A model generated the notes under the pieces. The model was not told the DNA's origin and searched no databases. It saw only the letters and a program-made list of their open reading frames with translations. A DNA stretch of 64,000 nucleotides from Lachnospiraceae bacterium (lineage in GTDB: Bacteria; Bacillota; Clostridia; Lachnospirales; Lachnospiraceae). Below are positions 1 to 64,000 of the stretch, piece after piece (positions within the stretch are counted from its first letter, which is position 1; the number at the start of each line of letters is the position of its first letter). The position numbers and the translations under genes are program-made. The DNA lies in assembly GCA_016284315.1 (NCBI GenBank), contig JAEEOO010000012.1:1-64000 (forward strand). The letters are read 5' to 3'.

Positions 1-40
1 TGATGCCGAAATGATAGAAATTGAGCTTGCAGAAGCTTAA
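1..40 (+). CDS. feoA: FeoA family protein, C-terminal end (partial)
   Basis: Only the last 12 codons are in the window, read from base 2 and ending with TAA at 38-40 (DAEMIEIELAEA). The acidic and aliphatic tail and the position 14 bases before feoB fit FeoA, the small SH3-like cytoplasmic protein that assists FeoB in ferrous iron uptake. The identification rests mainly on gene order, so it is an inference. An AAGGAGT-type ribosome site for feoB lies between the two genes. Confidence 0.6.
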   Translation, partial: DAEMIEIELAEA

Positions 41-54
41 AAGGAGTAGAGAGA

Positions 55-2436
55 ATGGAACTTAAGATCGCACTTGCAGGTAACCCCAACTGCGGTAAAA
101 CAACTTTGTTTAACGCACTTACCGGTTCAAACCAGTTTGTGGGTAACTGGCCCGGAGTAACAGTAGAGAAAAAGGAAGGTAAGCTTAGAAAGCATGATGA
201 CGTTGTTATCACCGACCTTCCCGGAATATACTCACTTTCTCCTTATACACTTGAGGAAGTGGTAGCAAGAAATTATCTTATCAACGAAAGACCTGATGCA
301 ATCCTTAACCTTGTTGACGGTACAAACCTTGAGAGAAACCTTTATCTTACAACACAGCTCATCGAGCTTGGAATCCCTGTTGTTATCGCAATCAACATGA
401 TGGACGTTGTAAGAAAGAACGGCGACAAGATCGACACCAAGGAACTTGCAAAGAAACTTGGATGCCAGATCATCGAGATCTCAGCTCTTAAGGGCGAAGG
501 AATCGTTGATGCCGCTGATGCCGCTATCAAGGCAGCTATCGAGCACAAAGAGATCCCTCATCACACCTTCTCAGGTGCAGTTGAGCATGCTCTTGCACAT
601 ATTGAGGAAGCAGCGATCCATGACATGGATCCCGAAAAGCAGAGATGGTATTCCATCAAGATCTTCGAAAGAGATGAGAAGATCATCGAACAGCTTAAGA
701 TCGACAAGCAGGCTATAGAGCATATCGAGACAGATATCGTAGCTGCTGAAAAAGAACTTGATGACGATGCAGAATCAATCATCACCAATGAGAGATATAT
801 CTACATCGCAGAACTCTTAAAGGGTGTTTATAAAAAGAAGAACAAAGGCGGTCTTACCGTTTCCGATAAGATCGACAAGGTTGTTACCAACAGATGGCTT
901 GCACTTCCTATTTTCGCAGCCGTTATGTTCATTGTTTATTACGTTTCAATCACAACCATCGGAACCATGGGTACCGATTTTGTAAATGACGGTGTATTCG
1001 GTGATGGATTCCATCTCTTCGGAATCGGTGTTTCAGAATACGAAGAAGCAGCTACCGAATATGCAAAAGAAAATGTTTGGACAGAAGACGTTATTGATAC
1101 TGTGACCAAGGCTTCCGAAGCGGGAGTTATCGGCGCAGATGATATCCTCGGCACCATTGAGGATGAAGATTTCGGCGGATTTGAAGAGGCTTATGAAACT
1201 TATGCCGATTCACTTGCAGAAGAGGGATTCGAGATCTCCGAAGCAGTTGACGCTGCTCTTGAAGAGGCTCCCGATACCGCTGAATACGGCGTATGGGTTC
1301 CTTCAATCCCTGCTCTTGTTTCTACCGGACTTGAAAACATCGGTTGTGCTGAGTGGCTTGAGAGCCTTATCGTAGACGGTATCATCGCCGGTGTCGGTGC
1401 GGTTCTCGGATTCGTTCCTCAGATGCTTGTACTCTTCATTTTCCTTGCATTCCTTGAGGCATGCGGATATATGGCGAGAGTTGCATTCGTAATGGACCGT
1501 ATCTTCAGAAAGTTCGGCCTTTCCGGAAAATCCTTCATTCCTATGCTTATCGGTACAGGATGCGGTGTTCCCGGTGTTATGGCTTCAAGAACCATCGAGA
1601 ATGAGCGTGATCGTCGTATGACCATCATGACAACAACATTTATCCCCTGCGGAGCTAAGCTTCCTATCATCGCTCTTATTTCAGCAGCGCTTTTCGGAAA
1701 CTCTCCCTGGATTGCTCCTTCAGCATACTTTATCGGTGTAGCGGCTATCGTTATCTCCGGTATCGTCCTTAAGAAGACCAAGATGTTCTCCGGTCAGCCC
1801 GCTCCTTTCGTTATGGAGCTCCCTGCTTACCACTGGCCTACATTCGGAAACGTAATGCGTTCAATGTGGGAGAGAGGATGGTCATTCATCAAGAAGGCAG
1901 GAACCGTTATCCTTCTTGCAACCATCGTTATCTGGGCAGGCAGCCGTTTTGGAATGGTTGACGGTAAGTTTGGATTCTCAACTGAGATGGAACTTGAGAG
2001 CAGCTTACTTGGAATCATCGGAGCACCTCTTTCATATATCTTCAGACCTGTTGGATTCGGTAACATCCGTGCTACCATCGCTACCATCATGGGTCTTGTT
2101 GCTAAGGAAGAAGTTGTCGGAGTATTCGGAGTACTTGATTTCGAAGGACTTACAAGACTTGCAGGATTCTCATTCCTTATCTTCAACCTTCTCTGCGCAC
2201 CTTGCTTTGCTGCCATCGGTGCCATCAAGAGAGAGATGAACAGTGCAAAGTGGACATGGTTTGCCATTGGTTATCAGTGCTTCTTTGCATATGCCATCGC
2301 ACTTATCGTATTCCAGATCGGAAGCATCTTTACCGGTGCAGCTAATGTATTTGGAATCATCGCAGCAGTAATTGTACTTGCAGTAATCTTGTTTATGTTA
2401 TTCAAGCCTTATAAGGAGGCTACAGAGCTTAAGTAA
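55..2436 (+). CDS. feoB: Ferrous iron transport protein B
   Basis: FeoB is the GTPase-gated inner-membrane Fe2+ importer. The N-terminal G domain shows G1 GNPNCGKT (residues 9-16), G3 DLPG (54-57), G4 NMMD (114-117) and a G5-like SAL (143-145). A helical domain follows, then the membrane part from about residue 281. Typical FeoB membrane motifs are present: the GYMARVAFVMDR stretch (about 471-482), GTGCGVPGVMASR (500-512) and IPCGAKLP (530-537). At 793 residues it is longer than many FeoBs, because of an acidic stretch of about 90 residues (roughly 326-416) after the first membrane helix, probably an external loop. An AAGGAGTAGAGAG ribosome site precedes the ATG. It forms an operon with the feoA end upstream and the Cys-rich/HMA gene 2 bases downstream. 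Confidence 0.97.
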   Translation: MELKIALAGNPNCGKTTLFNALTGSNQFVGNWPGVTVEKKEGKLRKHDDVVITDLPGIYSLSPYTLEEVVARNYLINERPDAILNLVDGTNLERNLYLTTQLIELGIPVVIAINMMDVVRKNGDKIDTKELAKKLGCQIIEISALKGEGIVDAADAAIKAAIEHKEIPHHTFSGAVEHALAHIEEAAIHDMDPEKQRWYSIKIFERDEKIIEQLKIDKQAIEHIETDIVAAEKELDDDAESIITNERYIYIAELLKGVYKKKNKGGLTVSDKIDKVVTNRWLALPIFAAVMFIVYYVSITTIGTMGTDFVNDGVFGDGFHLFGIGVSEYEEAATEYAKENVWTEDVIDTVTKASEAGVIGADDILGTIEDEDFGGFEEAYETYADSLAEEGFEISEAVDAALEEAPDTAEYGVWVPSIPALVSTGLENIGCAEWLESLIVDGIIAGVGAVLGFVPQMLVLFIFLAFLEACGYMARVAFVMDRIFRKFGLSGKSFIPMLIGTGCGVPGVMASRTIENERDRRMTIMTTTFIPCGAKLPIIALISAALFGNSPWIAPSAYFIGVAAIVISGIVLKKTKMFSGQPAPFVMELPAYHWPTFGNVMRSMWERGWSFIKKAGTVILLATIVIWAGSRFGMVDGKFGFSTEMELESSLLGIIGAPLSYIFRPVGFGNIRATIATIMGLVAKEEVVGVFGVLDFEGLTRLAGFSFLIFNLLCAPCFAAIGAIKREMNSAKWTWFAIGYQCFFAYAIALIVFQIGSIFTGAANVFGIIAAVIVLAVILFMLFKPYKEATELK

Positions 2437-2438
2437 TC

Positions 2439-2873
2439 ATGACACAATGGTTTTCGGAAAATTATGGAACTGTATTAGCGGGAGCAATAGTCCTGGCCAT
2501 CGTCGTACCTATCATAGTTAAGATGGTCAAAAGGAAGAGAAACGGCGGCCCTTTGGTTGAATGCGGAGGGAACTGCTCCGCATGCGGCGGGGCATGCGCG
2601 ACGGGAAGCGGAATTGGGCCGAATCTCAAACCCGGTGAAAAACTTGGACTGATCAAGACCGTCATCAGCATTGAAGGGATGATGTGCGGTATGTGTGAAA
2701 GTCACATTAACGATTGTATCCGAAACAATTTCAAGGTTAAGAACGTTTATTCATCACATAACAAAGGGGAAACAGTAGTGATCTCAGAGGAAGCTCTCGA
2801 TGAAGTATCCGTAAGGAAAGCCATCGATGCAACGGGCTATAAGGTCACAGGCTATGTGAGCGAAGAGATGTAA
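2439..2873 (+). CDS. FeoB-associated Cys-rich membrane protein fused to an HMA domain
   Basis: A 144-residue protein starting 2 bases after feoB. It has an N-terminal membrane helix (about 10-29), then a basic patch KRKR and a cysteine cluster (C42, C46, C49, C53), the pattern of the small FeoB-associated Cys-rich proteins. Residues about 70-140 look like a heavy-metal-associated (HMA) domain with the metal site MMCGMCESH (C83, C86), a C-x-x-C pair like that of copper chaperones. Inference: it handles or senses metal at the inner face of FeoB. The fusion of the two modules is notable because the FeoB-associated protein is often only 50-70 residues and stands alone. Confidence 0.85.
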   Translation: MTQWFSENYGTVLAGAIVLAIVVPIIVKMVKRKRNGGPLVECGGNCSACGGACATGSGIGPNLKPGEKLGLIKTVISIEGMMCGMCESHINDCIRNNFKVKNVYSSHNKGETVVISEEALDEVSVRKAIDATGYKVTGYVSEEM

Positions 2874-2910
2874 GGGACCTGTTACCTTAAGTGAATGTAA
2901 ATAAACTATT

Positions 2911-2947
2911 AAATCATGCATGGAAAGTTTCCGTGCATGATTTTTTT
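2911..2947 (+). terminator. Rho-independent terminator after the feo operon
   Basis: The arms AATCATGCA and TGCATGATT enclose a short inner stem (TGGAAAGTTTCCG region), followed directly by seven T residues. It lies 38 bases after the last feo-operon stop codon, as expected for the 3' end of that transcript. Confidence 0.9.
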
Positions 2948-2999
2948 ATGGTAAAATTTGTTTAAGTATGGACTTAAAAACAAATCGGGGGTATTTATT

Positions 3000-3395
3000 A
3001 TGACCGAAGAGCAAAGAAAAGCTTTTGAAGCTTTAAAAAAATTTGTAAACAATCTCTGTGAGAAGGCGGAAAAGGATCAGGAATATGCCGAAAAATTATG
3101 GAGCAGAGTCTTAAGGTCCGAAGGCGTCCTGAAGGAGATCGCATATTATCACGATACCGGCAATTTCTGGGACGGATATGCCGTAGCAGGGTTCCACTTA
3201 ACGGACATTCTGGTGTGGCAGGTCGATCATTTCAAGGCCTATATGGACAGGCGCGAAGAGATGAACAGGTACAGGACCGAGAGGCTCTTTATCGAGTCTA
3301 TTGAGGTACTCCTTAACATGGAGGAGGATCCGGAGCCTTACATCCGTAAAATGAGGGACGAAAGCGGAACGGATTTCGATCAGAGAATGGTTTAA
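3000..3395 (+). CDS. Hypothetical protein (131 residues)
   Basis: Not recognised with certainty. The chosen ATG follows GGGGGTATTTATT; an upstream in-frame ATG at 2958 would add 14 residues but lies against the preceding terminator. The protein is soluble, mostly helical and charged (MTEEQRKAFEALKKFVNNL at the start), with a Gly/His/aromatic-rich middle (YYHDTGNFWDGYAVAGFH), then a helix rich in Arg and Glu. No signal peptide or membrane helix is visible. It sits 24 bases ahead of the aldo/keto reductase and may share its transcript. Confidence 0.7.
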   Translation: MTEEQRKAFEALKKFVNNLCEKAEKDQEYAEKLWSRVLRSEGVLKEIAYYHDTGNFWDGYAVAGFHLTDILVWQVDHFKAYMDRREEMNRYRTERLFIESIEVLLNMEEDPEPYIRKMRDESGTDFDQRMV

Positions 3396-3419
3396 AGTTT
3401 TTTTCAATGGAGTACATTT

Positions 3420-4598
3420 ATGCAATACAGAAAAGATAGACTTGGAAATGATGTATCCTTACTCGGATTCGGCTGTATGAGGTTTACCACAAAAGCCGGT
3501 AAGTTCGATTACGAGAAGGCCGAAAAAGAGGTTATGCGCGCCGTGGAGCTTGGCGTCAATTATTTTGACACCGCCTATGTTTATTCGGGCAGCGAAACTT
3601 TGATGGGCGAGATATTTGAAAAGAATAATTGCAGGGATAAGGTTAGGATCGCAACCAAACTCCCTCATTACATGATAAGGAATTCAGGTGATCCCGAGAA
3701 GTTCTTCAGCGAGGAATTAAGGCGACTTCGCACCGATCATGTGGAGTATTATCTCATGCACATGCTCACGGACGTTAAGACCTGGAACAGGCTCTGCGAC
3801 CTTGGTATAAAAGAATGGATCGATGAGAAAAAGAAGAGTGGCGAGATTGGTCAGGTTGGTTTTTCCTACCACGGAAATTCTGATATGTTCATAGAACTTT
3901 TAAATGCCTATGATTGGGACTTTTGTCAGATACAGTACAATTATCTCGATGAGAACTCCCAGGCCGGCAGAACAGGCCTTATGGCGGCTGCAGCAAAGGG
4001 AATTCCGGTTGTCATCATGGAACCTCTTCGCGGAGGAAGACTTGTAAATAACCTCCCCAAGGGAGCAGTTAATGCATTTGAGAAGCACTCACCCAAGAGA
4101 AGCCCTGCAGAATGGGCTCTTCGCTGGCTTTGGGAACAGCCGGAGGTTACAGTTGTTCTTTCCGGTATGAACTCCCTTGATATGGTTGAGGAGAACTGCA
4201 GGATCGCTTCAGAAGTAAAGGAACATGAGCTTACTGAAGAAGACAGAAAGCTTTATACCAAGGTAATTAACGAGATCGAATCAAAGCTTAAGGTGGGCTG
4301 CACCGGATGCAGGTATTGTATGCCCTGCCCCAAGAACGTGGATATCCCGGGAGTTTTTGCGGCATATAACAGAAGGGCATCCGATGGTTATGCCAATTCC
4401 TTGAGAGAATATTATATGTGCACAGCTTTAAGAAAGGACTACACAGGCCCCGCAAATTGCGTACAGTGCGGTAAATGCGAGATGCATTGCCCTCAGCATA
4501 TTGAGATCAGAAAAGAGCTCAAAAATGCTAAGAGAACACTTGAGGATCCCATATATTTGATCGCTAAAAAATTCGGTCCGCTCTTTATGAAATATTAA
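3420..4598 (+). CDS. Aldo/keto reductase with C-terminal 4Fe-4S domain
   Basis: A TIM-barrel aldo/keto reductase (residues about 1-285) with the catalytic tetrad visible as D50, Y55, K80 and H114. A ferredoxin-like tail follows with two cysteine groups: C294-x2-C297-x2-C300-x2-C303 (CTGCRYCMPCP) and C347-x2-C350-x2-C353-x3-C357 (CVQCGKCEMHCP). Such Fe-S aldo/keto reductases are common in strict anaerobes and are thought to couple NAD(P)H and ferredoxin-type electron transfer; the substrate is unknown. Length (392) is normal for the family. A GGAG ribosome site precedes the ATG. Confidence 0.93.
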   Translation: MQYRKDRLGNDVSLLGFGCMRFTTKAGKFDYEKAEKEVMRAVELGVNYFDTAYVYSGSETLMGEIFEKNNCRDKVRIATKLPHYMIRNSGDPEKFFSEELRRLRTDHVEYYLMHMLTDVKTWNRLCDLGIKEWIDEKKKSGEIGQVGFSYHGNSDMFIELLNAYDWDFCQIQYNYLDENSQAGRTGLMAAAAKGIPVVIMEPLRGGRLVNNLPKGAVNAFEKHSPKRSPAEWALRWLWEQPEVTVVLSGMNSLDMVEENCRIASEVKEHELTEEDRKLYTKVINEIESKLKVGCTGCRYCMPCPKNVDIPGVFAAYNRRASDGYANSLREYYMCTALRKDYTGPANCVQCGKCEMHCPQHIEIRKELKNAKRTLEDPIYLIAKKFGPLFMKY

Positions 4599-4644
4599 GC
4601 ATGTGATAAAATGTTAGGGTAACATTCGATTTACGAGGTTTATT

Positions 4645-6642
4645 ATGAGCAGAAACACTATCGCGGTTTGTCTTGTAAAAATGGAGGAGAGCGTTCAGTC
4701 CGAATCCATCAAAGCGATCACGAAGAGAGCAGAAGAAAGAGGCCTCAACGTTGAGATATACAACTCCTTTGTGGAACTGGTCAACAGGGATCTTCATGAC
4801 AAAGGAGAAGAGAGCATATTTGAGCTTATTGATTACAGACATCTATGTGGTATTATTTATTTCCCCGAAAAGATCAAGAATTCAAGAGTCAATGAAAACA
4901 TTGTAAGATACGGAAGAGAGCACAACCTTCCGGTAGTATCAATTGACAGAAACGTTCCCGAGTGCATAAGCATTACATTTGATTATTCAAAAGCTTTTGA
5001 AGAGATCGTAGAGCATCTGATCGTTAAGCATGCCTGCAAAAGATTCTTTATGATGGCCGGTATAAAAAACAATTCTTTCTCAGATGAGAGAATCGAAGCG
5101 GCTAAAAAGATAATTAACAGGTTCCAGTGTGAACTCACGGATGATTACATTGCCTATGGTGATTTCTGGGAGGGTCCTGCAAGAACCGAGATAAATGCTT
5201 TTCTTGACAGCGGGAAGCCATTGCCCGATGCTTTTTTGGCTGCAAATGATGTAATGGCAATGGTTATCTGTGATGAACTAGGAAAGCGTGGTATCCGAGT
5301 TCCGGAGGATGTCATTGTTACCGGATTCGACGGTATAGAAATGGAGAAATATGCGACTCCGAGACTGACCACCGCTGAAACAGATCTTCAAAGGAGCGGA
5401 GCCCTGGCGGTTGATTCCATTCTTTCCTACATGAAAATGGGAAGAGCGGACTTAAGCCATTACGTAGTTCCTTTCCATACGAGATATTCACAGTCCTGCG
5501 GCTGTAACGATATCGTTCCCAGCGGAGCAAACGGAATGGTGCAGGCTATCTATAGCAAATTGAGCAGAACAAGGCTTGTTGTAAACAATATGTCTTTCAT
5601 GCTTAATGATATGAGTGCTAAGACGGATTTCCTTAGCATGATAAAGGAAATCGCAACCTATAGAGTGTATATTGATGCTTATGAAGATATTTATATCTGC
5701 ATAAAGAAGGATCTTGCTATGATTGATCCGGAGCTTTCGGGAAAGCTTGTTATTCCCGAGGAGTTAAAGAATACTTCAGAAGACGGTACTGCGGACAATC
5801 AGATGGTCCTTCTTTGCAAGAGTACCAGGTATCAGGATCCGAAATATCCTCTTGAAGTATTCAGAATGAGAGAAATGCTTCCCGGAAGGGGAGAGATTCT
5901 TGATAATGCAAGGAACATGGTATTCCTGCCCCTCCACATATTGGATAAGGTTTACGGATATGTGGCGGTTTCCATTATGCCTCAGAATAATGAATATGAT
6001 TATTCTGAACTTTCGTATTTTACAAGAGACCTGTCGCAGGCAATCGCTTACGTTACTCAAACCATTAACATGCAGAGAGCCAATGACAGTATTCGTATCG
6101 CCAATGAGAAACTTGAGTCTTTGTATATAACCGATTATCTTACCGGTATAAACAACAGACGCGGCTTCTTTAAGGGCATCGAAGAAAAGAAAAAGAATGC
6201 AGACTTCAGTGCATTTTTAATCGCTTCCATCGACCTTAATGGTCTTAAGTATATTAATGATAAATACGGGCATCATGAGGGCGACAGAGCTATTTGTCAG
6301 GTAGCGGATCTTTTAAAAGAGATCTCCGATGAAAACAGCATCTGTGCAAGATTCGGCGGAGATGAGTTTGCGTTTTGCAAGTTTATCGAGAGGCCGGAAG
6401 CTTTTGAAGATGAGGATTTCTGCAACAACTTTGGCCGCCTTGTGGCAAGGGAGAATGAAAGCGGAAAAATGCCTTATCTTTTCAGTGCAAGCTGTGGAGC
6501 CGTTGTGGTTCCCATGGACTGCATAGATGTGCTGGACAAAGTCATTAACCAGGCTGATGAGAAGATGTATGCGGAGAAAGCACTTTTCCACCGCACGCAT
6601 AAAGAATACGAAAAAAGAAGGGCTGACAGAAACAATGAGTAA
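4645..6642 (+). CDS. LacI-type sensor domain diguanylate cyclase (GGDEF)
   Basis: A 665-residue signalling protein. Residues about 1-290 resemble the ligand-binding core of LacI/GalR regulators (PDAFLAANDVMAMVICDEL; VTGFDG; CGC near 285-287) but there is no helix-turn-helix and no signal peptide, so it should sense a cytoplasmic ligand. A middle region of about 200 residues follows, then a GGDEF domain starting at DYLTGINNRRG with the active site RFGGDEF (569-575). No RxxD inhibitory site is seen just before it (SDENSICARF). Inferred role: ligand-controlled synthesis of c-di-GMP. Its last 8 bases overlap the next gene, suggesting translational coupling. Confidence 0.92.
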   Translation: MSRNTIAVCLVKMEESVQSESIKAITKRAEERGLNVEIYNSFVELVNRDLHDKGEESIFELIDYRHLCGIIYFPEKIKNSRVNENIVRYGREHNLPVVSIDRNVPECISITFDYSKAFEEIVEHLIVKHACKRFFMMAGIKNNSFSDERIEAAKKIINRFQCELTDDYIAYGDFWEGPARTEINAFLDSGKPLPDAFLAANDVMAMVICDELGKRGIRVPEDVIVTGFDGIEMEKYATPRLTTAETDLQRSGALAVDSILSYMKMGRADLSHYVVPFHTRYSQSCGCNDIVPSGANGMVQAIYSKLSRTRLVVNNMSFMLNDMSAKTDFLSMIKEIATYRVYIDAYEDIYICIKKDLAMIDPELSGKLVIPEELKNTSEDGTADNQMVLLCKSTRYQDPKYPLEVFRMREMLPGRGEILDNARNMVFLPLHILDKVYGYVAVSIMPQNNEYDYSELSYFTRDLSQAIAYVTQTINMQRANDSIRIANEKLESLYITDYLTGINNRRGFFKGIEEKKKNADFSAFLIASIDLNGLKYINDKYGHHEGDRAICQVADLLKEISDENSICARFGGDEFAFCKFIERPEAFEDEDFCNNFGRLVARENESGKMPYLFSASCGAVVVPMDCIDVLDKVINQADEKMYAEKALFHRTHKEYEKRRADRNNE

Positions 6643-7936
6643 CTTAACAGAAGACATCGCTTTTTCACCTGCGGACATTTTGCTTCCCAAGGATTCGGAC
6701 ATGACCAAATGGGCAGTGGTTGCCTGTGACCAGTTCACTTCCGAGCCTGAGTATTGGGAGGATGCAAAGAGCAAAGCAAAAGGGTCACCGTCAGCGCTTA
6801 ATCTTATTTTACCCGAGGTTTATTTAAACAAGGACGGCGTAGAGGAGAGAATAAAGAATATCAATTCTACCATGCAGTCCTATCTTGATAACGATGTATT
6901 CAAACTTGAGAAAGATGCAGTTATCTACGTTGAGAGGACTCAGTCCGACGGACGCGTAAGAAAAGGCATCGTTGGAAAGATCGATCTTGAGGATTACGAG
7001 TTTAAACCCGGTAACAATGCTCTTATAAGAGCAACGGAAGGCACGGTCCTTTCAAGGATCCCTCCCAGAGTAAAAGTACGTGAACATGCTCCCATCGAGC
7101 TCCCTCACGTTATGCTCCTTATCGACGATGACAAGAGAACAGTCATTGAACCCTTGTCGCAGAAAACGGGAGAGATGGAAAAGCTTTATGATTTCGACCT
7201 TATGAAAAAGGGCGGACACATAAAGGGATATAAACTAACCGATGGTTTAAAGAAAGATGTGGCAGCAGCCCTCCTTGCATTAAAGGATCCTGCTCTTGTT
7301 GAATCAAAGTACGGACTTAAGGGTGCAGCGCCCATGCTCTTTGCGGTAGGAGACGGAAACCATTCTCTTGCAACCGCAAAGCAGTGCTACGAGAACATGA
7401 AAGCTGTTACTCCAAAAGAAGATTGGGACAAACTTCCTTCAAGATATGCTCTTGTTGAAGTGGTAAACAATCACGATGATGCACTTACTTTTGAGCCTAT
7501 TCACAGAACGCTCTTTAATGTAAATGCAGAAGATGTGATCGAGGGATTCTTAAAGTATTATCCCGGAAGTTATAAGGCAGATAAAACTGATGTAACCGTT
7601 GGTGATAATGCTCAGTATATAAAGTATTGCTACGGAAATGTCAGCGGAGTACTTGTTGTTCCCAATCCTACTAAGCAGCTGGCTGTCGGAACCCTTCAGG
7701 AATATCTTGATAAGTACCTTGAGGGAAAGGACGCTGAGATCGATTACATCCATGGTGATGAGACCGCTGAGGGACTTGGAAGAAAAGAGGGCAACATTTC
7801 ATTCCTTCTTCCTGCCATGGGAAAAGATGAACTGTTTAAAACTGTTATGGCTGACGGAGTTCTTCCGAGAAAGACTTTCTCCATGGGCCATGCACAGGAT
7901 AAAAGATACTACATTGAAGCCAGAACTATAAGATAA
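6635..7936 (+). CDS. DUF1015 family protein
   Basis: A 433-residue protein of the DUF1015 family, recognised from the opening FSPADILLPKDSDMTKWAVVACDQFTSEPEYW pattern (split here over residues about 9-40) and from GDGNHSLATAK in the middle. The family occurs widely in Clostridia, often near amino-acid genes; its biochemical role is not settled, so no activity is assigned. The start at 6635 (MSNLTED) lies inside the end of the GGDEF gene (ATGAGTAA overlap). Reading further upstream would only translate GGDEF-gene sequence out of frame. Confidence 0.88.
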   Translation: MSNLTEDIAFSPADILLPKDSDMTKWAVVACDQFTSEPEYWEDAKSKAKGSPSALNLILPEVYLNKDGVEERIKNINSTMQSYLDNDVFKLEKDAVIYVERTQSDGRVRKGIVGKIDLEDYEFKPGNNALIRATEGTVLSRIPPRVKVREHAPIELPHVMLLIDDDKRTVIEPLSQKTGEMEKLYDFDLMKKGGHIKGYKLTDGLKKDVAAALLALKDPALVESKYGLKGAAPMLFAVGDGNHSLATAKQCYENMKAVTPKEDWDKLPSRYALVEVVNNHDDALTFEPIHRTLFNVNAEDVIEGFLKYYPGSYKADKTDVTVGDNAQYIKYCYGNVSGVLVVPNPTKQLAVGTLQEYLDKYLEGKDAEIDYIHGDETAEGLGRKEGNISFLLPAMGKDELFKTVMADGVLPRKTFSMGHAQDKRYYIEARTIR

Positions 7937-7998
7937 ATAAGTCAGTTTATAAAGTCATTCATTAATAACTTGAAGTCATTGAACTAGGAGGTATCGTG

Positions 7999-8343
7999 AT
8001 GGTAAGTGATTTAAAGGACGTACTTAATTTGGAACTTGGACTTGAATATTGCGGTGATATGGAAGATCTCTATGAGGACATGCTCAGGGATTATGTTGAA
8101 GGTGATCATGTTGCTGAACTTGAAGACTATTATGCAGCTGAGAACTGGGCTGATTACCGCGTAACGATCCACGGTGTAAAGAGCACATCTCTTATGATCG
8201 GTGGTGAGGCTATTTCCGCAAAGGCTAAGGAACTTGAGCTTGCTGCTGCAGACGGAAATGTAGATTTTATCAAAGAGAATCATGCGAAAGTGCTTGATGA
8301 ATACAAGGCTTTGCTGGCCAGAATCAAAGAAGCAATCGACTAG
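7999..8343 (+). CDS. Stand-alone HPt (histidine phosphotransfer) protein
   Basis: A 114-residue, all-helical acidic protein with the HPt signature IHGVKSTSLMIGG; the phosphorylatable residue is H58. AGGAGG (7986-7991) sits 7 bases before ATG 7999; a GTG at 7996 is the alternative start but is too close. HPt proteins relay phosphate between the receiver domain of a hybrid kinase and a response regulator. The adjacent hybrid kinase has its own C-terminal HPt with the closely similar motif VHSLKSSSLNIGA, so the two may be paralogous. Confidence 0.88.
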   Translation: MVSDLKDVLNLELGLEYCGDMEDLYEDMLRDYVEGDHVAELEDYYAAENWADYRVTIHGVKSTSLMIGGEAISAKAKELELAAADGNVDFIKENHAKVLDEYKALLARIKEAID

Positions 8344-8361
8344 AGATAGATTAAGGGATTT

Positions 8362-10998
8362 ATGGGCGTAATAATCAATACGGGGTTAATAGTATTCGGA
8401 GTACTGGGGCTTGTTATAGGCCTCAGTTACTTCGTTAAGGAAAAACTTGTGGGAGGTATCCGTTGGTTCATTTTGTTCCTGGGTATCTTTTCATGCGTTT
8501 GGTGCTGCGGATACGGAGCCATGGGCTTTACACCGAATCTGGAGTATGCCTTGGTGTATAGAAATATCGGTCTTGCCGGACTTCTTGGATTCTTAAGTAC
8601 CGAGGCAATCCTATTATTAACCATTCTCAATGTTCCTCTTCCTTTGAGGGTACTTTGTTCATCTATCTATATTTTTGCGGCTTTTTCAGACCTTGCTGTA
8701 TTCGGAAAGCCCGAAACAAATATCTTTGTCCGTATCGGAGACAGAACATCTTACTATTCCGTTCCCTGTTTTGAGAGAGAATATCACTATATTTATCTGG
8801 CAGTTATTGCAGTCAGCTTTATCCTTATCGATATTTTCTGGTTCATCAAAAAGAAGCCCAAGCGTGAGCTTGCTTTTGAGATCGAGGCTACCATCGCTAA
8901 CCTTTTGCTCATTGTCATGGCGATTCCCGATACCATCTTCCCCACCATAATAGAGCAGGCTATGCCGACTTCCGGTATCGGAGGTTTTATCTGTCTGTTC
9001 ATTATTTGGCGTGCGGCAAACGAAAATAATACCTTTAACATTACAATTAAAAACCTGGGTACTTATATTTATGAGTCAGTTAATACCGCTGTGCTTTTGT
9101 TTGACCAGTACGGAAAGCTGGAGATGGCAAACCACTTCGCCAGAGACCTTTTCGGTGGCGGTTTATTAAAGGGACAGAGGCTGGATGAGATCTTCGAGAT
9201 AGAAGATTTTGATTTTAAAGATGAGAAGTATCATTCCGGCAATTTTAGGACTGCTACGGTCGGCAGCAAGATTGAATGTGAAATTGAGGCTACATCCGTT
9301 TATGACAGATATAAGGAGCCTTTCTGTATCATCTACGTTATTCATGATATGACGGAGACGAACAAGCTTATTAATGATGCAAACGAGGCTAACCGTGCAA
9401 AGAGTAATTTCCTGGCCAGAATGTCTCACGAGATCCGTACACCTATAAATGCCATTTTAGGTCTCAACGAGATCATCATGAAACAGACGGACGATAAGGA
9501 AGTGCTTGCTTATTCTTCTCAGATCGTAAGCGCCGGAAAATCGCTCCTCAGCATTGTAAATGATATCCTTGACCTTTCAAGGATCGAGTCCGGAAAGGTT
9601 GAGCTCATTGAGGCGCCTTATAAGCTTTCTGTTCTTTTGAATGAGTGCTACAACCTCATAAGCGTAAAGGCATACGACCAAAACCTCGGTCTTAAGATCG
9701 ATGTGGATGAGCGCATTCCTTCGGGTTATGTGGGGGATGTGGTCAGAATTCGTCAGATCCTTGTTAACCTCCTTTCAAACGCGGTTAAGTACACTCCTCG
9801 CGGAACTGTAAGAATGAGGGTTACGGGATATACTAAAGATTCCGTATTCTACCTTAAATTTGCTGTCAGCGATACGGGTATCGGAATCAAGAGCGAAGAT
9901 ATTCCCAAGCTTTTTGAGAACTTTACAAGAATTGATGAGTTAAGGAACAAGAAGGTTGAAGGTAACGGACTGGGACTCTCAATCACTAAGAATCTTGTTG
10001 ATCTCATGAAGGGTGAAATGTCCGTAACCAGTGTTTACGGAGAAGGTTCAACTTTCACCGTCATTATTCCACAGCAGATCGAGAACATGGCTCCCGTCGG
10101 TCAGTACAGGCCTACGGAAGATACCAAGGAAAGTGATGTTAAGCCTGTTACCGTATTTGAAGCTCCCAATGCAAGGATCCTTGCGGTGGACGACGTAGAG
10201 ACTAACCTTGTGGTATTCTGCGGACTGCTTAAAAAGACCAAGATACAGATCGATACCGCATCCGATGGTTATGAGGCTATAAGGCTTGCAAAAGAGAATA
10301 AGTACGACATGATCTTTATGGATCACATGATGCCTGAGATGGACGGTGTGGAGACTCTCCACAGGATCAAAGCAGATCTTTCGGGACTCAACAGAGAGAC
10401 TCCTGTCATCATGCTTACCGCAAATGCCATCTATGGCGTAAAGGAAGAGTACTTGAGCGAAGGCTTTAACGATTATATCAGTAAGCCTTTGAGAGGCGAA
10501 GTACTTGAGGACACTGTCAGAAAATATCTTGAGAAGGAAGCTGCTGACGGCAAAGTAGAATTGCACGAGGAAGAGGTTCAGGTATCTACTCAAAAGAGCG
10601 CACCCCTTGAGTATTCGGTTGCACCCGAGAGCATGGCGGATAAAGAGGAATTTAGTAAGAAGTTCAGCGATTTTCTCGATGTTGATACAGCTCTAATGTA
10701 TAGCGGAAACGATGAAGAACTTTTCTATGAGATTGCAAAGTCTTATCTCAAGAATAACCTTACGGATAAGCTTAAGAGCTTCTTTGAATCCGGTGACTAT
10801 GAGAACTATAGGATCAAGGTTCACTCATTAAAGAGCTCATCTCTTAATATCGGCGCCATCAACATGTCAAAGGCTGCTACGGATATGGATGCTGCCATCA
10901 AGAGAAATGACATTGGTTATGTTGTGCTTCACCATAACGATCTTATGGCAGAGTATGCCCATGTTATAGATGGACTTAGAGCGACTATAGAAGAATAG
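8362..10998 (+). CDS. Hybrid sensor histidine kinase with receiver and HPt domains
   Basis: An 878-residue membrane hybrid kinase. About seven hydrophobic segments lie in residues 1-215, then a PAS-like region (about 235-330), HisKA with MSHEIRTP (phospho-acceptor H356), HATPase_c with the N box near 466-479 and DTGIGI (504-509), and VEGNGLGLS. A receiver domain follows with DD (610-611), phospho-acceptor D654 in FMDHMMPEMDG and K708. A C-terminal HPt has H821 in VHSLKSSSLNIG. The whole His-Asp-His relay is in one chain; no final DNA-binding regulator is adjacent. It lies 18 bases after the lone HPt gene, probably in the same operon. Confidence 0.95.
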   Translation: MGVIINTGLIVFGVLGLVIGLSYFVKEKLVGGIRWFILFLGIFSCVWCCGYGAMGFTPNLEYALVYRNIGLAGLLGFLSTEAILLLTILNVPLPLRVLCSSIYIFAAFSDLAVFGKPETNIFVRIGDRTSYYSVPCFEREYHYIYLAVIAVSFILIDIFWFIKKKPKRELAFEIEATIANLLLIVMAIPDTIFPTIIEQAMPTSGIGGFICLFIIWRAANENNTFNITIKNLGTYIYESVNTAVLLFDQYGKLEMANHFARDLFGGGLLKGQRLDEIFEIEDFDFKDEKYHSGNFRTATVGSKIECEIEATSVYDRYKEPFCIIYVIHDMTETNKLINDANEANRAKSNFLARMSHEIRTPINAILGLNEIIMKQTDDKEVLAYSSQIVSAGKSLLSIVNDILDLSRIESGKVELIEAPYKLSVLLNECYNLISVKAYDQNLGLKIDVDERIPSGYVGDVVRIRQILVNLLSNAVKYTPRGTVRMRVTGYTKDSVFYLKFAVSDTGIGIKSEDIPKLFENFTRIDELRNKKVEGNGLGLSITKNLVDLMKGEMSVTSVYGEGSTFTVIIPQQIENMAPVGQYRPTEDTKESDVKPVTVFEAPNARILAVDDVETNLVVFCGLLKKTKIQIDTASDGYEAIRLAKENKYDMIFMDHMMPEMDGVETLHRIKADLSGLNRETPVIMLTANAIYGVKEEYLSEGFNDYISKPLRGEVLEDTVRKYLEKEAADGKVELHEEEVQVSTQKSAPLEYSVAPESMADKEEFSKKFSDFLDVDTALMYSGNDEELFYEIAKSYLKNNLTDKLKSFFESGDYENYRIKVHSLKSSSLNIGAINMSKAATDMDAAIKRNDIGYVVLHHNDLMAEYAHVIDGLRATIEE

Positions 10999-11013
10999 TG
11001 ATTGAGAAGTTAA

Positions 11014-11784
11014 ATGGAACTTGAAGTTATCGCAAAAATGCATAGCCCCATGGTTGAAAAGTTCGGGCTGCCGCGACAGTCGGGACTGGCTAAGGACCTT
11101 AAGGGCACTATTGTTTTTGAAAAGAAATATGCAGATCCCGAAGCCGTAAAGGGGCTTGAAGGATATGATTATATCTGGGTTTTGTGGGAGTTTGAGGGAG
11201 TGAAGAGAGAAGAGAAATCTTTGCCTGATGAGGCAGGTTTAAGTGATCCTACTCCATCACACTTTAGGGCAAAGGTACGGCCTCCCCGCCTTGGCGGAAA
11301 TGAGTATATGGGTGTCTTTGCAACCCGCTCACCATTTAGACCAAATCCCATCGGAATGAGCTGTGTAAAGCTTGAAAAAGTGGAGATAACTGCAGATGGG
11401 CCTGTGCTACATGTTCTTGGGGCAGATCTACGGGACGGGACTCCAATATTTGATATAAAGCCTTATTTGCCCTATACTGAGGCACATCCGGACGCAAGGG
11501 GTGGATTTACGGATACAACCAAAGGTTATGAGCTGGAAGTTGATTTTCCGGAGGAGTTGAAAGACAGATTTATTGGTATGATCCGCGCGGAAAAGAGTGA
11601 AGATGATGCTTCTGCTGAGATTAGCGCAGTTACGGAAATTCTTTCCCAGGATCCCCGCCCTGCATATCATGACGATCCGGAACGTGTTTATGGAATGAGA
11701 TATGACAGGTTCAATATCAAGTTCCGAGTAGACGGTGGCAAGGCTATCGTTGAAGAGATAGAAGATACTAAAGAGACGAAATAG
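11014..11784 (+). CDS. trmO: tRNA (N6-threonylcarbamoyladenosine37-N6)-methyltransferase TrmO
   Basis: 256 residues of the TrmO/TsaA (UPF0066, VirR/YaeB) family, which methylates t6A37 in tRNA using SAM. Family landmarks: GLPRQSGLA near residue 20, YDYIWVLWEF, the strong signature RPPRLGG followed by GVFATRSPFRPNPIG, and LRDGTPIFDIKPYLPY. A C-terminal extension resembling the usual TrmO small domain follows, ending in DRFNIKFRVDG. It starts 15 bases after the hybrid kinase and 50 bases before the fRMsr gene. Confidence 0.93.
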   Translation: MELEVIAKMHSPMVEKFGLPRQSGLAKDLKGTIVFEKKYADPEAVKGLEGYDYIWVLWEFEGVKREEKSLPDEAGLSDPTPSHFRAKVRPPRLGGNEYMGVFATRSPFRPNPIGMSCVKLEKVEITADGPVLHVLGADLRDGTPIFDIKPYLPYTEAHPDARGGFTDTTKGYELEVDFPEELKDRFIGMIRAEKSEDDASAEISAVTEILSQDPRPAYHDDPERVYGMRYDRFNIKFRVDGGKAIVEEIEDTKETK

Positions 11785-11834
11785 TCTATAAATAATAAAC
11801 ATAAGAGAATTTTTACGGCAAAGGAATTACTAAC

Positions 11835-12287
11835 ATGACAGATTATAAGCTTTTATGTGAACAGATGAGATCACTGGCGGAGGATGAGCCCCACTTTATG
11901 CCGGTTCTTGCCAATGCATCGGCCCTTATCAATGAGGAACTCGAAGATCTTAACTGGGCGGGATTTTATCTCATGAACAAGGGATCCCTCCTTCTTGGCC
12001 CCTTTCAGGGAAAAACCGCATGTATAAGAATAGCCCTTGGAAAAGGCGTATGCGGAACGGCAGCTGAGAAAGACGAAACTCAGGTTGTTGCCGATGTTCA
12101 TCAATTCCCGGGACATATCGCTTGTGACGGCGCCTCAAATTCCGAGATCGTCGTCCCCATCCATTCAAACGGAAAAGTGATCGGTGTCCTCGACATCGAC
12201 AGCCCCAAGTTCAACCGATTCTCCGCTGCCGATAAAGCCGGCCTCGAAGCCTTCGTCAAAGTCCTGGAAGAAGTAACGGAGTTTTGA
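11835..12287 (+). CDS. Free methionine-(R)-sulfoxide reductase (GAF domain)
   Basis: 150 residues, a single GAF domain of the fRMsr (YebR) type. Family residues are visible: LNWAGFYL, GPFQGKTACIRI, GKGVCGTAA and HIACDGASNSEIVVPI, giving three cysteines in the positions expected for the catalytic and resolving cysteines. It would reduce free Met-R-sulfoxide with thioredoxin. MsrA, which repairs the S isomer, is encoded about 5 kb downstream. The TGA stop at 12285-12287 is also the first three bases of a GC-rich palindromic repeat. Confidence 0.92.
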   Translation: MTDYKLLCEQMRSLAEDEPHFMPVLANASALINEELEDLNWAGFYLMNKGSLLLGPFQGKTACIRIALGKGVCGTAAEKDETQVVADVHQFPGHIACDGASNSEIVVPIHSNGKVIGVLDIDSPKFNRFSAADKAGLEAFVKVLEEVTEF

Positions 12288-12345
12288 CACCCGGGGACGG
12301 AGTTGAGTGGACATTTTTGACCACTGGGGACGGAGTCAGGTGGTC
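12285..12345. repeat. GC-rich palindromic repeat, tandem pair (locus A)
   Basis: Two head-to-tail units: 12285-12313 and 12318-12345, each built as arm, a CGGGGACGGAGT-type core and complementary arm. The second unit has matching arms GACCAC and GTGGTC. The same core recurs at 20025-20053, 52517-52575 and 54188-54258. The first unit begins on the stop codon of the fRMsr gene. Short, intergenic, palindromic and dispersed, it resembles a REP/BIME-type element. Confidence 0.8.
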
Positions 12346-12352
12346 TTTTTTG

Positions 12353-12361
12353 TGGTATAAT
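12353..12361 (+). promoter_or_regulatory. Extended -10 promoter for the PPDK_N-type gene
   Basis: TGGTATAAT gives a TATAAT box at 12356-12361 with a TGn extension. No good -35 is seen at the expected distance, where the repeat element lies. The predicted start point falls right before the hairpin at 12371-12406. Confidence 0.6.
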
Positions 12362-12370
12362 ATAGACGAA

Positions 12371-12406
12371 GCAAAGGCGCTTGAAATAGGCGCTCTTTGC
12401 TTTTTT
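12371..12406 (+). terminator. Intrinsic terminator-like hairpin in the leader (possible attenuator)
   Basis: GCAAAGGCGC (12371-12380) pairs with GCGCTCTTTGC (12390-12400; one extra T), followed by six T residues. It lies about 10 bases after the -10 box and 43 bases before ATG 12449. It could end transcripts from trmO-fRMsr, or attenuate the new transcript at once. Confidence 0.75.
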
Positions 12407-12448
12407 GTTTATAAGGAGTTGCGAAGAGTAGCATTGGAGGGACAAACT

Positions 12449-15031
12449 ATGGCTGCATTTGAACGCGTTTTGTCCGGAATTCCGGAGATGGATAAGGCTC
12501 TTGATAATATAAGGCTTGGAGACAATGTTGTCTTTAGAGTCTCTGACCTTTCTGAGTTTAAATTGTTTGTAGACCCTTACGTTGAGCAGGCGAAAAAGGA
12601 CAAGCGAAATATTATTTATTTCAGGTTTGCCAGCCATGAACCTTTGGTGGAAGACTGTACCGAAGTAAAGACTTATAACGTTCCACTGACACACCGCTTT
12701 GAAACCTTTACTGTGGACATCCACAATATCATCGAACAAGAAGGTAAGGATGCCTTCTATGTTTTTGATTGCTTGTCCGAGCTTCAGATCCGCTGGGCCA
12801 CAGACCTTATGATGGGTAATTTCTTTAGGGTCACATGCCCGTTTCTTTTTATTCTTGATACTGTAGCTTTCTTCCCGATAATCAGGGGAAAGCATTCTTT
12901 TCACGCGGTCAATAAGATCCTTAATACAACTCAGCTTTTTCTTGACGTTTATTCTGATGAAAAAAATGTATATGTTCGTCCCGAAAAGGTTTGGAACAGG
13001 GATTCGGAGACCATGTTCCTGCCTCATATTTACAAAAAGGAAGAAGGCACATTTAGACCGATATTGGACGGTGTACAATCAAGCCGTTTTTATAGGCTCC
13101 TAAATGAGTTTCAAAGGCCGGGAGAAGAGCAGTACATCGACTTCTGGGATAAATTCTTTAATACTGCCAAAACCCAATATGACAGCAAGATGGACATGAC
13201 AGAGTCCTGTAACATGATGTGCAATATCATGATGACCAGAGACGAAAAGATGAGGCTTATGGTAAAAAAGCATTTTAAGCCCGAGGATTATTTTGCTACT
13301 AGAAGCCATATGATAGGCACGGGTCTTGTTGGCGGAAAGGCCTGCGGTATGCTTCTTGCAAGAGCGATAATCCGTAACGTAAGCCCTGAGATCAATGAGG
13401 TTATGGAGCCCCATGATTCCTTCTTTGTGGGCTCGGATGTATATTATACATATATCGTTGATAATGAGTTCTGGGATCTGCGCATCAGGCAGAGGACGGA
13501 TGAGGAGTATTTTTCTGTTGCAGATGAGTTTGCGGAAAAATTAAAAACAGGATCATTCTCCGAGGATCTCGAGACGCAGTTTAAACATATTCTTGAGTAC
13601 TACGGGCAGGATCCGTTTATAGTGCGTTCCAGCAGTATCCTCGAGGATGGTTTTGGAAATGCCTTCGCCGGCAAATATGAATCGGTTTTTTGCGCAAACA
13701 GAGGTACCTTAGAGGAAAGGCTTGAGGAATTTGAAAATGCCATAAGGACGGTTTATGCCAGCACCATGAGTCTTTCTGCGCTTGATTACAGAAAAAGACG
13801 TGGCCTTGAAAAACGTGATGAGCAGATGGCACTGCTTATACAGAGGGTTTCGGGTTCTTATTACGGACCTTATTATATGCCCTGCGCTGCAGGTGTCGGA
13901 TATTCCTACAGCCCTTATAAATTCCTGGCAGGGATCGATCAAAAAGCAGGAATGCTTAGGCTGGTAATGGGACTTGGAACATCTGCTGTTGATAGAACCA
14001 TTGGTTCGTATCCGAGACTTGTCAGTCTTGATATGCCGGAAGTAACTTCTTCTGTTACTGTGGCGGAAAAGCATCAGTTTTCTCAGAGGGCTGTTGAGGC
14101 GGTGGATGTAAATGAGCATAAGCTGAAACGCCTTGAGCTGAAAGAAGTTGAGGGCAAACTGCCTATATACATGATCAATACGCTTCTTGAACATGACTAT
14201 GAGGTGGAAGATTCATTAAGAGAGCGGGGCATCAACCGGGATGTGAGGTTTATCTCATGCAAAGGTCTTGTGAAAAAAGAGATCATAATGAAGCAGATGC
14301 AGCAGCTGATGCAGATCATACAGGAAGAATATGAGCATCCTGTAGACATTGAATTTACAATGAATCTTTCGGAAAATGGGGAGTATTCTATAAACCTTTT
14401 ACAGTGCAGGCCACTTCAGGTTTTTAAGGACACAGCGGCTGTTACTGTTCCTGAAAGCGTTCCGGAGGAAAACATTATTCTTGAAACCATTGGTTCTTCC
14501 ATGGGGCTTTCTAGAAGCGTTCCTATCGATCTTGTAGTCTATGTTGATCCGAAGGCGTATTATGAAATGCCATATGCTGACAAGCCAAACATCGCAAGGA
14601 TCATAGGTAAGGTGAACTGGACTTTCAGAGGTCAGAACAGGCATATGATGCTCATGGTTCCGGGTCGTATAGGAACATCATCTCCTGAACTCGGAGTTCC
14701 CACTACATTTGCTGACATAAGCGAATTTGAGGCGGTTTGTGAAATAGAGGAAAAGGAAGCGGGTTATAATCCGGAGCTGTCTTATGGAAGCCATATCTTC
14801 CAGGATCTTGTTGAGGCAGACATCCTTTACACTGCAGTTTTTGCCAATGAAAAGACACAGCATTTTTCACCGGATAAACTAAAAGGCTTTACAAATATCA
14901 TTTCTGAATTCAGCGATTCAGACAAGGATACTGATATTGTTAAAATCTTTGATATGAAAGGCTCTGAATGTAGCCTGCTTTATGATCTTGAAAACAATCA
15001 TCTGCTCCTACAAAAGACTACAAAATCTTAA
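12449..15031 (+). CDS. PEP/pyruvate-binding (PPDK N-terminal) domain protein
   Basis: 860 residues from the ATG after TTGGAGGGACAAACT; upstream in-frame codons run through the repeat and leader hairpin and are not coding. Residues about 1-230 resemble a RecA/KaiC-like fold (GIPEMDKALDNIRLGDNV) without a proper P-loop. Residues about 290-660 match the ATP-grasp N-terminal domain of pyruvate phosphate dikinase: TGLVGGKACGMLLA, IVRSSSILEDGFGNAFAGK (R393) and the closing LLQCRPLQVF. The swivelling phospho-His and PEP-binding domains of true PPDK are not seen; a tail of about 200 residues (GTSSPELGVPTTFADIS) follows. It is therefore unlikely to be a complete PPDK, and the substrate is unknown. Confidence 0.85.
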   Translation: MAAFERVLSGIPEMDKALDNIRLGDNVVFRVSDLSEFKLFVDPYVEQAKKDKRNIIYFRFASHEPLVEDCTEVKTYNVPLTHRFETFTVDIHNIIEQEGKDAFYVFDCLSELQIRWATDLMMGNFFRVTCPFLFILDTVAFFPIIRGKHSFHAVNKILNTTQLFLDVYSDEKNVYVRPEKVWNRDSETMFLPHIYKKEEGTFRPILDGVQSSRFYRLLNEFQRPGEEQYIDFWDKFFNTAKTQYDSKMDMTESCNMMCNIMMTRDEKMRLMVKKHFKPEDYFATRSHMIGTGLVGGKACGMLLARAIIRNVSPEINEVMEPHDSFFVGSDVYYTYIVDNEFWDLRIRQRTDEEYFSVADEFAEKLKTGSFSEDLETQFKHILEYYGQDPFIVRSSSILEDGFGNAFAGKYESVFCANRGTLEERLEEFENAIRTVYASTMSLSALDYRKRRGLEKRDEQMALLIQRVSGSYYGPYYMPCAAGVGYSYSPYKFLAGIDQKAGMLRLVMGLGTSAVDRTIGSYPRLVSLDMPEVTSSVTVAEKHQFSQRAVEAVDVNEHKLKRLELKEVEGKLPIYMINTLLEHDYEVEDSLRERGINRDVRFISCKGLVKKEIIMKQMQQLMQIIQEEYEHPVDIEFTMNLSENGEYSINLLQCRPLQVFKDTAAVTVPESVPEENIILETIGSSMGLSRSVPIDLVVYVDPKAYYEMPYADKPNIARIIGKVNWTFRGQNRHMMLMVPGRIGTSSPELGVPTTFADISEFEAVCEIEEKEAGYNPELSYGSHIFQDLVEADILYTAVFANEKTQHFSPDKLKGFTNIISEFSDSDKDTDIVKIFDMKGSECSLLYDLENNHLLLQKTTKS

Positions 15032-15037
15032 GAATTT

Positions 15038-15072
15038 GTTCGATTGATTTACTCGAACAGCTGTTCTATAAT
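15038..15072 (+). promoter_or_regulatory. SOS-type promoter with LexA-like operator
   Basis: The -35 TTGATT (15044-15049), exactly 17 bases, then -10 TATAAT (15067-15072). Inside the spacer lies the perfect palindrome GAACAGCTGTTC (15055-15066), which fits the Firmicute LexA pattern GAAC-N4-GTTC and abuts the -10. GTTCGA (15038-15043) and TCGAAC (15053-15058) form a second inverted pair. The preceding 18 bases TTAAGAATTTGTTCGATT recur before the Y-family polymerase at 52633-52650. Confidence 0.75.
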
Positions 15073-15078
15073 AAATTT

Positions 15079-15150
15079 ATGAATGAGATATCAATGGTAC
15101 CATGCTTATTCAAATTTATGTACGGAGGGTTTTTACAAGTCGACTTTTAG
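15079..15150 (+). other. Possible 23-codon leader ORF in frame with the Rpn gene
   Basis: An ATG 6 bases after the -10 box opens 23 codons (MNEISMVPCLFKFMYGGFL...) ending with TAG at 15148-15150, in the same frame as the Rpn gene that starts at 15163. TTTATGAATGA occurs at both starts (15076-15086 and 15160-15170). It may be a leaderless micro-ORF or the trace of an 84-base insertion or duplication. Coding status is unproven. Confidence 0.3.
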
Positions 15151-15162
15151 TTTTACGTTTTT

Positions 15163-16020
15163 ATGAATGAAGTAAGACGTGATATTCAGAATACGGTTTT
15201 TATGGATCTTTTCGGAAGGAAAGATAAGAAATATTTAATCCAGTTATACCAGGCACTGCATCCGGAAGATGTTTCTGCCACAATAGATGATCTTGATCTT
15301 GTTACGATTGAAAATATAATAACCAATGGCATATACAATGACCTTGGATTTCTCGCAAGGAAAAAGCTTGTGATTCTCATTGAGGCTCAGAGTACATGGA
15401 GTCCCAATATTATCTTAAGGATTTTTATGTACCTCGCTAAGACGTACAATGAGTATATCTTCAATAACCCGGAATTAAAGGCGAAACTTTACAGTAACTC
15501 TAAAATCGAGGTGCCGAAACCGGAGTTGTATGTTCTTTACACGGGAGAAAAAGGGAATAAGCCGGAGATCTTATCGCTTAGGGAAGAGTTCTTTTCAACA
15601 TCTGAATTTTTGATTGACCTTCAAGCGAAAGTCATCTTTGCGGAAAAGGGAAGAAGGGACATAATCGGGCAGTATATTAGCTTTTGTGTAGTTGTAAAAG
15701 AGCAGTTTTTGTTGCATAATGATAAAAAGAAAGCAATTGCGGAAGCCATTCGGATTTGCATTGAGAATGACGATCTTGCAGAGTATCTGACGCAACACAG
15801 GAAGGAGGTAGAGGACGTTATGTTTACTTTACTTACCCAAGAAGAAGCTACGGAAAGTTATGGTTACCTCCAGAGGATGGAGGGACGCACCGAAGCGCTT
15901 GCAGCAACAATTAATCTGTTGAAACCTGTTTATAAGGATTTCGACTCTCTTTATAGGGCACTTATCACTCAGGATGCATATGCTAATCTCACAGAAGATG
16001 AGGTAAGGAAATACTATTGA
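15163..16020 (+). CDS. Rpn family recombination-promoting nuclease / PD-(D/E)XK transposase-like protein
   Basis: 285 residues. The opening RDIQNTVFMDLFG and the core NDLGFLARKKLVILIEAQS (with D60, E74 and Q76) mark the PD-(D/E)XK nuclease fold of the Rpn/YhgA and PDDEXK transposase-like family. Rpn proteins in enterobacteria are Ca- or Mg-dependent DNA endonucleases that raise RecA-independent recombination; the role here is inferred. It ends with the usual variable helical tail (LTEDEVRKYY). The start lacks a ribosome site just upstream; the nearest GGAGGG is 34 bases away. The gene lies behind an SOS-type promoter and before an intrinsic terminator. Confidence 0.88.
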   Translation: MNEVRRDIQNTVFMDLFGRKDKKYLIQLYQALHPEDVSATIDDLDLVTIENIITNGIYNDLGFLARKKLVILIEAQSTWSPNIILRIFMYLAKTYNEYIFNNPELKAKLYSNSKIEVPKPELYVLYTGEKGNKPEILSLREEFFSTSEFLIDLQAKVIFAEKGRRDIIGQYISFCVVVKEQFLLHNDKKKAIAEAIRICIENDDLAEYLTQHRKEVEDVMFTLLTQEEATESYGYLQRMEGRTEALAATINLLKPVYKDFDSLYRALITQDAYANLTEDEVRKYY

Positions 16021-16053
16021 TGTAGAGTTACCTACGTAGTTCCGAATATATTC

Positions 16054-16090
16054 AAAGACTCAGATCTGTATAAGATTTGAGTCTTTTATT
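16054..16090 (+). terminator. Rho-independent terminator after the Rpn gene
   Basis: AAAGACTCAGATCT (16054-16067) pairs with AGATTTGAGTCTTT (16073-16086) around a short loop, followed by a T-rich run. A near copy lies at 18720-18755. Confidence 0.88.
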
Positions 16091-16135
16091 TAAATATTGG
16101 GACAGTCTGAAATTATGAGAGAGGTTGAGAATTAC

Positions 16136-16522
16136 ATGAAAAAGGTATATGCAACACTTATTCTATTACTTACGATCATATCATTAGTTGGATGCGGTTA
16201 TTCATCCAGTTACAAAGCTACTGGATTTGTACATTCAAATCATGGATCAGAAGCAGATATGAGCTTTGGATCATTTGACGGACGCATGGTTTTTAAGCTG
16301 AAAAGCTCAGGTGAAGGAGATATAACCTACAAAGCAAAACTGGAGTCCGGAAGCGCAAAGGTTTACTATGATTATTTTGGAACAAAAGAGGAACTGTTTG
16401 CTATTGGCGATGGTGAGGGAGTTGATTCACATGGCGGATATGTCGAAAAAGGCTATGTTTACATCATTGTAGAGACAGAAGGAAAGTGCACTAACGGGGA
16501 ATTTTGGTTCTGTATAGAATAA
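16136..16522 (+). CDS. Small lipoprotein of unknown function
   Basis: 128 residues. The N-terminus MKKVYATLILLLTIISLVGC is a lipoprotein signal with lipobox LVGC, so the mature protein should be anchored on the outer face of the membrane. The mature part is Gly- and Ser-rich and probably beta, with no recognised domain. The ATG at 16136 was chosen because it starts the signal peptide and follows a GAGAGGTTGAG site; the upstream in-frame ATG at 16097 would spoil the signal. Confidence 0.78.
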   Translation: MKKVYATLILLLTIISLVGCGYSSSYKATGFVHSNHGSEADMSFGSFDGRMVFKLKSSGEGDITYKAKLESGSAKVYYDYFGTKEELFAIGDGEGVDSHGGYVEKGYVYIIVETEGKCTNGEFWFCIE

Positions 16523-16628
16523 CAATAAATACTATGATGTTAAAAGTTTATATCCTTAACTGATTCTAGATCGCGACTATTCCAAAGAGCAAAGTTAAAA
16601 TGAGCATTTAAGTATGAAAGGAAAAATT

Positions 16629-17276
16629 ATGAACGATATCGAGGCAATCAAGGAAAGACACAGTGTTCGTAATTATGAAAGCAGGGAGATTGAGGCTGAG
16701 AAGAAAGAAAAGATCAAGGCCTTAATTGAAGAGGTCAACAAAGAAGGAAATCTTCATCTTCAGCTTAAAGAAAATGCGGGAGCGACATACAATAGGCTCC
16801 TTAATAGGGCAATGGGATTATCCAGTGCTCCCAGCGTTATAGCCTGTGTGGGAAAAGATGATGAGACTCTGGAAGAAAGAGTAGGCTATTACGGTGAAAG
16901 GCTTGTCCTTGAGATACAGAAGATGGGCCTTAATACCTGTTGGGCAGGTACCTTTAGCAGAAAAAATATTGACGCAGATGTAGCAGATGATGAAAAACTA
17001 GTTATAAGTATAGCCGTTGGTTATGGAAAGGATCAGGGAAGACCTCACAAATCAAAGACTGCTGAGCAGGTAATCGAAGCAAAGGGAGACAGACCGGCAT
17101 GGTTTTTAAAAGGTGTTGAGATGGCTCTTCTTGCACCTACCGCAATTAATCAGCAGAAGTTTAAAATCAGGTTAAACGAGGATGGAACTGTTGATATCAT
17201 TGACAAGGGCGGTCCCTTTGGCAAGGTAGATAAAGGAATTGTTAGAAGACATTTTGAGATAGGAGCGGAAAAATAA
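16629..17276 (+). CDS. Nitroreductase family protein (TM nitroreductase type)
   Basis: 215 residues of the FMN-dependent nitroreductase-like family, opening with the family hallmark AIKERHSVRNYESREI and containing LEIQKMGLNTCWAG, VGYGKDQGRPHKSK and LLAPTAINQQ. The substrate is unknown. ATG 16629 is preceded by AAAGGAAAAATT; an in-frame ATG at 16614 lies inside that site and is less likely. The stop TAA overlaps the msrA ATG by one base (TAATG), so the two are translationally coupled and may form an oxidative-stress pair. Confidence 0.88.
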   Translation: MNDIEAIKERHSVRNYESREIEAEKKEKIKALIEEVNKEGNLHLQLKENAGATYNRLLNRAMGLSSAPSVIACVGKDDETLEERVGYYGERLVLEIQKMGLNTCWAGTFSRKNIDADVADDEKLVISIAVGYGKDQGRPHKSKTAEQVIEAKGDRPAWFLKGVEMALLAPTAINQQKFKIRLNEDGTVDIIDKGGPFGKVDKGIVRRHFEIGAEK

Positions 17277-17761
17277 TGAAAGAGGCTTATTTTGCGGGAG
17301 GATGTTTTTGGTGCGTGACTCCCATATATAAAATGAATGGTGTTGAAAAGGTTATATGCGGATACGCCGGAGGAGACGAGGTTAATCCCACATATGAGGA
17401 TGTAAAACACCAGAAGACAGGACACAGGGAGACAATCAAACTTGTCTATGATCCTGAAAAGGTTTCATACGACAGACTGCTTGATATTTATTTTGCAAAC
17501 GTGGATCCCTTCGATGGGGAAGGTCAGTTTATTGATAAAGGTTTTTCCTATACGCTGGCTATATTCTATAATGACGATAGCGAGAAGGAACTTGCTATAA
17601 AGAAGCTTAACGAGATTGAAAGTAGTTCAGGTAAAAAGACTTATGTAGAAGTTCTGCCCTACAAGAATTTCTATGAAGCAGAGGAATATCATCAGGATTA
17701 TTATCTTAAGAATCCTGAGGCTTTTGAAAAAGAACTTATCGAATCGGGAAGAAAGAAATGA
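17276..17761 (+). CDS. msrA: Peptide methionine-(S)-S-oxide reductase MsrA
   Basis: 161 residues. The catalytic motif GGCFWC (C10, C13) is at the N-terminus, followed by GYAGG, the GHRETIKLVYDP stretch and EEYHQDYYLKNP near the end, all typical of MsrA. It reduces Met-S-sulfoxide in proteins and free form with thioredoxin. No MsrB domain is fused. It is coupled to the nitroreductase gene upstream. Confidence 0.97.
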   Translation: MKEAYFAGGCFWCVTPIYKMNGVEKVICGYAGGDEVNPTYEDVKHQKTGHRETIKLVYDPEKVSYDRLLDIYFANVDPFDGEGQFIDKGFSYTLAIFYNDDSEKELAIKKLNEIESSSGKKTYVEVLPYKNFYEAEEYHQDYYLKNPEAFEKELIESGRKK

Positions 17762-17925
17762 TGGAATAGAGTAAGCTTATTCTAGTCGATTCTGTAATCT
17801 GCAGAACTGATTCTACGATATGGAGAGACGTGTAGACCCAATTCTGCTATACGTTGATTGCTCTATGGACCTCATATTGATACGCTTTCACTGTAACCAA
17901 TAATCTTGGGCAGGAGGTAAAATAA

Positions 17926-18663
17926 ATGAATCAGGAATTGACCGGATCTTTTATAGCACAGCTTCGAAAAGAGAAGAACATGACACAAAAGGAGCTTGCC
18001 GATAAATTGGGCATCAGTGATAAAACGGTGTCAAAATGGGAGACAGGAAACGGGACCCCCGACGTGTCTCTTCTTCAACCGCTATGTAAAGAATTATCTG
18101 TCAATCTGAATGAACTTCTGTCCGGTGAAAGGCTCTCTGATGAGAGCTACAGTGGAAAGGCGGAAGAAAATATGATGAAATTGGCTAAAGATGCGGAAGA
18201 TGGAAGAAAGAACAAGAAAGTAGTTGGAATAATCGGAGCAGGGTGCGGAGTATTAATATTTTTGTTTTTTTTGGAATATGCAATTATTGCTTCAGGAGGC
18301 ACGATGGGAATTTTTGCTTTCCTTGATTTCCCTACATTGATAATGCTACTGGGATTGTTATTGGGAATAGAATTGATCTCCGGTAGATTTTTAGGAATAT
18401 TCAAAGCTCTTGGGGCTGCAATTAAGAATAGTAAAAATCTTGATGATGAAACCAGAAAGATACATGTTAGAGATTTAAAGTTCGCCATTATAGCCACAAT
18501 CATAGCAACATTGTTTGCAACTATAATTGGATTCATAAGTATGTTGCATAGTATTCAGGAACCCTCTACAATAGGACCATGTGTTGCTGTTCTTTCTGTT
18601 AGTTTTTTATATGGATTGATCATTGTGGCATTCTTGTATGCTTTTAGAGAGAGATTAAAGTAA
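17926..18663 (+). CDS. XRE family regulator with four membrane helices
   Basis: 245 residues. An HTH_3 domain occupies about residues 8-66 (MTQKELADKLGISDKTVSKWETG is the recognition region), followed by a linker and about four hydrophobic segments near 98-118, 128-148, 186-208 and 215-238. This is a common Firmicute architecture in which a DNA-binding head is tethered to the membrane; the signal and targets are unknown. AGGAGGTAAAATAA gives a strong ribosome site. The 164 bases upstream hold no gene. Confidence 0.88.
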   Translation: MNQELTGSFIAQLRKEKNMTQKELADKLGISDKTVSKWETGNGTPDVSLLQPLCKELSVNLNELLSGERLSDESYSGKAEENMMKLAKDAEDGRKNKKVVGIIGAGCGVLIFLFFLEYAIIASGGTMGIFAFLDFPTLIMLLGLLLGIELISGRFLGIFKALGAAIKNSKNLDDETRKIHVRDLKFAIIATIIATLFATIIGFISMLHSIQEPSTIGPCVAVLSVSFLYGLIIVAFLYAFRERLK

Positions 18664-18719
18664 CAGAAGGTCTTGATGTTTTACATTAAGTTACAAAAAG
18701 CGTGGTTTCGAATGTATAT

Positions 18720-18755
18720 AAAGACTCAGATCTGTTTGAGATTTGGGTCTTTTAT
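18720..18755 (+). terminator. Rho-independent terminator after the XRE gene
   Basis: AAAGACTCAGATCT (18720-18733) pairs with AGATTTGGGTCTTTT (18739-18752), then TATTATA. Nearly identical to the terminator at 16054-16090, with a shared 15-base block AAAGACTCAGATCTG. Confidence 0.85.
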
Positions 18756-18783
18756 TATATAATTGAAAAAGTAGGATGAACAT

Positions 18784-18960
18784 ATGTGGATAATTAAGCA
18801 GATATTTGATGGCGAATATGGTTGTGAGGAAAGAAACGGAAACGAACCAATGGTTTCTGTTACTCTTATAGACGAAAACGGAAATGAGAAGTACGCGACA
18901 GTGCCGGATTCTTTTCTTACTGAGAATAAACTTGATGTAGGATCGGAATGGGTAAGGTGA
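18784..18960 (+). CDS. Small DUF3006-like protein (58 residues)
   Basis: ATG 18784 to TGA 18960, MWIIKQIFDGEYGCEERNG at the start, then VSVTLIDENGNEKYATVPDS, ending DVGSEW. The layout (short strand, D-G-E/D-Y, more strands, a V-P-x-S/A-x-L step, then a G-S/D turn) resembles the small beta DUF3006 proteins. Function unknown. AGGATGAACAT serves as ribosome site. It ends 5 bases before the GH114-like lipoprotein gene, with a second protein of the same kind just after that gene. Confidence 0.6.
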   Translation: MWIIKQIFDGEYGCEERNGNEPMVSVTLIDENGNEKYATVPDSFLTENKLDVGSEWVR

Positions 18961-18965
18961 AAGTA

Positions 18966-19781
18966 ATGAGACGACAGCGCTTTATCAGTTTTTTTATAGT
19001 CTTACTTTTTGCACTGAGCATTGTTGGATGCAGCGCGGGTAAGATGAATTCGGGCTATGGAGTCTTCTTGAGCGAAAAGAAAGATCCTGAATCTTTGAAG
19101 GATTTCAATACCGTTGTCGTTGATGCTCAGTATTACTCAAAGGAAGAAATCGATGATTTCCACTCAGTCGGTCATACGGTATACAGTTATATAAACATTG
19201 GTTCTTTAGAGAACTTCAGAGATTATTATTACGAATACGTCGACCTTACTTTGGCTGAGTATGAAAACTGGGAAGAAGAGCGCTGGATCGATGTTTCCGA
19301 TAAACGCTGGCAGGGTTTTGTAATTGACGAATTGATCCCATCTCTTTTGGAAAAAGACATTGATGGATTTTTTGTTGATAACTGCGGTGTCTATTATCAG
19401 TATCCTGCAAAAGAGATCATGGACGGTCTGACTGTTATCCTGAAATCAATGATCGCGACCGGAAAAGCTGTTGTGATAAACGGAGGGGATACTTATATTG
19501 ATGCGTACTGTAATAGTGGCGGTAGCTGGGATGATGTAATGACCGGTATTAATCAGGAGAGCGTATTTTCAACTATACTCTGGGACGAAGGAACTTTTGG
19601 CGCAGCCTCCGAAGATGATAGGGAGTACTTTCAAGATTATGTAGAGCGTTACGCTGCAAAGGGCGCTGATATTTATCTTTTGGAGTATACCCAAGATAAG
19701 AGCTTAATTCGCAAGATAAAGAAGTACTGTAAAAAGAACGGATTTGAGTATTATATTGCAGATTCGTTGGAATTGGATTGA
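18966..19781 (+). CDS. GH114-like (endo-alpha-1,4-polygalactosaminidase family) lipoprotein
   Basis: 271 residues with a lipoprotein signal (lipobox IVGC) and a TIM-barrel resembling the TM1410/GH114 group: YINIGSLENFRDYY, ERWIDVSDKRW, DGFFVDNCGVY and VVINGGDTY. GH114 enzymes cleave galactosaminogalactan-type polymers; activity here is inferred only from similarity. The start at 18966 follows AGGTGAAAGTA; an in-frame ATG at 18948 would overlap the small upstream gene. It would sit on the outer face of the membrane. Confidence 0.82.
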   Translation: MRRQRFISFFIVLLFALSIVGCSAGKMNSGYGVFLSEKKDPESLKDFNTVVVDAQYYSKEEIDDFHSVGHTVYSYINIGSLENFRDYYYEYVDLTLAEYENWEEERWIDVSDKRWQGFVIDELIPSLLEKDIDGFFVDNCGVYYQYPAKEIMDGLTVILKSMIATGKAVVINGGDTYIDAYCNSGGSWDDVMTGINQESVFSTILWDEGTFGAASEDDREYFQDYVERYAAKGADIYLLEYTQDKSLIRKIKKYCKKNGFEYYIADSLELD

Positions 19782-19805
19782 TGGAGAAAATATAGGAGGA
19801 GACTT

Positions 19806-19976
19806 ATGGAGACTTGGTTTTATGAAGTTGTAAGCATAGACGGGGATTATGCAAATCTTAAAAGAACCGATATTGAATCGGATGAATTAAAGCTTGTAGC
19901 AAGAGCATTGCTTCCGCCGGAGATAACTGAAGGCAGCAGGCTTAAGTATGAGATGATGCAGTACGAGATGTGTTAG
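19806..19976 (+). CDS. Small DUF3006-like protein (56 residues)
   Basis: ATG 19806 to TAG 19976: METWFYEVVSIDGDYANLKR, then a V-x-x-x-L-L-P-P-x-I step, TEGSRLKYE and a short tail. The IDGDYA and LLPPEITEGSRL elements are typical of DUF3006-like small beta proteins. TAGGAGGAGACTT is a strong ribosome site. It looks related to the 58-residue protein on the other side of the lipoprotein gene. Function unknown. Confidence 0.65.
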   Translation: METWFYEVVSIDGDYANLKRTDIESDELKLVARALLPPEITEGSRLKYEMMQYEMC

Positions 19977-20024
19977 TAAGAAAGAGGATTAACCGGGAGG
20001 GAGATATTCAAAGGTGTTACATAA

Positions 20025-20053
20025 TGGTCACTTAACCCCGTCCCCGGTGGACA
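20025..20053. repeat. GC-rich palindromic repeat, single unit (locus B)
   Basis: One unit in the opposite orientation to locus A: TGGTCACTTAACCCCGTCCCCGG-type core ending GTGGACA. It lies 48 bases after the stop of the small DUF3006-like gene. Confidence 0.75.
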
Positions 20054-20140
20054 ATTGCATTGACGGAAGTACGGCGTGACTTTATAATTTAAGGGTAGGG
20101 TTTCAAGTAAACGTAAGAAGGTTAAGAGAGGGTTAAAAAC

Positions 20141-20533
20141 ATGGATGAGAGAAATCTTTCGGTACATAACATTTGGGGATTTGCAGGACCTATTTGGATG
20201 ACTATTGTTGGTTCTGTCTTTGCTATCAGTGGGCTTGCTTCTTTGGATGCTTCTATGGGCGCCGGCAATCTTGTAATGGCTGTTATAGGCTGCGGACTTA
20301 TCGGCGGAGCAATTGCTTTGTTCATTGGGATCGGTAGAAGAAATTCAAGGATCAGAAGCGTCCTTATAAGACAGCATTTCAGAGCTAAATGCGCTAAGTG
20401 CGGTCAGGAATTTGACTATACCGGATTGCAGGTTTTAAAGCACAGAAGCTGGCCTACAGGATATATTGATTGTCCTCATTGCCGTGCCCACAACGGACAT
20501 GTGATCTCAAATCTCCTTGAGATCCAGCAGTAA
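20141..20533 (+). CDS. Membrane protein with C-terminal zinc ribbon
   Basis: 130 residues. Two hydrophobic segments (about 13-33 and 40-63) are followed by a basic stretch and a zinc-ribbon-like region with two cysteine pairs, CAKCGQEF and CPHCRAHNGH. No family name is certain. Transcription context: alone between the repeat at 20025 and truB. The sequence AGAGGGTTAAAAAC precedes the ATG. Confidence 0.75.
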   Translation: MDERNLSVHNIWGFAGPIWMTIVGSVFAISGLASLDASMGAGNLVMAVIGCGLIGGAIALFIGIGRRNSRIRSVLIRQHFRAKCAKCGQEFDYTGLQVLKHRSWPTGYIDCPHCRAHNGHVISNLLEIQQ

Positions 20534-20571
20534 AGCATTGATCTAATAGAATCTATAAGAATTAATTTTGG

Positions 20572-20603
20572 CAGCAAATAATTCTTTCGGGGATTATTTG
20601 CTG
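20572..20603 (+). terminator. 11-bp perfect hairpin, weak terminator candidate
   Basis: CAGCAAATAAT (20572-20582) and ATTATTTGCTG (20593-20603) pair perfectly around a 10-base loop. Only TACTTGTG follows, with no T run, so it may stabilise or process RNA rather than terminate. Confidence 0.45.
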
Positions 20604-20636
20604 TACTTGTGTAAATAGGAATTACTTAGCTTAAAC

Positions 20637-21545
20637 ATGACAAATAATTATAACGGAATCGTAAATGTATATAAGGGAAAGGACTTTACATCCTTTGATG
20701 TGGTTGCAAAGCTCCGCGGTATCTTCGGCCAGAGAAAGATCGGCCATACCGGAACTTTGGATCCCGATGCTACCGGCGTTCTACCTATTTGCCTTGGCAA
20801 CGGAACAAAGGTTGTTGAGCTTTTGATGGACCATGATAAGGAATACGTGGCTGAACTCCTTCTTGGTGTTAAAACTGATACCCTTGATATTGGAGGAGAG
20901 GTCCTTGAGAAGAGGGATGCCTCAGGAATAACCGAGGAACAGGTTAGGGATGTGATAAAAAACTTTATCGGAGAGATCGACCAGGTTCCGCCTATGTATT
21001 CCGCTATCAAGGTTAACGGTCAGAAGCTATGCAATCTTGCTCGCAAAGGCCAGGTGGTTGAGCGCGAGGCAAGGAAGGTTACGGTTCACGAGATAGAGAT
21101 CCTAGATATCAAACTCCCCGTGATCAAGATGAGAGTGCACTGCTCCAAGGGAACATATATCAGAACTCTTTGCGATGATATCGGAGAGAAGCTGGGATGC
21201 GGCGGCTGCATGCAGAGCCTTGAGAGAACAAGGGTAGGCATATTCGGAAAAGAAGATGCTCTTACTCTTGATGAAATTCAGAAACTTAAGGATGAGGACA
21301 GGCTTTCTGAGATCGTAAGACCAGTTGACGGACTCTTTGAAGAGTATCCTAAAATGGTTGTTACTGAAGAAGCATTAAAGAAACTTGAAAACGGAAATGT
21401 ATTGGCTGATGATGATTATGTAAACAGCAACACGGTAAATGTGCAATCATGTGTCAGAGTATACAGACCTGATATGACTTTTGCGGGTATTTACAAGAAA
21501 GATCCCGAGACTAATCTTTATAAACCGGAGAAGATGTTTTTATGA
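20637..21545 (+). CDS. truB: tRNA pseudouridine(55) synthase TruB
   Basis: 302 residues. Motif GHTGTLDPDATGVLP holds the catalytic aspartate (D42), and VPPMYSAIKVNGQKLCNLARKG and HCSKGTYIRTLCDDIGEKLG are also family-typical. It makes pseudouridine 55 in the T loop of tRNAs. Usual neighbours (rbfA, ribF) are absent; instead it overlaps a HAD phosphatase gene by 4 bases (ATGA). Confidence 0.97.
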   Translation: MTNNYNGIVNVYKGKDFTSFDVVAKLRGIFGQRKIGHTGTLDPDATGVLPICLGNGTKVVELLMDHDKEYVAELLLGVKTDTLDIGGEVLEKRDASGITEEQVRDVIKNFIGEIDQVPPMYSAIKVNGQKLCNLARKGQVVEREARKVTVHEIEILDIKLPVIKMRVHCSKGTYIRTLCDDIGEKLGCGGCMQSLERTRVGIFGKEDALTLDEIQKLKDEDRLSEIVRPVDGLFEEYPKMVVTEEALKKLENGNVLADDDYVNSNTVNVQSCVRVYRPDMTFAGIYKKDPETNLYKPEKMFL

Positions 21546-22324
21546 AGGCAGTGTTTTTTGATATAGACGGTACCCTGTGGGACGAGACATTCGTTGTTCC
21601 CGACAGCGCCGTTAATGCTATAAGGCAATTAAGAAAGAATGGTCATCTTGCTTTTATCAATACAGGAAGAGCAAGAAGTAATATCATAGATGAGAAACTG
21701 CTTGGCATCGGATTTGACGGTATCGTTGCCGCCTGCGGTAATTACGTGGAGTACAAGGGGGAGGTTGTTTATAATAATTGTATGACTCCCGAACAAATAA
21801 GAGCTGTCATCGAGGTCTCCGACAGGTGCCACATGCCTATAGTTCTAGAGGGACCAAAGGTTCACTATATTTCTCCCGATGGCTTTGAGAAGGATCCTTA
21901 TGTTGATTACCTTTTTGAAAAGCTTGGGGAGAGGGCAAAGCTTACTACCGAATATGACGGAACAGAAGATATCAACAAGTTTTCTTCCGATGTTTTCGAG
22001 GATACGGATTACGAGACTATAAAAAAGGTGATACTTCCCTTTGTGGATCCCATCAATCATGATGGGGTTGTTCACGAGTTTGTTCCAAAGAATTCAAACA
22101 AGGCAGACGGAATCCGTATTATCTGTGAAAAACTTGGTATTTCAAAGGAGGATTGCTACGCCATAGGTGACAGCCACAATGACCTTGATATGCTGGAGTT
22201 TGCCGGACACGGGATCTGCATGGGCGGCGGAATGGAAAAGGCAATGGCGGTCTGCGAATATGTTACCGATACGCTTCATAACGACGGCGTGGAAAAGGCC
22301 CTCAAACACTATGGACTCATATAA
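21542..22324 (+). CDS. Cof-type HAD family hydrolase
   Basis: 260 residues. Motif I is FFDIDGTLW (nucleophile D in the first aspartate) and motif IV is IGDSHNDLDML, with a large C2-type cap between, as in Cof/YkrA-type sugar-phosphate or flavin-phosphate phosphatases. Substrate unknown. Translation is probably coupled to truB through the ATGA overlap. Confidence 0.92.
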   Translation: MKAVFFDIDGTLWDETFVVPDSAVNAIRQLRKNGHLAFINTGRARSNIIDEKLLGIGFDGIVAACGNYVEYKGEVVYNNCMTPEQIRAVIEVSDRCHMPIVLEGPKVHYISPDGFEKDPYVDYLFEKLGERAKLTTEYDGTEDINKFSSDVFEDTDYETIKKVILPFVDPINHDGVVHEFVPKNSNKADGIRIICEKLGISKEDCYAIGDSHNDLDMLEFAGHGICMGGGMEKAMAVCEYVTDTLHNDGVEKALKHYGLI

Positions 22325-22469
22325 TTTTGTATACAATTATACGTTTGGTCAAAGATTTCAAAATATTTTTAAAAATATTCACAAACTTGTCACTTTTATA
22401 TCTTGCTAAAATCAGTTTGTATTTTGTAATATATATCTGTAAAAATATGGATTGAATAAAGGAAAGACA

Positions 22470-24155
22470 ATGAATATCTCGACGATACTTACAATGGCAG
22501 GCGGGTTAGGCCTGTTTCTCTTTGGAATGAAACTCATGAGCCAGGCTATCGAAAAGGCCGCCGGCGCGAAACTAAGACATATACTTGAAAAGCTTACTAC
22601 GAACCGTTTTACCGGAATGATCGTAGGTATTTTCTTTACAGCCGCTATTCAGTCTTCTTCAGCTTGTACTGCAATGGTGGTCAGCTTCGTAAACGCAGGT
22701 CTTATGAATCTTTATCAGGCTGCAGGCGTTATCTTCGGTGCCAACATCGGTACTACCGTTACTTCACAGCTTGTTTCTTTTAACTTTTCGGCAGTAGCGC
22801 CTCTTATACTTCTTATCGGTGTACTCATAGTAATGTTTTCTAAAAAAGAACAGGTTAAGCAGATTGGCGAGATCGTTGTCGGTTTCGGTATCTTGTTTGT
22901 GGGCCTTGAGACTATGAAGAATGCAATGGCAGTTCTTAAGGACAATGCAATTATGGTTGATATTTTCAGTTCCCTTAAGAATCCCTTCCTTGCAACCCTT
23001 ATCGGCTTCGGCCTTACTGCGATCATCCAGAGTTCATCCGTTACTGTTTCCATCGCCCTTTTGATGGCTCAGCAGGATCTGCTTGATCTTCATATCATCC
23101 TTTATATCATTCTTGGATGTAACATCGGAGCAACAGCAACGGCAATGCTGGCGTCCCTTTCAGGTAAGAAGGATGCTAAGAGAGCGGCGCTTATCCACTT
23201 TTGGTTTAACGTGATCGGAACTGTAGTGATCTACATCATACTGGCTATAAGCAACATAATTGCAAAGAATGCAAATATGGAAGTGGATCCTATAGTAAAA
23301 GGCCTTATGGCTATCTCAAATAACGACAACGGACGTTTCGTTGCAAACGCTCATACTTTGATAAAGGTATTCCAGGTAATCGTTTTGTTCCCCTTCATGA
23401 CACCCATCGTAAAGCTCTCTTGTGCCTGCGTTCGAGGCGAAGACAAGAAGGTTGGTTACCGCGAAGCCGGCCAGCTTAAGTACATCGGTAACAAGGTGGT
23501 ATTTAACCCCGCTACCGCAGTAGTAGAAGTTATCAAAGAACTTGATCGTATGGCTTCCCTTGCAAGCGAGAACTTGAACAGAGCCATGAACGCTCTTATC
23601 ACTCTCGACCAGGAGGACATTGATGAGGTTTACGAGGTTGAGAAGAACATTGATTACCTTAACCACGCAATAACCGATTACCTTGTTAAGATAAACCAGA
23701 CAACCCTTCCTATCGAAGACTTGAAACAGATCGGTGCGCTTTTCCATGTAGCAAACGATATCGAAAGAATCGGTGACCATGCCGAGAATGTCGCAGATGC
23801 TGCTGTAATGAGACGAGACAACGGTGCTGTGATCTCCAAAGAAGCTCAGAAAGAACTTGGCGAAATGCTTGATATGGTTAATACCAATATCCAGTATGCG
23901 ATCCAGATGTTCGTTAAGGGTGATGAAACCCATATGAAGGACGTTGTTGAACTCGAGGAAAAGATCGACAAGAAGGAAAAAGAACTTCAGCAGAATCATG
24001 TCGACAGACTTACAAGAGGAGAGTGTTCTCCCGAAGCCGGCATGATCTTCTCGGATATCGTTTCCGGACTTGAAAGAGTTGGAGACCACGCAACCAACAT
24101 TGCGTTCGCTATTGTTGAGAATAACAAGAAGATCGAAGAAGAAGAGATCTCTTAA
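22470..24155 (+). CDS. Na+/Pi symporter with PhoU-like C-terminus
   Basis: 561 residues. The NptA/YjbB-type membrane domain contains the paired repeats AAIQSSSACTAMVV and AIIQSSSVTVSIAL, typical of Na/phosphate cotransporters. Residues about 340-555 form two PhoU-like helical bundles (ERIGDHAENVADAA and ERVGDHATNIAFAI, each with E-x-x-D). The ATG at 22470 follows AAAGGAAAGAC; the TTG at 22452 is an unlikely start. An AT-rich gap of about 145 bases upstream probably holds its promoter, but no clear -35/-10 pair was fixed. Confidence 0.93.
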   Translation: MNISTILTMAGGLGLFLFGMKLMSQAIEKAAGAKLRHILEKLTTNRFTGMIVGIFFTAAIQSSSACTAMVVSFVNAGLMNLYQAAGVIFGANIGTTVTSQLVSFNFSAVAPLILLIGVLIVMFSKKEQVKQIGEIVVGFGILFVGLETMKNAMAVLKDNAIMVDIFSSLKNPFLATLIGFGLTAIIQSSSVTVSIALLMAQQDLLDLHIILYIILGCNIGATATAMLASLSGKKDAKRAALIHFWFNVIGTVVIYIILAISNIIAKNANMEVDPIVKGLMAISNNDNGRFVANAHTLIKVFQVIVLFPFMTPIVKLSCACVRGEDKKVGYREAGQLKYIGNKVVFNPATAVVEVIKELDRMASLASENLNRAMNALITLDQEDIDEVYEVEKNIDYLNHAITDYLVKINQTTLPIEDLKQIGALFHVANDIERIGDHAENVADAAVMRRDNGAVISKEAQKELGEMLDMVNTNIQYAIQMFVKGDETHMKDVVELEEKIDKKEKELQQNHVDRLTRGECSPEAGMIFSDIVSGLERVGDHATNIAFAIVENNKKIEEEEIS

Positions 24156-24170
24156 TATAGTTCATGATTC

Positions 24171-24202
24171 AATCCCTGTCTGAATAAGGCAGGGATTTTT
24201 TT
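24171..24202 (+). terminator. Rho-independent terminator after the Na/Pi symporter gene
   Basis: AATCCCTG and CAGGGATT pair around TCTGAATAAGG-type loop, followed by T residues to about 24202. Confidence 0.88.
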
Positions 24203-24204
24203 GC

Positions 24205-24237
24205 GCAAAAAAGAGCACAGACATTTTATCTGTGCTC
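24205..24237 (-). terminator. Rho-independent terminator of the LytTR gene (minus strand)
   Basis: GAGCACAGA (24213-24221) pairs with TCTGTGCTC (24229-24237); on the minus strand it is followed by a run of T. The stop codon of the regulator (24226-24228) lies in the loop. Confidence 0.85.
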
Positions 24238-24936
24238 GAATTTATATGCTGCGATCATCTGTTTGATAGCTGCCTGCTTTTTGGTGTTAACGGGGAGGAT
24301 GTCTCCGTTATCCATTGTAACGCTGGCTCCGTCTGAACCTTCTACGTGGGCCAGATTGACCATGATGCCTCGGTTGATGGTACAGAAGTCTTCACAATCC
24401 TCAAGAGGCTCACAGAGCGTTGAGAAGGGACCACGGCACTTGGTGGGCTCGGGACAGTGGATTATGCAGTAGTTTGAGTCTGAATTGATGTATATGATAT
24501 CTGAATACTTAATGGATAATTCAAGCTTTCCGGTTGCAACCGCAAGGTATTTATCCTCTACGGGAGAGAGGATGGCCTGAATATCATTCATAACCTGATA
24601 TAACTTGTTGGGAAGCAAAGGTTTTATAAGATATCCAAATGCATGAACGCTGAAAGCATCAGGCATATGATCGGTTGAGGAAGTAAGGAAAACAAGAACC
24701 ACGTTCTTATCTCTCTTTCTCATGTCAGTGGCGGTATCGATACCGTTCTTTTTTTCCATGAATATATCCATGAAAACAATATCAAATGACCCTTCACGGC
24801 AGGCTTCGAGGAATTCCTCTCCGTTGTCGTATTCCGTCATTGAAAGATCAAGACCTGTTTCTATATGCCATTTGTGTAGAAAATGACGAAGACTGATTCG
24901 TATGGTAGGATCGTCATCAACTATCGCAATATTCAT
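24226..24936 (-). CDS. LytTR family response regulator
   Basis: 236 residues. Receiver domain (1-120) with acidic pocket DDD (7-9), phospho-acceptor D57 in VFMDIFM and K in YLIKPLLP; LytTR DNA-binding domain (about 128-232) with KLELSIKYSDIIYINSDSNYC and a NRGIMVNLAHVE strand. No partner kinase is adjacent. Such regulators usually bind pairs of short direct repeats at promoters. It ends in a terminator overlapping its stop codon. Confidence 0.94.
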   Translation of the reverse strand: MNIAIVDDDPTIRISLRHFLHKWHIETGLDLSMTEYDNGEEFLEACREGSFDIVFMDIFMEKKNGIDTATDMRKRDKNVVLVFLTSSTDHMPDAFSVHAFGYLIKPLLPNKLYQVMNDIQAILSPVEDKYLAVATGKLELSIKYSDIIYINSDSNYCIIHCPEPTKCRGPFSTLCEPLEDCEDFCTINRGIMVNLAHVEGSDGASVTMDNGDILPVNTKKQAAIKQMIAAYKFEHR

Positions 24937-25034
24937 ACATTCTCCTTAAGATACTAAGAAATAGGCGCACAAAAAGAGAACCGTGCCTACAATCACAATA
25001 GAAGTATAAAATAAATATTATAATAATTCAACGA

Positions 25035-26000
25035 TTAATCACGGAAAATTTCAGCTAAATAATTATCAAAAAGCTTCCTTGTCTCGGGATCGGTATTTGC
25101 ACGGTCTCTCATGATACGCTCAATAAGATTTTCGTTTGGAGAGAGGATAGTTTCCGTTTTCTCCTGACATTCGCATGCCTCTGAAGCGGAACTAAGATTC
25201 GCTTCCTTTAAAAGGGTGTTGGTCTCACTAACTTTGTTTATCAGAGTCTCGTTTTCAAGCTTAGAATGCTGCTCCACAAAACCTGCTGAAATAATACCGG
25301 TAGGAACGGCTACAACTCCAACGCCCAAAAGGGAAATAACGATAGCCATTGCTTTTCCGAGAACCGTTACGGGGTAAATATCGCCGTAACCTACTGTGAG
25401 AATAGTGGACACACTCCACCAAAGTCCTGAAAAGGCATTATCGAAAACATCCGGCTGGACGTCATGCTCTACGTTATACATACACAGTGAAGATGCAAGC
25501 ATGAGTATTCCAATCAATAGAAGTGATGAGAGAATTTGCTTTCTCTTGCTGTATAAAACCTTGGTTATAACGTTGAATGAATCATAGGATGCGTTGATCC
25601 TGAACAGATGTAAGATACGGGCAACTCTCAGTATTCTTAAAGCTGAAAAGCCCGCAAGGAAGAACACGGGTAATATGGTAAGCAGATCAACGATACCGTC
25701 AAAGGATACAATAAACTTTAATATGGCTTTTGCCTTGCTGTCCCCGGGGTAAAGAAGATTTGCTGTCCATATCCTCAGTGCGTATTCAATGATAAATAGA
25801 ATTATTGTAACGATCTCAACAACATGGAATATCTGTAACAAGATCTCGGGCAAGGAGAAGGTCTCCAACACAAGCATGGTGATATTGAGCAGGATGAGCA
25901 CCACGAGACATTCATCAAAAATAAGGCTGGGAAGATCGCCTCTCTGTCCGATCTGGATGATATCAAATATTCTTTTTTTGATCTTTTTGTATTTTGTCAT
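25035..26000 (-). CDS. Voltage-gated K+ channel-like ion transporter
   Basis: 321 residues from ATG 26000; a TTG at 26012 is an alternative, neither having a strong ribosome site. Six membrane segments with an S4-like helix rich in Arg (RILRVARILHLFRI) and the K+ selectivity filter TVGYGDIYPVT in the pore loop between S5 and S6. The C-terminal tail is acidic and helical. The xpt gene ends upstream with a gap of 25 bases, so the two may be cotranscribed. Confidence 0.9.
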   Translation of the reverse strand: MTKYKKIKKRIFDIIQIGQRGDLPSLIFDECLVVLILLNITMLVLETFSLPEILLQIFHVVEIVTIILFIIEYALRIWTANLLYPGDSKAKAILKFIVSFDGIVDLLTILPVFFLAGFSALRILRVARILHLFRINASYDSFNVITKVLYSKRKQILSSLLLIGILMLASSLCMYNVEHDVQPDVFDNAFSGLWWSVSTILTVGYGDIYPVTVLGKAMAIVISLLGVGVVAVPTGIISAGFVEQHSKLENETLINKVSETNTLLKEANLSSASEACECQEKTETILSPNENLIERIMRDRANTDPETRKLFDNYLAEIFRD

Positions 26001-26025
26001 TTGATTTATCAATAATTATTGTTGA

Positions 26026-26610
26026 TTACTTGTCTTCGCGGAATGTGATCTCGCCGGTTTCATCATTCATTGCATCAACGATGGCGAGAGAGTGAAGATT
26101 AACATTCATTTCTCTTATGAGAGAGCCACCTTCTTGGAATCCTTTCTCGATTGCGATTCCGATTCCTTCTACGGTAGCGCCGGCGCTTTGTACGATATCG
26201 ATAAGTCCCTGAAGAGCACAGCCGTTAGCAAGGAAATCGTCGATGATAAGAACGTGATCTTCCTCTGAAAGATACTTCTTTGAAACGATAACCTGATATT
26301 CTCTCTTATGAGTAAATGAGGTGATCTGGGTTGAATAAACGTCACCGTCAATATTGATGCTCTCAGATTTCTTTGCAAATACAACGGGAACATTGAAATA
26401 CTGAGCGGCTACACATGCGATTCCGATTCCGGATGCTTCGATGGTAAGGATCTTGTTGATAGGTCTGTCACCAAAGAGTCTCTTAAATTCCTTTCCCATC
26501 TCGTTAAAGAGGTTTATATCCATCTGATGATTGAGAAAACTGTCAACCTTAAGTACATTTCCTGGTTTGACAATACCTTTTTCTCTGATCATATCCTCTA
26601 AAAGCTTCAC
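26026..26610 (-). CDS. xpt: Xanthine phosphoribosyltransferase
   Basis: 194 residues. Start [12 protein letters not shown], then [23 protein letters not shown] and the PRPP-binding motif [12 protein letters not shown] mark Xpt, which converts xanthine and PRPP to XMP in purine salvage. An AGGAGG-type site precedes the ATG. In Bacilli xpt is often under a purine riboswitch; none is recognisable here, because it lies 14 bases after the GH26-like gene. Confidence 0.95.
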
Positions 26611-26624
26611 TGTAAAAATCCTCC

Positions 26625-28073
26625 TTATTTAGCGACCGGGGTCGTACATATTCTAATTTTGGGAAGGGAAGGAATAGTGGCATAGTAGTTTGTCTGCCAG
26701 TCCTTGCCCTGTTTGGGATCATTCTTTCCGTCAGCGGGCGGAGCGAAGATCTTCATATCTATTTTTGCCTCGCCTTTAATGGGCTTTTCGAAAAAGGCGG
26801 GCATAAAGTCAACAAATGTTGTGCCGGGGGCTTTGTAGAACCAACGGCCGTTAAGTTCGATCATGAGATTGAGGGGCTTTAAGTCATCCTCAAAGTAGGC
26901 CTCACAGAAAACAGGAGGCGCATCAAACTTAAGAGGGATCAAAAGACCTTCCGCATCCTCACTTCCGCCCCAACGAAGCTTGGCGGGGAGAGTAACACTT
27001 TTGCCTTTCTTCATGGTGGGCATAAAGAATTCATCATGAATGATCTTTCTGTATGTGTCGAACAGAGGCTGCCTTATACCAACATTCTTATTGTTGGGAT
27101 CTTCAATCTCAAGGCCGAGACGTCCCTGATCACGGAACTGGTAAAGAGTGAAAGCACTGAGCCATCTGTCTTTATCGTTCTTGATAAGATCGGTGAACTT
27201 CTTGACCATCTTGCACTGGTCGTAAGGTCCGGTAACGTCGCCATCAGCGTTAAGCTCAGAAAGTACCATGGGCTTTTTCTTACCGGTTAATTCTATATAT
27301 CTGTAATAGCTCTTCTTGGCAAGGTTATAGATGTTCTGAACCTTGTAACGGGCAAAACTGTTTCCGCCGGGCTCGGCTACATCAAAAGGCCATCCCCAGT
27401 GAAGAGCGAGATATCTGTCTACTGAATAAATATCCGTTTCTTTGATGGCAGGGATGAATTCATCCTCTTTTTCCATCTTCTCATCCTTAAGGTTTTTGTA
27501 TCCGTCAAGACAGAGGATGAGCTTTACGTTGGGAGCTTCCTTATGAAAGATCTTGCAAACTCTTGCATAAAATAAAGAAACTTCCTCATATGATGCACGT
27601 TTATTAAAGGAAAACCAGTTGCCGGTTGCCTCGTGATTGATACGGGCAAGAACACGGCCGTAAACCGAAAGATCCTTTGCGATGGCTTTGATGTGGTCGT
27701 CACCTACATGGGGATCGATGGTGATGGTAAGAAGAACATCCTGACCGTGACGGCGAACGTCCTCCATCCAATTGAAAGGCTCCTTATCTTTCATGCCTAC
27801 AAGACCGCCTTTGTAGGTCTCGTAATCATCGTAAGGATAATCCCAGGCTCCGTGGATCTCCATATCTTTATAAGCTTCATGAGCTCTCGCGGGAAATTCC
27901 TTGTCGAGAGGATAGTAACAGGTCATGAGGCTGACTCCGCGGTGGGGCCTGCCGAGAGCATTCAGGATATAGTCCTGATCAACGTATTCTCCGCGCTCGC
28001 TGCCGTCTCCGATGTCAACGGCACATTTTGCGGGACCCATGGTAACTGCATAAGCGGTAAGTTTTTTAGGCAT
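26625..28073 (-). CDS. Putative GH26-like glycoside hydrolase without signal peptide
   Basis: 482 residues. The N-terminal two thirds look like a (beta/alpha)8 hydrolase: [16 protein letters not shown] resembles the GH26 acid/base segment (R-x-x-H-E-x-x-G-x-W-F) and [11 protein letters not shown] could hold the nucleophile Glu. The last 130 residues are a beta-type domain. No signal peptide or anchor is visible, so a cytoplasmic oligosaccharide substrate (mannan or related) is possible. Family assignment is tentative. AAGGAGA precedes the ATG. It heads a minus-strand run with xpt and the K+ channel. Confidence 0.65.
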
Positions 28074-28171
28074 GTAGTTCTCCTTAGATAAAATAAAGTA
28101 ATGATATTATGCATCGACAGGGCTTTTATAAGCCGCTTAAGATTGCTCCGAAAACGAGAGCAACACTATAT

Positions 28172-28200
28172 ATTATATGATTTAGCCTGCAAAATATCTA
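28172..28200 (-). promoter_or_regulatory. Candidate promoter for the GH26-like/xpt/channel genes
   Basis: On the minus strand TAGATA (28195-28200) and TATAAT (28172-28177) are separated by exactly 17 bases. The leader to ATG 28073 would be about 90 bases with an imperfect hairpin near 28120-28135. Confidence 0.45.
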
Positions 28201-28270
28201 CTAAAATATGTTCAATTTTTAAAATGATTATTCTTGCATTTTTAATTTATAAAAATTTGAGATTTTTCTG

Positions 28271-28299
28271 TTGAAACGGCTTTCATTATACTCTATAAT
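28271..28299 (+). promoter_or_regulatory. Sigma-A type promoter for glyA
   Basis: TTGAAA (28271-28276), 17 bases, TATAAT (28294-28299). It is 50 bases before the glyA ATG, close to consensus. Confidence 0.8.
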
Positions 28300-28348
28300 T
28301 AAGTCACTTTGAGTAATTTGCATATTTATGCAAAAGAGGAGGACTTAT

Positions 28349-29590
28349 ATGTATTCACTTGATGAAGTAAGAAAAGTTGACCCCGAGATTGCCGAAGCGA
28401 TCGTTGCTGAGACTAACAGACAGCAGGACCACATTGAGCTCATCGCATCGGAGAACTGGGTAAGCAAGGCAGTAATGGCAGCAATGGGAAGCCCCCTTAC
28501 CAACAAATATGCGGAAGGTTATCCCGGAAAGCGTTATTACGGCGGATGCTCATGCGTTGACGTTGTTGAGGATCTTGCAAGAGACCGTGCAATGAAGCTT
28601 TACGGCTGCACCTACGCAAACGTTCAGCCCCATTCCGGAGCACAGGCCAACCTTGCCGTACAGTTTGCACTTTTACAGCCCGGTGACGTTGTGATGGGTA
28701 TGAACCTTGATCACGGCGGACATCTGACACACGGTTCACCCGCAAACATTTCCGGCGCATATTTCAAGATCGTTCCTTACGGAGTTAACGACGAAGGCTT
28801 CATCGATTATGATAAGGTAGAAGAGCTTGCGAAGGCTAACAAGCCCAAGCTCATCATTGCCGGCGCTTCTGCATACTGCAGAATCATCGATTTCAAGAGA
28901 TTCAGGGAGATCGCTGATGAGGTTGGCGCATATCTTATGGTAGATATGGCTCATATCGCAGGTCTTGTTGCTGCAGGACTTCATCCCTCACCCATCCCTT
29001 ATGCACATGTGACCACCACCACTACTCATAAGACCCTCCGCGGACCCAGAGGAGGTATGATCCTCTCAAGCGCAGAGTTCGCTGAGGAGCACAAGCTTAA
29101 CAAGGCGGTATTCCCCGGAATCCAGGGCGGACCTTTAATGCATGTTATCGCAGCAAAGGCAGTATGCTTCAAGGAAGCACTTGATCCTTCATTCAAAGAG
29201 TATCAGGCGCAGATCGTTAAGAATGCACAGGCTCTTTGCAAAGGACTTCAGGACCGCGGAATAAAGATCGTATCAAACGGTACCGACAACCACCTCATGC
29301 TCATGGATCTTACTCCCTTCGGACTTACCGGAAAGGAGATCGAGAAGCTTCTTGATGAGGCACATATCACTGCCAACAAGAACACCATTCCCAACGATCC
29401 CAAGTCACCTTTCGTAACCAGCGGTATCCGCCTCGGAACTCCCGCAGCTACATCAAGAGGACTTAAAGAGGATGACTTCGATAAGGTTGCAGAAGCTATC
29501 GCTCTTATCGTAAAGGGTGGAGCAGAGAAGATCGACGAGGCAAGAGCCATCGTAAAGACTCTTACTGACAAGTATCCTTTGAACGCTTAA
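28349..29590 (+). CDS. glyA: Serine hydroxymethyltransferase
   Basis: 413 residues. Opening [33 protein letters not shown], and the PLP-lysine segment [14 protein letters not shown] are diagnostic. It interconverts serine and glycine while loading tetrahydrofolate with a one-carbon unit. GAGGAGGACTTAT at 28335-28348 fixes the ATG at 28349; an in-frame ATG at 28328 lies upstream of that site. A terminator follows closely. Confidence 0.98.
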
Positions 29591-29603
29591 TATATTAGGA
29601 AAT

Positions 29604-29637
29604 AAACACCTCCGTTTTTGCAACGGGGGTGTTTTTA
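29604..29637 (+). terminator. Rho-independent terminator after glyA
   Basis: AACACCTCCGT pairs with ACGGGGGTGTT (one G-T pair) around TTTTGCA, followed by TTTTA. Confidence 0.9.
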
Positions 29638-29772
29638 TGAAATTAACAAAAAATAAATCAAGAATTTGTTAAAAAATGATAAATTTCACATTGATAATTT
29701 ATTTTGCTTTTGATAAATTATAATGCGTAAACAAATGTGCCCGTGAGGCACCACAGACAGAGGAGAAAAGTT

Positions 29773-30999
29773 ATGAAAAAGTTTTCAAAACTTGCAGCAA
29801 TTGCACTTGCAGCTGTATCTGCATTTGCACTTTGCGCATGCGGAAGCAAGACTTCCACAGCAAACGGTAACGAGAACGGTACTGACGCTTCATCAGTAAA
29901 GGTTGGACTTATCACCCTTCACGATGAGAACTCTACCTACGACCTCAACTTCATCAGCGCAGCTAAGGCAGCTTGCGAGAAGACCGGAGCAGAGCTCGTT
30001 ATCAAGACAAACATTCCCGAAGGCCAGGAAGCTTACGAAGCAGCTGTAGAGCTTGCAGATGCAGGATGCAATTTCATCCTTGCAGACAGCTTTGGACATG
30101 AAGATTACATTATCGAAGCAGCTAAAGAGTATCCCGCAGTACAGTTTTCACACGCTACCGGAACCAAGGCTCACACTGAGAACCTTGAGAACTTCCACAA
30201 CGCATTCGCAAACATCTTCCAGGGTCGTTACCTTGCAGGCATTGCAGCAGGTATGAAGCTTAACGAGATGATCGAAGCAGGCGACATCACCGCTGACCAG
30301 GCTAAGATGGGTTATGTTGGTGCTTACACCTACGCTGAGGTTATTTCAGGATATACTTCATTCTATCTTGGCGCTAAGAGCGTATGCCCTACCGCTACTA
30401 TGGAAGTAACCTTCACCGGTTCATGGTATGATGAGACCGCAGAGAAGACTGCAGCTCAGACTCTTATTGACAATGGTTGCGTACTTATTTCTCAGCACGC
30501 TGACTCAATGGGCGCTCCTACCGCATGTGAGACCGCAGGCGTTCCTGACGTATCTTACAACGGAAGCACCGCTTCAGCTTGCCCCAACACCTTCATCGTT
30601 TCTTCAAGAATCAACTGGGAGCCTTACTTCGAGACAGTTATCAACGCAGTAGCTGCAGGCGAGAACTTCCCCGTAGATTTCTGTGGTTCACTTGAAGATG
30701 GTTCTGTAGCTCTTACCGATCTTGGTTCTGCAGCTGCTGAGGGAACTCAGGAAGCAATCGACGCTGCAAAGGCTCAGATCGTTGCAGGCGAGCTTCACAT
30801 CTTTGATACCGCTACCTTCACCGTAGATGGCGAGACTCTTACTTCTTACATGGCTGACGTTGATTCAGATGCAGAGTATGCTCCCGATCACGAAGCAATC
30901 GTTGACGGTTACTTCAACGAGTCAGGCGAAGGACTTAGAAGTGCTCCTTTCTTCGATGTAAAGATCGATGGCATCACCCTTCTTGATACCGCATTCTAA
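29773..30999 (+). CDS. BMP family ABC transporter substrate-binding lipoprotein
   Basis: 408 residues. MKKFSKLAAIALAAVSAFALC is a lipoprotein signal, with Cys at 21 and 23. The mature part matches the Bmp/Med/TmpC family (VGLITLHDENSTYDLNF near the start, GRYLAGIAAGM, GYVGAYTYAEVISGY), which in other bacteria binds purine nucleosides. Downstream come the ATPase and two permeases. Codon use is strongly biased, consistent with high expression. GAGGAGAAAAGTT gives the ribosome site. Confidence 0.95.
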   Translation: MKKFSKLAAIALAAVSAFALCACGSKTSTANGNENGTDASSVKVGLITLHDENSTYDLNFISAAKAACEKTGAELVIKTNIPEGQEAYEAAVELADAGCNFILADSFGHEDYIIEAAKEYPAVQFSHATGTKAHTENLENFHNAFANIFQGRYLAGIAAGMKLNEMIEAGDITADQAKMGYVGAYTYAEVISGYTSFYLGAKSVCPTATMEVTFTGSWYDETAEKTAAQTLIDNGCVLISQHADSMGAPTACETAGVPDVSYNGSTASACPNTFIVSSRINWEPYFETVINAVAAGENFPVDFCGSLEDGSVALTDLGSAAAEGTQEAIDAAKAQIVAGELHIFDTATFTVDGETLTSYMADVDSDAEYAPDHEAIVDGYFNESGEGLRSAPFFDVKIDGITLLDTAF

Positions 31000-31047
31000 T
31001 TTAACTGAAGATTGTTAGATTCAAGATAATAAACACTTAAACAATAC

Positions 31048-31075
31048 AGGCTCGGCGTGGGTTCACGCCGAACCT
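31048..31075 (+). other. 12-bp hairpin between BMP protein and ATPase genes
   Basis: AGGCTCGGCGTG (31048-31059) and CACGCCGAACCT (31064-31075) pair with one mismatch around GGTT. No T run follows. Such GC-rich hairpins after a binding-protein gene commonly protect its mRNA and lower expression of downstream transporter genes; that role is inferred. Confidence 0.6.
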
Positions 31076-31198
31076 GCGTTGTCGTTTAAGCGCAAAACTA
31101 TTTTACAGATATTTTCCGACTTTTATGGATCTCGGAGGGTATCTGTAAAGTTGCTTTGCAACACAGTTACAAATCGTTTTGTTTGAAAGAGGGATACA

Positions 31199-32725
31199 AT
31201 GGACAATAGAACACCCGCTGTTAAACTTACGAATATTTCCAAGCATTTCGGCTCAGTTGCCGCCAATTCAGGCGTAAACATGGAAATATATCGCGGCGAG
31301 ATACTTGCACTTCTCGGAGAAAACGGAAGTGGAAAGACAACTCTCATGAATATGCTTTCAGGCATATACTTCCCTGATGAAGGTGAAATTCAGATCGACG
31401 GAACCCCCGTTACAATTGCATCACCCAGAGACGCATTCAATCTTGGAATAGGAATGGTTCATCAGCATTTTAAGCTGGTGGATGTTCTTACTGCGGCTGA
31501 AAATATCGTTCTCGGACTTGAAGGAAAGCTTGATATTAAGGCTGCTACCCGCAAGATCAATGAGATCTGTGACAAGTACGGCTTTGAGGTCAATCCTTCA
31601 CAGAAGATCTATGACATGTCAGTTTCACAGAAGCAGACTGTTGAGATTGTAAAGGTGCTTTTCCGTGGAGCAGAGATCCTCATCCTTGATGAGCCCACCG
31701 CGGTTCTTACACCTCAGGAAACCGAGAAGCTTTTCGACGTTCTCAGGAAGATGAGAGAGGACAACAAGGCAATCGTTATCATCACTCACAAGATGCACGA
31801 AGTTGAGAGCCTTTCAGACCGTGTTGCAGTCCTTAGAAAGGGCGAATACATCGGCGATATGATGACTAAGGATACCAATGCGGAAGAGATGACCAACATG
31901 ATGGTCGGCCGTAAGGTTTCACTTAACATCAAGCGTCCCGAGCCTGTTGGAGCAAAAGACAGGATCCGTGTCAGCGGCCTTACCGTTAGAAATGAGGAAG
32001 GCATCTTAAAACTCAACGATGTAAGCTTTACCGCAAGAAGCGGAGAGATCCTTGGTATCGCCGGTATTTCAGGATGCGGACAGAAGGAACTTCTTGAAGC
32101 TATCGCAGGCCTTCAGCCTGTTGAGAGCGGATCTATTGAATATATCGAAGACGACGGAACAGCCGAGCAGCTTATCGGCAAGGATCCCAGGAAGATCCGC
32201 GACATGGGCGTTTCACTTTCATTCGTTCCCGAGGACAGACTTGGTATGGGACTTGTGGGCAACATGAACCTTGCTGATAACATGATGCTCAGAAGCTTTG
32301 AAAAAGGCGGAAGCCCCTTCACCGACAGAAAAGCTCCTTACGAACTTGCAAAGAGCGTTGTTGAAGAGCTTGAGGTTGTTACACCCGGTATTTCAACTCC
32401 TGTAAGAAGACTTTCAGGCGGTAACGTTCAGAAGGTTCTTGTAGGACGTGAGATCGCATCTGCACCTAAGGTACTCCTTACCGCATATGCAGTACGCGGA
32501 CTTGATATCAACTCTTCATACACTATTTATGACCTTATCAATAAACAGAAACAGGCCGGTGTGGCTGTAATATTCGTCGGAGAAGACCTTGACGTTCTTA
32601 TGGAACTTTCCGACAGGATCCTTGTATTGTGCGGCGGACAGGTTAGCGGAATCGTTGACGGAAGAAAGGCTGACCGTGCTGAGATCGGACTCATGATGAC
32701 AAAGACAGGAGGACAAAATGAGTAA
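31199..32725 (+). CDS. BMP-type nucleoside ABC transporter, double ATPase subunit
   Basis: 508 residues with two ABC domains. The first has Walker A GENGSGKTT (40-48), a VSQKQ signature and Walker B ILILDEPTAVL. The second has a degenerate P-loop (GISGCGQKELL), LSGGNVQKVLVGREI and LLTAYAVRGLD in place of a clear Walker B, as is usual for the sugar/nucleoside (RbsA/NupO-like) subfamily. It powers import with the two permeases that follow; it overlaps the first by 8 bases. Confidence 0.95.
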   Translation: MDNRTPAVKLTNISKHFGSVAANSGVNMEIYRGEILALLGENGSGKTTLMNMLSGIYFPDEGEIQIDGTPVTIASPRDAFNLGIGMVHQHFKLVDVLTAAENIVLGLEGKLDIKAATRKINEICDKYGFEVNPSQKIYDMSVSQKQTVEIVKVLFRGAEILILDEPTAVLTPQETEKLFDVLRKMREDNKAIVIITHKMHEVESLSDRVAVLRKGEYIGDMMTKDTNAEEMTNMMVGRKVSLNIKRPEPVGAKDRIRVSGLTVRNEEGILKLNDVSFTARSGEILGIAGISGCGQKELLEAIAGLQPVESGSIEYIEDDGTAEQLIGKDPRKIRDMGVSLSFVPEDRLGMGLVGNMNLADNMMLRSFEKGGSPFTDRKAPYELAKSVVEELEVVTPGISTPVRRLSGGNVQKVLVGREIASAPKVLLTAYAVRGLDINSSYTIYDLINKQKQAGVAVIFVGEDLDVLMELSDRILVLCGGQVSGIVDGRKADRAEIGLMMTKTGGQNE

Positions 32726-33833
32726 TAAAAAAGTACATGAACCTCTTTTTCATATTGTCAAAAGAGACGAGATGACCTTTAAAAAGGCTTTGTTCATCAG
32801 ACTTCTTGCAATTGTGGCAGCGCTTTTGCTTTGTGCTGTGATCACCATGGTAGTTACCGGACAGAATCCCATCAGCGTTTACGGCACAATGGGAGTTGGC
32901 GCTTTCGGTACTGCAAGAAAGACTTGGGTTACCCTTCAGAATGTATCCATTCTTTTGCTTATCTCACTTGCTCTTACCCCTGCTTTCAAAATGAGATTTT
33001 GGAACATCGGTGGTGAGGGACAGGTACTTATCGGCGGACTTGCTGCTGCAACCTGCATGATCAAGCTTGGTGATAAGGTCCCTGGCGGACTTCTAATTCT
33101 TATCATGTTCGTTGCATCCCTTCTTGCCGGAGGAATTTGGAGCGTTATTCCCGCGATCTTCAAGGCAAAGTGGAACACCAACGAGACTTTGTCCACCCTT
33201 ATGATGAACTACATTGCTATCCAGCTTGTCGCATTCTTCACTGTCCTTTGGGAGGTTCCAAAGGGATCCGGTAAGATCGGTATCATCAATCAGAACACCA
33301 ATGCCGGATGGCTCCCCAATTTAGGTGTGCCCAGCTTTACCGGTTCAAAGTATTTACTTACCATTATCGTAGCGCTCCTTATCACTGCCGGAATGTTCAT
33401 CTATCTTGCTTTCAGTAAGCAGGGATACGAGATCTCCGTTGTAGGTGAGAGCGTTAACACCGCAAGATACGTCGGAATCAAGGTTGAAAAGGTTATCATC
33501 AGGACCGTATTCATTTCCGGTGCGATCTGCGGACTTACAGGTCTTTTACTCGTAGGCGGTATCAACCATACCCTTACAACCACCATCGCAGGTGGTCAGG
33601 GATTCACCGCGGTAATGGTTTCATGGCTTGCAAAGTTCAATCCCATTATCATGGTATTCGCCAGCCTTCTCATTGTATTCCTTGAAAGAGGAGCCGGAGA
33701 AGTTGCTACAAACTTTGGACTTAACCAGTCGTTTTCCGATATCCTGACAGGTATCATCCTGTTCTTCATCATCGGTTGTGAGTTCTTTATCAGATATAAG
33801 ATTACATTCAAGAGAGGAGGGCACAAGAAATGA
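32718..33833 (+). CDS. BMP-type ABC transporter permease (NupP-like)
   Basis: 371 residues, about ten membrane segments, of the BPD_transp_2 family. FWNIGGEGQVLIGGLAAA near residue 95 and the GESVNTARYVGIKVEK loop are typical of the first permease of nucleoside-type BMP transporters. It overlaps the ATPase gene (ATGAGTAA) and the second permease gene (ATGA). Confidence 0.93.
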   Translation: MSNKKVHEPLFHIVKRDEMTFKKALFIRLLAIVAALLLCAVITMVVTGQNPISVYGTMGVGAFGTARKTWVTLQNVSILLLISLALTPAFKMRFWNIGGEGQVLIGGLAAATCMIKLGDKVPGGLLILIMFVASLLAGGIWSVIPAIFKAKWNTNETLSTLMMNYIAIQLVAFFTVLWEVPKGSGKIGIINQNTNAGWLPNLGVPSFTGSKYLLTIIVALLITAGMFIYLAFSKQGYEISVVGESVNTARYVGIKVEKVIIRTVFISGAICGLTGLLLVGGINHTLTTTIAGGQGFTAVMVSWLAKFNPIIMVFASLLIVFLERGAGEVATNFGLNQSFSDILTGIILFFIIGCEFFIRYKITFKRGGHKK

Positions 33834-34831
33834 TCAATTTTGCGATGCTTATTCCCAAAGCGGTAGTACAGGGTATTCCTCTTTTATACGGAAGTACAGG
33901 AGAGATCCTTACCGAGAAATCAGGTAACCTTAACCTCGGAATCCCCGGCGTTATGTACGTTGGTGCCATCAGCGGCGTTATCGGTGCTTTCTTCTATGAG
34001 CAGGGACTTAAGTCTTCGGGCGCGGAGCCTGTTGCATTCCTGGCAGTTATGATCCCTTTGCTTTGCTGCCTTTTAGGTTCGCTTCTTATGGGACTTTTGT
34101 ACTGCTTCCTTACAGTAACACTTAGAGCCAACCAGAACGTTACCGGTCTTGCAATGACTACATTCGGTGTGGGCTTCGGTAACTTCTTCGGAGGTTCACT
34201 TATAAAGATTTCAGGAGCGGACGTTCCTTCAATCGCCCTCTCCACTACAAGTAAGTATTTTTCAGCACATCTGCCTTTTGCAGATAAGACCGGATGGTTT
34301 GGAAAGATCTTCCTTTCCTATGGCTTCCTTGCTTATCTTGCAATCATCGTTTCAGTATTTGCCGCCATCATTCTTAAGAAGACCAGAGCAGGGCTTCACC
34401 TTCGTGCGGTTGGTGAGAATCCTGCAACTGCGGATTCAGCCGGAATCAATGTTACCGGTTATAAGTATGCGGCAACCTGTATCGGATGTATGATCGCAGG
34501 TCTCGGCGGTCTTTATTATGTTATGGACTATGCTTGCGGCGTTTGGTCAAACGATGCATTCGGTGACAGAGGCTGGCTTGCGATTGCACTTGTAATCTTT
34601 ACAATTTGGAAGCCGGACGTAAGCATTTTTGCTTCCATCCTTTTTGGCGGATTATACATCATTTATCTCTACATCCCTACAGGAATGGATCATATGGAAC
34701 TTCAGCAGCTCTATAAGATGATCCCCTATGTGGTTACTCTCATCGTGCTTGTTATCACCAGTATGAGAAACAAGAGAGAAAACCAGCCCCCTGCAAGTTT
34801 GGGACTTCCTTATTTCAGAGAAGAGAGATAA
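33830..34831 (+). CDS. BMP-type ABC transporter permease (NupQ-like)
   Basis: 333 residues, BPD_transp_2 family, about eight to ten membrane segments. EKSGNLNLGIPGVMYVGA at the start and the loop RAVGENPATADSAGINV are typical of the second permease. It completes the importer of four subunits from 29773 to 34831; the ligand is probably a purine nucleoside but not shown here. Confidence 0.93.
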   Translation: MINFAMLIPKAVVQGIPLLYGSTGEILTEKSGNLNLGIPGVMYVGAISGVIGAFFYEQGLKSSGAEPVAFLAVMIPLLCCLLGSLLMGLLYCFLTVTLRANQNVTGLAMTTFGVGFGNFFGGSLIKISGADVPSIALSTTSKYFSAHLPFADKTGWFGKIFLSYGFLAYLAIIVSVFAAIILKKTRAGLHLRAVGENPATADSAGINVTGYKYAATCIGCMIAGLGGLYYVMDYACGVWSNDAFGDRGWLAIALVIFTIWKPDVSIFASILFGGLYIIYLYIPTGMDHMELQQLYKMIPYVVTLIVLVITSMRNKRENQPPASLGLPYFREER

Positions 34832-34834
34832 CCC

Positions 34835-34925
34835 TTGTATACATGGGTACATTTATGATAAAATACTATGCTAAGCATGGGTAACCGTTGGAAACCTATG
34901 AAATCCCATGGTTAGCCACTTTACG
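34835..34925 (+). promoter_or_regulatory. Candidate promoter and structured leader upstream of hom
   Basis: TTGTAT (34835-34840), 18 bases, TAAAAT (34859-34864). GCTAAGCATGGG (34870-34881) can pair with CCCATGGTTAGC (34905-34916), one mismatch, across a loop of about 23 bases. A 15-codon ORF (MLSMGNRWKPMKSHG) starts at 34868 within it. No known riboswitch was recognised. Confidence 0.4.
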
Positions 34926-34950
34926 TAAGGACTAAAGGAGAACAGACAAA

Positions 34951-36168
34951 ATGGTTAAAGTCGCAGTACTAGGCTATGGCACGGTTGGTAGCGGTGTCGT
35001 AGAAGTTTTATCAGAGAACAAAGAACTTGTCAGCAAGAAGTCCGGCACCGAGGTCAGCGTTAAATACATTCTCGATCTTCGTGATTTTCCCGGCGATACC
35101 TATGAGAAACTTATTATTCACGACTTTAACATTATTTTAAACGATCCCGAAGTTACCGTTGTCTGCGAGACAATGGGCGGTGTGGGAGCTGCTTATCAGT
35201 TTTCAAAGCAGTGCCTTGAAAAGGGTAAGAGTGTTTGTACTTCAAATAAGGAGCTTGTTGCAAAACATGGCCCCGAACTTTTAAAGATTGCAAAAGAACA
35301 TTATTGCAGTTACCTCTTTGAGGCCAGCGTCGGCGGAGGAATTCCTATCATCCGTCCCATCATGGATGCACTTGCGGCTGAAAAGATCGAGAGCATTCTC
35401 GGAATCTTAAACGGAACAACCAATTTCATATTGACCAAGATGGAAAAGGAAGGTGCCGATTTTGATGCAGTATTAAAGCTGGCACAGGAACTTGGCTATG
35501 CAGAGCGCAATCCCGAAGCAGACGTTGAGGGACATGATGCATGCCGTAAGATCTCAATCCTTTCTTCCCTTATGCTTGGAAAGAACGTGGATTCTGAGAA
35601 GGTATATACAGAAGGTATCACTAAGATCACTGCAGAGGATTTTGCATTTGCAAAGAAGGCAGGTTACACCATCAAGATCCTTGGTGTCAGCGAGGCTCAG
35701 GGAGAGGGTGAAGTTCTTACTTATGTTTCACCTTTCTTTATCGAGAACAGCCATCCTCTTGCAATGGTAAATGATGTATTTAACGGAATCTTCGTTACCG
35801 GAAATATGGTAGGAGATACCATGTACTACGGAAAGGGCGCAGGAAAGCTTCCTACCGCCAGTGCGGTTGCAGCAGATGTTATCGATGCTGCGAGACATCA
35901 GGGCAAGAATGTTCCCTGCTACTGGGACGAAGATGATGCCAAGCTTGCTGATATCAGCGACGCTTCATTCAAGTACTACGTAAGGGTTAAGGCTGATGCT
36001 CTAGATGAGCTTAAGAGTCTTGCACCCGCAGGCAAACTTATTGAGGCTGATGTTGCAGGTCAGGCAGGATATATTACCGAAAAGATCTGTGAAAGAGATT
36101 TCGTAAAGATCGCAGAGAAACTCGGTGATAAGATGCTCGGAAGATTAAGAGTATACAGCGCAAAATAA
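34951..36168 (+). CDS. hom: Homoserine dehydrogenase
   Basis: 405 residues. The NAD(P) Rossmann motif GYGTVGSGV (8-16) and EASVGGGIPIIRP, LNGTTNFILTKM and YAERNPEADVEGHDACRK are diagnostic. A C-terminal ACT-like regulatory domain (about 340-405) ends in LGRLRVYSAK. It reduces aspartate semialdehyde to homoserine for threonine and methionine. AAAGGAGAACAG precedes ATG. Aspartate kinase follows 63 bases later, so the first and third steps of the pathway are together. Confidence 0.97.
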   Translation: MVKVAVLGYGTVGSGVVEVLSENKELVSKKSGTEVSVKYILDLRDFPGDTYEKLIIHDFNIILNDPEVTVVCETMGGVGAAYQFSKQCLEKGKSVCTSNKELVAKHGPELLKIAKEHYCSYLFEASVGGGIPIIRPIMDALAAEKIESILGILNGTTNFILTKMEKEGADFDAVLKLAQELGYAERNPEADVEGHDACRKISILSSLMLGKNVDSEKVYTEGITKITAEDFAFAKKAGYTIKILGVSEAQGEGEVLTYVSPFFIENSHPLAMVNDVFNGIFVTGNMVGDTMYYGKGAGKLPTASAVAADVIDAARHQGKNVPCYWDEDDAKLADISDASFKYYVRVKADALDELKSLAPAGKLIEADVAGQAGYITEKICERDFVKIAEKLGDKMLGRLRVYSAK

Positions 36169-36231
36169 GCTTAAAGAATATCATTCCCTTTTCTTAGGGT
36201 AAATAGAAATGCTCAAGGAGATTTTAAGGTC

Positions 36232-37551
36232 ATGGCTAAGGTAGTAAAGTTCGGTGGTAGTTCACTTGCAAGTGCGGAGCAGTTTGAGAAAGTCGGAAGC
36301 ATTATTCGTGCGGAAGGCGACAGACGATTTGTAGTTCCATCAGCACCCGGAAAAAGGTACAAGGAGGACACTAAGGTTACCGATATGCTTTATGCATGTT
36401 ATGACCTTGCTGAGCACGGCAAAGATTTTTCTAAGGCTCTTGCAGATATCAAAGCAAGATATGACGAGATCATCAGCGGCCTTAAGCTCAACATGTCCCT
36501 TGATGAAGAATTTAAAGTAATTGAAAAAGATTTCAAGAAAAAGGCAGGAAAGGATTATGCCGCATCCAGAGGAGAGTTCCTCAACGGTATAGTCATGGCT
36601 GAGTATCTTGGATTTGAATTTGTAGATGCTGCCACGGTAATATTCTTTGCCGATGACGGTACATTCGATGCCGAAAAGACTCAGGCAATTCTCTCAAAGA
36701 GACTTGAAAATATGGATAATGCCGTAGTCCCCGGATTTTACGGAAGCTATGCGGACGGAAGAGTAAAGACCTTCTCAAGAGGTGGATCCGATATCACCGG
36801 TTCAATCGTTGCAAAAGCTATTCACGCCGATGTATATGAAAACTGGACCGATACTTCAGGATTCCTTATCGCTGACCCCAGGATCATCGATAGACCTCAG
36901 AAGATCGAGACCATCACCTATCGTGAGCTCAGAGAGCTTGCATACATGGGCGCAAGCGTATTCCATGAGGATGCTATCTTCCCCGTTAGGCAGGAAGGCA
37001 TTCCCATCAATATCAGAAATACCAACGATCCCGGAAACAGCGGAACATGGATCGTAGGAAGCACCGGACAGAAAGCAAAGTATACCATTACCGGTATCGC
37101 AGGAAAGAAGGGCTTCTGTTCAGTAAATATCGAAAAAGACATGATGAACTCAGAGGTTGGATTCGGTAGAAAGGTTCTTCAGGCATTCGAAGAGAACAAT
37201 ATCTCTTTCGAGCACCTTCCTTCAGGAATCGATACCATGACCGTATTTGTTCACCAGGATGAGTTCATTGATAAAGAGCAGAAGGTTGTATCTGCAATCC
37301 AGCGTATGGCAAAGCCCGATACCATTGATATCGAGTCAGACCTTGCACTTATCGCAGTCGTTGGACGTGGCATGCGTTCAATGAGAGGTACTGCAGCCCG
37401 CATCTTCTCAGCTCTTGCACATTCACACATCAACATCAAGATGATCGATCAGGGATCTTCCGAGATGAACATCATCATCGGTGTTGCCAACGAAGATTTT
37501 GAGAATGCTATCAGAGCAATCTATAATATTTTTGTAGAAACCTGCCTGTAA
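36232..37551 (+). CDS. lysC: Aspartate kinase
   Basis: 439 residues. KFGGSSLASAEQF at the N-terminus (KFGGSS substrate/ATP motif), SRGGSDITGSI in the middle, and two C-terminal ACT domains (about 300-439) for feedback control. It is of the monofunctional clostridial type with the insertion before the SRGGSD motif. It makes aspartyl phosphate for lysine, threonine and methionine, and so feeds aspartate semialdehyde, also needed by the polyamine operon near the end of the window. Confidence 0.95.
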   Translation: MAKVVKFGGSSLASAEQFEKVGSIIRAEGDRRFVVPSAPGKRYKEDTKVTDMLYACYDLAEHGKDFSKALADIKARYDEIISGLKLNMSLDEEFKVIEKDFKKKAGKDYAASRGEFLNGIVMAEYLGFEFVDAATVIFFADDGTFDAEKTQAILSKRLENMDNAVVPGFYGSYADGRVKTFSRGGSDITGSIVAKAIHADVYENWTDTSGFLIADPRIIDRPQKIETITYRELRELAYMGASVFHEDAIFPVRQEGIPINIRNTNDPGNSGTWIVGSTGQKAKYTITGIAGKKGFCSVNIEKDMMNSEVGFGRKVLQAFEENNISFEHLPSGIDTMTVFVHQDEFIDKEQKVVSAIQRMAKPDTIDIESDLALIAVVGRGMRSMRGTAARIFSALAHSHINIKMIDQGSSEMNIIIGVANEDFENAIRAIYNIFVETCL

Positions 37552-37574
37552 GTAGGGGGAAGTAGGAATAGGTT

Positions 37575-39260
37575 ATGTCAAAAAAGAGGAATAAAAAGAA
37601 AAACGTAGAAGTAAACAAGAACGCATCACAGCCTATAGCCGAAGAAGAAAAAGTTACTAAAGAAGAGATTTCCGAAGAAACTCAGGAAAAGGTAAGCACC
37701 GAGGATGATAAAGCTGAGAAAGAGCTTATCAATGAGTTTGAGAAAGCGGAAGAAAAGAATAATTCCGATGCTGAAAAGCCCGAAGAGAAAACTCCCGAAG
37801 CCGGAAACGGTGAGAAAGAGTATAGCGACGAGGCTAAGAAGGAATTCGAAAAAGCCCAGAAGGAACAGAAAGAGCAGGCAAGAAAAGCATCTGAGGCTCG
37901 CAAGGAAGAACTTGAAAAGTCCGGCGAGATGGATGAAAAGCGTCTTGCAAGAAGAAACAGAAGGATCAGAAACCAGGTTGCATCTTACCTCTCTGTTTTC
38001 CTTTTCTTCCTCATCGTTTTTGTGGGTGGATTCTTTATAGTTAAAGTTTTGGTGATCGATAAGGGATTTTTCTCAAAGAACAAAGAGCCTGAGATCACTG
38101 AAGAACAGCAGGAGCAGATTGACGAGCTTATCGGAGAGGAAGAGGTTCTTCCTGAGCCCGAGCCGGAACCGGAACCTGAACCCGAACCGGAACCTGTAGT
38201 CGATGAGGAAGCTCTTGCAGCAGCAAGACTCGACGAATATATCGATTCAGTAATTGCAGGAATGACTCTTGAGCAGAAGGTGGCCGGAATCATAATGACT
38301 TCACCCGAAGCTCTTACCAAGGTTAATCTTGCAACCATGGCCGGAAACGGAACTAAGACCGCTCTTGAAAAATATCAGGTCGGCGGTATCGTATATGCAT
38401 CAAAGAACGTGACCTCACAGTCACAGTTCAGTGATATGATCACCGGAACCATCGGAATGGTTTCAACTCCTACCTTCTTTGCAATTGCAGAAGAGGGAGG
38501 AAGCGCAAGTCCTCTTGCAAAGAACGGCTTCTATGAAGCTGTCGGAAGCACCGACGAGATCGTTGCAAGTAACGACATTCAGAATGCATATAATGCAGGT
38601 GTAACCATCGGTTCAGCTCTTAAGGGAATCGGAATCAATGTAGATCTTGCTCCCGTAGCAGATCTTTCAAGTGATGCAGCCGAGAGCCTTGACGGAAGAA
38701 CCTACGGAACATCAGCTATTGATACTGTAGGATATATCAGTTCAATGGAATCCGGTCTCGAGGCAAGCGGAGTTACATCCTGCCTTAAGTACTTCCCCGG
38801 TCAGGGATTTGCTACTACCGATCCTGAGAACGGACGTACCGTTATCGAGAAGTCTGAGGACGATTTCAGAAAAGGAGATCTTCTCATTTATCAGGCAAGC
38901 ATCGAGAACGGAACCAAGATGATCATGGTCAGCAACGCTGTTATCAATGCCTTTGATGAGACTCAGCCCGCAACCTTCTCCGGAACTATTGTTACCGATT
39001 TGCTCAGAACCGAGCTTGGTTTTGACGGAGTTATCCTTTCAGGAAACCTTGGTGACAAGGCAATCATGGATTACTACGGAGCTGACGAGGCTGCAGTCCT
39101 TGCCATCAAGGCAGGATGCGATATGCTCCTTAATCCCTATGATTTTGAGACCGCATATAACGGTATTATCAAAGCTGTAGGAGACGGAGTTGTTTCCGAA
39201 GATCGTATCAATGATTCACTTAAGAGGATTTATCGTATAAAGTATGCAGGAAGCGTCTGA
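37575..39260 (+). CDS. Membrane-anchored GH3-like protein lacking catalytic residues
   Basis: 561 residues: a highly charged Lys/Glu-rich cytoplasmic segment (1-133), one membrane helix (137-160), a Pro-Glu repeat spacer (193-207) and a GH3 NagZ-like domain (about 215-561) that should face outside. The fold motifs remain (DLAPVADLS, DGRTYGT, ELGFDGVI), but KHFPGHG is KYFPGQG (405-411), the Asp-His dyad region reads TTDPENGRTV, and the nucleophile segment T-D-D-L is SGNL (489-492). It is therefore probably not a hydrolase; a structural or glycan-binding role is inferred. The last 17 bases overlap hemW. Confidence 0.88.
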   Translation: MSKKRNKKKNVEVNKNASQPIAEEEKVTKEEISEETQEKVSTEDDKAEKELINEFEKAEEKNNSDAEKPEEKTPEAGNGEKEYSDEAKKEFEKAQKEQKEQARKASEARKEELEKSGEMDEKRLARRNRRIRNQVASYLSVFLFFLIVFVGGFFIVKVLVIDKGFFSKNKEPEITEEQQEQIDELIGEEEVLPEPEPEPEPEPEPEPVVDEEALAAARLDEYIDSVIAGMTLEQKVAGIIMTSPEALTKVNLATMAGNGTKTALEKYQVGGIVYASKNVTSQSQFSDMITGTIGMVSTPTFFAIAEEGGSASPLAKNGFYEAVGSTDEIVASNDIQNAYNAGVTIGSALKGIGINVDLAPVADLSSDAAESLDGRTYGTSAIDTVGYISSMESGLEASGVTSCLKYFPGQGFATTDPENGRTVIEKSEDDFRKGDLLIYQASIENGTKMIMVSNAVINAFDETQPATFSGTIVTDLLRTELGFDGVILSGNLGDKAIMDYYGADEAAVLAIKAGCDMLLNPYDFETAYNGIIKAVGDGVVSEDRINDSLKRIYRIKYAGSV

Positions 39261-40464
39261 ACTTGAAATCTATGTGCATATTCCTTTTTGTGTAAAAAAG
39301 TGTTCATACTGTGATTTCCTCTCTTTCAAAATGGGAGAGGAAACTCACAGGGAATATATTTTTGCACTTAAAAATGAGATACTAAACTATATGAGTGCAG
39401 AAGTAAAACGTAAGCTTAATGAAAAGAGCTATGTTGTTACTTCTGTTTTTTTTGGTGGCGGAACACCAACAGTTTTGCCTTCTAAAGAATTGACCGATAT
39501 CTTGGCTGAGTTAAAGAGATGCTTTCATTTTTCGGAAGATGCTGAGATAACTACAGAATGCAATCCCGGAACGGTAACAGCGGAAGACTTGGCTGTACTT
39601 AAAAAGGCAGGATTCAACAGGCTGTCCATAGGACTTCAAAGTGCCAACGATGAAGAACTCAGACGTATCGGAAGGATCCACAATTTTGCCCGGTTTAAAG
39701 CAACATACGAAAATGCTATAAAGGCAGGGTTTGAGAATATAAATGTAGATCTTATAACTGCGCTTCCCGAGCAGAGCCTTGAGGATGTGGACAGTTCTCT
39801 TGAAAAGATACTTTCATTGGATCCTTTGCCAAAGCATATATCTTCCTACAGCCTTATCCTTGAAGAAGGGACGGAGTTCATGCGCCTCCATGATGAAGGA
39901 AAGCTGAATCTTCCGGATGAAGAAAGTGAGAGAATTTATCATTGGCGAGTTATCGACAGGCTTAAAGAAGCAGGATATGAGCAGTACGAGCTTTCAAATA
40001 TTGCACAGCCGGGATTTGAGTGCAGGCATAATGTCGGGTATTGGACGGGAAAAGAGTACCTTGGATTTGGACTCGGTGCATCTTCTTATTTTGAAAATGA
40101 GAGGTTTTCAAACACAAGAGATTTAAAGGAATACCTTGGATATTGGGGAAGGGGTGCGTCGTACGCCGAGGGCGCGAAAGACGTGGTGCAGGACAGGCCA
40201 CTCGGTGAGATGGAAGAACTAACCGATGGTGATAAGATCTCTGAATTCATGTTCCTTGGTCTTCGCATGACACATGGCATAAGCATAGCGGAGTTTGAAA
40301 GCAGGTTTAACAGGAACTTTGAGGAGATATTTGGGGAAATCACAAAGAAGCATATTGATGAAGGCCTGCTTTCCAAAACAGGAGACAGGATCTTTTTGAC
40401 AAGACGTGGTCAAGATGTTGCAAATTATGTGTTTAGTGACTATTTGATGACAGACAATACTTGA
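39244..40464 (+). CDS. hemW: Radical SAM heme chaperone HemW
   Basis: 406 residues. YVHIPFCVKKCSYCDFLSF carries the radical-SAM cysteine triad C-x3-C-x2-C, and the VFFGGGTPTVL and ISSYSLILEEGT stretches and an HTH-like C-terminal domain fit HemW (formerly HemN-like), which inserts heme into proteins. The HemN-specific extra residues are absent. The gene starts 17 bases inside the preceding GH3-like gene, with AAGAGGA about 14 bases before the ATG. Confidence 0.93.
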   Translation: MQEASELEIYVHIPFCVKKCSYCDFLSFKMGEETHREYIFALKNEILNYMSAEVKRKLNEKSYVVTSVFFGGGTPTVLPSKELTDILAELKRCFHFSEDAEITTECNPGTVTAEDLAVLKKAGFNRLSIGLQSANDEELRRIGRIHNFARFKATYENAIKAGFENINVDLITALPEQSLEDVDSSLEKILSLDPLPKHISSYSLILEEGTEFMRLHDEGKLNLPDEESERIYHWRVIDRLKEAGYEQYELSNIAQPGFECRHNVGYWTGKEYLGFGLGASSYFENERFSNTRDLKEYLGYWGRGASYAEGAKDVVQDRPLGEMEELTDGDKISEFMFLGLRMTHGISIAEFESRFNRNFEEIFGEITKKHIDEGLLSKTGDRIFLTRRGQDVANYVFSDYLMTDNT

Positions 40465-40489
40465 TTTTGTTAAAGTATTTTTATATAAT
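40461..40489 (+). promoter_or_regulatory. Sigma-A type promoter for the HD-GYP-like/pilT pair
   Basis: TTGATT (40461-40466), 17 bases, TATAAT (40484-40489). The -35 overlaps the hemW stop codon (TGA 40462-40464). Confidence 0.75.
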
Positions 40490-40552
40490 TTTAAATGTCG
40501 GATTGTAGTTTTCTAAATTCGGTATGTTTTTTAGGTACGGGGAGAAATTAAG

Positions 40553-41668
40553 ATGAAATTTGTTAAGTTGGAGGATCTTAAGACGGGTATGAGACTTGCC
40601 CGTCCCATTTATTCAAAGAGTGGAGTTCTCCTTTTTGAGAGAGATACTATCCTGACAACATCAGCCATCGACAATGTAAAGAATTTCGGATTGCTGGGAA
40701 TTTATATTCTGGAACCTGCAGAGCCTCTTCCACCCATGTCGGAAGAAGACAAGGAATTCGAAAGATTCCAGACCGTTATGGTCAATTCCATTCAGGATGA
40801 GTTGGAGAAGATTGCTTCCACCAAGCGTACTAAAAACCTTCCAAATATCAATTCCCAGATCGTTCGTGCATACGGACATTTGGAGGATAAGATCAACTTT
40901 TATCAGAATTTACGAAGCAGAAGTGATTTTGTAGCAAGACATTCATTTAATGTTGCTATTCTTTGTACTCTTATATGCCATACCATGAACCTGCCCATCG
41001 ATGAGCAGAACAGGATCGTAAATGCAGCCCTTGTTCATGATATCGGACGTGTTAAGTCAAAGAATGAAGAAGTCTTTGGCAACAGTGGAGACAAGGATTT
41101 AAGAGAGGCTTTCTATAAAGAGACCGAAGCTGCCTATGATATTCTTGAAGAAGTCTTTGCAAATGACGGAGCCGCTGTAAAGCGTATCTGCAAGCAGGCT
41201 CTCAAGGTCCAGGCTGATAGAGAGCTTGGCAACGAAGATACTCTTTCAAGAGACAAGATGGTGGTTGGCGCAAGAATCCTTCTTGTCGCTAACGTTTATG
41301 ATGAAAAGACCGCGATGAACCTTAGCGGAGAAAATGAGTCCGAAGTCAAGGCTATCAAGGAATTCCTTGATAACCCCGATATATATGATCCTGAGGTGGT
41401 AAAGGCACTTGTTTCTTCCATCAATATTCTTTTCCCCGGTGTCAGTGTTGAACTAAGTACCGGAGAAAAAGCACTTGTCATTTCGGAGAATGCGTTTAAC
41501 ATTCTTCAGCCCACAGTTCTTTGCTTTAAAGATAATTCAATACTTGATATGTCGCTCAAACAGAATAACGACATATATGTAGTTGATATTATGAAGACAC
41601 TTGATAACCGGTATGTAATGGACACCGATCAACTAAAAAATTTAACCGGGGGTTTAAACAATGCTTGA
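40553..41668 (+). CDS. Degenerate HD-GYP domain protein
   Basis: 371 residues. The N-terminal segment (1-60) is the small beta domain with LKTGMRLARPIYSKSG often seen before HD-GYP. The HD part keeps RHSFNVA (H130), VHDIG (H162, D163) and a relic of the DxxDA motif (VANVYDEKTAM), but the HHE and GYP signatures are missing (CKQALKVQADRELGNED instead). About 100 C-terminal residues follow. It may bind rather than cleave c-di-GMP. It overlaps pilT by 8 bases, which suggests a shared pilus role. Confidence 0.82.
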   Translation: MKFVKLEDLKTGMRLARPIYSKSGVLLFERDTILTTSAIDNVKNFGLLGIYILEPAEPLPPMSEEDKEFERFQTVMVNSIQDELEKIASTKRTKNLPNINSQIVRAYGHLEDKINFYQNLRSRSDFVARHSFNVAILCTLICHTMNLPIDEQNRIVNAALVHDIGRVKSKNEEVFGNSGDKDLREAFYKETEAAYDILEEVFANDGAAVKRICKQALKVQADRELGNEDTLSRDKMVVGARILLVANVYDEKTAMNLSGENESEVKAIKEFLDNPDIYDPEVVKALVSSINILFPGVSVELSTGEKALVISENAFNILQPTVLCFKDNSILDMSLKQNNDIYVVDIMKTLDNRYVMDTDQLKNLTGGLNNA

Positions 41669-42716
41669 TATCGAAGAAGTACTCAAAAAAGCAAAAGAGG
41701 CAGGAGCCAGTGACGTACATATCACAGTAGGTATTCCTCCCAAGATGCGAGTTAACGGAAATCTTATCACAATGGATGAGTATCAGAGGATGCTTCCTGC
41801 AGATACTTTGGATGTCGTGCTCAATATTACTTCCGATGCACAGCGTGCAAAATTCGAGGAGCGCGGTGAATTCGATATGTCCTTCTCAATCCCTAATGTC
41901 GGACGTTATCGTGTTAACATCTATAAGCAGAGAGGTTCAGCCAGCCTTGCATTCCGTCTTGTAGGAACCGTAGTCCCCACCGCAGAATCTCTTGGAGTAC
42001 CTCCTTCAGTTATGGATCTCTATCAGAGAAAGAGAGGACTTGTCCTTGTTACAGGCCCTACAGGAAGTGGTAAGTCTACCACTCTTGCAGCCATAATCGA
42101 CAAGATCAATAACTTCCGCGATGCTCATGTTATTACCCTTGAGGACCCTATTGAGTACCTGCATCAGCACAAGATGTCAATGGTTAACCAGAGAGAGATC
42201 GGACTTGACTCCAATAACTATGCAAACGCTCTTCGTGCAGCCCTCCGTGAGGACCCCGATGTTATCCTTGTGGGTGAGATGAGAGACTTCGAGACCATCA
42301 GCGTAGCTATTACCGCAGCTGAGACCGGTCACCTCGTTCTTTCAACCCTGCACACCATCGGAGCAGCCAGCACCGTAGACCGTGTTATCGACGTATTCCC
42401 TCCTCATCAGCAGCAGCAGATCAGAGTTCAGCTTGCAAACGTTCTTGAAGCGGTTGTATCTCAGCAGCTCATCCCTACTGCAGACGGCAAGGGACGTGTG
42501 GCAGCATTCGAAGTTATGCATGCAAACCATGCGGTTAGAAACCTTATCAGAGAAGGTAAGTCACATCAGCTTGCATCTGTAATGCAGACCAACAGAAAGC
42601 TTGGTATGATCACGATGGATGAAGCAATCTTACAGCTCTACTTTGACGGAAAGATCGACAGAGAGCAGGCTATCAACTTCGCTCAGGATCCCGATGCAAT
42701 GGAGATGAAACTCTAA
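41661..42716 (+). CDS. pilT: Type IV pilus retraction ATPase PilT
   Basis: 351 residues of the secretion-ATPase superfamily. Walker A GPTGSGKST, the Asp box ITLEDPIEY, Walker B VILVGEMRD, and the His box ETGHLVLSTLHT are all present; the C-terminal PilT-type helix GMITMDEAI(L)QLYFDGKI is seen. It retracts type IV pili, which powers twitching and DNA uptake. Its TAA stop directly abuts the stop of yifB on the other strand (TAATTA), leaving no room for a terminator. Confidence 0.96.
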   Translation: MLDIEEVLKKAKEAGASDVHITVGIPPKMRVNGNLITMDEYQRMLPADTLDVVLNITSDAQRAKFEERGEFDMSFSIPNVGRYRVNIYKQRGSASLAFRLVGTVVPTAESLGVPPSVMDLYQRKRGLVLVTGPTGSGKSTTLAAIIDKINNFRDAHVITLEDPIEYLHQHKMSMVNQREIGLDSNNYANALRAALREDPDVILVGEMRDFETISVAITAAETGHLVLSTLHTIGAASTVDRVIDVFPPHQQQQIRVQLANVLEAVVSQQLIPTADGKGRVAAFEVMHANHAVRNLIREGKSHQLASVMQTNRKLGMITMDEAILQLYFDGKIDREQAINFAQDPDAMEMKL

Positions 42717-44264
42717 TTAAAGGTTTCTCCAATATTCAAAATTGGGACGGAAATTAACAGCTTCAAGGATGTGTTCCTTTAGGACATTTTCCGAACCTGA
42801 AAGATCCGCGATGGTTCTTGAAACTCGCAGGATCCTATGGTAAGACCGGAGGCTTAAGGAAAACTTTTCGTAGATGGATTTAAGGAATTTGACCTCCTTA
42901 TCTCCAAGATTACAGTAGCCTTCGATATCCGTTCCGCTTACTTCAGAATTAAAACGGTATGCAGTTTCTGCATATCGTTTTTTTTGCATTTCTCTTGCTT
43001 TCATGACCTTGTTTCTCATGGACTCGCTGGATTCATTTTCCGTTGTGCTTCCCATTTCATCCAGCTTAACCTGGGTCATTTCAACGCAAAGGTCGATGCG
43101 GTCCAGAATGGGTCCTGAGATCTTGCTTAAGTATTTTCTTAAGACAGGTTCCGTACAGTTACATCTGTTCCTATCGGGGTAATATCCGCAGGGGCAGGGA
43201 TTCATGGCGCATATAAGGAGAAAATCCGCGGGATATGTAACAGAGTAATTGGCTCTTGAAATATTGACAATATGGTCTTCAAGAGGCTGCCTTAAACTGT
43301 CTATGCTCTTTCTGTCAAACTCCGTCAGTTCATCCAAAAACAAAACGCTCCTGTGGGCCATTGAAACTGCGCCGGGCCTTGGATTTGTACCGCCACCTAT
43401 AAGAGCGGGGAGAGTAAGAGAGTGGTGGGGAGCCTCAAAACCTCTTGATGTGATAAGAGATTTATCAGATGAAAGCTTCCCTGCTACACTGTAGACAGCG
43501 GTTATCTCCAGGGCTTCTTCCAGTGAAAGGGGTGGGAGTATGGTGGGAATCCTTTTTGCGATCAGGGATTTACCGACTCCGGGAGGACCTGTCATCAGCA
43601 TGCTGTGAAATCCTGCGGCGGAGATCATGGAGGCTCTTTTTGCTGCAGCTTGTCCATGGACTTCGTTAAAGTCTGGCATTGAATCCTCTGAGCATTCGGA
43701 TTCCGATAAAAGAGATGCGGCATCAACCTTTGTTATCGTAAGGGGATACTCTGCGGGATCCTTTAAGTAGTTAAACAGCTCCTTTAAACTTGATACTCCT
43801 ATTACATCTATACCGGGGATCACAGCGCCTTCTCTTGCATTTTCAGCGGGGATGATTATCTTTCCTGTTCCCTCATCCGCAGCTTTTTTAGCGAGAGAAA
43901 GAACTCCTCTTATCGGCTTTATCTCACCGTTTAATCCAAGCTCACCTGCTATAAGGCAGTTATCGGTACAGCCCTTGGGAAGCATTTCACAGCTGAGAAG
44001 CAGGGCAATTGCAATAGGAAGATCGTATGATGTTCCTTCTTTGTGAATATCTGCGGGAGATAGGTTGACGGTGATCCGGGCGGAAGGGGCGGAGAGCCCG
44101 GTGTTCTTCAGGGCTGCAAAGACTCTTTCCTTTGACTCCCTGACTTCGCTTCCGGGGCATCCAACCATGGAAAAATAGGGAAGTCCGTTTGATACATCAA
44201 CTTCCACGCTTATAAGTATTGCATCGACTCCCAAAAGGGAGCCGGATATTATCTTACTGAACAT
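42717..44264 (-). CDS. YifB family Mg chelatase-like AAA ATPase (ComM-like)
   Basis: 515 residues. ChlI-like N-terminal Lon-protease-type fold (VDVSNGLPYFSMVGCPG; VNLSPADIHKEGTSYDLPIA), a Walker A GPPGVGKS in the AAA+ core (MLMTGPPGVGKSLIAKRIP), sensor segment LFLDELTEF, and the cysteine group NPCPCGYYPDRNRCNC typical of the family. ComM homologues are hexameric helicases that extend branch migration during natural transformation. Read with dprA upstream and pilT opposite, a role in DNA uptake is plausible. Confidence 0.93.
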   Translation of the reverse strand: MFSKIISGSLLGVDAILISVEVDVSNGLPYFSMVGCPGSEVRESKERVFAALKNTGLSAPSARITVNLSPADIHKEGTSYDLPIAIALLLSCEMLPKGCTDNCLIAGELGLNGEIKPIRGVLSLAKKAADEGTGKIIIPAENAREGAVIPGIDVIGVSSLKELFNYLKDPAEYPLTITKVDAASLLSESECSEDSMPDFNEVHGQAAAKRASMISAAGFHSMLMTGPPGVGKSLIAKRIPTILPPLSLEEALEITAVYSVAGKLSSDKSLITSRGFEAPHHSLTLPALIGGGTNPRPGAVSMAHRSVLFLDELTEFDRKSIDSLRQPLEDHIVNISRANYSVTYPADFLLICAMNPCPCGYYPDRNRCNCTEPVLRKYLSKISGPILDRIDLCVEMTQVKLDEMGSTTENESSESMRNKVMKAREMQKKRYAETAYRFNSEVSGTDIEGYCNLGDKEVKFLKSIYEKFSLSLRSYHRILRVSRTIADLSGSENVLKEHILEAVNFRPNFEYWRNL

Positions 44265-44340
44265 TAATTTATCTCTTTCTATTAGTTGATCAATTGACTG
44301 TATTATCGAATTATGAAAAGCTTTATAAACTCCGGAAGCA

Positions 44341-45561
44341 TTAATAGACCCGAACGAAGGATCCTTGACTTACTTGATCTACATGACCGGCTATCAAAAG
44401 CTGCATCAATATCATGGCGACAGTGGCATATTCAAAACCGGGAAGAGAAGCAAGGATCTCATCCGTGGTCTTGGGAGTCAGAGATGTAGTCGAAAGGACG
44501 GCAATCTCGTCATCGCTTAAGCCTTCCGGAAATTCGTGGCGACCTGAAAAAGCTTTTTTGGTACTGTTTAATTTCTCGGATCTTTGGAGCTTCGAACTGT
44601 ATTTATGATTTCCGATGGGGTGAGCTTCAGCCGGTTCTTTGGGACATTCTTTTTCTGCTTCCTTTTTCAGATTAAAGATCTCATTTAACTCGCATAGGAA
44701 GATCTCGGGAGATAAGAATACCGAGGCTCCCTGGGACAGCAAAGCATTACAACCATCGCTGGTTCGGTCTGTGATCCTTCCGGGTACAACAAAAACTTCA
44801 CGTCCCTGTTCAAGGGCCATGTCAACGGTTATCAGTGTTCCGCTTTTTTGTTTTGCTTCCACAACGACTACAGCATCTGCCAGTCCACTTACTATGCGGT
44901 TCCTTGGAGGAAAGTTCTGGGACATGGCAGCTTCGCCGGGAGCGTAGAGTGAGATTATACCCCCGGATTCTTTCAGTTTGTTGTAGGTTACTCTGTTAGA
45001 CGATGGATAGCAGACATCCGCACCGCTTCCAAGAACTCCGTAGGAAGTACCGCCTGCGCTTAATGCCGCAGCCTGACTGATCCCGTCCACACCTCTTGCA
45101 AGACCGCTCACGACGGAAACACCGGCCTCTCCTAAAAAAGAACCAAGGCTTTTTGCAACAAATTCTCCGTAGGGAGAGCACTCCCTCGCACCGATGATGG
45201 CAACGCTTGGAATATTATCACCGGGGAAATCTCCGATGTGCCAAAGACCTAAGGGACAATCGCTTATTCTTTTTAATCGCTTTGGAAAATCCTCGTCATA
45301 AATGCATGTAAAGCGCATTCTGAGTGGATTCCCATCTTCGTTTGCAGAGATGAAATCCTTGTTCTCCGCCTCTTTAACAGCTCTTACAAGGGCCGGAGGA
45401 AGGAGAGAAGAAAGTTCTTTTTCACTTGCTTTAAAGATTCCCGAAAAGGAACCAAAACATGAGTAAAGGGTATGCCCCAACTGGCCGTTGAGCCCTTTTA
45501 TACTGCAAAGCTTTTCAATAAAATACTTCTCATTTTTAATTGTTTCTAAATCCGTATTCAT
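44341..45561 (-). CDS. dprA: DNA processing protein DprA
   Basis: 406 residues. Rossmann-fold DprA core: VAIIGARECSPYG, VVSGLARGVDGISQ, GTSYGVLGSGADVCYPSSN and AMSQNFPPRNRIVSGL, with a winged-helix C-terminal domain after a charged linker (from about 340). DprA binds incoming single-stranded DNA and loads RecA. The gene is 76 bases upstream of yifB on the same strand, so they probably share a transcript. Confidence 0.95.
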   Translation of the reverse strand: MNTDLETIKNEKYFIEKLCSIKGLNGQLGHTLYSCFGSFSGIFKASEKELSSLLPPALVRAVKEAENKDFISANEDGNPLRMRFTCIYDEDFPKRLKRISDCPLGLWHIGDFPGDNIPSVAIIGARECSPYGEFVAKSLGSFLGEAGVSVVSGLARGVDGISQAAALSAGGTSYGVLGSGADVCYPSSNRVTYNKLKESGGIISLYAPGEAAMSQNFPPRNRIVSGLADAVVVVEAKQKSGTLITVDMALEQGREVFVVPGRITDRTSDGCNALLSQGASVFLSPEIFLCELNEIFNLKKEAEKECPKEPAEAHPIGNHKYSSKLQRSEKLNSTKKAFSGRHEFPEGLSDDEIAVLSTTSLTPKTTDEILASLPGFEYATVAMILMQLLIAGHVDQVSQGSFVRVY

Positions 45562-45875
45562 ATAGTGTTTTCTTTCGATTTGTTATGATAATAATGGGAT
45601 TGACTATTTGAATAAAATTTAGGAAGGTGATGGTCATATCAGAAAATGACATGTTCAGTACTATAATAAATTTTGAAAAATAAGGCAACAAAAATTTTCA
45701 ACAAGAAAGGGCACCTCGAATATACAATGTGCATAAACTTTTAAACCTAAAATTGTGTCATAAACATGGGATAAATACCGCAGCAAACGCATTTTGGGTT
45801 GTTTTAATTGAATATTTGTTATATACTAATTGTTGTTCTTTTAATAAAAAATAATATATGAAGGTGGATTTAAAT
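45562..45875. other. AT-rich divergent intergenic region between dprA and the SEC-C gene
   Basis: The only gap over 300 bases. It holds a good + strand promoter at 45799-45827. A possible 17-codon ORF (45630-45683, MVISENDMFSTIINFEK) follows AGGAAGG but has no recognised relatives. No tRNA, riboswitch or repeat unit was seen. The dprA promoter must be near 45562-45620 but was not fixed. Confidence 0.5.
45799..45827 (+). promoter_or_regulatory. Promoter for the SEC-C/apt/rel cluster
   Basis: TTGTTT (45799-45804), 17 bases, TATACT (45822-45827), 48 bases before the likely ATG. Confidence 0.65.
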
Positions 45876-46379
45876 ATGGCACTTTTAAAAGAGTGGCGCG
45901 ATAGCGCATATAACGAGAATATGGACCAGAACAAGCTTCAGGCTCTCTGGGCTAAATATTTCCAGGATGAGAAGGAGATTTATTCACAGCTTCTTCAGAA
46001 TCCCGATGAAGTAGTAAGCGGAACCGTTAAGGAACTTGCTGAGAAGTATGGCGTGACCATAATGACCATGACCGGTTTCCTTGATGGAATCAACGACTCA
46101 CTTAAAGAGAAGAACCCCATCGAAGAGATGGAAGAGGATACTCAGGTTCAGCTCGGATTTGACAAGGCACTTCTTTATAAGAACATGGTCGGTGCAGAGG
46201 CTGACTGGCTTTACAATCTTCCTGAGTGGGAAGCAATCTTTGATGAAGAGACACGTAAGGCCCTTTATAAAGAGCAGAAGTCTTCTACCACCATCGTTAA
46301 GGAAGCAAAGATCTATCCCAACGATCCCTGCCCTTGCGGAAGCGGTAAGAAGTACAAAAAGTGCTGCGGAAGAAAGTAA
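45876..46379 (+). CDS. SEC-C metal-binding domain protein
   Basis: 167 residues. The last 25 residues are a SEC-C zinc motif, [21 protein letters not shown], like the one at the end of SecA; the N-terminal 130 residues are helical and not otherwise recognised. ATG 45876 follows AAGGTGGATTTAAAT; the in-frame ATG at 45858 precedes that site. A partner that binds the SEC-C motif (SecB or ribosome) is possible but not shown. Confidence 0.85.
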
Positions 46380-46433
46380 TTTTTAAGGGCTAACCCGGAA
46401 GGGGAAGCCCTTTGAATTTTGGGAGGTTACAGA

Positions 46434-46958
46434 ATGAAAAAGCTTGAGGAATATATCAGAAGCATACCTGATTTCCCCGAGAAGGGCATCATATTCAGAG
46501 ACGTTACAAGCGTTCTCGAAGATGCAGAAGGTTTTAAACTTGCTATCGACACTATGCAGGATCTTGTTAAGGATCTTGAGATAGACGCAGTTGTGGGAGC
46601 AGAGTCCAGAGGATTCATCTTCGGTGCACCCATAGCTTATAATTTAGGAAAGCCTTTCCATCTTATCCGTAAGAAGGGAAAACTTCCTTGCGAAACAATC
46701 GAGGAATCCTATGATCTCGAGTACGGAAGTGCTACCATCGAGATCCATAAGAACAGCATTAAGCCCGGTCAGAAGGTCCTTCTTGTAGATGACCTTATCG
46801 CTACCGGCGGTACCACAGAAGCTATGATCAAGCTTGTTGAAAAGCTTGGCGGAGAAGTTGTGGGTGTTGTTGTTCTTATCGAACTTGCAGGACTTAAAGG
46901 ACGTGAGCGCATCAGCAAATACAGACTTGATGCTGCTATTACCTACGAAGGAAAGTAA
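46434..46958 (+). CDS. apt: Adenine phosphoribosyltransferase
   Basis: 174 residues. Start KLEEYIRSIPDFPEKGIIFRDVT and the PRPP motif VLLVDDLIATGGT are diagnostic; EYGSATIEIH is also family-typical. Converts adenine and PRPP to AMP. GGGAGGTTACAGA precedes the ATG. Upstream, AAGGGCT (46385-46391) and AGCCCTT (46405-46411) could form a weak hairpin. The rel gene follows 26 bases later, a common order in Firmicutes. Confidence 0.97.
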   Translation: MKKLEEYIRSIPDFPEKGIIFRDVTSVLEDAEGFKLAIDTMQDLVKDLEIDAVVGAESRGFIFGAPIAYNLGKPFHLIRKKGKLPCETIEESYDLEYGSATIEIHKNSIKPGQKVLLVDDLIATGGTTEAMIKLVEKLGGEVVGVVVLIELAGLKGRERISKYRLDAAITYEGK

Positions 46959-46984
46959 ATCTTAGAAACCGAGAGGTCAAGTTT

Positions 46985-49294
46985 ATGGCTGAAGAAAAAG
47001 TGGTATCCAGCGCGGCTATTGATACCAGCCATATAACTAAATACGAGGATTTCATATCACCTGATGAGCTGTACCAACAGCTTATTAGTGCTGTGCAAAA
47101 ATATCACCCCAGCGATGATCTTTCAATGATCGAGAAGGCTTACAGGGTTGCCTATGAGGCGCATAAGACTCAGGTAAGAAAATCCGGTGAGCCCTATATC
47201 ATCCATCCCCTTAATGTTGCCATTATCCTGGCTGAACTTGAGATGGATAAGGAGACCATCGCTGCGGGACTTCTTCATGACGTTGTAGAAGATACCATCA
47301 TGACGGAAGAAGACCTGGAGAGAGAGTTCGGGTCCGACGTTGCCATCCTTGTTGACGGCGTTACAAAGTTGGAAAAACTGCCTCTTTCCACATCAATCGA
47401 TCAATCCGATGCAAAGATTGAAATGCAGGCCGAGAACCTTAGAAAAATGTTCCTGGCTATGGCAAAAGATATCAGAGTCATCATGATCAAACTTGCCGAC
47501 AGGCTTCACAATATGCGTACCCTTCAGTACCAGAAGCCGGAAAGTCAGATCCGTATTGCGCGTGAGACACAGGAAATCTACTGTCCCATTGCTCAGAGAC
47601 TCGGTATCAGTAAATTGAAGGTCGAACTTGATGACCTTTCACTTATGTATCTCGATCCCGAAGCGTTTAACGAGTTGTCCCAGAAGATCGAAATGGGAAG
47701 GACCGAGAGAGAAGAGTACATTGCAAGTATCGTCGCAGAAGTCGGCGAACATATAAAGAGCGCGGGAATCAAAGCAAAGGTTGACGGACGAGTTAAGCAC
47801 TTCTTCTCCATCTATAAAAAGATGAAGAACCAGAACAAGACTCTGGACCAGATTTATGACCTTTTCGCAGTCAGGATCATTGTTGATACCGTAAAGGACT
47901 GCTATGCGGCTCTCGGTGTTATTCACGAGATGTATAAGCCTATTCCCGGACGTTTTAAAGACTATATTGCTATGCCCAAGCCCAATATGTACCAGTCGCT
48001 CCATACGACGCTTATCGGTAGCAAGGGCCAGCCTTTTGAGATCCAGATAAGAACCTTTGAGATGCACAAAGCCGCTGAATACGGTATCGCAGCTCACTGG
48101 AAATATAAAGAGACTTCAGCCGGAACGGGCGGAGTACACGGTGAGGAGGAGAAGCTTTCATGGCTTCGTCAGATCCTCGAGTGGCAGAGAGACATGTCGG
48201 ATAACAGGGAGTTCCTTAATCTCTTAAAGAACGACCTTGACCTTTTTGCGGACAATGTATATTGCTTTACCCCCAGCGGAGAAGTTAAGAACCTTCCCGC
48301 AGGTTCTTGCCCCATCGACTTTGCATACAGCATCCACAGCGCTGTGGGCAACAGAATGGTTGGTGCGAGAGTTAACGGAAAGCTTGTACCCATTGATTAC
48401 AGGATCAAGAACGGTGACCGTATCGAGATCATCACATCACAGAATACAAAAGGTCCCAGCCGTGACTGGCTAAACCTTGTTAAGAGTACCCAGGCAAAGA
48501 ACAAGATTAACCAATGGTTCAGAAATGAATCCAAGGATGTTAATGTTGCCAAGGGTAAAGAATATTTGATCAACTATTCCAAGTCAAAGGGAATAGATCT
48601 TTATGCTATCATGACTCCCGAGTATCAGAATGAGCTCGTGAGAAAATACGGACTTCATGACTGGGAAGGTGTCCTTGCTGCAGTAGGCCACGGCGCCCTT
48701 AAAGACGGTCAGGTTGTCAACAAGATAAAAGAACTTTACGATGCGGATCATCAACAGGTTCTTACCAAAGAAGAAGTTCTTGAACAAATTGAAGCCAATG
48801 CGGCAGCTCAGGCAAATAAGCCTAAGATGAAGAGCAAGAGCGGCATTGTTGTTAAGGGTATCAGCGACTTGTCAGTTAGATTTTCAAAGTGCTGCAGCCC
48901 TGTGCCCGGTGATGAGATCGTGGGCTTTGTTACAAGAGGAAGAGGAATCTCCATTCACAGAACTGACTGTATCAATATCATCAGCTTGCCTGAGTTTGAC
49001 AGGGTAAGACTTATTGATGCGGAGTGGCAACTTCCCGATAATCAGGTTAAGGAGAAATATGTTGCGGAGATCAAGATCTACGCCAACGACCGTAACGGAC
49101 TTCTTGCCGATGTATCAAGGACTCTTACCGAAAAGAATATCAATATTCTTGCCATTAACACCAAGACCAATAAGCAGGGTATCGCGACCATGCTCATGTC
49201 GTTTGAGATAAGCGGCAAGGAAGAACTTAAAAATATAGTTGAGAAGATCAGAACAATAGACGGTATCATCGATATCGAGAGAGCTATAGGCTAA
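46985..49294 (+). CDS. relA: Bifunctional (p)ppGpp synthetase/hydrolase (RelA/SpoT)
   Basis: 769 residues with the full long-RSH layout: HD hydrolase (about 50-200; H74, H98-D99 in LLHDVVEDT), synthetase (about 260-370; YDLFAVRIIVDTVKDCYAALG and MPKPNMYQSLHTT), TGS (about 415-475), helical/zinc-finger-like region (FSKCCSPVPGDEIVGF) and a C-terminal ACT domain (NGLLADVSRTLTEKNINI). It governs the stringent response. The hydrolase motif appears intact, so it should both make and degrade (p)ppGpp. Confidence 0.97.
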   Translation: MAEEKVVSSAAIDTSHITKYEDFISPDELYQQLISAVQKYHPSDDLSMIEKAYRVAYEAHKTQVRKSGEPYIIHPLNVAIILAELEMDKETIAAGLLHDVVEDTIMTEEDLEREFGSDVAILVDGVTKLEKLPLSTSIDQSDAKIEMQAENLRKMFLAMAKDIRVIMIKLADRLHNMRTLQYQKPESQIRIARETQEIYCPIAQRLGISKLKVELDDLSLMYLDPEAFNELSQKIEMGRTEREEYIASIVAEVGEHIKSAGIKAKVDGRVKHFFSIYKKMKNQNKTLDQIYDLFAVRIIVDTVKDCYAALGVIHEMYKPIPGRFKDYIAMPKPNMYQSLHTTLIGSKGQPFEIQIRTFEMHKAAEYGIAAHWKYKETSAGTGGVHGEEEKLSWLRQILEWQRDMSDNREFLNLLKNDLDLFADNVYCFTPSGEVKNLPAGSCPIDFAYSIHSAVGNRMVGARVNGKLVPIDYRIKNGDRIEIITSQNTKGPSRDWLNLVKSTQAKNKINQWFRNESKDVNVAKGKEYLINYSKSKGIDLYAIMTPEYQNELVRKYGLHDWEGVLAAVGHGALKDGQVVNKIKELYDADHQQVLTKEEVLEQIEANAAAQANKPKMKSKSGIVVKGISDLSVRFSKCCSPVPGDEIVGFVTRGRGISIHRTDCINIISLPEFDRVRLIDAEWQLPDNQVKEKYVAEIKIYANDRNGLLADVSRTLTEKNINILAINTKTNKQGIATMLMSFEISGKEELKNIVEKIRTIDGIIDIERAIG

Positions 49295-49332
49295 ACAGAG
49301 AATTTTACAGAGCATAATTTGTGGGAGTTTGT

Positions 49333-49965
49333 ATGGCAGATATCAAGATTGGAAGAATGGTAATAGGCGTTTGTGCCACAAATTGCTATTTTGTATACAG
49401 AGAAGGCTCAAAAGAGTGTGTTGTTATCGATGCTCCCGACAAGGGTAAAGAGATCGCAAGTACGCTGAAAAAGCACGGTTTTGAGGTATCTGCTGTTTTG
49501 CTTACCCATGGTCATTTCGATCATATCTGGGGTGCAAGCGAACTTAGAAATGCCACAAGCGCTAAGATCTATGCCCTGGATAAAGAACAGCCTCTTATGG
49601 AGGACAGTACCTTAAATGTATCTGCGGACTGCGGAAGACCTGCAACACTTAAAGTAAACAGATATTTAAGAGACGGTGAGGAAATTGAGCTTGCCGGTAT
49701 CAAATTCAAGGTTATCGCCACACCCGGTCATACAGCCGGAAGCTGCTGCTTTTATGTAGAAGAGGCAGGACTTCTTGTAGCGGGAGATACTCTGTTCCGA
49801 GAATCCGTTGGAAGAACAGACCTTCCTACCGGAAGCGGAGCTACCCTTGAAAGAAGTGTTATGGAGAAACTTTTTGTACTTCCGGATGAGACTTTGGTTT
49901 ATCCAGGTCACGGAGATGAGACCGATATCGGTCACGAGAAGAAGTACAATCCCTTTTTAGTTTAA
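49333..49965 (+). CDS. MBL fold metallo-hydrolase (glyoxalase II-like)
   Basis: 210 residues. Metal motif LTHGHFDHIWG (H-x-H-x-D-H), a distant ATPGHTAGS and the final VYPGHGDETDIGHEK are those of small glyoxalase-II-like hydrolases. Exact thioester substrate unknown. ATG 49333 follows GGGAGTTTGT; an in-frame GTG at 49321 would sit in that site. It comes between rel and hemZ, an order often seen in Lachnospiraceae. Confidence 0.92.
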   Translation: MADIKIGRMVIGVCATNCYFVYREGSKECVVIDAPDKGKEIASTLKKHGFEVSAVLLTHGHFDHIWGASELRNATSAKIYALDKEQPLMEDSTLNVSADCGRPATLKVNRYLRDGEEIELAGIKFKVIATPGHTAGSCCFYVEEAGLLVAGDTLFRESVGRTDLPTGSGATLERSVMEKLFVLPDETLVYPGHGDETDIGHEKKYNPFLV

Positions 49966-49975
49966 AGGTTTATTT

Positions 49976-51454
49976 ATGGCAACAAAATATATAAAGATCA
50001 ATCATGAAAAATACGGATATGACGTTTTGGCATTGTTCCAGTCATTTTACACCGACTGCACTTGGCAGCTCGTCTTTCCCGGATGCAAAGATCAGATAAT
50101 TAAAGAAGCCGAGGAGATCGGCTTTTTTGCTGATTTGACTTTTGAAGAAGGGGACAACGAGCCGGTTCACGTATTATTTGAAGACGAAGACGGAACCGGA
50201 CGCGTATATCCCGGTCATATTGGAGCGGATCTTAAGGAAGGCTTTGGTAACTGGCTCTATGACTGTTTGTCGGAGAAAACCGGGAAGCAGCTTCCTTGGG
50301 GAACTCTAAACGGAGTAAGACCTACAAAGATCGCGTACAAAGCTCTTGAAGAAGGTAAGTCCCACGAAGAGATTATGGAATATTATCTCAATGAAAGAAG
50401 GACGACACCCGAGAAGGCAGCTCTTTCCATTGAGATTGCTGAGAGGGAAAGAAGGATCCTCAAGGATCTTCATTTAACCGATGGCTATAGCCTTTATATC
50501 GGAATTCCTTTCTGCCCCACAACCTGCCTGTACTGTTCATTTACTTCTTATCCCATCGCGAGATTTAGGAAAGAAGTGGATATGTATCTTGATGCTCTTA
50601 TTAAAGAACTTGAGTATACAGCAAAGCTTATGAAGGACAGGATCCTTGATACTGTCTATATCGGCGGCGGAACTCCTACTACATTGGAACCTGAGCAGTT
50701 GGAACGCCTTTTGGGTAAAGTGGAAGAGTTCTTTGACCTTTCTAATTTAAGGGAATTCACCGTTGAAGCAGGAAGAGCTGATTCCATCACAGAGGATAAG
50801 CTGGAGGTATTAAAGGCTCATAACATTACAAGAATTTCCATCAATCCTCAGACCTTTAATCAGGAGACTCTTGATTTTATCGGAAGAAAAGCAAGCGTAC
50901 AGCAGCTCCTTGATGTATGGCCCATAGCAAGAAAATTGGGCTTTGACAACATCAATATGGATATCATCCTCGGCCTTCCCGGAGAGGATGTTCCTGAAGT
51001 TACCAAGACTATGGAAATGGTCAAGGAACTGGCTCCCGACTCACTTACCGTGCATTCACTTGCCATTAAGAGAGCTTCAAAGCTTTCCGAGTGGATCGCA
51101 AAGAATGGAAAAGAGACTCTTAAGTCTTCTGATGAAACCATGAAGATCGCGGCTGCGGGAGCGGCTGAAATGGGGCTTGTTCCTTATTACCTCTACCGCC
51201 AGAAGAATATGAGCGGAAACCTTGAAAATGTTGGTTTCTCTTCTGAGGGAAAAGAAGGAATATATAATATCCTGATCATGGAAGAACTTCAGACCATCGT
51301 TGCCTGTGGCGCCGGTTGCGTTACAAAGAGGGTATTTTTCGAGAACGGCAAGATCACAAAACTCGAAAGATGCGAGAATGTCAAAGAAGTTCCCATGTAT
51401 TGTGAAAAGATAGATGAGATGATCGGCAGAAAGGAAACTCTTTTTTCTGACTAA
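49976..51454 (+). CDS. hemZ: Coproporphyrinogen dehydrogenase HemZ (radical SAM)
   Basis: 492 residues. An N-terminal domain of about 160 residues (LPWGTLNGVRPTKIAYK) followed by the radical SAM motif IPFCPTTCLYCSFTSY, YIGGGTPTTLEPEQL and ITRISINPQTFN, typical of HemZ. It is an oxygen-independent coproporphyrinogen oxidase-like enzyme; many Clostridia carry it without a complete heme route, so the actual substrate here is open. Start is 10 bases after the MBL gene. Confidence 0.92.
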   Translation: MATKYIKINHEKYGYDVLALFQSFYTDCTWQLVFPGCKDQIIKEAEEIGFFADLTFEEGDNEPVHVLFEDEDGTGRVYPGHIGADLKEGFGNWLYDCLSEKTGKQLPWGTLNGVRPTKIAYKALEEGKSHEEIMEYYLNERRTTPEKAALSIEIAERERRILKDLHLTDGYSLYIGIPFCPTTCLYCSFTSYPIARFRKEVDMYLDALIKELEYTAKLMKDRILDTVYIGGGTPTTLEPEQLERLLGKVEEFFDLSNLREFTVEAGRADSITEDKLEVLKAHNITRISINPQTFNQETLDFIGRKASVQQLLDVWPIARKLGFDNINMDIILGLPGEDVPEVTKTMEMVKELAPDSLTVHSLAIKRASKLSEWIAKNGKETLKSSDETMKIAAAGAAEMGLVPYYLYRQKNMSGNLENVGFSSEGKEGIYNILIMEELQTIVACGAGCVTKRVFFENGKITKLERCENVKEVPMYCEKIDEMIGRKETLFSD

Positions 51455-51497
51455 TAAGATAAATGCCGATTTTGTTTACGTAATTTGTAAACTCTTG

Positions 51498-51503
51498 TAT
51501 AAT
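51498..51503 (+). promoter_or_regulatory. -10 box upstream of flavodoxin gene
   Basis: TATAAT at 51498-51503 with a weak -35 (TTTACG, 51475-51480) 17 bases before it. Confidence 0.45.
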
Positions 51504-51554
51504 TATTATATATATGCGCTTTAAATAGTATTCGTGGTTCGAAAGGGGTATAAA

Positions 51555-52028
51555 ATGGGTAAATCATTGGTAGCTTTTTTTAGTGCCGGCGGAACTACAG
51601 CGAAGGTAGCGGAAAGGCTTGCAAAGGCGGCTGAGGCTGACCTTTTTGAGATCAGACCTTTAAATTTATATACTGAAGCCGATTTAAACTGGCAGGATAA
51701 AGAGAGCAGAAGCAGTCTCGAAATGAAGGATAAAAACTGCAGACCTGAGATATGGTCAAAGCTTGAGAATGCCGGGGATTATGACAGGGTTTATCTCGGA
51801 TTCCCTATCTGGTGGTACAGAGAGCCATCTATAATCGATACTTTCATTGAGAGCTATGATTTTAATGAGAAGGAAATCGTTCCTTTTTGTACATCTGGTG
51901 GGAGCGGACTGGGAGATTCTTCAGACAGCATCCAGAAGCTTGTTCCGGGGGCAAAAATCTTAGCCGGAAGACGCATTTTTTCCAGTGAAACTGAGGACGA
52001 TCTTCGCAAGTGGATCAAAGAACTTTGA
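51555..52028 (+). CDS. Flavodoxin family protein
   Basis: 157 residues. FMN phosphate-loop-like start SLVAFFSAGGTTAKVAERLA, then FPIWWYREPSIIDTFIESYDF and VPFCTSGGSGLGDSSDSI mark a flavodoxin_4-type protein. It probably carries electrons or reduces quinones. AAAGGGGTATAAA precedes ATG 51555; the upstream in-frame GTG at 51534 is not needed. Confidence 0.9.
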   Translation: MGKSLVAFFSAGGTTAKVAERLAKAAEADLFEIRPLNLYTEADLNWQDKESRSSLEMKDKNCRPEIWSKLENAGDYDRVYLGFPIWWYREPSIIDTFIESYDFNEKEIVPFCTSGGSGLGDSSDSIQKLVPGAKILAGRRIFSSETEDDLRKWIKEL

Positions 52029-52047
52029 TTAAGTTTCCTTAAACAAA

Positions 52048-52076
52048 TTGTCAAATCGTGCATGTTGTATTATACT
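52048..52076 (+). promoter_or_regulatory. Sigma-A type promoter for the PilZ gene
   Basis: TTGTCA (52048-52053), 17 bases, TATACT (52071-52076), about 59 bases before the GTG start. Confidence 0.75.
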
Positions 52077-52134
52077 ATATGTAGTTGTTAGGGGATTCCT
52101 GATAACTAATTAAACTACGCACGAGGATAAGCCC

Positions 52135-52515
52135 GTGATTTTTGAAAAGAGAGAGTTTCCACGCACCGAGATCGATGTGCCGGCCCTTATTACAGACGGA
52201 AAGAACCACAAAGAGATCAGCTGCATGGTCAAAAATATCAGTGAGAACGGAATATGCCTGGAAGTGCCCATTGATGAATATAATGATGATCTCATCAAAG
52301 TTGGCGAAGGTGTTCACGTTCAGTATATCGATACCTATCAGTACGGAAGAAATATCGAGACCGAAGTTTTATCAACCGAATGTACTGTAAGACATATCAA
52401 AGAGATTGGCAAGAAGATCATCATGGGAGCTTATATTACCGAAGATGATTTTCGGAGTTACGCCGTCAGAAGAGAGATCATGTCCGAATTTCTTCACTCA
52501 AGAGCCTACGCATAA
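52135..52515 (+). CDS. PilZ domain protein
   Basis: 126 residues, a single PilZ domain. FEKREFPRTEI supplies the R-x3-R element and KNISENGICLEV the [D/N]-x-S-x2-G element that bind c-di-GMP. Start is GTG at 52135 after GAGGATAAGCCC; no in-frame ATG lies near. Inferred as a c-di-GMP effector, possibly answering the GGDEF protein at 4645 and touching type IV pilus function (pilT at 41661). A palindromic repeat begins 2 bases after its stop. Confidence 0.88.
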   Translation: MIFEKREFPRTEIDVPALITDGKNHKEISCMVKNISENGICLEVPIDEYNDDLIKVGEGVHVQYIDTYQYGRNIETEVLSTECTVRHIKEIGKKIIMGAYITEDDFRSYAVRREIMSEFLHSRAYA

Positions 52516-52516
52516 A

Positions 52517-52575
52517 TGTCCCCCGGGGACGGAGTCAATGGGTCACTTTTGACCACCGGGGACGGGGTCTGGACA
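52517..52575. repeat. GC-rich palindromic repeat, tandem pair (locus C)
   Basis: Unit 1 at 52517-52545 and unit 2 at 52550-52575, in the same orientation as locus A and with the CCGGGGACGG core. It lies between the PilZ stop (52513-52515) and a terminator at 52603. Confidence 0.8.
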
Positions 52576-52602
52576 TTTTCAATTGAATACTTAAGAACAG
52601 CA

Positions 52603-52634
52603 AACAGGAGACGATTTAGTCCCCTGTTTTTTTT
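52603..52634 (+). terminator. Rho-independent terminator before the Y-family polymerase
   Basis: AACAGGAGAC (52603-52612) pairs with GTCCCCTGTT (52619-52628), one mismatch, followed by T residues to 52634. It isolates the polymerase promoter from upstream transcription. Confidence 0.88.
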
Positions 52635-52642
52635 AAGAATTT

Positions 52643-52677
52643 GTTCGATTTACTTTAGCGAACAAAGTTTCTATAAT
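52643..52677 (+). promoter_or_regulatory. SOS-type promoter of the Y-family polymerase
   Basis: -35 TTTACT (52649-52654), 17 bases, -10 TATAAT (52672-52677). GTTCG (52643-52647) and CGAAC (52659-52663) form one inverted pair, and GAACAAAGTTTC (52660-52671) resembles GAAC-N4-GTTC with one mismatch, ending at the -10. The preceding TTAAGAATTTGTTCGATT is identical to that before the Rpn gene. The start codon lies 11 bases after the -10, so the message is nearly leaderless. Confidence 0.75.
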
Positions 52678-52687
52678 TAATCTTGGT

Positions 52688-54184
52688 ATGGAAAGAACAT
52701 ATATTGCCATTGACTTAAAATCATTTTATGCGTCGGTTGAGTGCGTGGAAAGAGGACTTGATCCTCTTGTAACAAACCTAGTAGTTGCGGACTCTACAAG
52801 AACCGACAAAACAATCTGCCTGGCGGTTTCGCCGGGCTTAAAGTCGTATGGCGTTCCCGGTCGTCCAAGGCTTTTTGAAGTAAAGCAGGCTGTTAACAAT
52901 ATTAATAAAGCAAGACTTTCGAAGGCTCCGGGTAAGACGTTCACAGGAAAATCGGAGTTTACTGACAAACTTGCACAGGATCCTTCTTTGGAACTGGATT
53001 TTGTATGTGCTGTTCCCAGAATGAACCTGTACATGACTTACAGTACCAATATAGTTTCGATTTATTTGAGGTATATTGCGCCTGAAGACATTCATATTTA
53101 TTCCTGCGATGAGGTATTTATGGATGTTACGGGCTACCTTCGTACATATAAAATGACAGCTCATGAGCTTGCCCTTAAGATGGTTCGAGAGGTCCTTAGT
53201 GAGACCGGAATAACTGCAACCGCAGGCATAGGTTCAAATATGTATCTTTGTAAGATTGCTATGGATATTATGGCAAAGAAGATGCCTGCCGATAAGGATG
53301 GAGTCCGTATTGCAGAGCTTACGGAGCGGTCGTATAGAGAACAGCTCTGGGACCACCGTCCCCTTACTTCATTTTGGGGGCTTGGCCCCGGAACGGCAAG
53401 GCGTCTTGAAAGACTTGGACTCTTTACCATGGGCGATGTGGCAAAGTTTTCTGAAAGCTGCGAAGATACGCTTTACAGGGAGTTTGGCGTTAAAGCGGAG
53501 ATACTTATTGACCATGCCTGGGGATGGGAGCCCTGCACAATTGAAGAGATCAAGAATTATAAACCTACAACAAACAGTATTAGTTCAGGGCAGGTTTTGA
53601 TGCGCCCTTATGCCTATGACGAGGCCGCCATTATTGTTCGTGAAATGACTGACCTTTTGGCAGTTGATCTTGTAAAGAAGGGGGTTAAGACTGATAGGTT
53701 GACTCTAACACTTGGCTATGAGAGCTTTGCTGATGCTAAGGAAGCGGCATCGTTTAAAGGTGAAATTTCGGTGGACAGATACGGAAGGCTGACACCAAAG
53801 TATGCTCATGGAACTGCGAACCTTCATGGATATAGCGACTCATTGACCAAGATCGTTGACTCGGTTATGAAGCTTTATGATGAGATCACTGATGAGAAAC
53901 TGATGGTTAGAAGAGTGACCATCGCTGCATGCAATCTCTTGAGGAGAGAGGATGTACCTGAAGAGTCGGAAGTCCATCAGTTAAGCCTTTTTGAAGACTT
54001 TGAAACCGAGTCTGAACAGAAAAAGAAGGACGAGGAACGTGAGGAAAAGGAAAGAGCCCTTGCTCTCGCCGAGATTAACATCAAGAAGCGCTACGGCAAA
54101 AATGCCATAATAAAAGGCACCAACCTTCTGGAAGGTGCCACAACTATTGAACGTAATAACCAGGTCGGCGGGCATAAAGCCTAG
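52688..54184 (+). CDS. Y-family (UmuC/DinB-like) DNA polymerase
   Basis: 498 residues. The opening TYIAIDLKSFYASVECVERG has the first catalytic aspartate and the family Y/F pattern, YSCDEVFMDVTGYL the second acidic group (D-E), followed by TGITATAGIGSNMYLCKIA and the helix-hairpin FWGLGPGTARRLERLG. A beta-clamp-binding motif QLSLF starts at residue 431. It should copy damaged DNA with low fidelity. The C-terminal 60 residues are charged and helical. The start is almost leaderless, with no ribosome site seen. The gene is behind an SOS-type promoter. Confidence 0.94.
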   Translation: MERTYIAIDLKSFYASVECVERGLDPLVTNLVVADSTRTDKTICLAVSPGLKSYGVPGRPRLFEVKQAVNNINKARLSKAPGKTFTGKSEFTDKLAQDPSLELDFVCAVPRMNLYMTYSTNIVSIYLRYIAPEDIHIYSCDEVFMDVTGYLRTYKMTAHELALKMVREVLSETGITATAGIGSNMYLCKIAMDIMAKKMPADKDGVRIAELTERSYREQLWDHRPLTSFWGLGPGTARRLERLGLFTMGDVAKFSESCEDTLYREFGVKAEILIDHAWGWEPCTIEEIKNYKPTTNSISSGQVLMRPYAYDEAAIIVREMTDLLAVDLVKKGVKTDRLTLTLGYESFADAKEAASFKGEISVDRYGRLTPKYAHGTANLHGYSDSLTKIVDSVMKLYDEITDEKLMVRRVTIAACNLLRREDVPEESEVHQLSLFEDFETESEQKKKDEEREEKERALALAEINIKKRYGKNAIIKGTNLLEGATTIERNNQVGGHKA

Positions 54185-54187
54185 TTT

Positions 54188-54258
54188 TGTCCACTTAACC
54201 TCGTCCCTGGTGGTCAAAAATGTCCACTTAACCCCGTCCCCGGTGGACACCCGGGGGA
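54188..54258. repeat. GC-rich palindromic repeat, tandem pair plus remnant (locus D)
   Basis: Units at 54188-54216 and 54221-54249, opposite in orientation to loci A and C, plus a truncated CCCGGGGGACA remnant to about 54258. It fills the convergent gap between the polymerase stop (54182-54184) and the stop of the minus-strand gene (54261). Confidence 0.82.
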
Positions 54259-54260
54259 CA

Positions 54261-54827
54261 TTAGCGGATTGCCCAGGGGAGAAGGAGAATGTCGCAGTTG
54301 CTTAAGGAGTCGCCGCAGGAGCGCATTGCTTCAACGCAGGCAATGATGAGGATAATAACGGTTACGACTGCTAAGATGAGCATACCGATGTAAACCCACA
54401 TAAGGACTTTGGCGAAAACGCACTTTTTATCGGTAACTCTTGCGATTATCATAAGAACCCAGGCTGCGATGTAAGCTGCGGAAGATAAAAGCGATGAAAC
54501 TCCAACGATGGCATCATCGAAGTAGTTAAACAATCCGGAGTCGCTCATCCATGCTATTGTAGAGAACACAGCCGGTGCTGCACCATAAAGGATAAGTGAG
54601 ATGACGCAAAGCTTTTTCGCAAGTCTTGACTTAGCAGCAGGGTCTTCAGCTACAGGAGCGGGCTGATAGTACATGGGCTGCTGATACATGGGCTGTTGGT
54701 AAACAGGCTGCTGAGGCGGAACCTGTGGTGGTACAGGTGCTTGAGGTTCACCACCTACGTTCACAGTCTGAACATAAGGGTTCTGAGCCTGATTTTGATT
54801 TTCATTGTTAAACTGGTTACTGTCCAT
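54261..54827 (-). CDS. Pro/Gln-rich small membrane protein
   Basis: 188 residues. N-terminal 70 residues are low-complexity and rich in Pro, Gln, Asn and Tyr (QQPVYQQPMYQQPMYY), followed by three or four membrane segments. Many Gram-positive membrane proteins with such N-terminal tails exist and no specific role is known. It overlaps the Lgt-like gene by 11 bases, so the two are translated together. A Cys pair lies in the C-terminal tail. Confidence 0.78.
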   Translation of the reverse strand: MDSNQFNNENQNQAQNPYVQTVNVGGEPQAPVPPQVPPQQPVYQQPMYQQPMYYQPAPVAEDPAAKSRLAKKLCVISLILYGAAPAVFSTIAWMSDSGLFNYFDDAIVGVSSLLSSAAYIAAWVLMIIARVTDKKCVFAKVLMWVYIGMLILAVVTVIILIIACVEAMRSCGDSLSNCDILLLPWAIR

Positions 54828-55554
54828 TGATCTTTCCTCTCTGCTTTTTCAAAAATCTGTCTATCAAGATTATAATTCCAATACCGATAAAACCGCATAC
54901 AAGGGCAAGGATCTGATTCTCGGAGAGAGCGTATTTTGACTCATAATGAGACGCCCTTAAATAGTCCATGGAGAACTTTGCTGCTATTGAAAGAATGAGC
55001 GTAATGGTTGAGGTCATAAGAGGCTTGTTTGAAAACAGCATTATGGCAAGCCCAATCAGGAATATCAAGGTGAACAAAGCAGCCTCTGTTGCCTGTACCG
55101 GGAATCTTGAAAAATTTTCGCCTTCATAGCTGATGGCGCCGAAGCCGTCGTATTTAATACCTACGCAGCATCCGCTGACATGGCATGCAGTCTTGGAAAT
55201 ACCGTACATAAGGGGAGCGGTGATTATCCATGAGGCAAACATTTCCGCTTCGTGATCCCTGTGAATGAAGAGGGAAGCGGTAGCACCTACCAAAACGCCG
55301 ATTCCTCCGCCGGCTCCGGTAAAGCCGATGCTTCTAATATCTCCGGAAACAGTGATGCCCATAGAAAGCCCGAAAACCATTATGCATACAAAGGTCAGAA
55401 GGGCGGTATATATGATTGTTTTTCTTCGAAGGTCAAGCCTGTACATGATGGTGCAAGCCACAACGATCCCGACCAGAATAGCCGAAACCACTATGACCGA
55501 ATATACAGGAAAATGTAGACTTCGAATGTATTCATAAGGGATGTTATTTATCAT
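54817..55554 (-). CDS. Lgt-like integral membrane protein (divergent)
   Basis: 246 residues, about seven membrane segments. The segment ISKTACHVSGCCVGIKYDG followed by RFPVQATEAALF aligns with the Lgt motifs G-R-x-G-N-F-x-N-x-E and R-x-P-x-Q-L-Y-E-A, but with the GCC form of the divergent branch of the prolipoprotein diacylglyceryl transferase family. The key arginine of the first motif is not evident, so lipoprotein acylation is doubtful. ATG 55554 was chosen over the TTG at 55590. Cotranscribed with the Pro/Gln-rich protein. Confidence 0.75.
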   Translation of the reverse strand: MINNIPYEYIRSLHFPVYSVIVVSAILVGIVVACTIMYRLDLRRKTIIYTALLTFVCIMVFGLSMGITVSGDIRSIGFTGAGGGIGVLVGATASLFIHRDHEAEMFASWIITAPLMYGISKTACHVSGCCVGIKYDGFGAISYEGENFSRFPVQATEAALFTLIFLIGLAIMLFSNKPLMTSTITLILSIAAKFSMDYLRASHYESKYALSENQILALVCGFIGIGIIILIDRFLKKQRGKINGQ

Positions 55555-55664
55555 AAATTTAAGTATAAATGTTTTGTTACACACTGGCAAGTAATTTTGT
55601 ATATAGGAAATCCGTTAAAACCCATATTTTTTGGGACTTTGACTGTTCATCTGAAGGATATTTT

Positions 55665-55673
55665 TGTTATAAT
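55665..55673 (+). promoter_or_regulatory. Extended -10 promoter for the polyamine operon
   Basis: TGTTATAAT gives TATAAT at 55668-55673 with a TGn extension; the best -35 (TTGACT, 55639-55644) is 23 bases away, too far to trust. It lies 40 bases before ATG 55714. Confidence 0.5.
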
Positions 55674-55713
55674 AAAAATACTGTGTAATTTTAGCTTGAC
55701 GAGGTTTATTTTC

Positions 55714-57162
55714 ATGGATTTGGAAAAACAAAAATCAGCGCCGGTTTATGAAGCGCTTGAAAGATTTAGAAAACAGCGAGTTGTACCTTTCGATGTGCCC
55801 GGTCATAAGAGAGGAAGAGGTAACCCGGAGCTTGTTGAGCTTCTGGGAGAGAGATGCGTCGGACTTGACGTTAACTCTATGAAGCCCCTTGATAATCTTT
55901 GCCATCCCGTATCTGTTATCCTTGATGCAGAGAATCTGGCTGCCGAGGCCTTTGGTGCGGCTCATGCATATTTTATGGTTGGCGGAACAACCAGTGCCGT
56001 TCAGAGCATGGTCCTTACAGCCTGCAAAGCGGGAGATAAGATCATCCTCCCCCGCAATGTGCATAGGAGTGTTATCAATGCCCTTGTTCTTTGCGGTGCG
56101 GAGCCCGTATATGTCAATCCCGAGGTGGACAATCATATCGGAATCGCTCTTGGTATGGAACTTTCTCTTGTAGAAGAGGCTGTACTTAAGAATCCCGATG
56201 CAAAGGCGATCTTTGTAAACAACCCGACATATTACGGTATTTGCTCCGATCTTAAGGGAATCGTTAAGCTTGCTCATGAGCATAATATGATGGTCCTTGT
56301 TGATGAAGCCCACGGTACTCACCTTTACTTTAATGAGAACCTTCCTGTTTCCGCAATGGAAGCGGGGGCTGACATGGCGGCTATCAGTATGCACAAATCC
56401 GGCGGAAGCCTTACACAGAGTTCACTCCTTCTTTTGGGAGATAACGTCAATACCCGCTACGTTGAGCAGATAATAAATCTTACCCAGACCACCAGTGCAA
56501 GCTACCTTCTTTTATCAAGCCTTGATATTTCAAGAAGAAACCTTGCTTTGAGAGGAAGGGAGTCCTTTGAAAAAGTAAGGGCAATGGCTGAATATGCAAG
56601 AAGCGAGATCAATTCCATCGGCGGCTATTATGCCTACGGAAAAGAGCTTGTTAACGGCGGAAGCATTTACGATTATGACGTAACAAAGCTTTCCGTATAT
56701 ACCAGAGACATCGGTCTTACCGGAATTGAGGTTTACGATCTCCTTAGAGATGAATATGATATCCAGATCGAGTTTGGTGATATCGGAAACATTCTCGCTT
56801 ATATTTCCATCGGCGATCGTATGCAGGATATCGAGAGACTTGTGGGAGCCCTTGAAGATATCAAGAGACTGTATTCAAAACCGGCTACCAAGCAGCACAA
56901 CGCTGAGTACATTACACCCATCGTTGCCGCAACTCCTCAGAAAGCATTCTATGCCGAAAAGGAACTTGTTCCAATCAGGGAGACAGCGGGAAGGATCTGC
57001 GGAGAGTTCGTTATGTGCTATCCTCCGGGAATTCCCATCCTTTCACCCGGTGAGATGGTGACACAGGAGATCATCGACTACACTCTTTATGCCAAGGAAA
57101 AGGGCTGCTCAATGCAAGGCCCCGAAGACGGCACTTTGGAAAGATTGAATGTTCTTAAATAA
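55714..57162 (+). CDS. speA: Arginine decarboxylase, PLP fold type I (Orn/Lys/Arg decarboxylase family)
   Basis: 482 residues. FDVPGHKRGRG near the start, GGTTSAVQSMVLTACKAGD, and the PLP-lysine segment SMHKSGGSLTQSS (K228) mark the aspartate-aminotransferase-fold decarboxylase family. In this operon, with aguA and aguB, it should make agmatine from arginine; lysine or ornithine cannot be ruled out from sequence. GACGAGG lies upstream of ATG 55714. In-frame codons further upstream are hydrophobic nonsense and overlap the promoter. Confidence 0.92.
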   Translation: MDLEKQKSAPVYEALERFRKQRVVPFDVPGHKRGRGNPELVELLGERCVGLDVNSMKPLDNLCHPVSVILDAENLAAEAFGAAHAYFMVGGTTSAVQSMVLTACKAGDKIILPRNVHRSVINALVLCGAEPVYVNPEVDNHIGIALGMELSLVEEAVLKNPDAKAIFVNNPTYYGICSDLKGIVKLAHEHNMMVLVDEAHGTHLYFNENLPVSAMEAGADMAAISMHKSGGSLTQSSLLLLGDNVNTRYVEQIINLTQTTSASYLLLSSLDISRRNLALRGRESFEKVRAMAEYARSEINSIGGYYAYGKELVNGGSIYDYDVTKLSVYTRDIGLTGIEVYDLLRDEYDIQIEFGDIGNILAYISIGDRMQDIERLVGALEDIKRLYSKPATKQHNAEYITPIVAATPQKAFYAEKELVPIRETAGRICGEFVMCYPPGIPILSPGEMVTQEIIDYTLYAKEKGCSMQGPEDGTLERLNVLK

Positions 57163-57192
57163 GCAATTTTCTTGCTCGGAGGATTTTTATAG

Positions 57193-58065
57193 ATGGAATT
57201 TTGGTTTTCCGAAAAGCATACCGACAATGTAAAGATGTCGGTCAGAGTTGATAAACAGCTGTTTTCCGGCTCAAGTGATCTGCAGAGGCTTGATGTTTTT
57301 GATTCGGCTGAATACGGAAGGTTCATTACTTCCGACGGTAATATGATCTTTTCCGAAAAGGACGAGTTTATATATGACGAGATGATCGTACATGTCCCCA
57401 TGGCTGTTCATCCCCACGTTAAAAAGGTCCTTGTCATCGGTGGAGGAGACGGCGGAGTTGCCAAGGAGCTCAGCTACTATGACGAGATAGAAGAGATAGA
57501 TGTTGTTGAGGCGGACGAGCTTTTTGTCAGCGTTTGCAAGGATTTCTTCCCCGAGAACGCCTGCGGTCTTGAAGACCCCAGAGTAAAGCTTCACAACAGG
57601 GACGGACTTAGATTCCTTCGCGGAAAGTCCGACGAATATGACCTTATAATCAATGATTCCACGGATCCCTTAGGACATGCCGCAGGACTTTTCACAAAGG
57701 AGTTTTACGGATCCTGCTTCAAGGCTCTTAAGGAAGACGGAATCATGGTATATCAGCACGGAAGTCCCTTTTTTGACGAGGACGAGGAGAACTGCAGAGC
57801 CATGCACAGAAAGGCTTTTAAGAGTTTTCCCATAAGCCGTGTTTATCAGGCACATATCCCCACATGCTCTTCGGGATATTGGCTTTTTGGCTTTGCCAGC
57901 AAGAAGTACCATCCTTTAAAGGATTTTGACGAGAAGAGATGGAACGACCGAAAGATCGAAACATGGTATTACACCACAAATCTTCACAGGGGCGCATTCA
58001 TGCTTCCCAAGTACGTGGAGGACCTTCTTGAAGAAGAAGAGGGTAGATATAAAGAAAACAAGTAA
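57193..58065 (+). CDS. speE: Spermidine synthase-type aminopropyltransferase
   Basis: 290 residues. SAM/dcSAM loop LVIGGGDGGVAKEL, then VVEADELF (usually V-E-I-D), DGLRFLR, and the catalytic stretch LIINDSTDPLGHAAGLFTKEFY (usually D-S-S-D-P-x-G-P-A). C-terminal YYTTNLHRGAFMLP is also typical. It would move an aminopropyl group from decarboxylated SAM, but no SAM decarboxylase (SpeD) gene is in the window and the carboxy(nor)spermidine route is complete beside it. Confidence 0.9.
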   Translation: MEFWFSEKHTDNVKMSVRVDKQLFSGSSDLQRLDVFDSAEYGRFITSDGNMIFSEKDEFIYDEMIVHVPMAVHPHVKKVLVIGGGDGGVAKELSYYDEIEEIDVVEADELFVSVCKDFFPENACGLEDPRVKLHNRDGLRFLRGKSDEYDLIINDSTDPLGHAAGLFTKEFYGSCFKALKEDGIMVYQHGSPFFDEDEENCRAMHRKAFKSFPISRVYQAHIPTCSSGYWLFGFASKKYHPLKDFDEKRWNDRKIETWYYTTNLHRGAFMLPKYVEDLLEEEEGRYKENK

Positions 58066-58087
58066 GGTAAAATTGGAGGAATTTGAA

Positions 58088-59341
58088 ATGAAACTTATGA
58101 TAATCGGATGCGGCGGCGTTGCTACCGTTGCAATTTACAAATGTTGCGAGAACCCTATCTTTACAGAGATCCTGCTTGCAAGCAGAACAGTATCCAAGTG
58201 TGATGCTCTTGCAGCTAAGCTTAAGGACAAGACTTCAGCAAAAATAACAACTGCTACCGTTGATGCGGATTCAAAGGAAAGCCTTGTAAAACTTATGAAG
58301 GAGTTCAATCCTCACACTGTTCTTAACGTAGCACTTCCTTATCAGGATCTTACCATCATGGATGCCTGCCTTGAGGCCGGTGCAAACTATATCGACACCG
58401 CAAACTATGAGGCTGAGGACACCGAGGATCCCGAGTGGAGAAAGATCTACGAGGCAAGATGCAAGGAGAAAGGCTTCACCGCATACTTTGATTACAGCTG
58501 GCAGTGGGCATACGATGAGAAGTTTAAGAAGGCAGGCCTTACAGCACTTCTCGGAACCGGATTCGATCCCGGCGTAACCCAGGTATATTCAGCTTATGCT
58601 TTAAAGCATTATTTTGATGAGATCAATTACATCGATATCCTTGACTGCAACGGCGGTGACCACGGATATCCTTTTGCTACAAACTTTAACCCTGAGATCA
58701 ACCTTCGTGAAGTATCCGCTAACGGTTCATACTGGGAGGACGGTCATTGGGTAGAGACTAAGCCCATGGAGATCAAGAGAGTATATAATTTTGATCAGGT
58801 TGGCGAGAAGGATATGTATCTTCTTCACCACGAGGAGATCGAGTCTCTTGCAAAGAACATCCCCGGAATCAAGAGGATCCGTTTCTTCATGACCTTCGGA
58901 CAGAGCTATCTTACTCACATGAAGTGTCTTGAGAATGTTGGAATGCTTAGAACCGATCCCGTAATGTTTGAAGGACATGAGATCGTTCCCATTAAGTTCC
59001 TTAAAGCACTTCTTCCCGATCCTGCTACCCTTGGTCCAAGAACTGTAGGAAAGACCAACATCGGATGTATCTTTACCGGTAAGAAGGACGGAAAAGAGAA
59101 GACCATCTACATCTACAATGTATGTGATCACCAGGAGTGCTACAAGGAGACCGGAGCTCAGGCTATCAGCTATACCACAGGTGTTCCCGCTATGATCGGT
59201 ACCGCAATGGTTGCAAGCGGAACATGGAATAAACCCGGCGTATTCAATGTAGAAGAGTTCGATCCCGATCCTTATATGGAAGCTCTCAACAAGTATGGAC
59301 TTCCCTGGGTAGTAGATGAAAATCCTGCTACTGTAGAATAA
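58088..59341 (+). CDS. Carboxynorspermidine/carboxyspermidine dehydrogenase (saccharopine dehydrogenase family)
   Basis: 417 residues. KLMIIGCGGVATVAIYKC is the Rossmann start, with NVALPYQDLTIMDACLEAGANYIDTANYE and GLTALLGTGFDPGVTQVYSAYA typical of the Lys1-like carboxynorspermidine dehydrogenases. It condenses aspartate semialdehyde with putrescine (or diaminopropane) using NADPH to make carboxyspermidine. GGAGGAATTTGAA fixes the ATG 58088. It is followed by nspC, which decarboxylates the product. Confidence 0.93.
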   Translation: MKLMIIGCGGVATVAIYKCCENPIFTEILLASRTVSKCDALAAKLKDKTSAKITTATVDADSKESLVKLMKEFNPHTVLNVALPYQDLTIMDACLEAGANYIDTANYEAEDTEDPEWRKIYEARCKEKGFTAYFDYSWQWAYDEKFKKAGLTALLGTGFDPGVTQVYSAYALKHYFDEINYIDILDCNGGDHGYPFATNFNPEINLREVSANGSYWEDGHWVETKPMEIKRVYNFDQVGEKDMYLLHHEEIESLAKNIPGIKRIRFFMTFGQSYLTHMKCLENVGMLRTDPVMFEGHEIVPIKFLKALLPDPATLGPRTVGKTNIGCIFTGKKDGKEKTIYIYNVCDHQECYKETGAQAISYTTGVPAMIGTAMVASGTWNKPGVFNVEEFDPDPYMEALNKYGLPWVVDENPATVE

Positions 59342-59372
59342 ATAACAAGAGATATTATTAACCGTAATTCAG

Positions 59373-60509
59373 ATGATTAGTGTAAACAAAGAGGTATTCA
59401 GACAAGTTAATACTCCTGCATATGTGGCAGATGAGGCTAAGCTGATCAGTAACCTTGAGATCTTAAAGAGGGTTCGGGAGGAAGCAGGTTGCAAGATCCT
59501 TCTTGCTCAGAAAGCTTTTTCAATGTTCAGCATGTACCCGGTAATTGAAAAGTATCTTGACGGTACTACAGCCAGCGGCCTTTATGAGGCTAAGCTTGGA
59601 AGAGAAGAATTTAAAGGCGAGGTTCACTGTTTTGCTCCCGCTTTTAAAGAAAAGGATATGGAAGAGATCGTTAAGGTTTCCGATCATATCGTTTTTAATT
59701 CAATTGCTCAGCTTAAGAAGCATAAAGATGCATGCAAGGGAAAGAGCATAGGACTCAGGGTAAATCCCGAGTGCTCAACTCAGGAGACAGCCATTTATGA
59801 TCCCTGCGCTTCCGGTTCAAGACTTGGAGTAAGGCTTTGCGATTTTGACGAGAGCGTTCTTGACTATATCGACGGACTTCACTTCCATACTCTTTGTGAG
59901 CAGGGTGCCGATGCTCTTGAGATCACCTTAAAGGCATTTGAAGAAAAGTTTGGAAAGTATTTAAGCAGACTCAAGTGGGTTAACTTTGGCGGCGGACATC
60001 ATATCACGAGAGATGATTATGATGTGGAATTACTTATCAAGCTTGTTAAGGAATTCAAAGCAAAGTACGGAGTTGAAGTATATTTGGAGCCCGGAGAGGC
60101 CATAGCTCTTAACGCAGGATATTTAGTAACAACCGTTATGGATATTGTTAAGAATGACATTGAGATAGCAATCCTTGATGCTTCGGCGGCGTGCCATATG
60201 CCCGATGTTCTCGAGATGCCTTACAGACCTCCTCTTTTCGGAAGCGGTAAGGAAGGTGAAAAGAAATACACCTACAGGCTTTCATCCTGCACCTGCCTTG
60301 CGGGAGATATAATCGGTGATTATTCCTTTGACGAGCAGCTGTCTGTTGGAGATGTGCTTGTCTTTGAAGACATGGCAATCTACTCCATGGTAAAGAACAA
60401 TACTTTTAACGGTATGCCTCTTCCTGACATTGCCGTTCTTCATGCAGACGGAAAATATGAAGTAATTAAAAGCTTCGGATATGAAGATTTTAAGATGAGG
60501 CTTTCATAG
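59373..60509 (+). CDS. nspC: Carboxynorspermidine/carboxyspermidine decarboxylase
   Basis: 378 residues, alanine-racemase-fold PLP decarboxylase. LLAQKAFS holds the PLP lysine (K47); GLHFHTLCEQGAD, NFGGGHHITRDDY and YLEPGEAIA are family-typical, with the C-D element SCTCLAGDIIGDY near the end. It yields spermidine (or norspermidine) from the carboxy-compound. The operon position after the dehydrogenase is the standard one. Confidence 0.94.
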   Translation: MISVNKEVFRQVNTPAYVADEAKLISNLEILKRVREEAGCKILLAQKAFSMFSMYPVIEKYLDGTTASGLYEAKLGREEFKGEVHCFAPAFKEKDMEEIVKVSDHIVFNSIAQLKKHKDACKGKSIGLRVNPECSTQETAIYDPCASGSRLGVRLCDFDESVLDYIDGLHFHTLCEQGADALEITLKAFEEKFGKYLSRLKWVNFGGGHHITRDDYDVELLIKLVKEFKAKYGVEVYLEPGEAIALNAGYLVTTVMDIVKNDIEIAILDASAACHMPDVLEMPYRPPLFGSGKEGEKKYTYRLSSCTCLAGDIIGDYSFDEQLSVGDVLVFEDMAIYSMVKNNTFNGMPLPDIAVLHADGKYEVIKSFGYEDFKMRLS

Positions 60510-60530
60510 TCTATAGCCGGACGAGATATT

Positions 60531-61628
60531 ATGATAATAGATTCAACACCAAAAAAAGACGGCTTTGTTATGCCGGCAGAATATGAAAAGCATGATGCCA
60601 CTATCATGATCTTTCCCGAAAGACCCGGTTCATGGCCCTATGAAGCCAAGGAAGCCCAAAAGGTTTTTGCCGGGATCATCAAGAATGTAGCTGCTTCTGA
60701 AAAGATTTATGTTGTGGTTTCCGGGAACACCAAGGAAAAAGCTGCGGAACTTCTTGAGGGAACAGCTAATGTTGAGTTCCTTGAGATACCTACCGACGAT
60801 GCCTGGGCAAGAGACACAGCCCCTACTTTTGTAAAAAACAGAAGTACCGGGGAGGTAAGAGCGGTTAATTGGAGTTTCAATGCCTGGGGCGGTGACTATG
60901 ACGGGCTTTATGCTCATTATGAAAAGGACAATGCTCTTGCTAAATCCATCTGTGAAAAGACCGGATACGATGTTTATGACGCAGAGCCTTTTGTGCTTGA
61001 AGGCGGTTCCATTCATTCAGACGGATGCGGAACGATAATGGCAACGGAAAGCTGCCTTTTAAGTCCCGGAAGAAATCCTAAGCTTTCCAAGAAAGAGATC
61101 GAGGAGAAACTCAAGGACTATCTTGGGGCAGATAAAATAGTCTGGCTTCCTCGTGGAATCTATAATGACGAGACCAATGAACATGTGGATAACATGTGTT
61201 CTTTTATAAACAAAAACGAAGTTGTCCTTGCGTGGACAGATGATAATAATGATCCTCAATATGAGATGTCCCTTGCCTGCCTTGAGACTCTCGAAAAGGA
61301 AGGCATCATTGTTCATAAGCTTCCTATACCGGATCATCCGGTAACTGTCCTTGAAGATGATCTTATGGGATATGTTTTTGAAGAAGGCGAGGACACAAGA
61401 GAAGTGGGAGAGAGACTGGCAGCAAGCTATGTTAATTTCTACTTCACCAATAAAGCAATCCTTCTTCCTCAGTTTGGAGGAGAGAATGAGGAGAGCGATA
61501 AGCGAGCTGTTAAGATACTGAGTGAGCTGTGTAAGGACAGGAAGGTTATTCCTATTCCGGCGCGAGATATAATAGTCGGTGGTGGTAACATTCATTGCAT
61601 TACTCAGCAGATCCCCGCAAAGGGTTAA
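60531..61628 (+). CDS. aguA: Agmatine deiminase
   Basis: 365 residues. [51 protein letters not shown], the catalytic histidine-bearing [14 protein letters not shown] and the nucleophile cysteine in [13 protein letters not shown] (C356) are diagnostic of AguA. It converts agmatine to N-carbamoylputrescine. Confidence 0.97.
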
Positions 61629-61679
61629 TGGCACATAGTAAATACAGCAATTCTTCTTTAAAATAACAAGGGGTATTTA

Positions 61680-62558
61680 ATGAATAAGATTAAGGTTAGC
61701 GCGGTTCAGTTTAATTGCACAAGAGTAGTTAGTGAGAATATTGCTCATGCAGAAAAGCTTGTTAGAGAAGCTGCATCCAAGGGAGCAAATATCATCCTTC
61801 TTCCCGAGCTTTTCGAGAGACAGTATTTCTGTCAGGAAAGAGTTTATGAATATTATGATTTTGCAAAGAGTGTTGAAGATAATGATGCGGTAAATCATTT
61901 TATCAAGATCGCTAAAGAACTGGGCGTAGTTATCATAGTCAGCTTCTATGAAAAGGATGTTAATGTACTCTATAATTCTGTTGCTGTCATCGATGCTGAC
62001 GGAACCAATCTCGGGGTATACAGAAAGACTCATATTCCCGATGACCATTTCTATCAGGAGAAGTTTTACTTTACTCCCGGTGATACCGGCTTTAAGGTTT
62101 GGAATACAAAGTATGGCTGCATCGGCGTCGGAATCTGTTGGGATCAGTGGTTCCCTGAGACTGCGAGATGCCTAGTTATAAACGGAGCACAGCTGTTATT
62201 TTATCCCACTGCAATTGGCTCAGAGCCTATCTTAGAGGGTGACAGTATGCCTCACTGGCGTAGGACCATGCAGGGGCATTCCGCTGCAAATGTTGTTCCT
62301 GTTATCGCTGCCAACAGGTACGGACTTGAGACTGTTGAGCCTTCAAAAGAAAATGGAGGCCAGAAGTCTTCTCTTAATTTCTACGGTTCATCTTTTATCA
62401 CCGATGAACTTGGTGAGGTAGTTGAATCCGCAGGTCGTGAAGGGGATGAGGTCCTTGTTCACGAATTCGATCTTGATGAGATAAATAATGCCCGCCTTAA
62501 CTGGGGCCTTTTTAGGGACAGAAGACCTGAGATGTATGGCGCCATCAGCGGAAAGTAG
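61680..62558 (+). CDS. aguB: N-carbamoylputrescine amidase
   Basis: 292 residues, nitrilase fold. Catalytic triad visible as E in LLPELFERQYF, K in YRKTHIPD and C in GVGICWDQWFPE. It releases putrescine, CO2 and ammonia from N-carbamoylputrescine, completing arginine to putrescine. It is followed 12 bases later by a MATE gene. Confidence 0.97.
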   Translation: MNKIKVSAVQFNCTRVVSENIAHAEKLVREAASKGANIILLPELFERQYFCQERVYEYYDFAKSVEDNDAVNHFIKIAKELGVVIIVSFYEKDVNVLYNSVAVIDADGTNLGVYRKTHIPDDHFYQEKFYFTPGDTGFKVWNTKYGCIGVGICWDQWFPETARCLVINGAQLLFYPTAIGSEPILEGDSMPHWRRTMQGHSAANVVPVIAANRYGLETVEPSKENGGQKSSLNFYGSSFITDELGEVVESAGREGDEVLVHEFDLDEINNARLNWGLFRDRRPEMYGAISGK

Positions 62559-62570
62559 TATATAGATCAT

Positions 62571-63911
62571 ATGAAAGATTTGACCAAGGGAAAAATTTTA
62601 AAAGTTCTTCTCCAGTTTGCATTGCCGGTTTTTATCGGCAACTTGTTTAATTTGGCTTACAATCTGGCTGATACCAGGATAATAGGTCAGATCCTTGGAG
62701 AAACTGCCCTTGCTGCTGTTGGAAGTGTCAGTACTTTGAGCGACCTTATCGTCGGATTTGTATTTGGTCTTGCCAACGGCTTTGCGGTCATCACCGCCAG
62801 ATTCTTCGGTATGAAGGATGAAAACAGCGTACGTAGATCTTTTGCGCTGTCTCTTGAATTTGGAATCGGAATTTCTGTTATTATCGGTATTGCCAGTTTC
62901 TTTGGACTTGACCTTATTTTCAAATGGCTTAATGTAGCTCCCGAAAATAAAGAAAACGCAGCGGCTTATATCACTGTTATCATTTATGGCCTGGTATTTG
63001 CCTGCCTATATAATGTAATGGCTTCAAGCCTGAGAGCAATAGGAGATGCCTATACACCCCTTATTTTCCTTATACTCTCAGCATCCATGAATGTGGGACT
63101 GGACCTCCTCTTTGTGGGAGTTCTTGATAAAGGTGTCAGAGGAGCAGCTTTCGCAACTGTTATTTCACAATTTGTCTCAGCTGTGTTATGCTTTATATAT
63201 GCTCTTATAAGATATCCAATGCTTAGATTTGGAATCGCGGATTTCAAGCCAAGCAAAGATCTTACCAAGATGCTTTTATCCGGTGGATTTTCCATGGGCC
63301 TTATGTCCAGCCTTGTTGCCTTCGGTACCCTTTCACTTCAGACAGCTATCAACAAGTTGGAAGATCCAATTATCGTAGCTCATATGGGGGCTAGAAAGCT
63401 TACCAATCTTTATATGATGCCTTTCAGTGTATTCGGAACCACTATGGCAACCTTCTCCGGCCAGAATTACGGAGCAAAGAAGATTGATAGGATAAAGAAG
63501 GGACTTTTACTCGCGGTACTTATCAACGCTATATGGATCGTTATCGTCCAGACTATGAGCTGGACTATTTGTCCAACGCTTATAAAGCTTATTACAGCGG
63601 TGGAGGATCCCTATATCATTCACAATGCGGTTTTGTATCAGAGATTTGATACATCGTTTTATATCATTGCCGCTATGGTCACTTTATCAAGAAATACACT
63701 GCAGGGAATGGGAGACCACATCAGCCCCGTTATATCCAGTAGTCTTGAACTCTTGGGAAAAGTAGTGATCGCATTTACTTTGGCACCCATTCTTAAATAC
63801 TGGGGCATTATCATAGCGGAACCTATTGTTTGGACCATAATGGTCATTCCGCTTTTGATCAGTCTTGTCAGAAGGATCAGAGGGTTTGAGAAAAAGGTTG
63901 TAGCTGAATGA
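62571..63911 (+). CDS. MATE family efflux transporter
   Basis: 446 residues with twelve membrane segments, of the NorM/DinF-like MATE family (IGNLFNLAYNLADTRIIGQ at the start; MATFSGQNYGAKKIDRIKKG in the second half). Drug or metabolite export by H+ or Na+ antiport. The place after aguB suggests, without proof, polyamine export or only a shared transcript. The stop overlaps the next ATG (ATGA). Confidence 0.92.
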   Translation: MKDLTKGKILKVLLQFALPVFIGNLFNLAYNLADTRIIGQILGETALAAVGSVSTLSDLIVGFVFGLANGFAVITARFFGMKDENSVRRSFALSLEFGIGISVIIGIASFFGLDLIFKWLNVAPENKENAAAYITVIIYGLVFACLYNVMASSLRAIGDAYTPLIFLILSASMNVGLDLLFVGVLDKGVRGAAFATVISQFVSAVLCFIYALIRYPMLRFGIADFKPSKDLTKMLLSGGFSMGLMSSLVAFGTLSLQTAINKLEDPIIVAHMGARKLTNLYMMPFSVFGTTMATFSGQNYGAKKIDRIKKGLLLAVLINAIWIVIVQTMSWTICPTLIKLITAVEDPYIIHNAVLYQRFDTSFYIIAAMVTLSRNTLQGMGDHISPVISSSLELLGKVVIAFTLAPILKYWGIIIAEPIVWTIMVIPLLISLVRRIRGFEKKVVAE

Positions 63912-64000
63912 AAAAAGGATTTGGATTAAACAGAACACAACTTAAGATCATAGCCATAATATCTATGGTCATAGACCATTTTGCCTGGGGCTTCGTGGAT
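63908..64000 (+). CDS. TraX family protein, N-terminal part (partial)
   Basis: 31 codons are visible before the window ends: GLNRTQLKIIAIISMVIDHF fits the start of the TraX-like acyltransferase-related membrane family (L-K-I-I-A-I-x-x-M-x-I-D-H). Function unknown in Firmicutes. It overlaps the MATE stop by 4 bases. Confidence 0.8.
   Translation, partial: MKKGFGLNRTQLKIIAIISMVIDHFAWGFVD

Follow-up and report, generated by a model that had tools for sequence, protein, structure and literature searches.

The window analysed here is the whole stretch of 64,000 nucleotides (positions 1 to 64,000 of the forward strand of contig JAEEOO010000012.1, assembly GCA_016284315.1), and all window features given below lie on its plus strand. 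At 15163..16020 an ORF of 285 aa, rpnL, was found, and Pfam and alignments indicated that it encodes an Rpn-like PD-(D/E)XK nuclease. The gene is preceded by a promoter with a LexA-type box and followed, at 16054..16087, by a terminator-like inverted repeat, which was recognized by eye and was absent from the promoter/terminator scan listing.

The identity of the protein was examined first against curated families. The window protein matched Pfam PDDEXK_2 (PF12784) with an E-value of 0.00012 and 22.3 bits, against a cut-off of 27.4, and gave no match to TIGR01784 at E <= 10. A second copy of the gene, located on contig C24 of the same genome and 97% identical to the window rpn over residues 1-248, reached 20.1 bits with TIGR01784 (cut-off 52.1). 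Seven proteins were scanned in total, three of which matched PF12784 and three TIGR01784, every score being under the cut-off. Among 48 aligned homologues, matches at E <= 0.001 were obtained with TIGR01784 for 15, with PF12784 for five and with PF04754 for four. Fourteen positions were invariant in all 48, including N59, D60, E74, Q76, N82 and R86. A profile of the homologues aligned with E. coli RpnA, a single-sequence target, over 82 columns with a probability of 95.7, and paired D60 (15340-15342), E74 (15382-15384), Q76 (15388-15390) and R86 (15418-15420) with RpnA D63, E82, Q84 and R94; according to the accessible text of PMC5350276, changing these four RpnA residues abolished or reduced its function. 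The sequence-only reading had called the gene an Rpn nuclease. The alignment of the catalytic residues with RpnA spoke for that identity, but the protein did not reach the curated threshold of either PF12784 or TIGR01784, and the name "Rpn-like" was therefore adopted. The AlphaFold model was mediocre (mean pLDDT 68) and its fold search against the PDB gave no significant match, nor did a PDB sequence search give any match. In PADLOC-DB 2.0.0, the window protein and the C2 copy of the roe deer omasum MAG RGIG4443 (G014) had no match at E <= 1, and for the C24 copy a single weak match (E 0.016) was obtained, located among its repeats.

Upstream of rpnL, the promoter scan detected a -35 hexamer TTGATT (15044..15049) and a -10 hexamer TATAAT (15067..15072) separated by a 17-base spacer, with 10 of 12 matches to the consensus promoter. 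The arrangement noticed beforehand, a perfect palindrome enclosed by this pair and abutting the -10, was seen at 15044-15072: the LexA-type box GAACAGCTGTTC forms the last 12 bases of the spacer (15055..15066) and adjoins TATAAT. The pattern GAACN4GTTC occurred once in the window, where shuffles led to 0.91 being expected, so that the bare box is within chance; what raises the rpn box above chance is its context, namely the boxes of lexA and recA, its matrix rank and its conservation in 6/6 clade promoters. The presence of a further complete LexA box within TTAAGAATNTGTTCG was considered by eye and rejected because its spacing was wrong. The upstream segment GTTCGATT was conserved. The leader, with an assumed transcription start, spans 15079..15162, and its sole GGAGG lies at 15124-15128, 39 nt 5' of the rpnL start. 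This distance was 36-39 nt in six clade copies, none having a closer GGAGG, and translation initiation of RpnL may be weak, as the distant GGAGG suggests. A translated leader peptide was discarded, since the short upstream ORFs were absent from the G014 C17 and C24 copies.

A search for GAACN4GTTC through the genome, a 2.25 Mb draft that is 81% complete, had been proposed along with the box. It returned 18 sites, two of them preceding rpn copies, one just 5' of the lexA DNA-binding domain match and one just 5' of recA. A lexA gene is thus present, and its protein matched both Pfam LexA_DNA_bind and Peptidase_S24; inspection by eye also revealed an Ala-Gly site together with Ser and Lys residues, as in a cleavable LexA. 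The promoters of lexA and recA carry the same type of box as the rpn promoter and, as regards membership in the LexA/SOS regulon of this genome, the rpn box both overlaps its promoter and matches the lexA/recA type. Neither of two refuting circumstances named beforehand, a missing lexA or a different box at lexA and recA, thus arose. Perfect boxes were also observed before a TPR gene and before a gene presumed to be of gyrB type (L007 and L011, respectively).

Furthermore, a matrix was built from 29 distinct sites of other genomes, located at further SOS genes; a TATAAT-containing pattern had guided part of the choice of these loci, which favours the right flank and not the central bases. With this matrix, the window rpn box scored 21.7, the best of 63,983 window positions. 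The scores in the same genome were 19.3 for recA, 15.2 for the gyrB-type gene, 13.1 for lexA and 8.9 for the TPR gene, and those of the 12 other non-rpn box sites ranged from 2.1 to 9.9.

Across 31 genomes of the genus, GAACN4GTTCTATAAT was matched at <=1 mismatch in 27, giving 53 sites, whereas the backward control gave 34; many of the one-mismatch matches are therefore chance, and the excess is modest only. Perfect matches numbered six in these 31 genomes, and five of them were rpn promoters. The sixth (G014 C15:201899; L098 near 900) was located before an unnamed gene of about 165 codons. Thirty loci from the 53 matches and additional fetched loci were surveyed, counting sites only near the starts of ORFs of >=60 aa. 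In the loci examined, a recA box was present in 11 loci of 11 genus genomes, ending at TATTAT or TATATT, and the box was found, with one-mismatch sites, before the polymerase and before genes presumably corresponding to uvrB and a HAD-type protein.

The conservation of the box was analysed in six clade promoters: those of the window and of C24, that of SRR873601_bin.64, whose gene is 98% identical, and three of the G014 MAG. TTAAGAATNTGTTCGATT, CGAACN4GTTC and TATAAT were kept in 6/6. All eight box positions and TATAAT were invariant and all four central positions were variable; for eight random columns, the chance of all being invariant was 0.0002 over the 21 columns from the 18-mer described below to the -10, and 0.003 when all 147 columns starting at the 18-mer were drawn on. 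These six promoters are related and do not represent independent events, and a single species may account for two of the three assemblies. Taken with the boxes of lexA and recA and with the matrix rank, this conservation backed the proposal that the palindrome is a site of LexA repression, and LexA very probably represses RpnL.

More distant relatives were examined in two homologue sets. The first comprised 33 matches, three of them without a locus, and 28 were examined after leaving out a remnant (L065) and a contig-edge piece (L066); the second comprised 54 matches, with <=5 candidates scored per genome on a first look, and 30 with loci were examined, three distant ones being also in the first set. 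No perfect promoter box was found before any of 49 more distant Rpn-like genes, one of which (L157) had only 41 nt upstream. The contrast between 6/6 in the clade and 0/49 outside it indicates that the wiring is local, and LexA control of rpn looks like a feature of this clade. LexA boxes before Rpn-like genes in general were considered and rejected, as a one-mismatch site in G019 and a perfect one in L160, the latter by eye just inside the coding start, were both attributed to chance. In tblastn searches, no match came from plasmids and three distant ones (<32% identity) from phages, and one relative, without the box, was found among viral contigs.

Additionally, the gene was inspected for a second, internal product. 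Identical codons in five rpn genes amounted to 52 of 142 informative ones, and unbroken invariant runs of 9 and 10 were located at codons 177-187 and 214-225; both runs together appeared in 0/100,000 permutations. Since the five genes are related, two pairs of them being nearly identical, codon independence is overstated by the permutation, but only to the extent that relatedness varies along the gene. The first run holds TTGTAA-17-CATAAT (15692..15720), a putative rpnS promoter with 9/12 matches and without a LexA box, further promoter-like sites being present elsewhere in the rpn gene. The second holds the internal ribosome-binding site AAGGAGGT and an ATG at codon 220 (15802..15822, the ATG at 15820), placed before the variable C-terminal domain. 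The two invariant runs fit an internal promoter and a start for RpnS, predicted as an antitoxin consisting of the C-terminal 66 residues in the same frame (15820..16020), for which the family precedent is PMC10327210. An internal Shine-Dalgarno sequence and start between codons 209 and 228 were found in 20/26 and 25/30 homologues (two sets with four genes in common); under synonymous shuffling, such a pair arose somewhere in the region at a rate of 3-52%, depending on the gene. Apart from the rpn box itself, the 12 highest-scoring matrix positions of the window all lay outside the rpn gene and its vicinity. The LexA-type box is, on the predicted layout, at the toxin start only, with none at the putative antitoxin start. 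A split wiring, with the toxin on an SOS switch and RpnS free of LexA on a constitutive internal start, is put forward tentatively, at roughly even odds. The window RpnS lacks EEGLKEG-type repeats, and its C-terminus resembles that of the G014 C2 copy, unlike that of the C24 copy.

The other rpn units of the genome could be given a different meaning. Contig C24 holds, besides the near-identical gene, an rpn remnant (L033, ~85-476, minus strand) that has lost the LexA box and the -10 but retains the 18-mer, the RpnS region and, between them, the internal promoter-like segment; it could be a stand-alone antitoxin. The two copies and the remnant have a left end in common at ~AAATCTTAAGAAT. A LexA-controlled rpn might be a spreading nuclease unit that takes the SOS response as its cue to copy or recombine, rather than a toxin protecting its host. 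The presence of such copies in one genome agrees with this, as do two reports in the parts of the sources available: that the SOS response promotes expression of an ISCR transposase (PMC13393415) and that RecA-independent recombination is increased by the Rpn proteins of E. coli (PMC5350276). Nevertheless, Zhong et al. (PMC10327210) reported an absence of both terminal repeats and autonomous transposition and considered transposase an improbable role for Rpn proteins, and the conservation of an internal antitoxin start is in keeping with a toxin-antitoxin. We consider a spreading unit unlikely, and favour LexA-gated release of a toxin.

Two further rpn remnants (L117 and L118, near 4001) were observed, in which the kept part begins at the same internal-promoter segment as in the C24 remnant. 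A short repeat like GGGGACGGGGT was present seven times in the window (12293, 12326, 20035, 40145, 52525, 52558 and 54231) against 0.42 expected, and also beside rpn units and remnants elsewhere. Contig C24 also carries a gene presumed to encode an SRAP/HMCES protein.

The 18-mer at the upstream edge of the rpn promoter (15028..15045) connects it with a second gene. TTAAGAATTTGTTCGATT was found exactly at 15028-15045 and 52633-52650, and two matches at <=3 mismatches appeared in 0/100 shuffles. The second copy opens the promoter (52633..52677) of a Y-family translesion polymerase (52688..54184; IMS, IMS_HHH and IMS_C domains), in which the 18-mer is followed by TTTACT, 17 bases, the imperfect box GAACAAAGTTTC (52660-52671) and TATAAT (52672-52677). 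This layout is that of the rpn promoter, with a box one mismatch away from GAACN4GTTC, which scored 8.9 with the matrix and ranked third in the window. The claim that rpn shares an SOS-type promoter with the polymerase held for the 18-mer, but the polymerase box was not perfect; likewise, the 18-mers before both genes were identical, but the genome contains four exact copies, the other two being on C24, one 5' of the near-identical rpn and one inside the remnant. The polymerase ATG lies 11 nt 3' of its own -10 (52672-52688), so that its mRNA would be nearly leaderless.

Among 30 polymerase loci fetched, the N-terminal match was present in 27. Within these 27, the window polymerase had its one-mismatch box, L123 a perfect box in promoter position (by eye), and L129 and L139 a perfect and a one-mismatch site, respectively, farther upstream; the remaining 23 had no box within 220 nt. 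Two shorter polymerase genes of G013 had a perfect box.

The TGTTCGATT part of the 18-mer recurs 5' of the -35 in SOS-type promoters of the genus. Promoters with TGTTCGATT and a box were found in L076, L100, L102, L105, L099, L106 and L151, and those of L076, L100, L105 and L151 stand before a small gene (MxAD.K.VDVICQHSRDG), which was seen in several genus members and one other genus and gave no Pfam match over a 60-residue stretch. Among 397 sampled genomes of the family, just two of which belonged to this genus, the exact extended pattern occurred in the present genome and in a single further one. Since TGTTCGATT recurs in other SOS-type promoters, the most likely source of the identity between the rpn and polymerase 18-mers is an SOS promoter type common in these bacteria. 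The same observations are compatible with a promoter captured from an SOS gene, either the polymerase or the small gene, in which case LexA control would be incidental and serve no function for rpn: both promoters have the identical 18-mer, and TGTTCGATT is found ahead of the small gene in other species as well as in another genus. In the six rpn promoters, however, GAAC and GTTC stayed intact amid changed neighbouring spacer bases, which suggests selection, and a captured promoter is unlikely, slightly more so than the spreading unit. A chance palindrome in an ordinary promoter, with no LexA binding, is very improbable: shuffles do give about one box per window, but this one has matrix rank 1 of 63,983, is conserved in 6/6 copies around a variable centre and sits in the promoter spacer as in the recA promoters of the genus.

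The preferred reading, in which LexA gates RpnL, RpnS comes from a LexA-free start and damage frees RpnL, is given a probability of about 0.7 on the strength of these sequence comparisons. In an undamaged cell, LexA bound between the -35 and the -10 of the rpnL promoter would keep the toxin RpnL off, and RpnS would be produced from an internal promoter of its own with a strong ribosome-binding site, neither of which has a LexA box. DNA damage, for instance by a phage, would lead RecA to make LexA cleave itself. RpnL would then exceed RpnS and cut DNA, and this cutting would either end the infection along with the cell or feed the SOS response further. A role in phage- or damage-triggered cell sacrifice is plausible, as far as we infer.

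In the tisB/istR and symE/symR systems, the toxin is LexA-repressed or SOS-induced and the antitoxin is made separately, and the control proposed here would be alike in both respects; unlike them, with their RNA antitoxins, the toxin and a protein antitoxin would here share one reading frame. In the text available to us, both are described as LexA-controlled toxin genes of E. coli (PMC9040746, PMC1891008). The Gram-positive LexA regulon of B. subtilis and C. difficile has the same GAACN4GTTC and controls lexA and recA, as given in the accessible part of PMC4234289; its C. difficile table includes one gene with a predicted box, labelled simply "Transposase". The phage defence AbpAB, likened here from its description in part of PMC10732053, has a similar damage trigger, being set off by phage SSB or host DNA damage.

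As for the Rpn genes themselves, the accessible text of Zhong et al. (PMC10327210) reports that RpnS is made from inside the rpn gene and acts as an antitoxin, and that a start site of a short transcript exists within all E. coli rpn genes. The present gene is like the RpnL/RpnS genes described in parts of PMC5350276 and PMC10327210 in its aligned D, E-x-Q and R of RpnA, in its internal ribosome-binding site and start, and in the EEGLKEG-type repeats of the C-terminal part of the C24 copy. It is unlike them in the LexA-type box of its toxin promoter and in a protein that falls under the Pfam/NCBIfam cut-offs. The reverse arrow, by which Rpn proteins raise the SOS response, is documented in the same two sources, and the word LexA is absent from their accessible texts. 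The sequence-only reading had known of no description of a LexA-Rpn link, and none was found in the accessible part of the open-access literature searched. Three candidates were set aside as having, in the portions available, no bearing on LexA control: pseudogenes of this kind that are regulated by ComX in pneumococci (PMC6560143), a locus of C. perfringens (PMC11677781), and an Rpn entry together with lexA in one Leptospira expression table (PMC8055020).

Rpn toxin-antitoxin genes and LexA-controlled toxins were therefore already known, and what appears new is a LexA-type box on an rpn toxin promoter. The release of RpnL was named as unresolved in the accessible text of PMC10327210, where regulated expression was suspected to contribute, and the sequence offers a concrete, testable switch for it. 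If the reading is true, DNA damage would shift the toxin:antitoxin ratio and thereby explain the release of RpnL; the circuit would also amplify itself, because Rpn nucleases raise the SOS response in E. coli. The SOS response of a Lachnospiraceae genus would then include a DNA-cutting toxin, in the form of a gene-within-gene toxin-antitoxin whose two products would be wired to different promoters.
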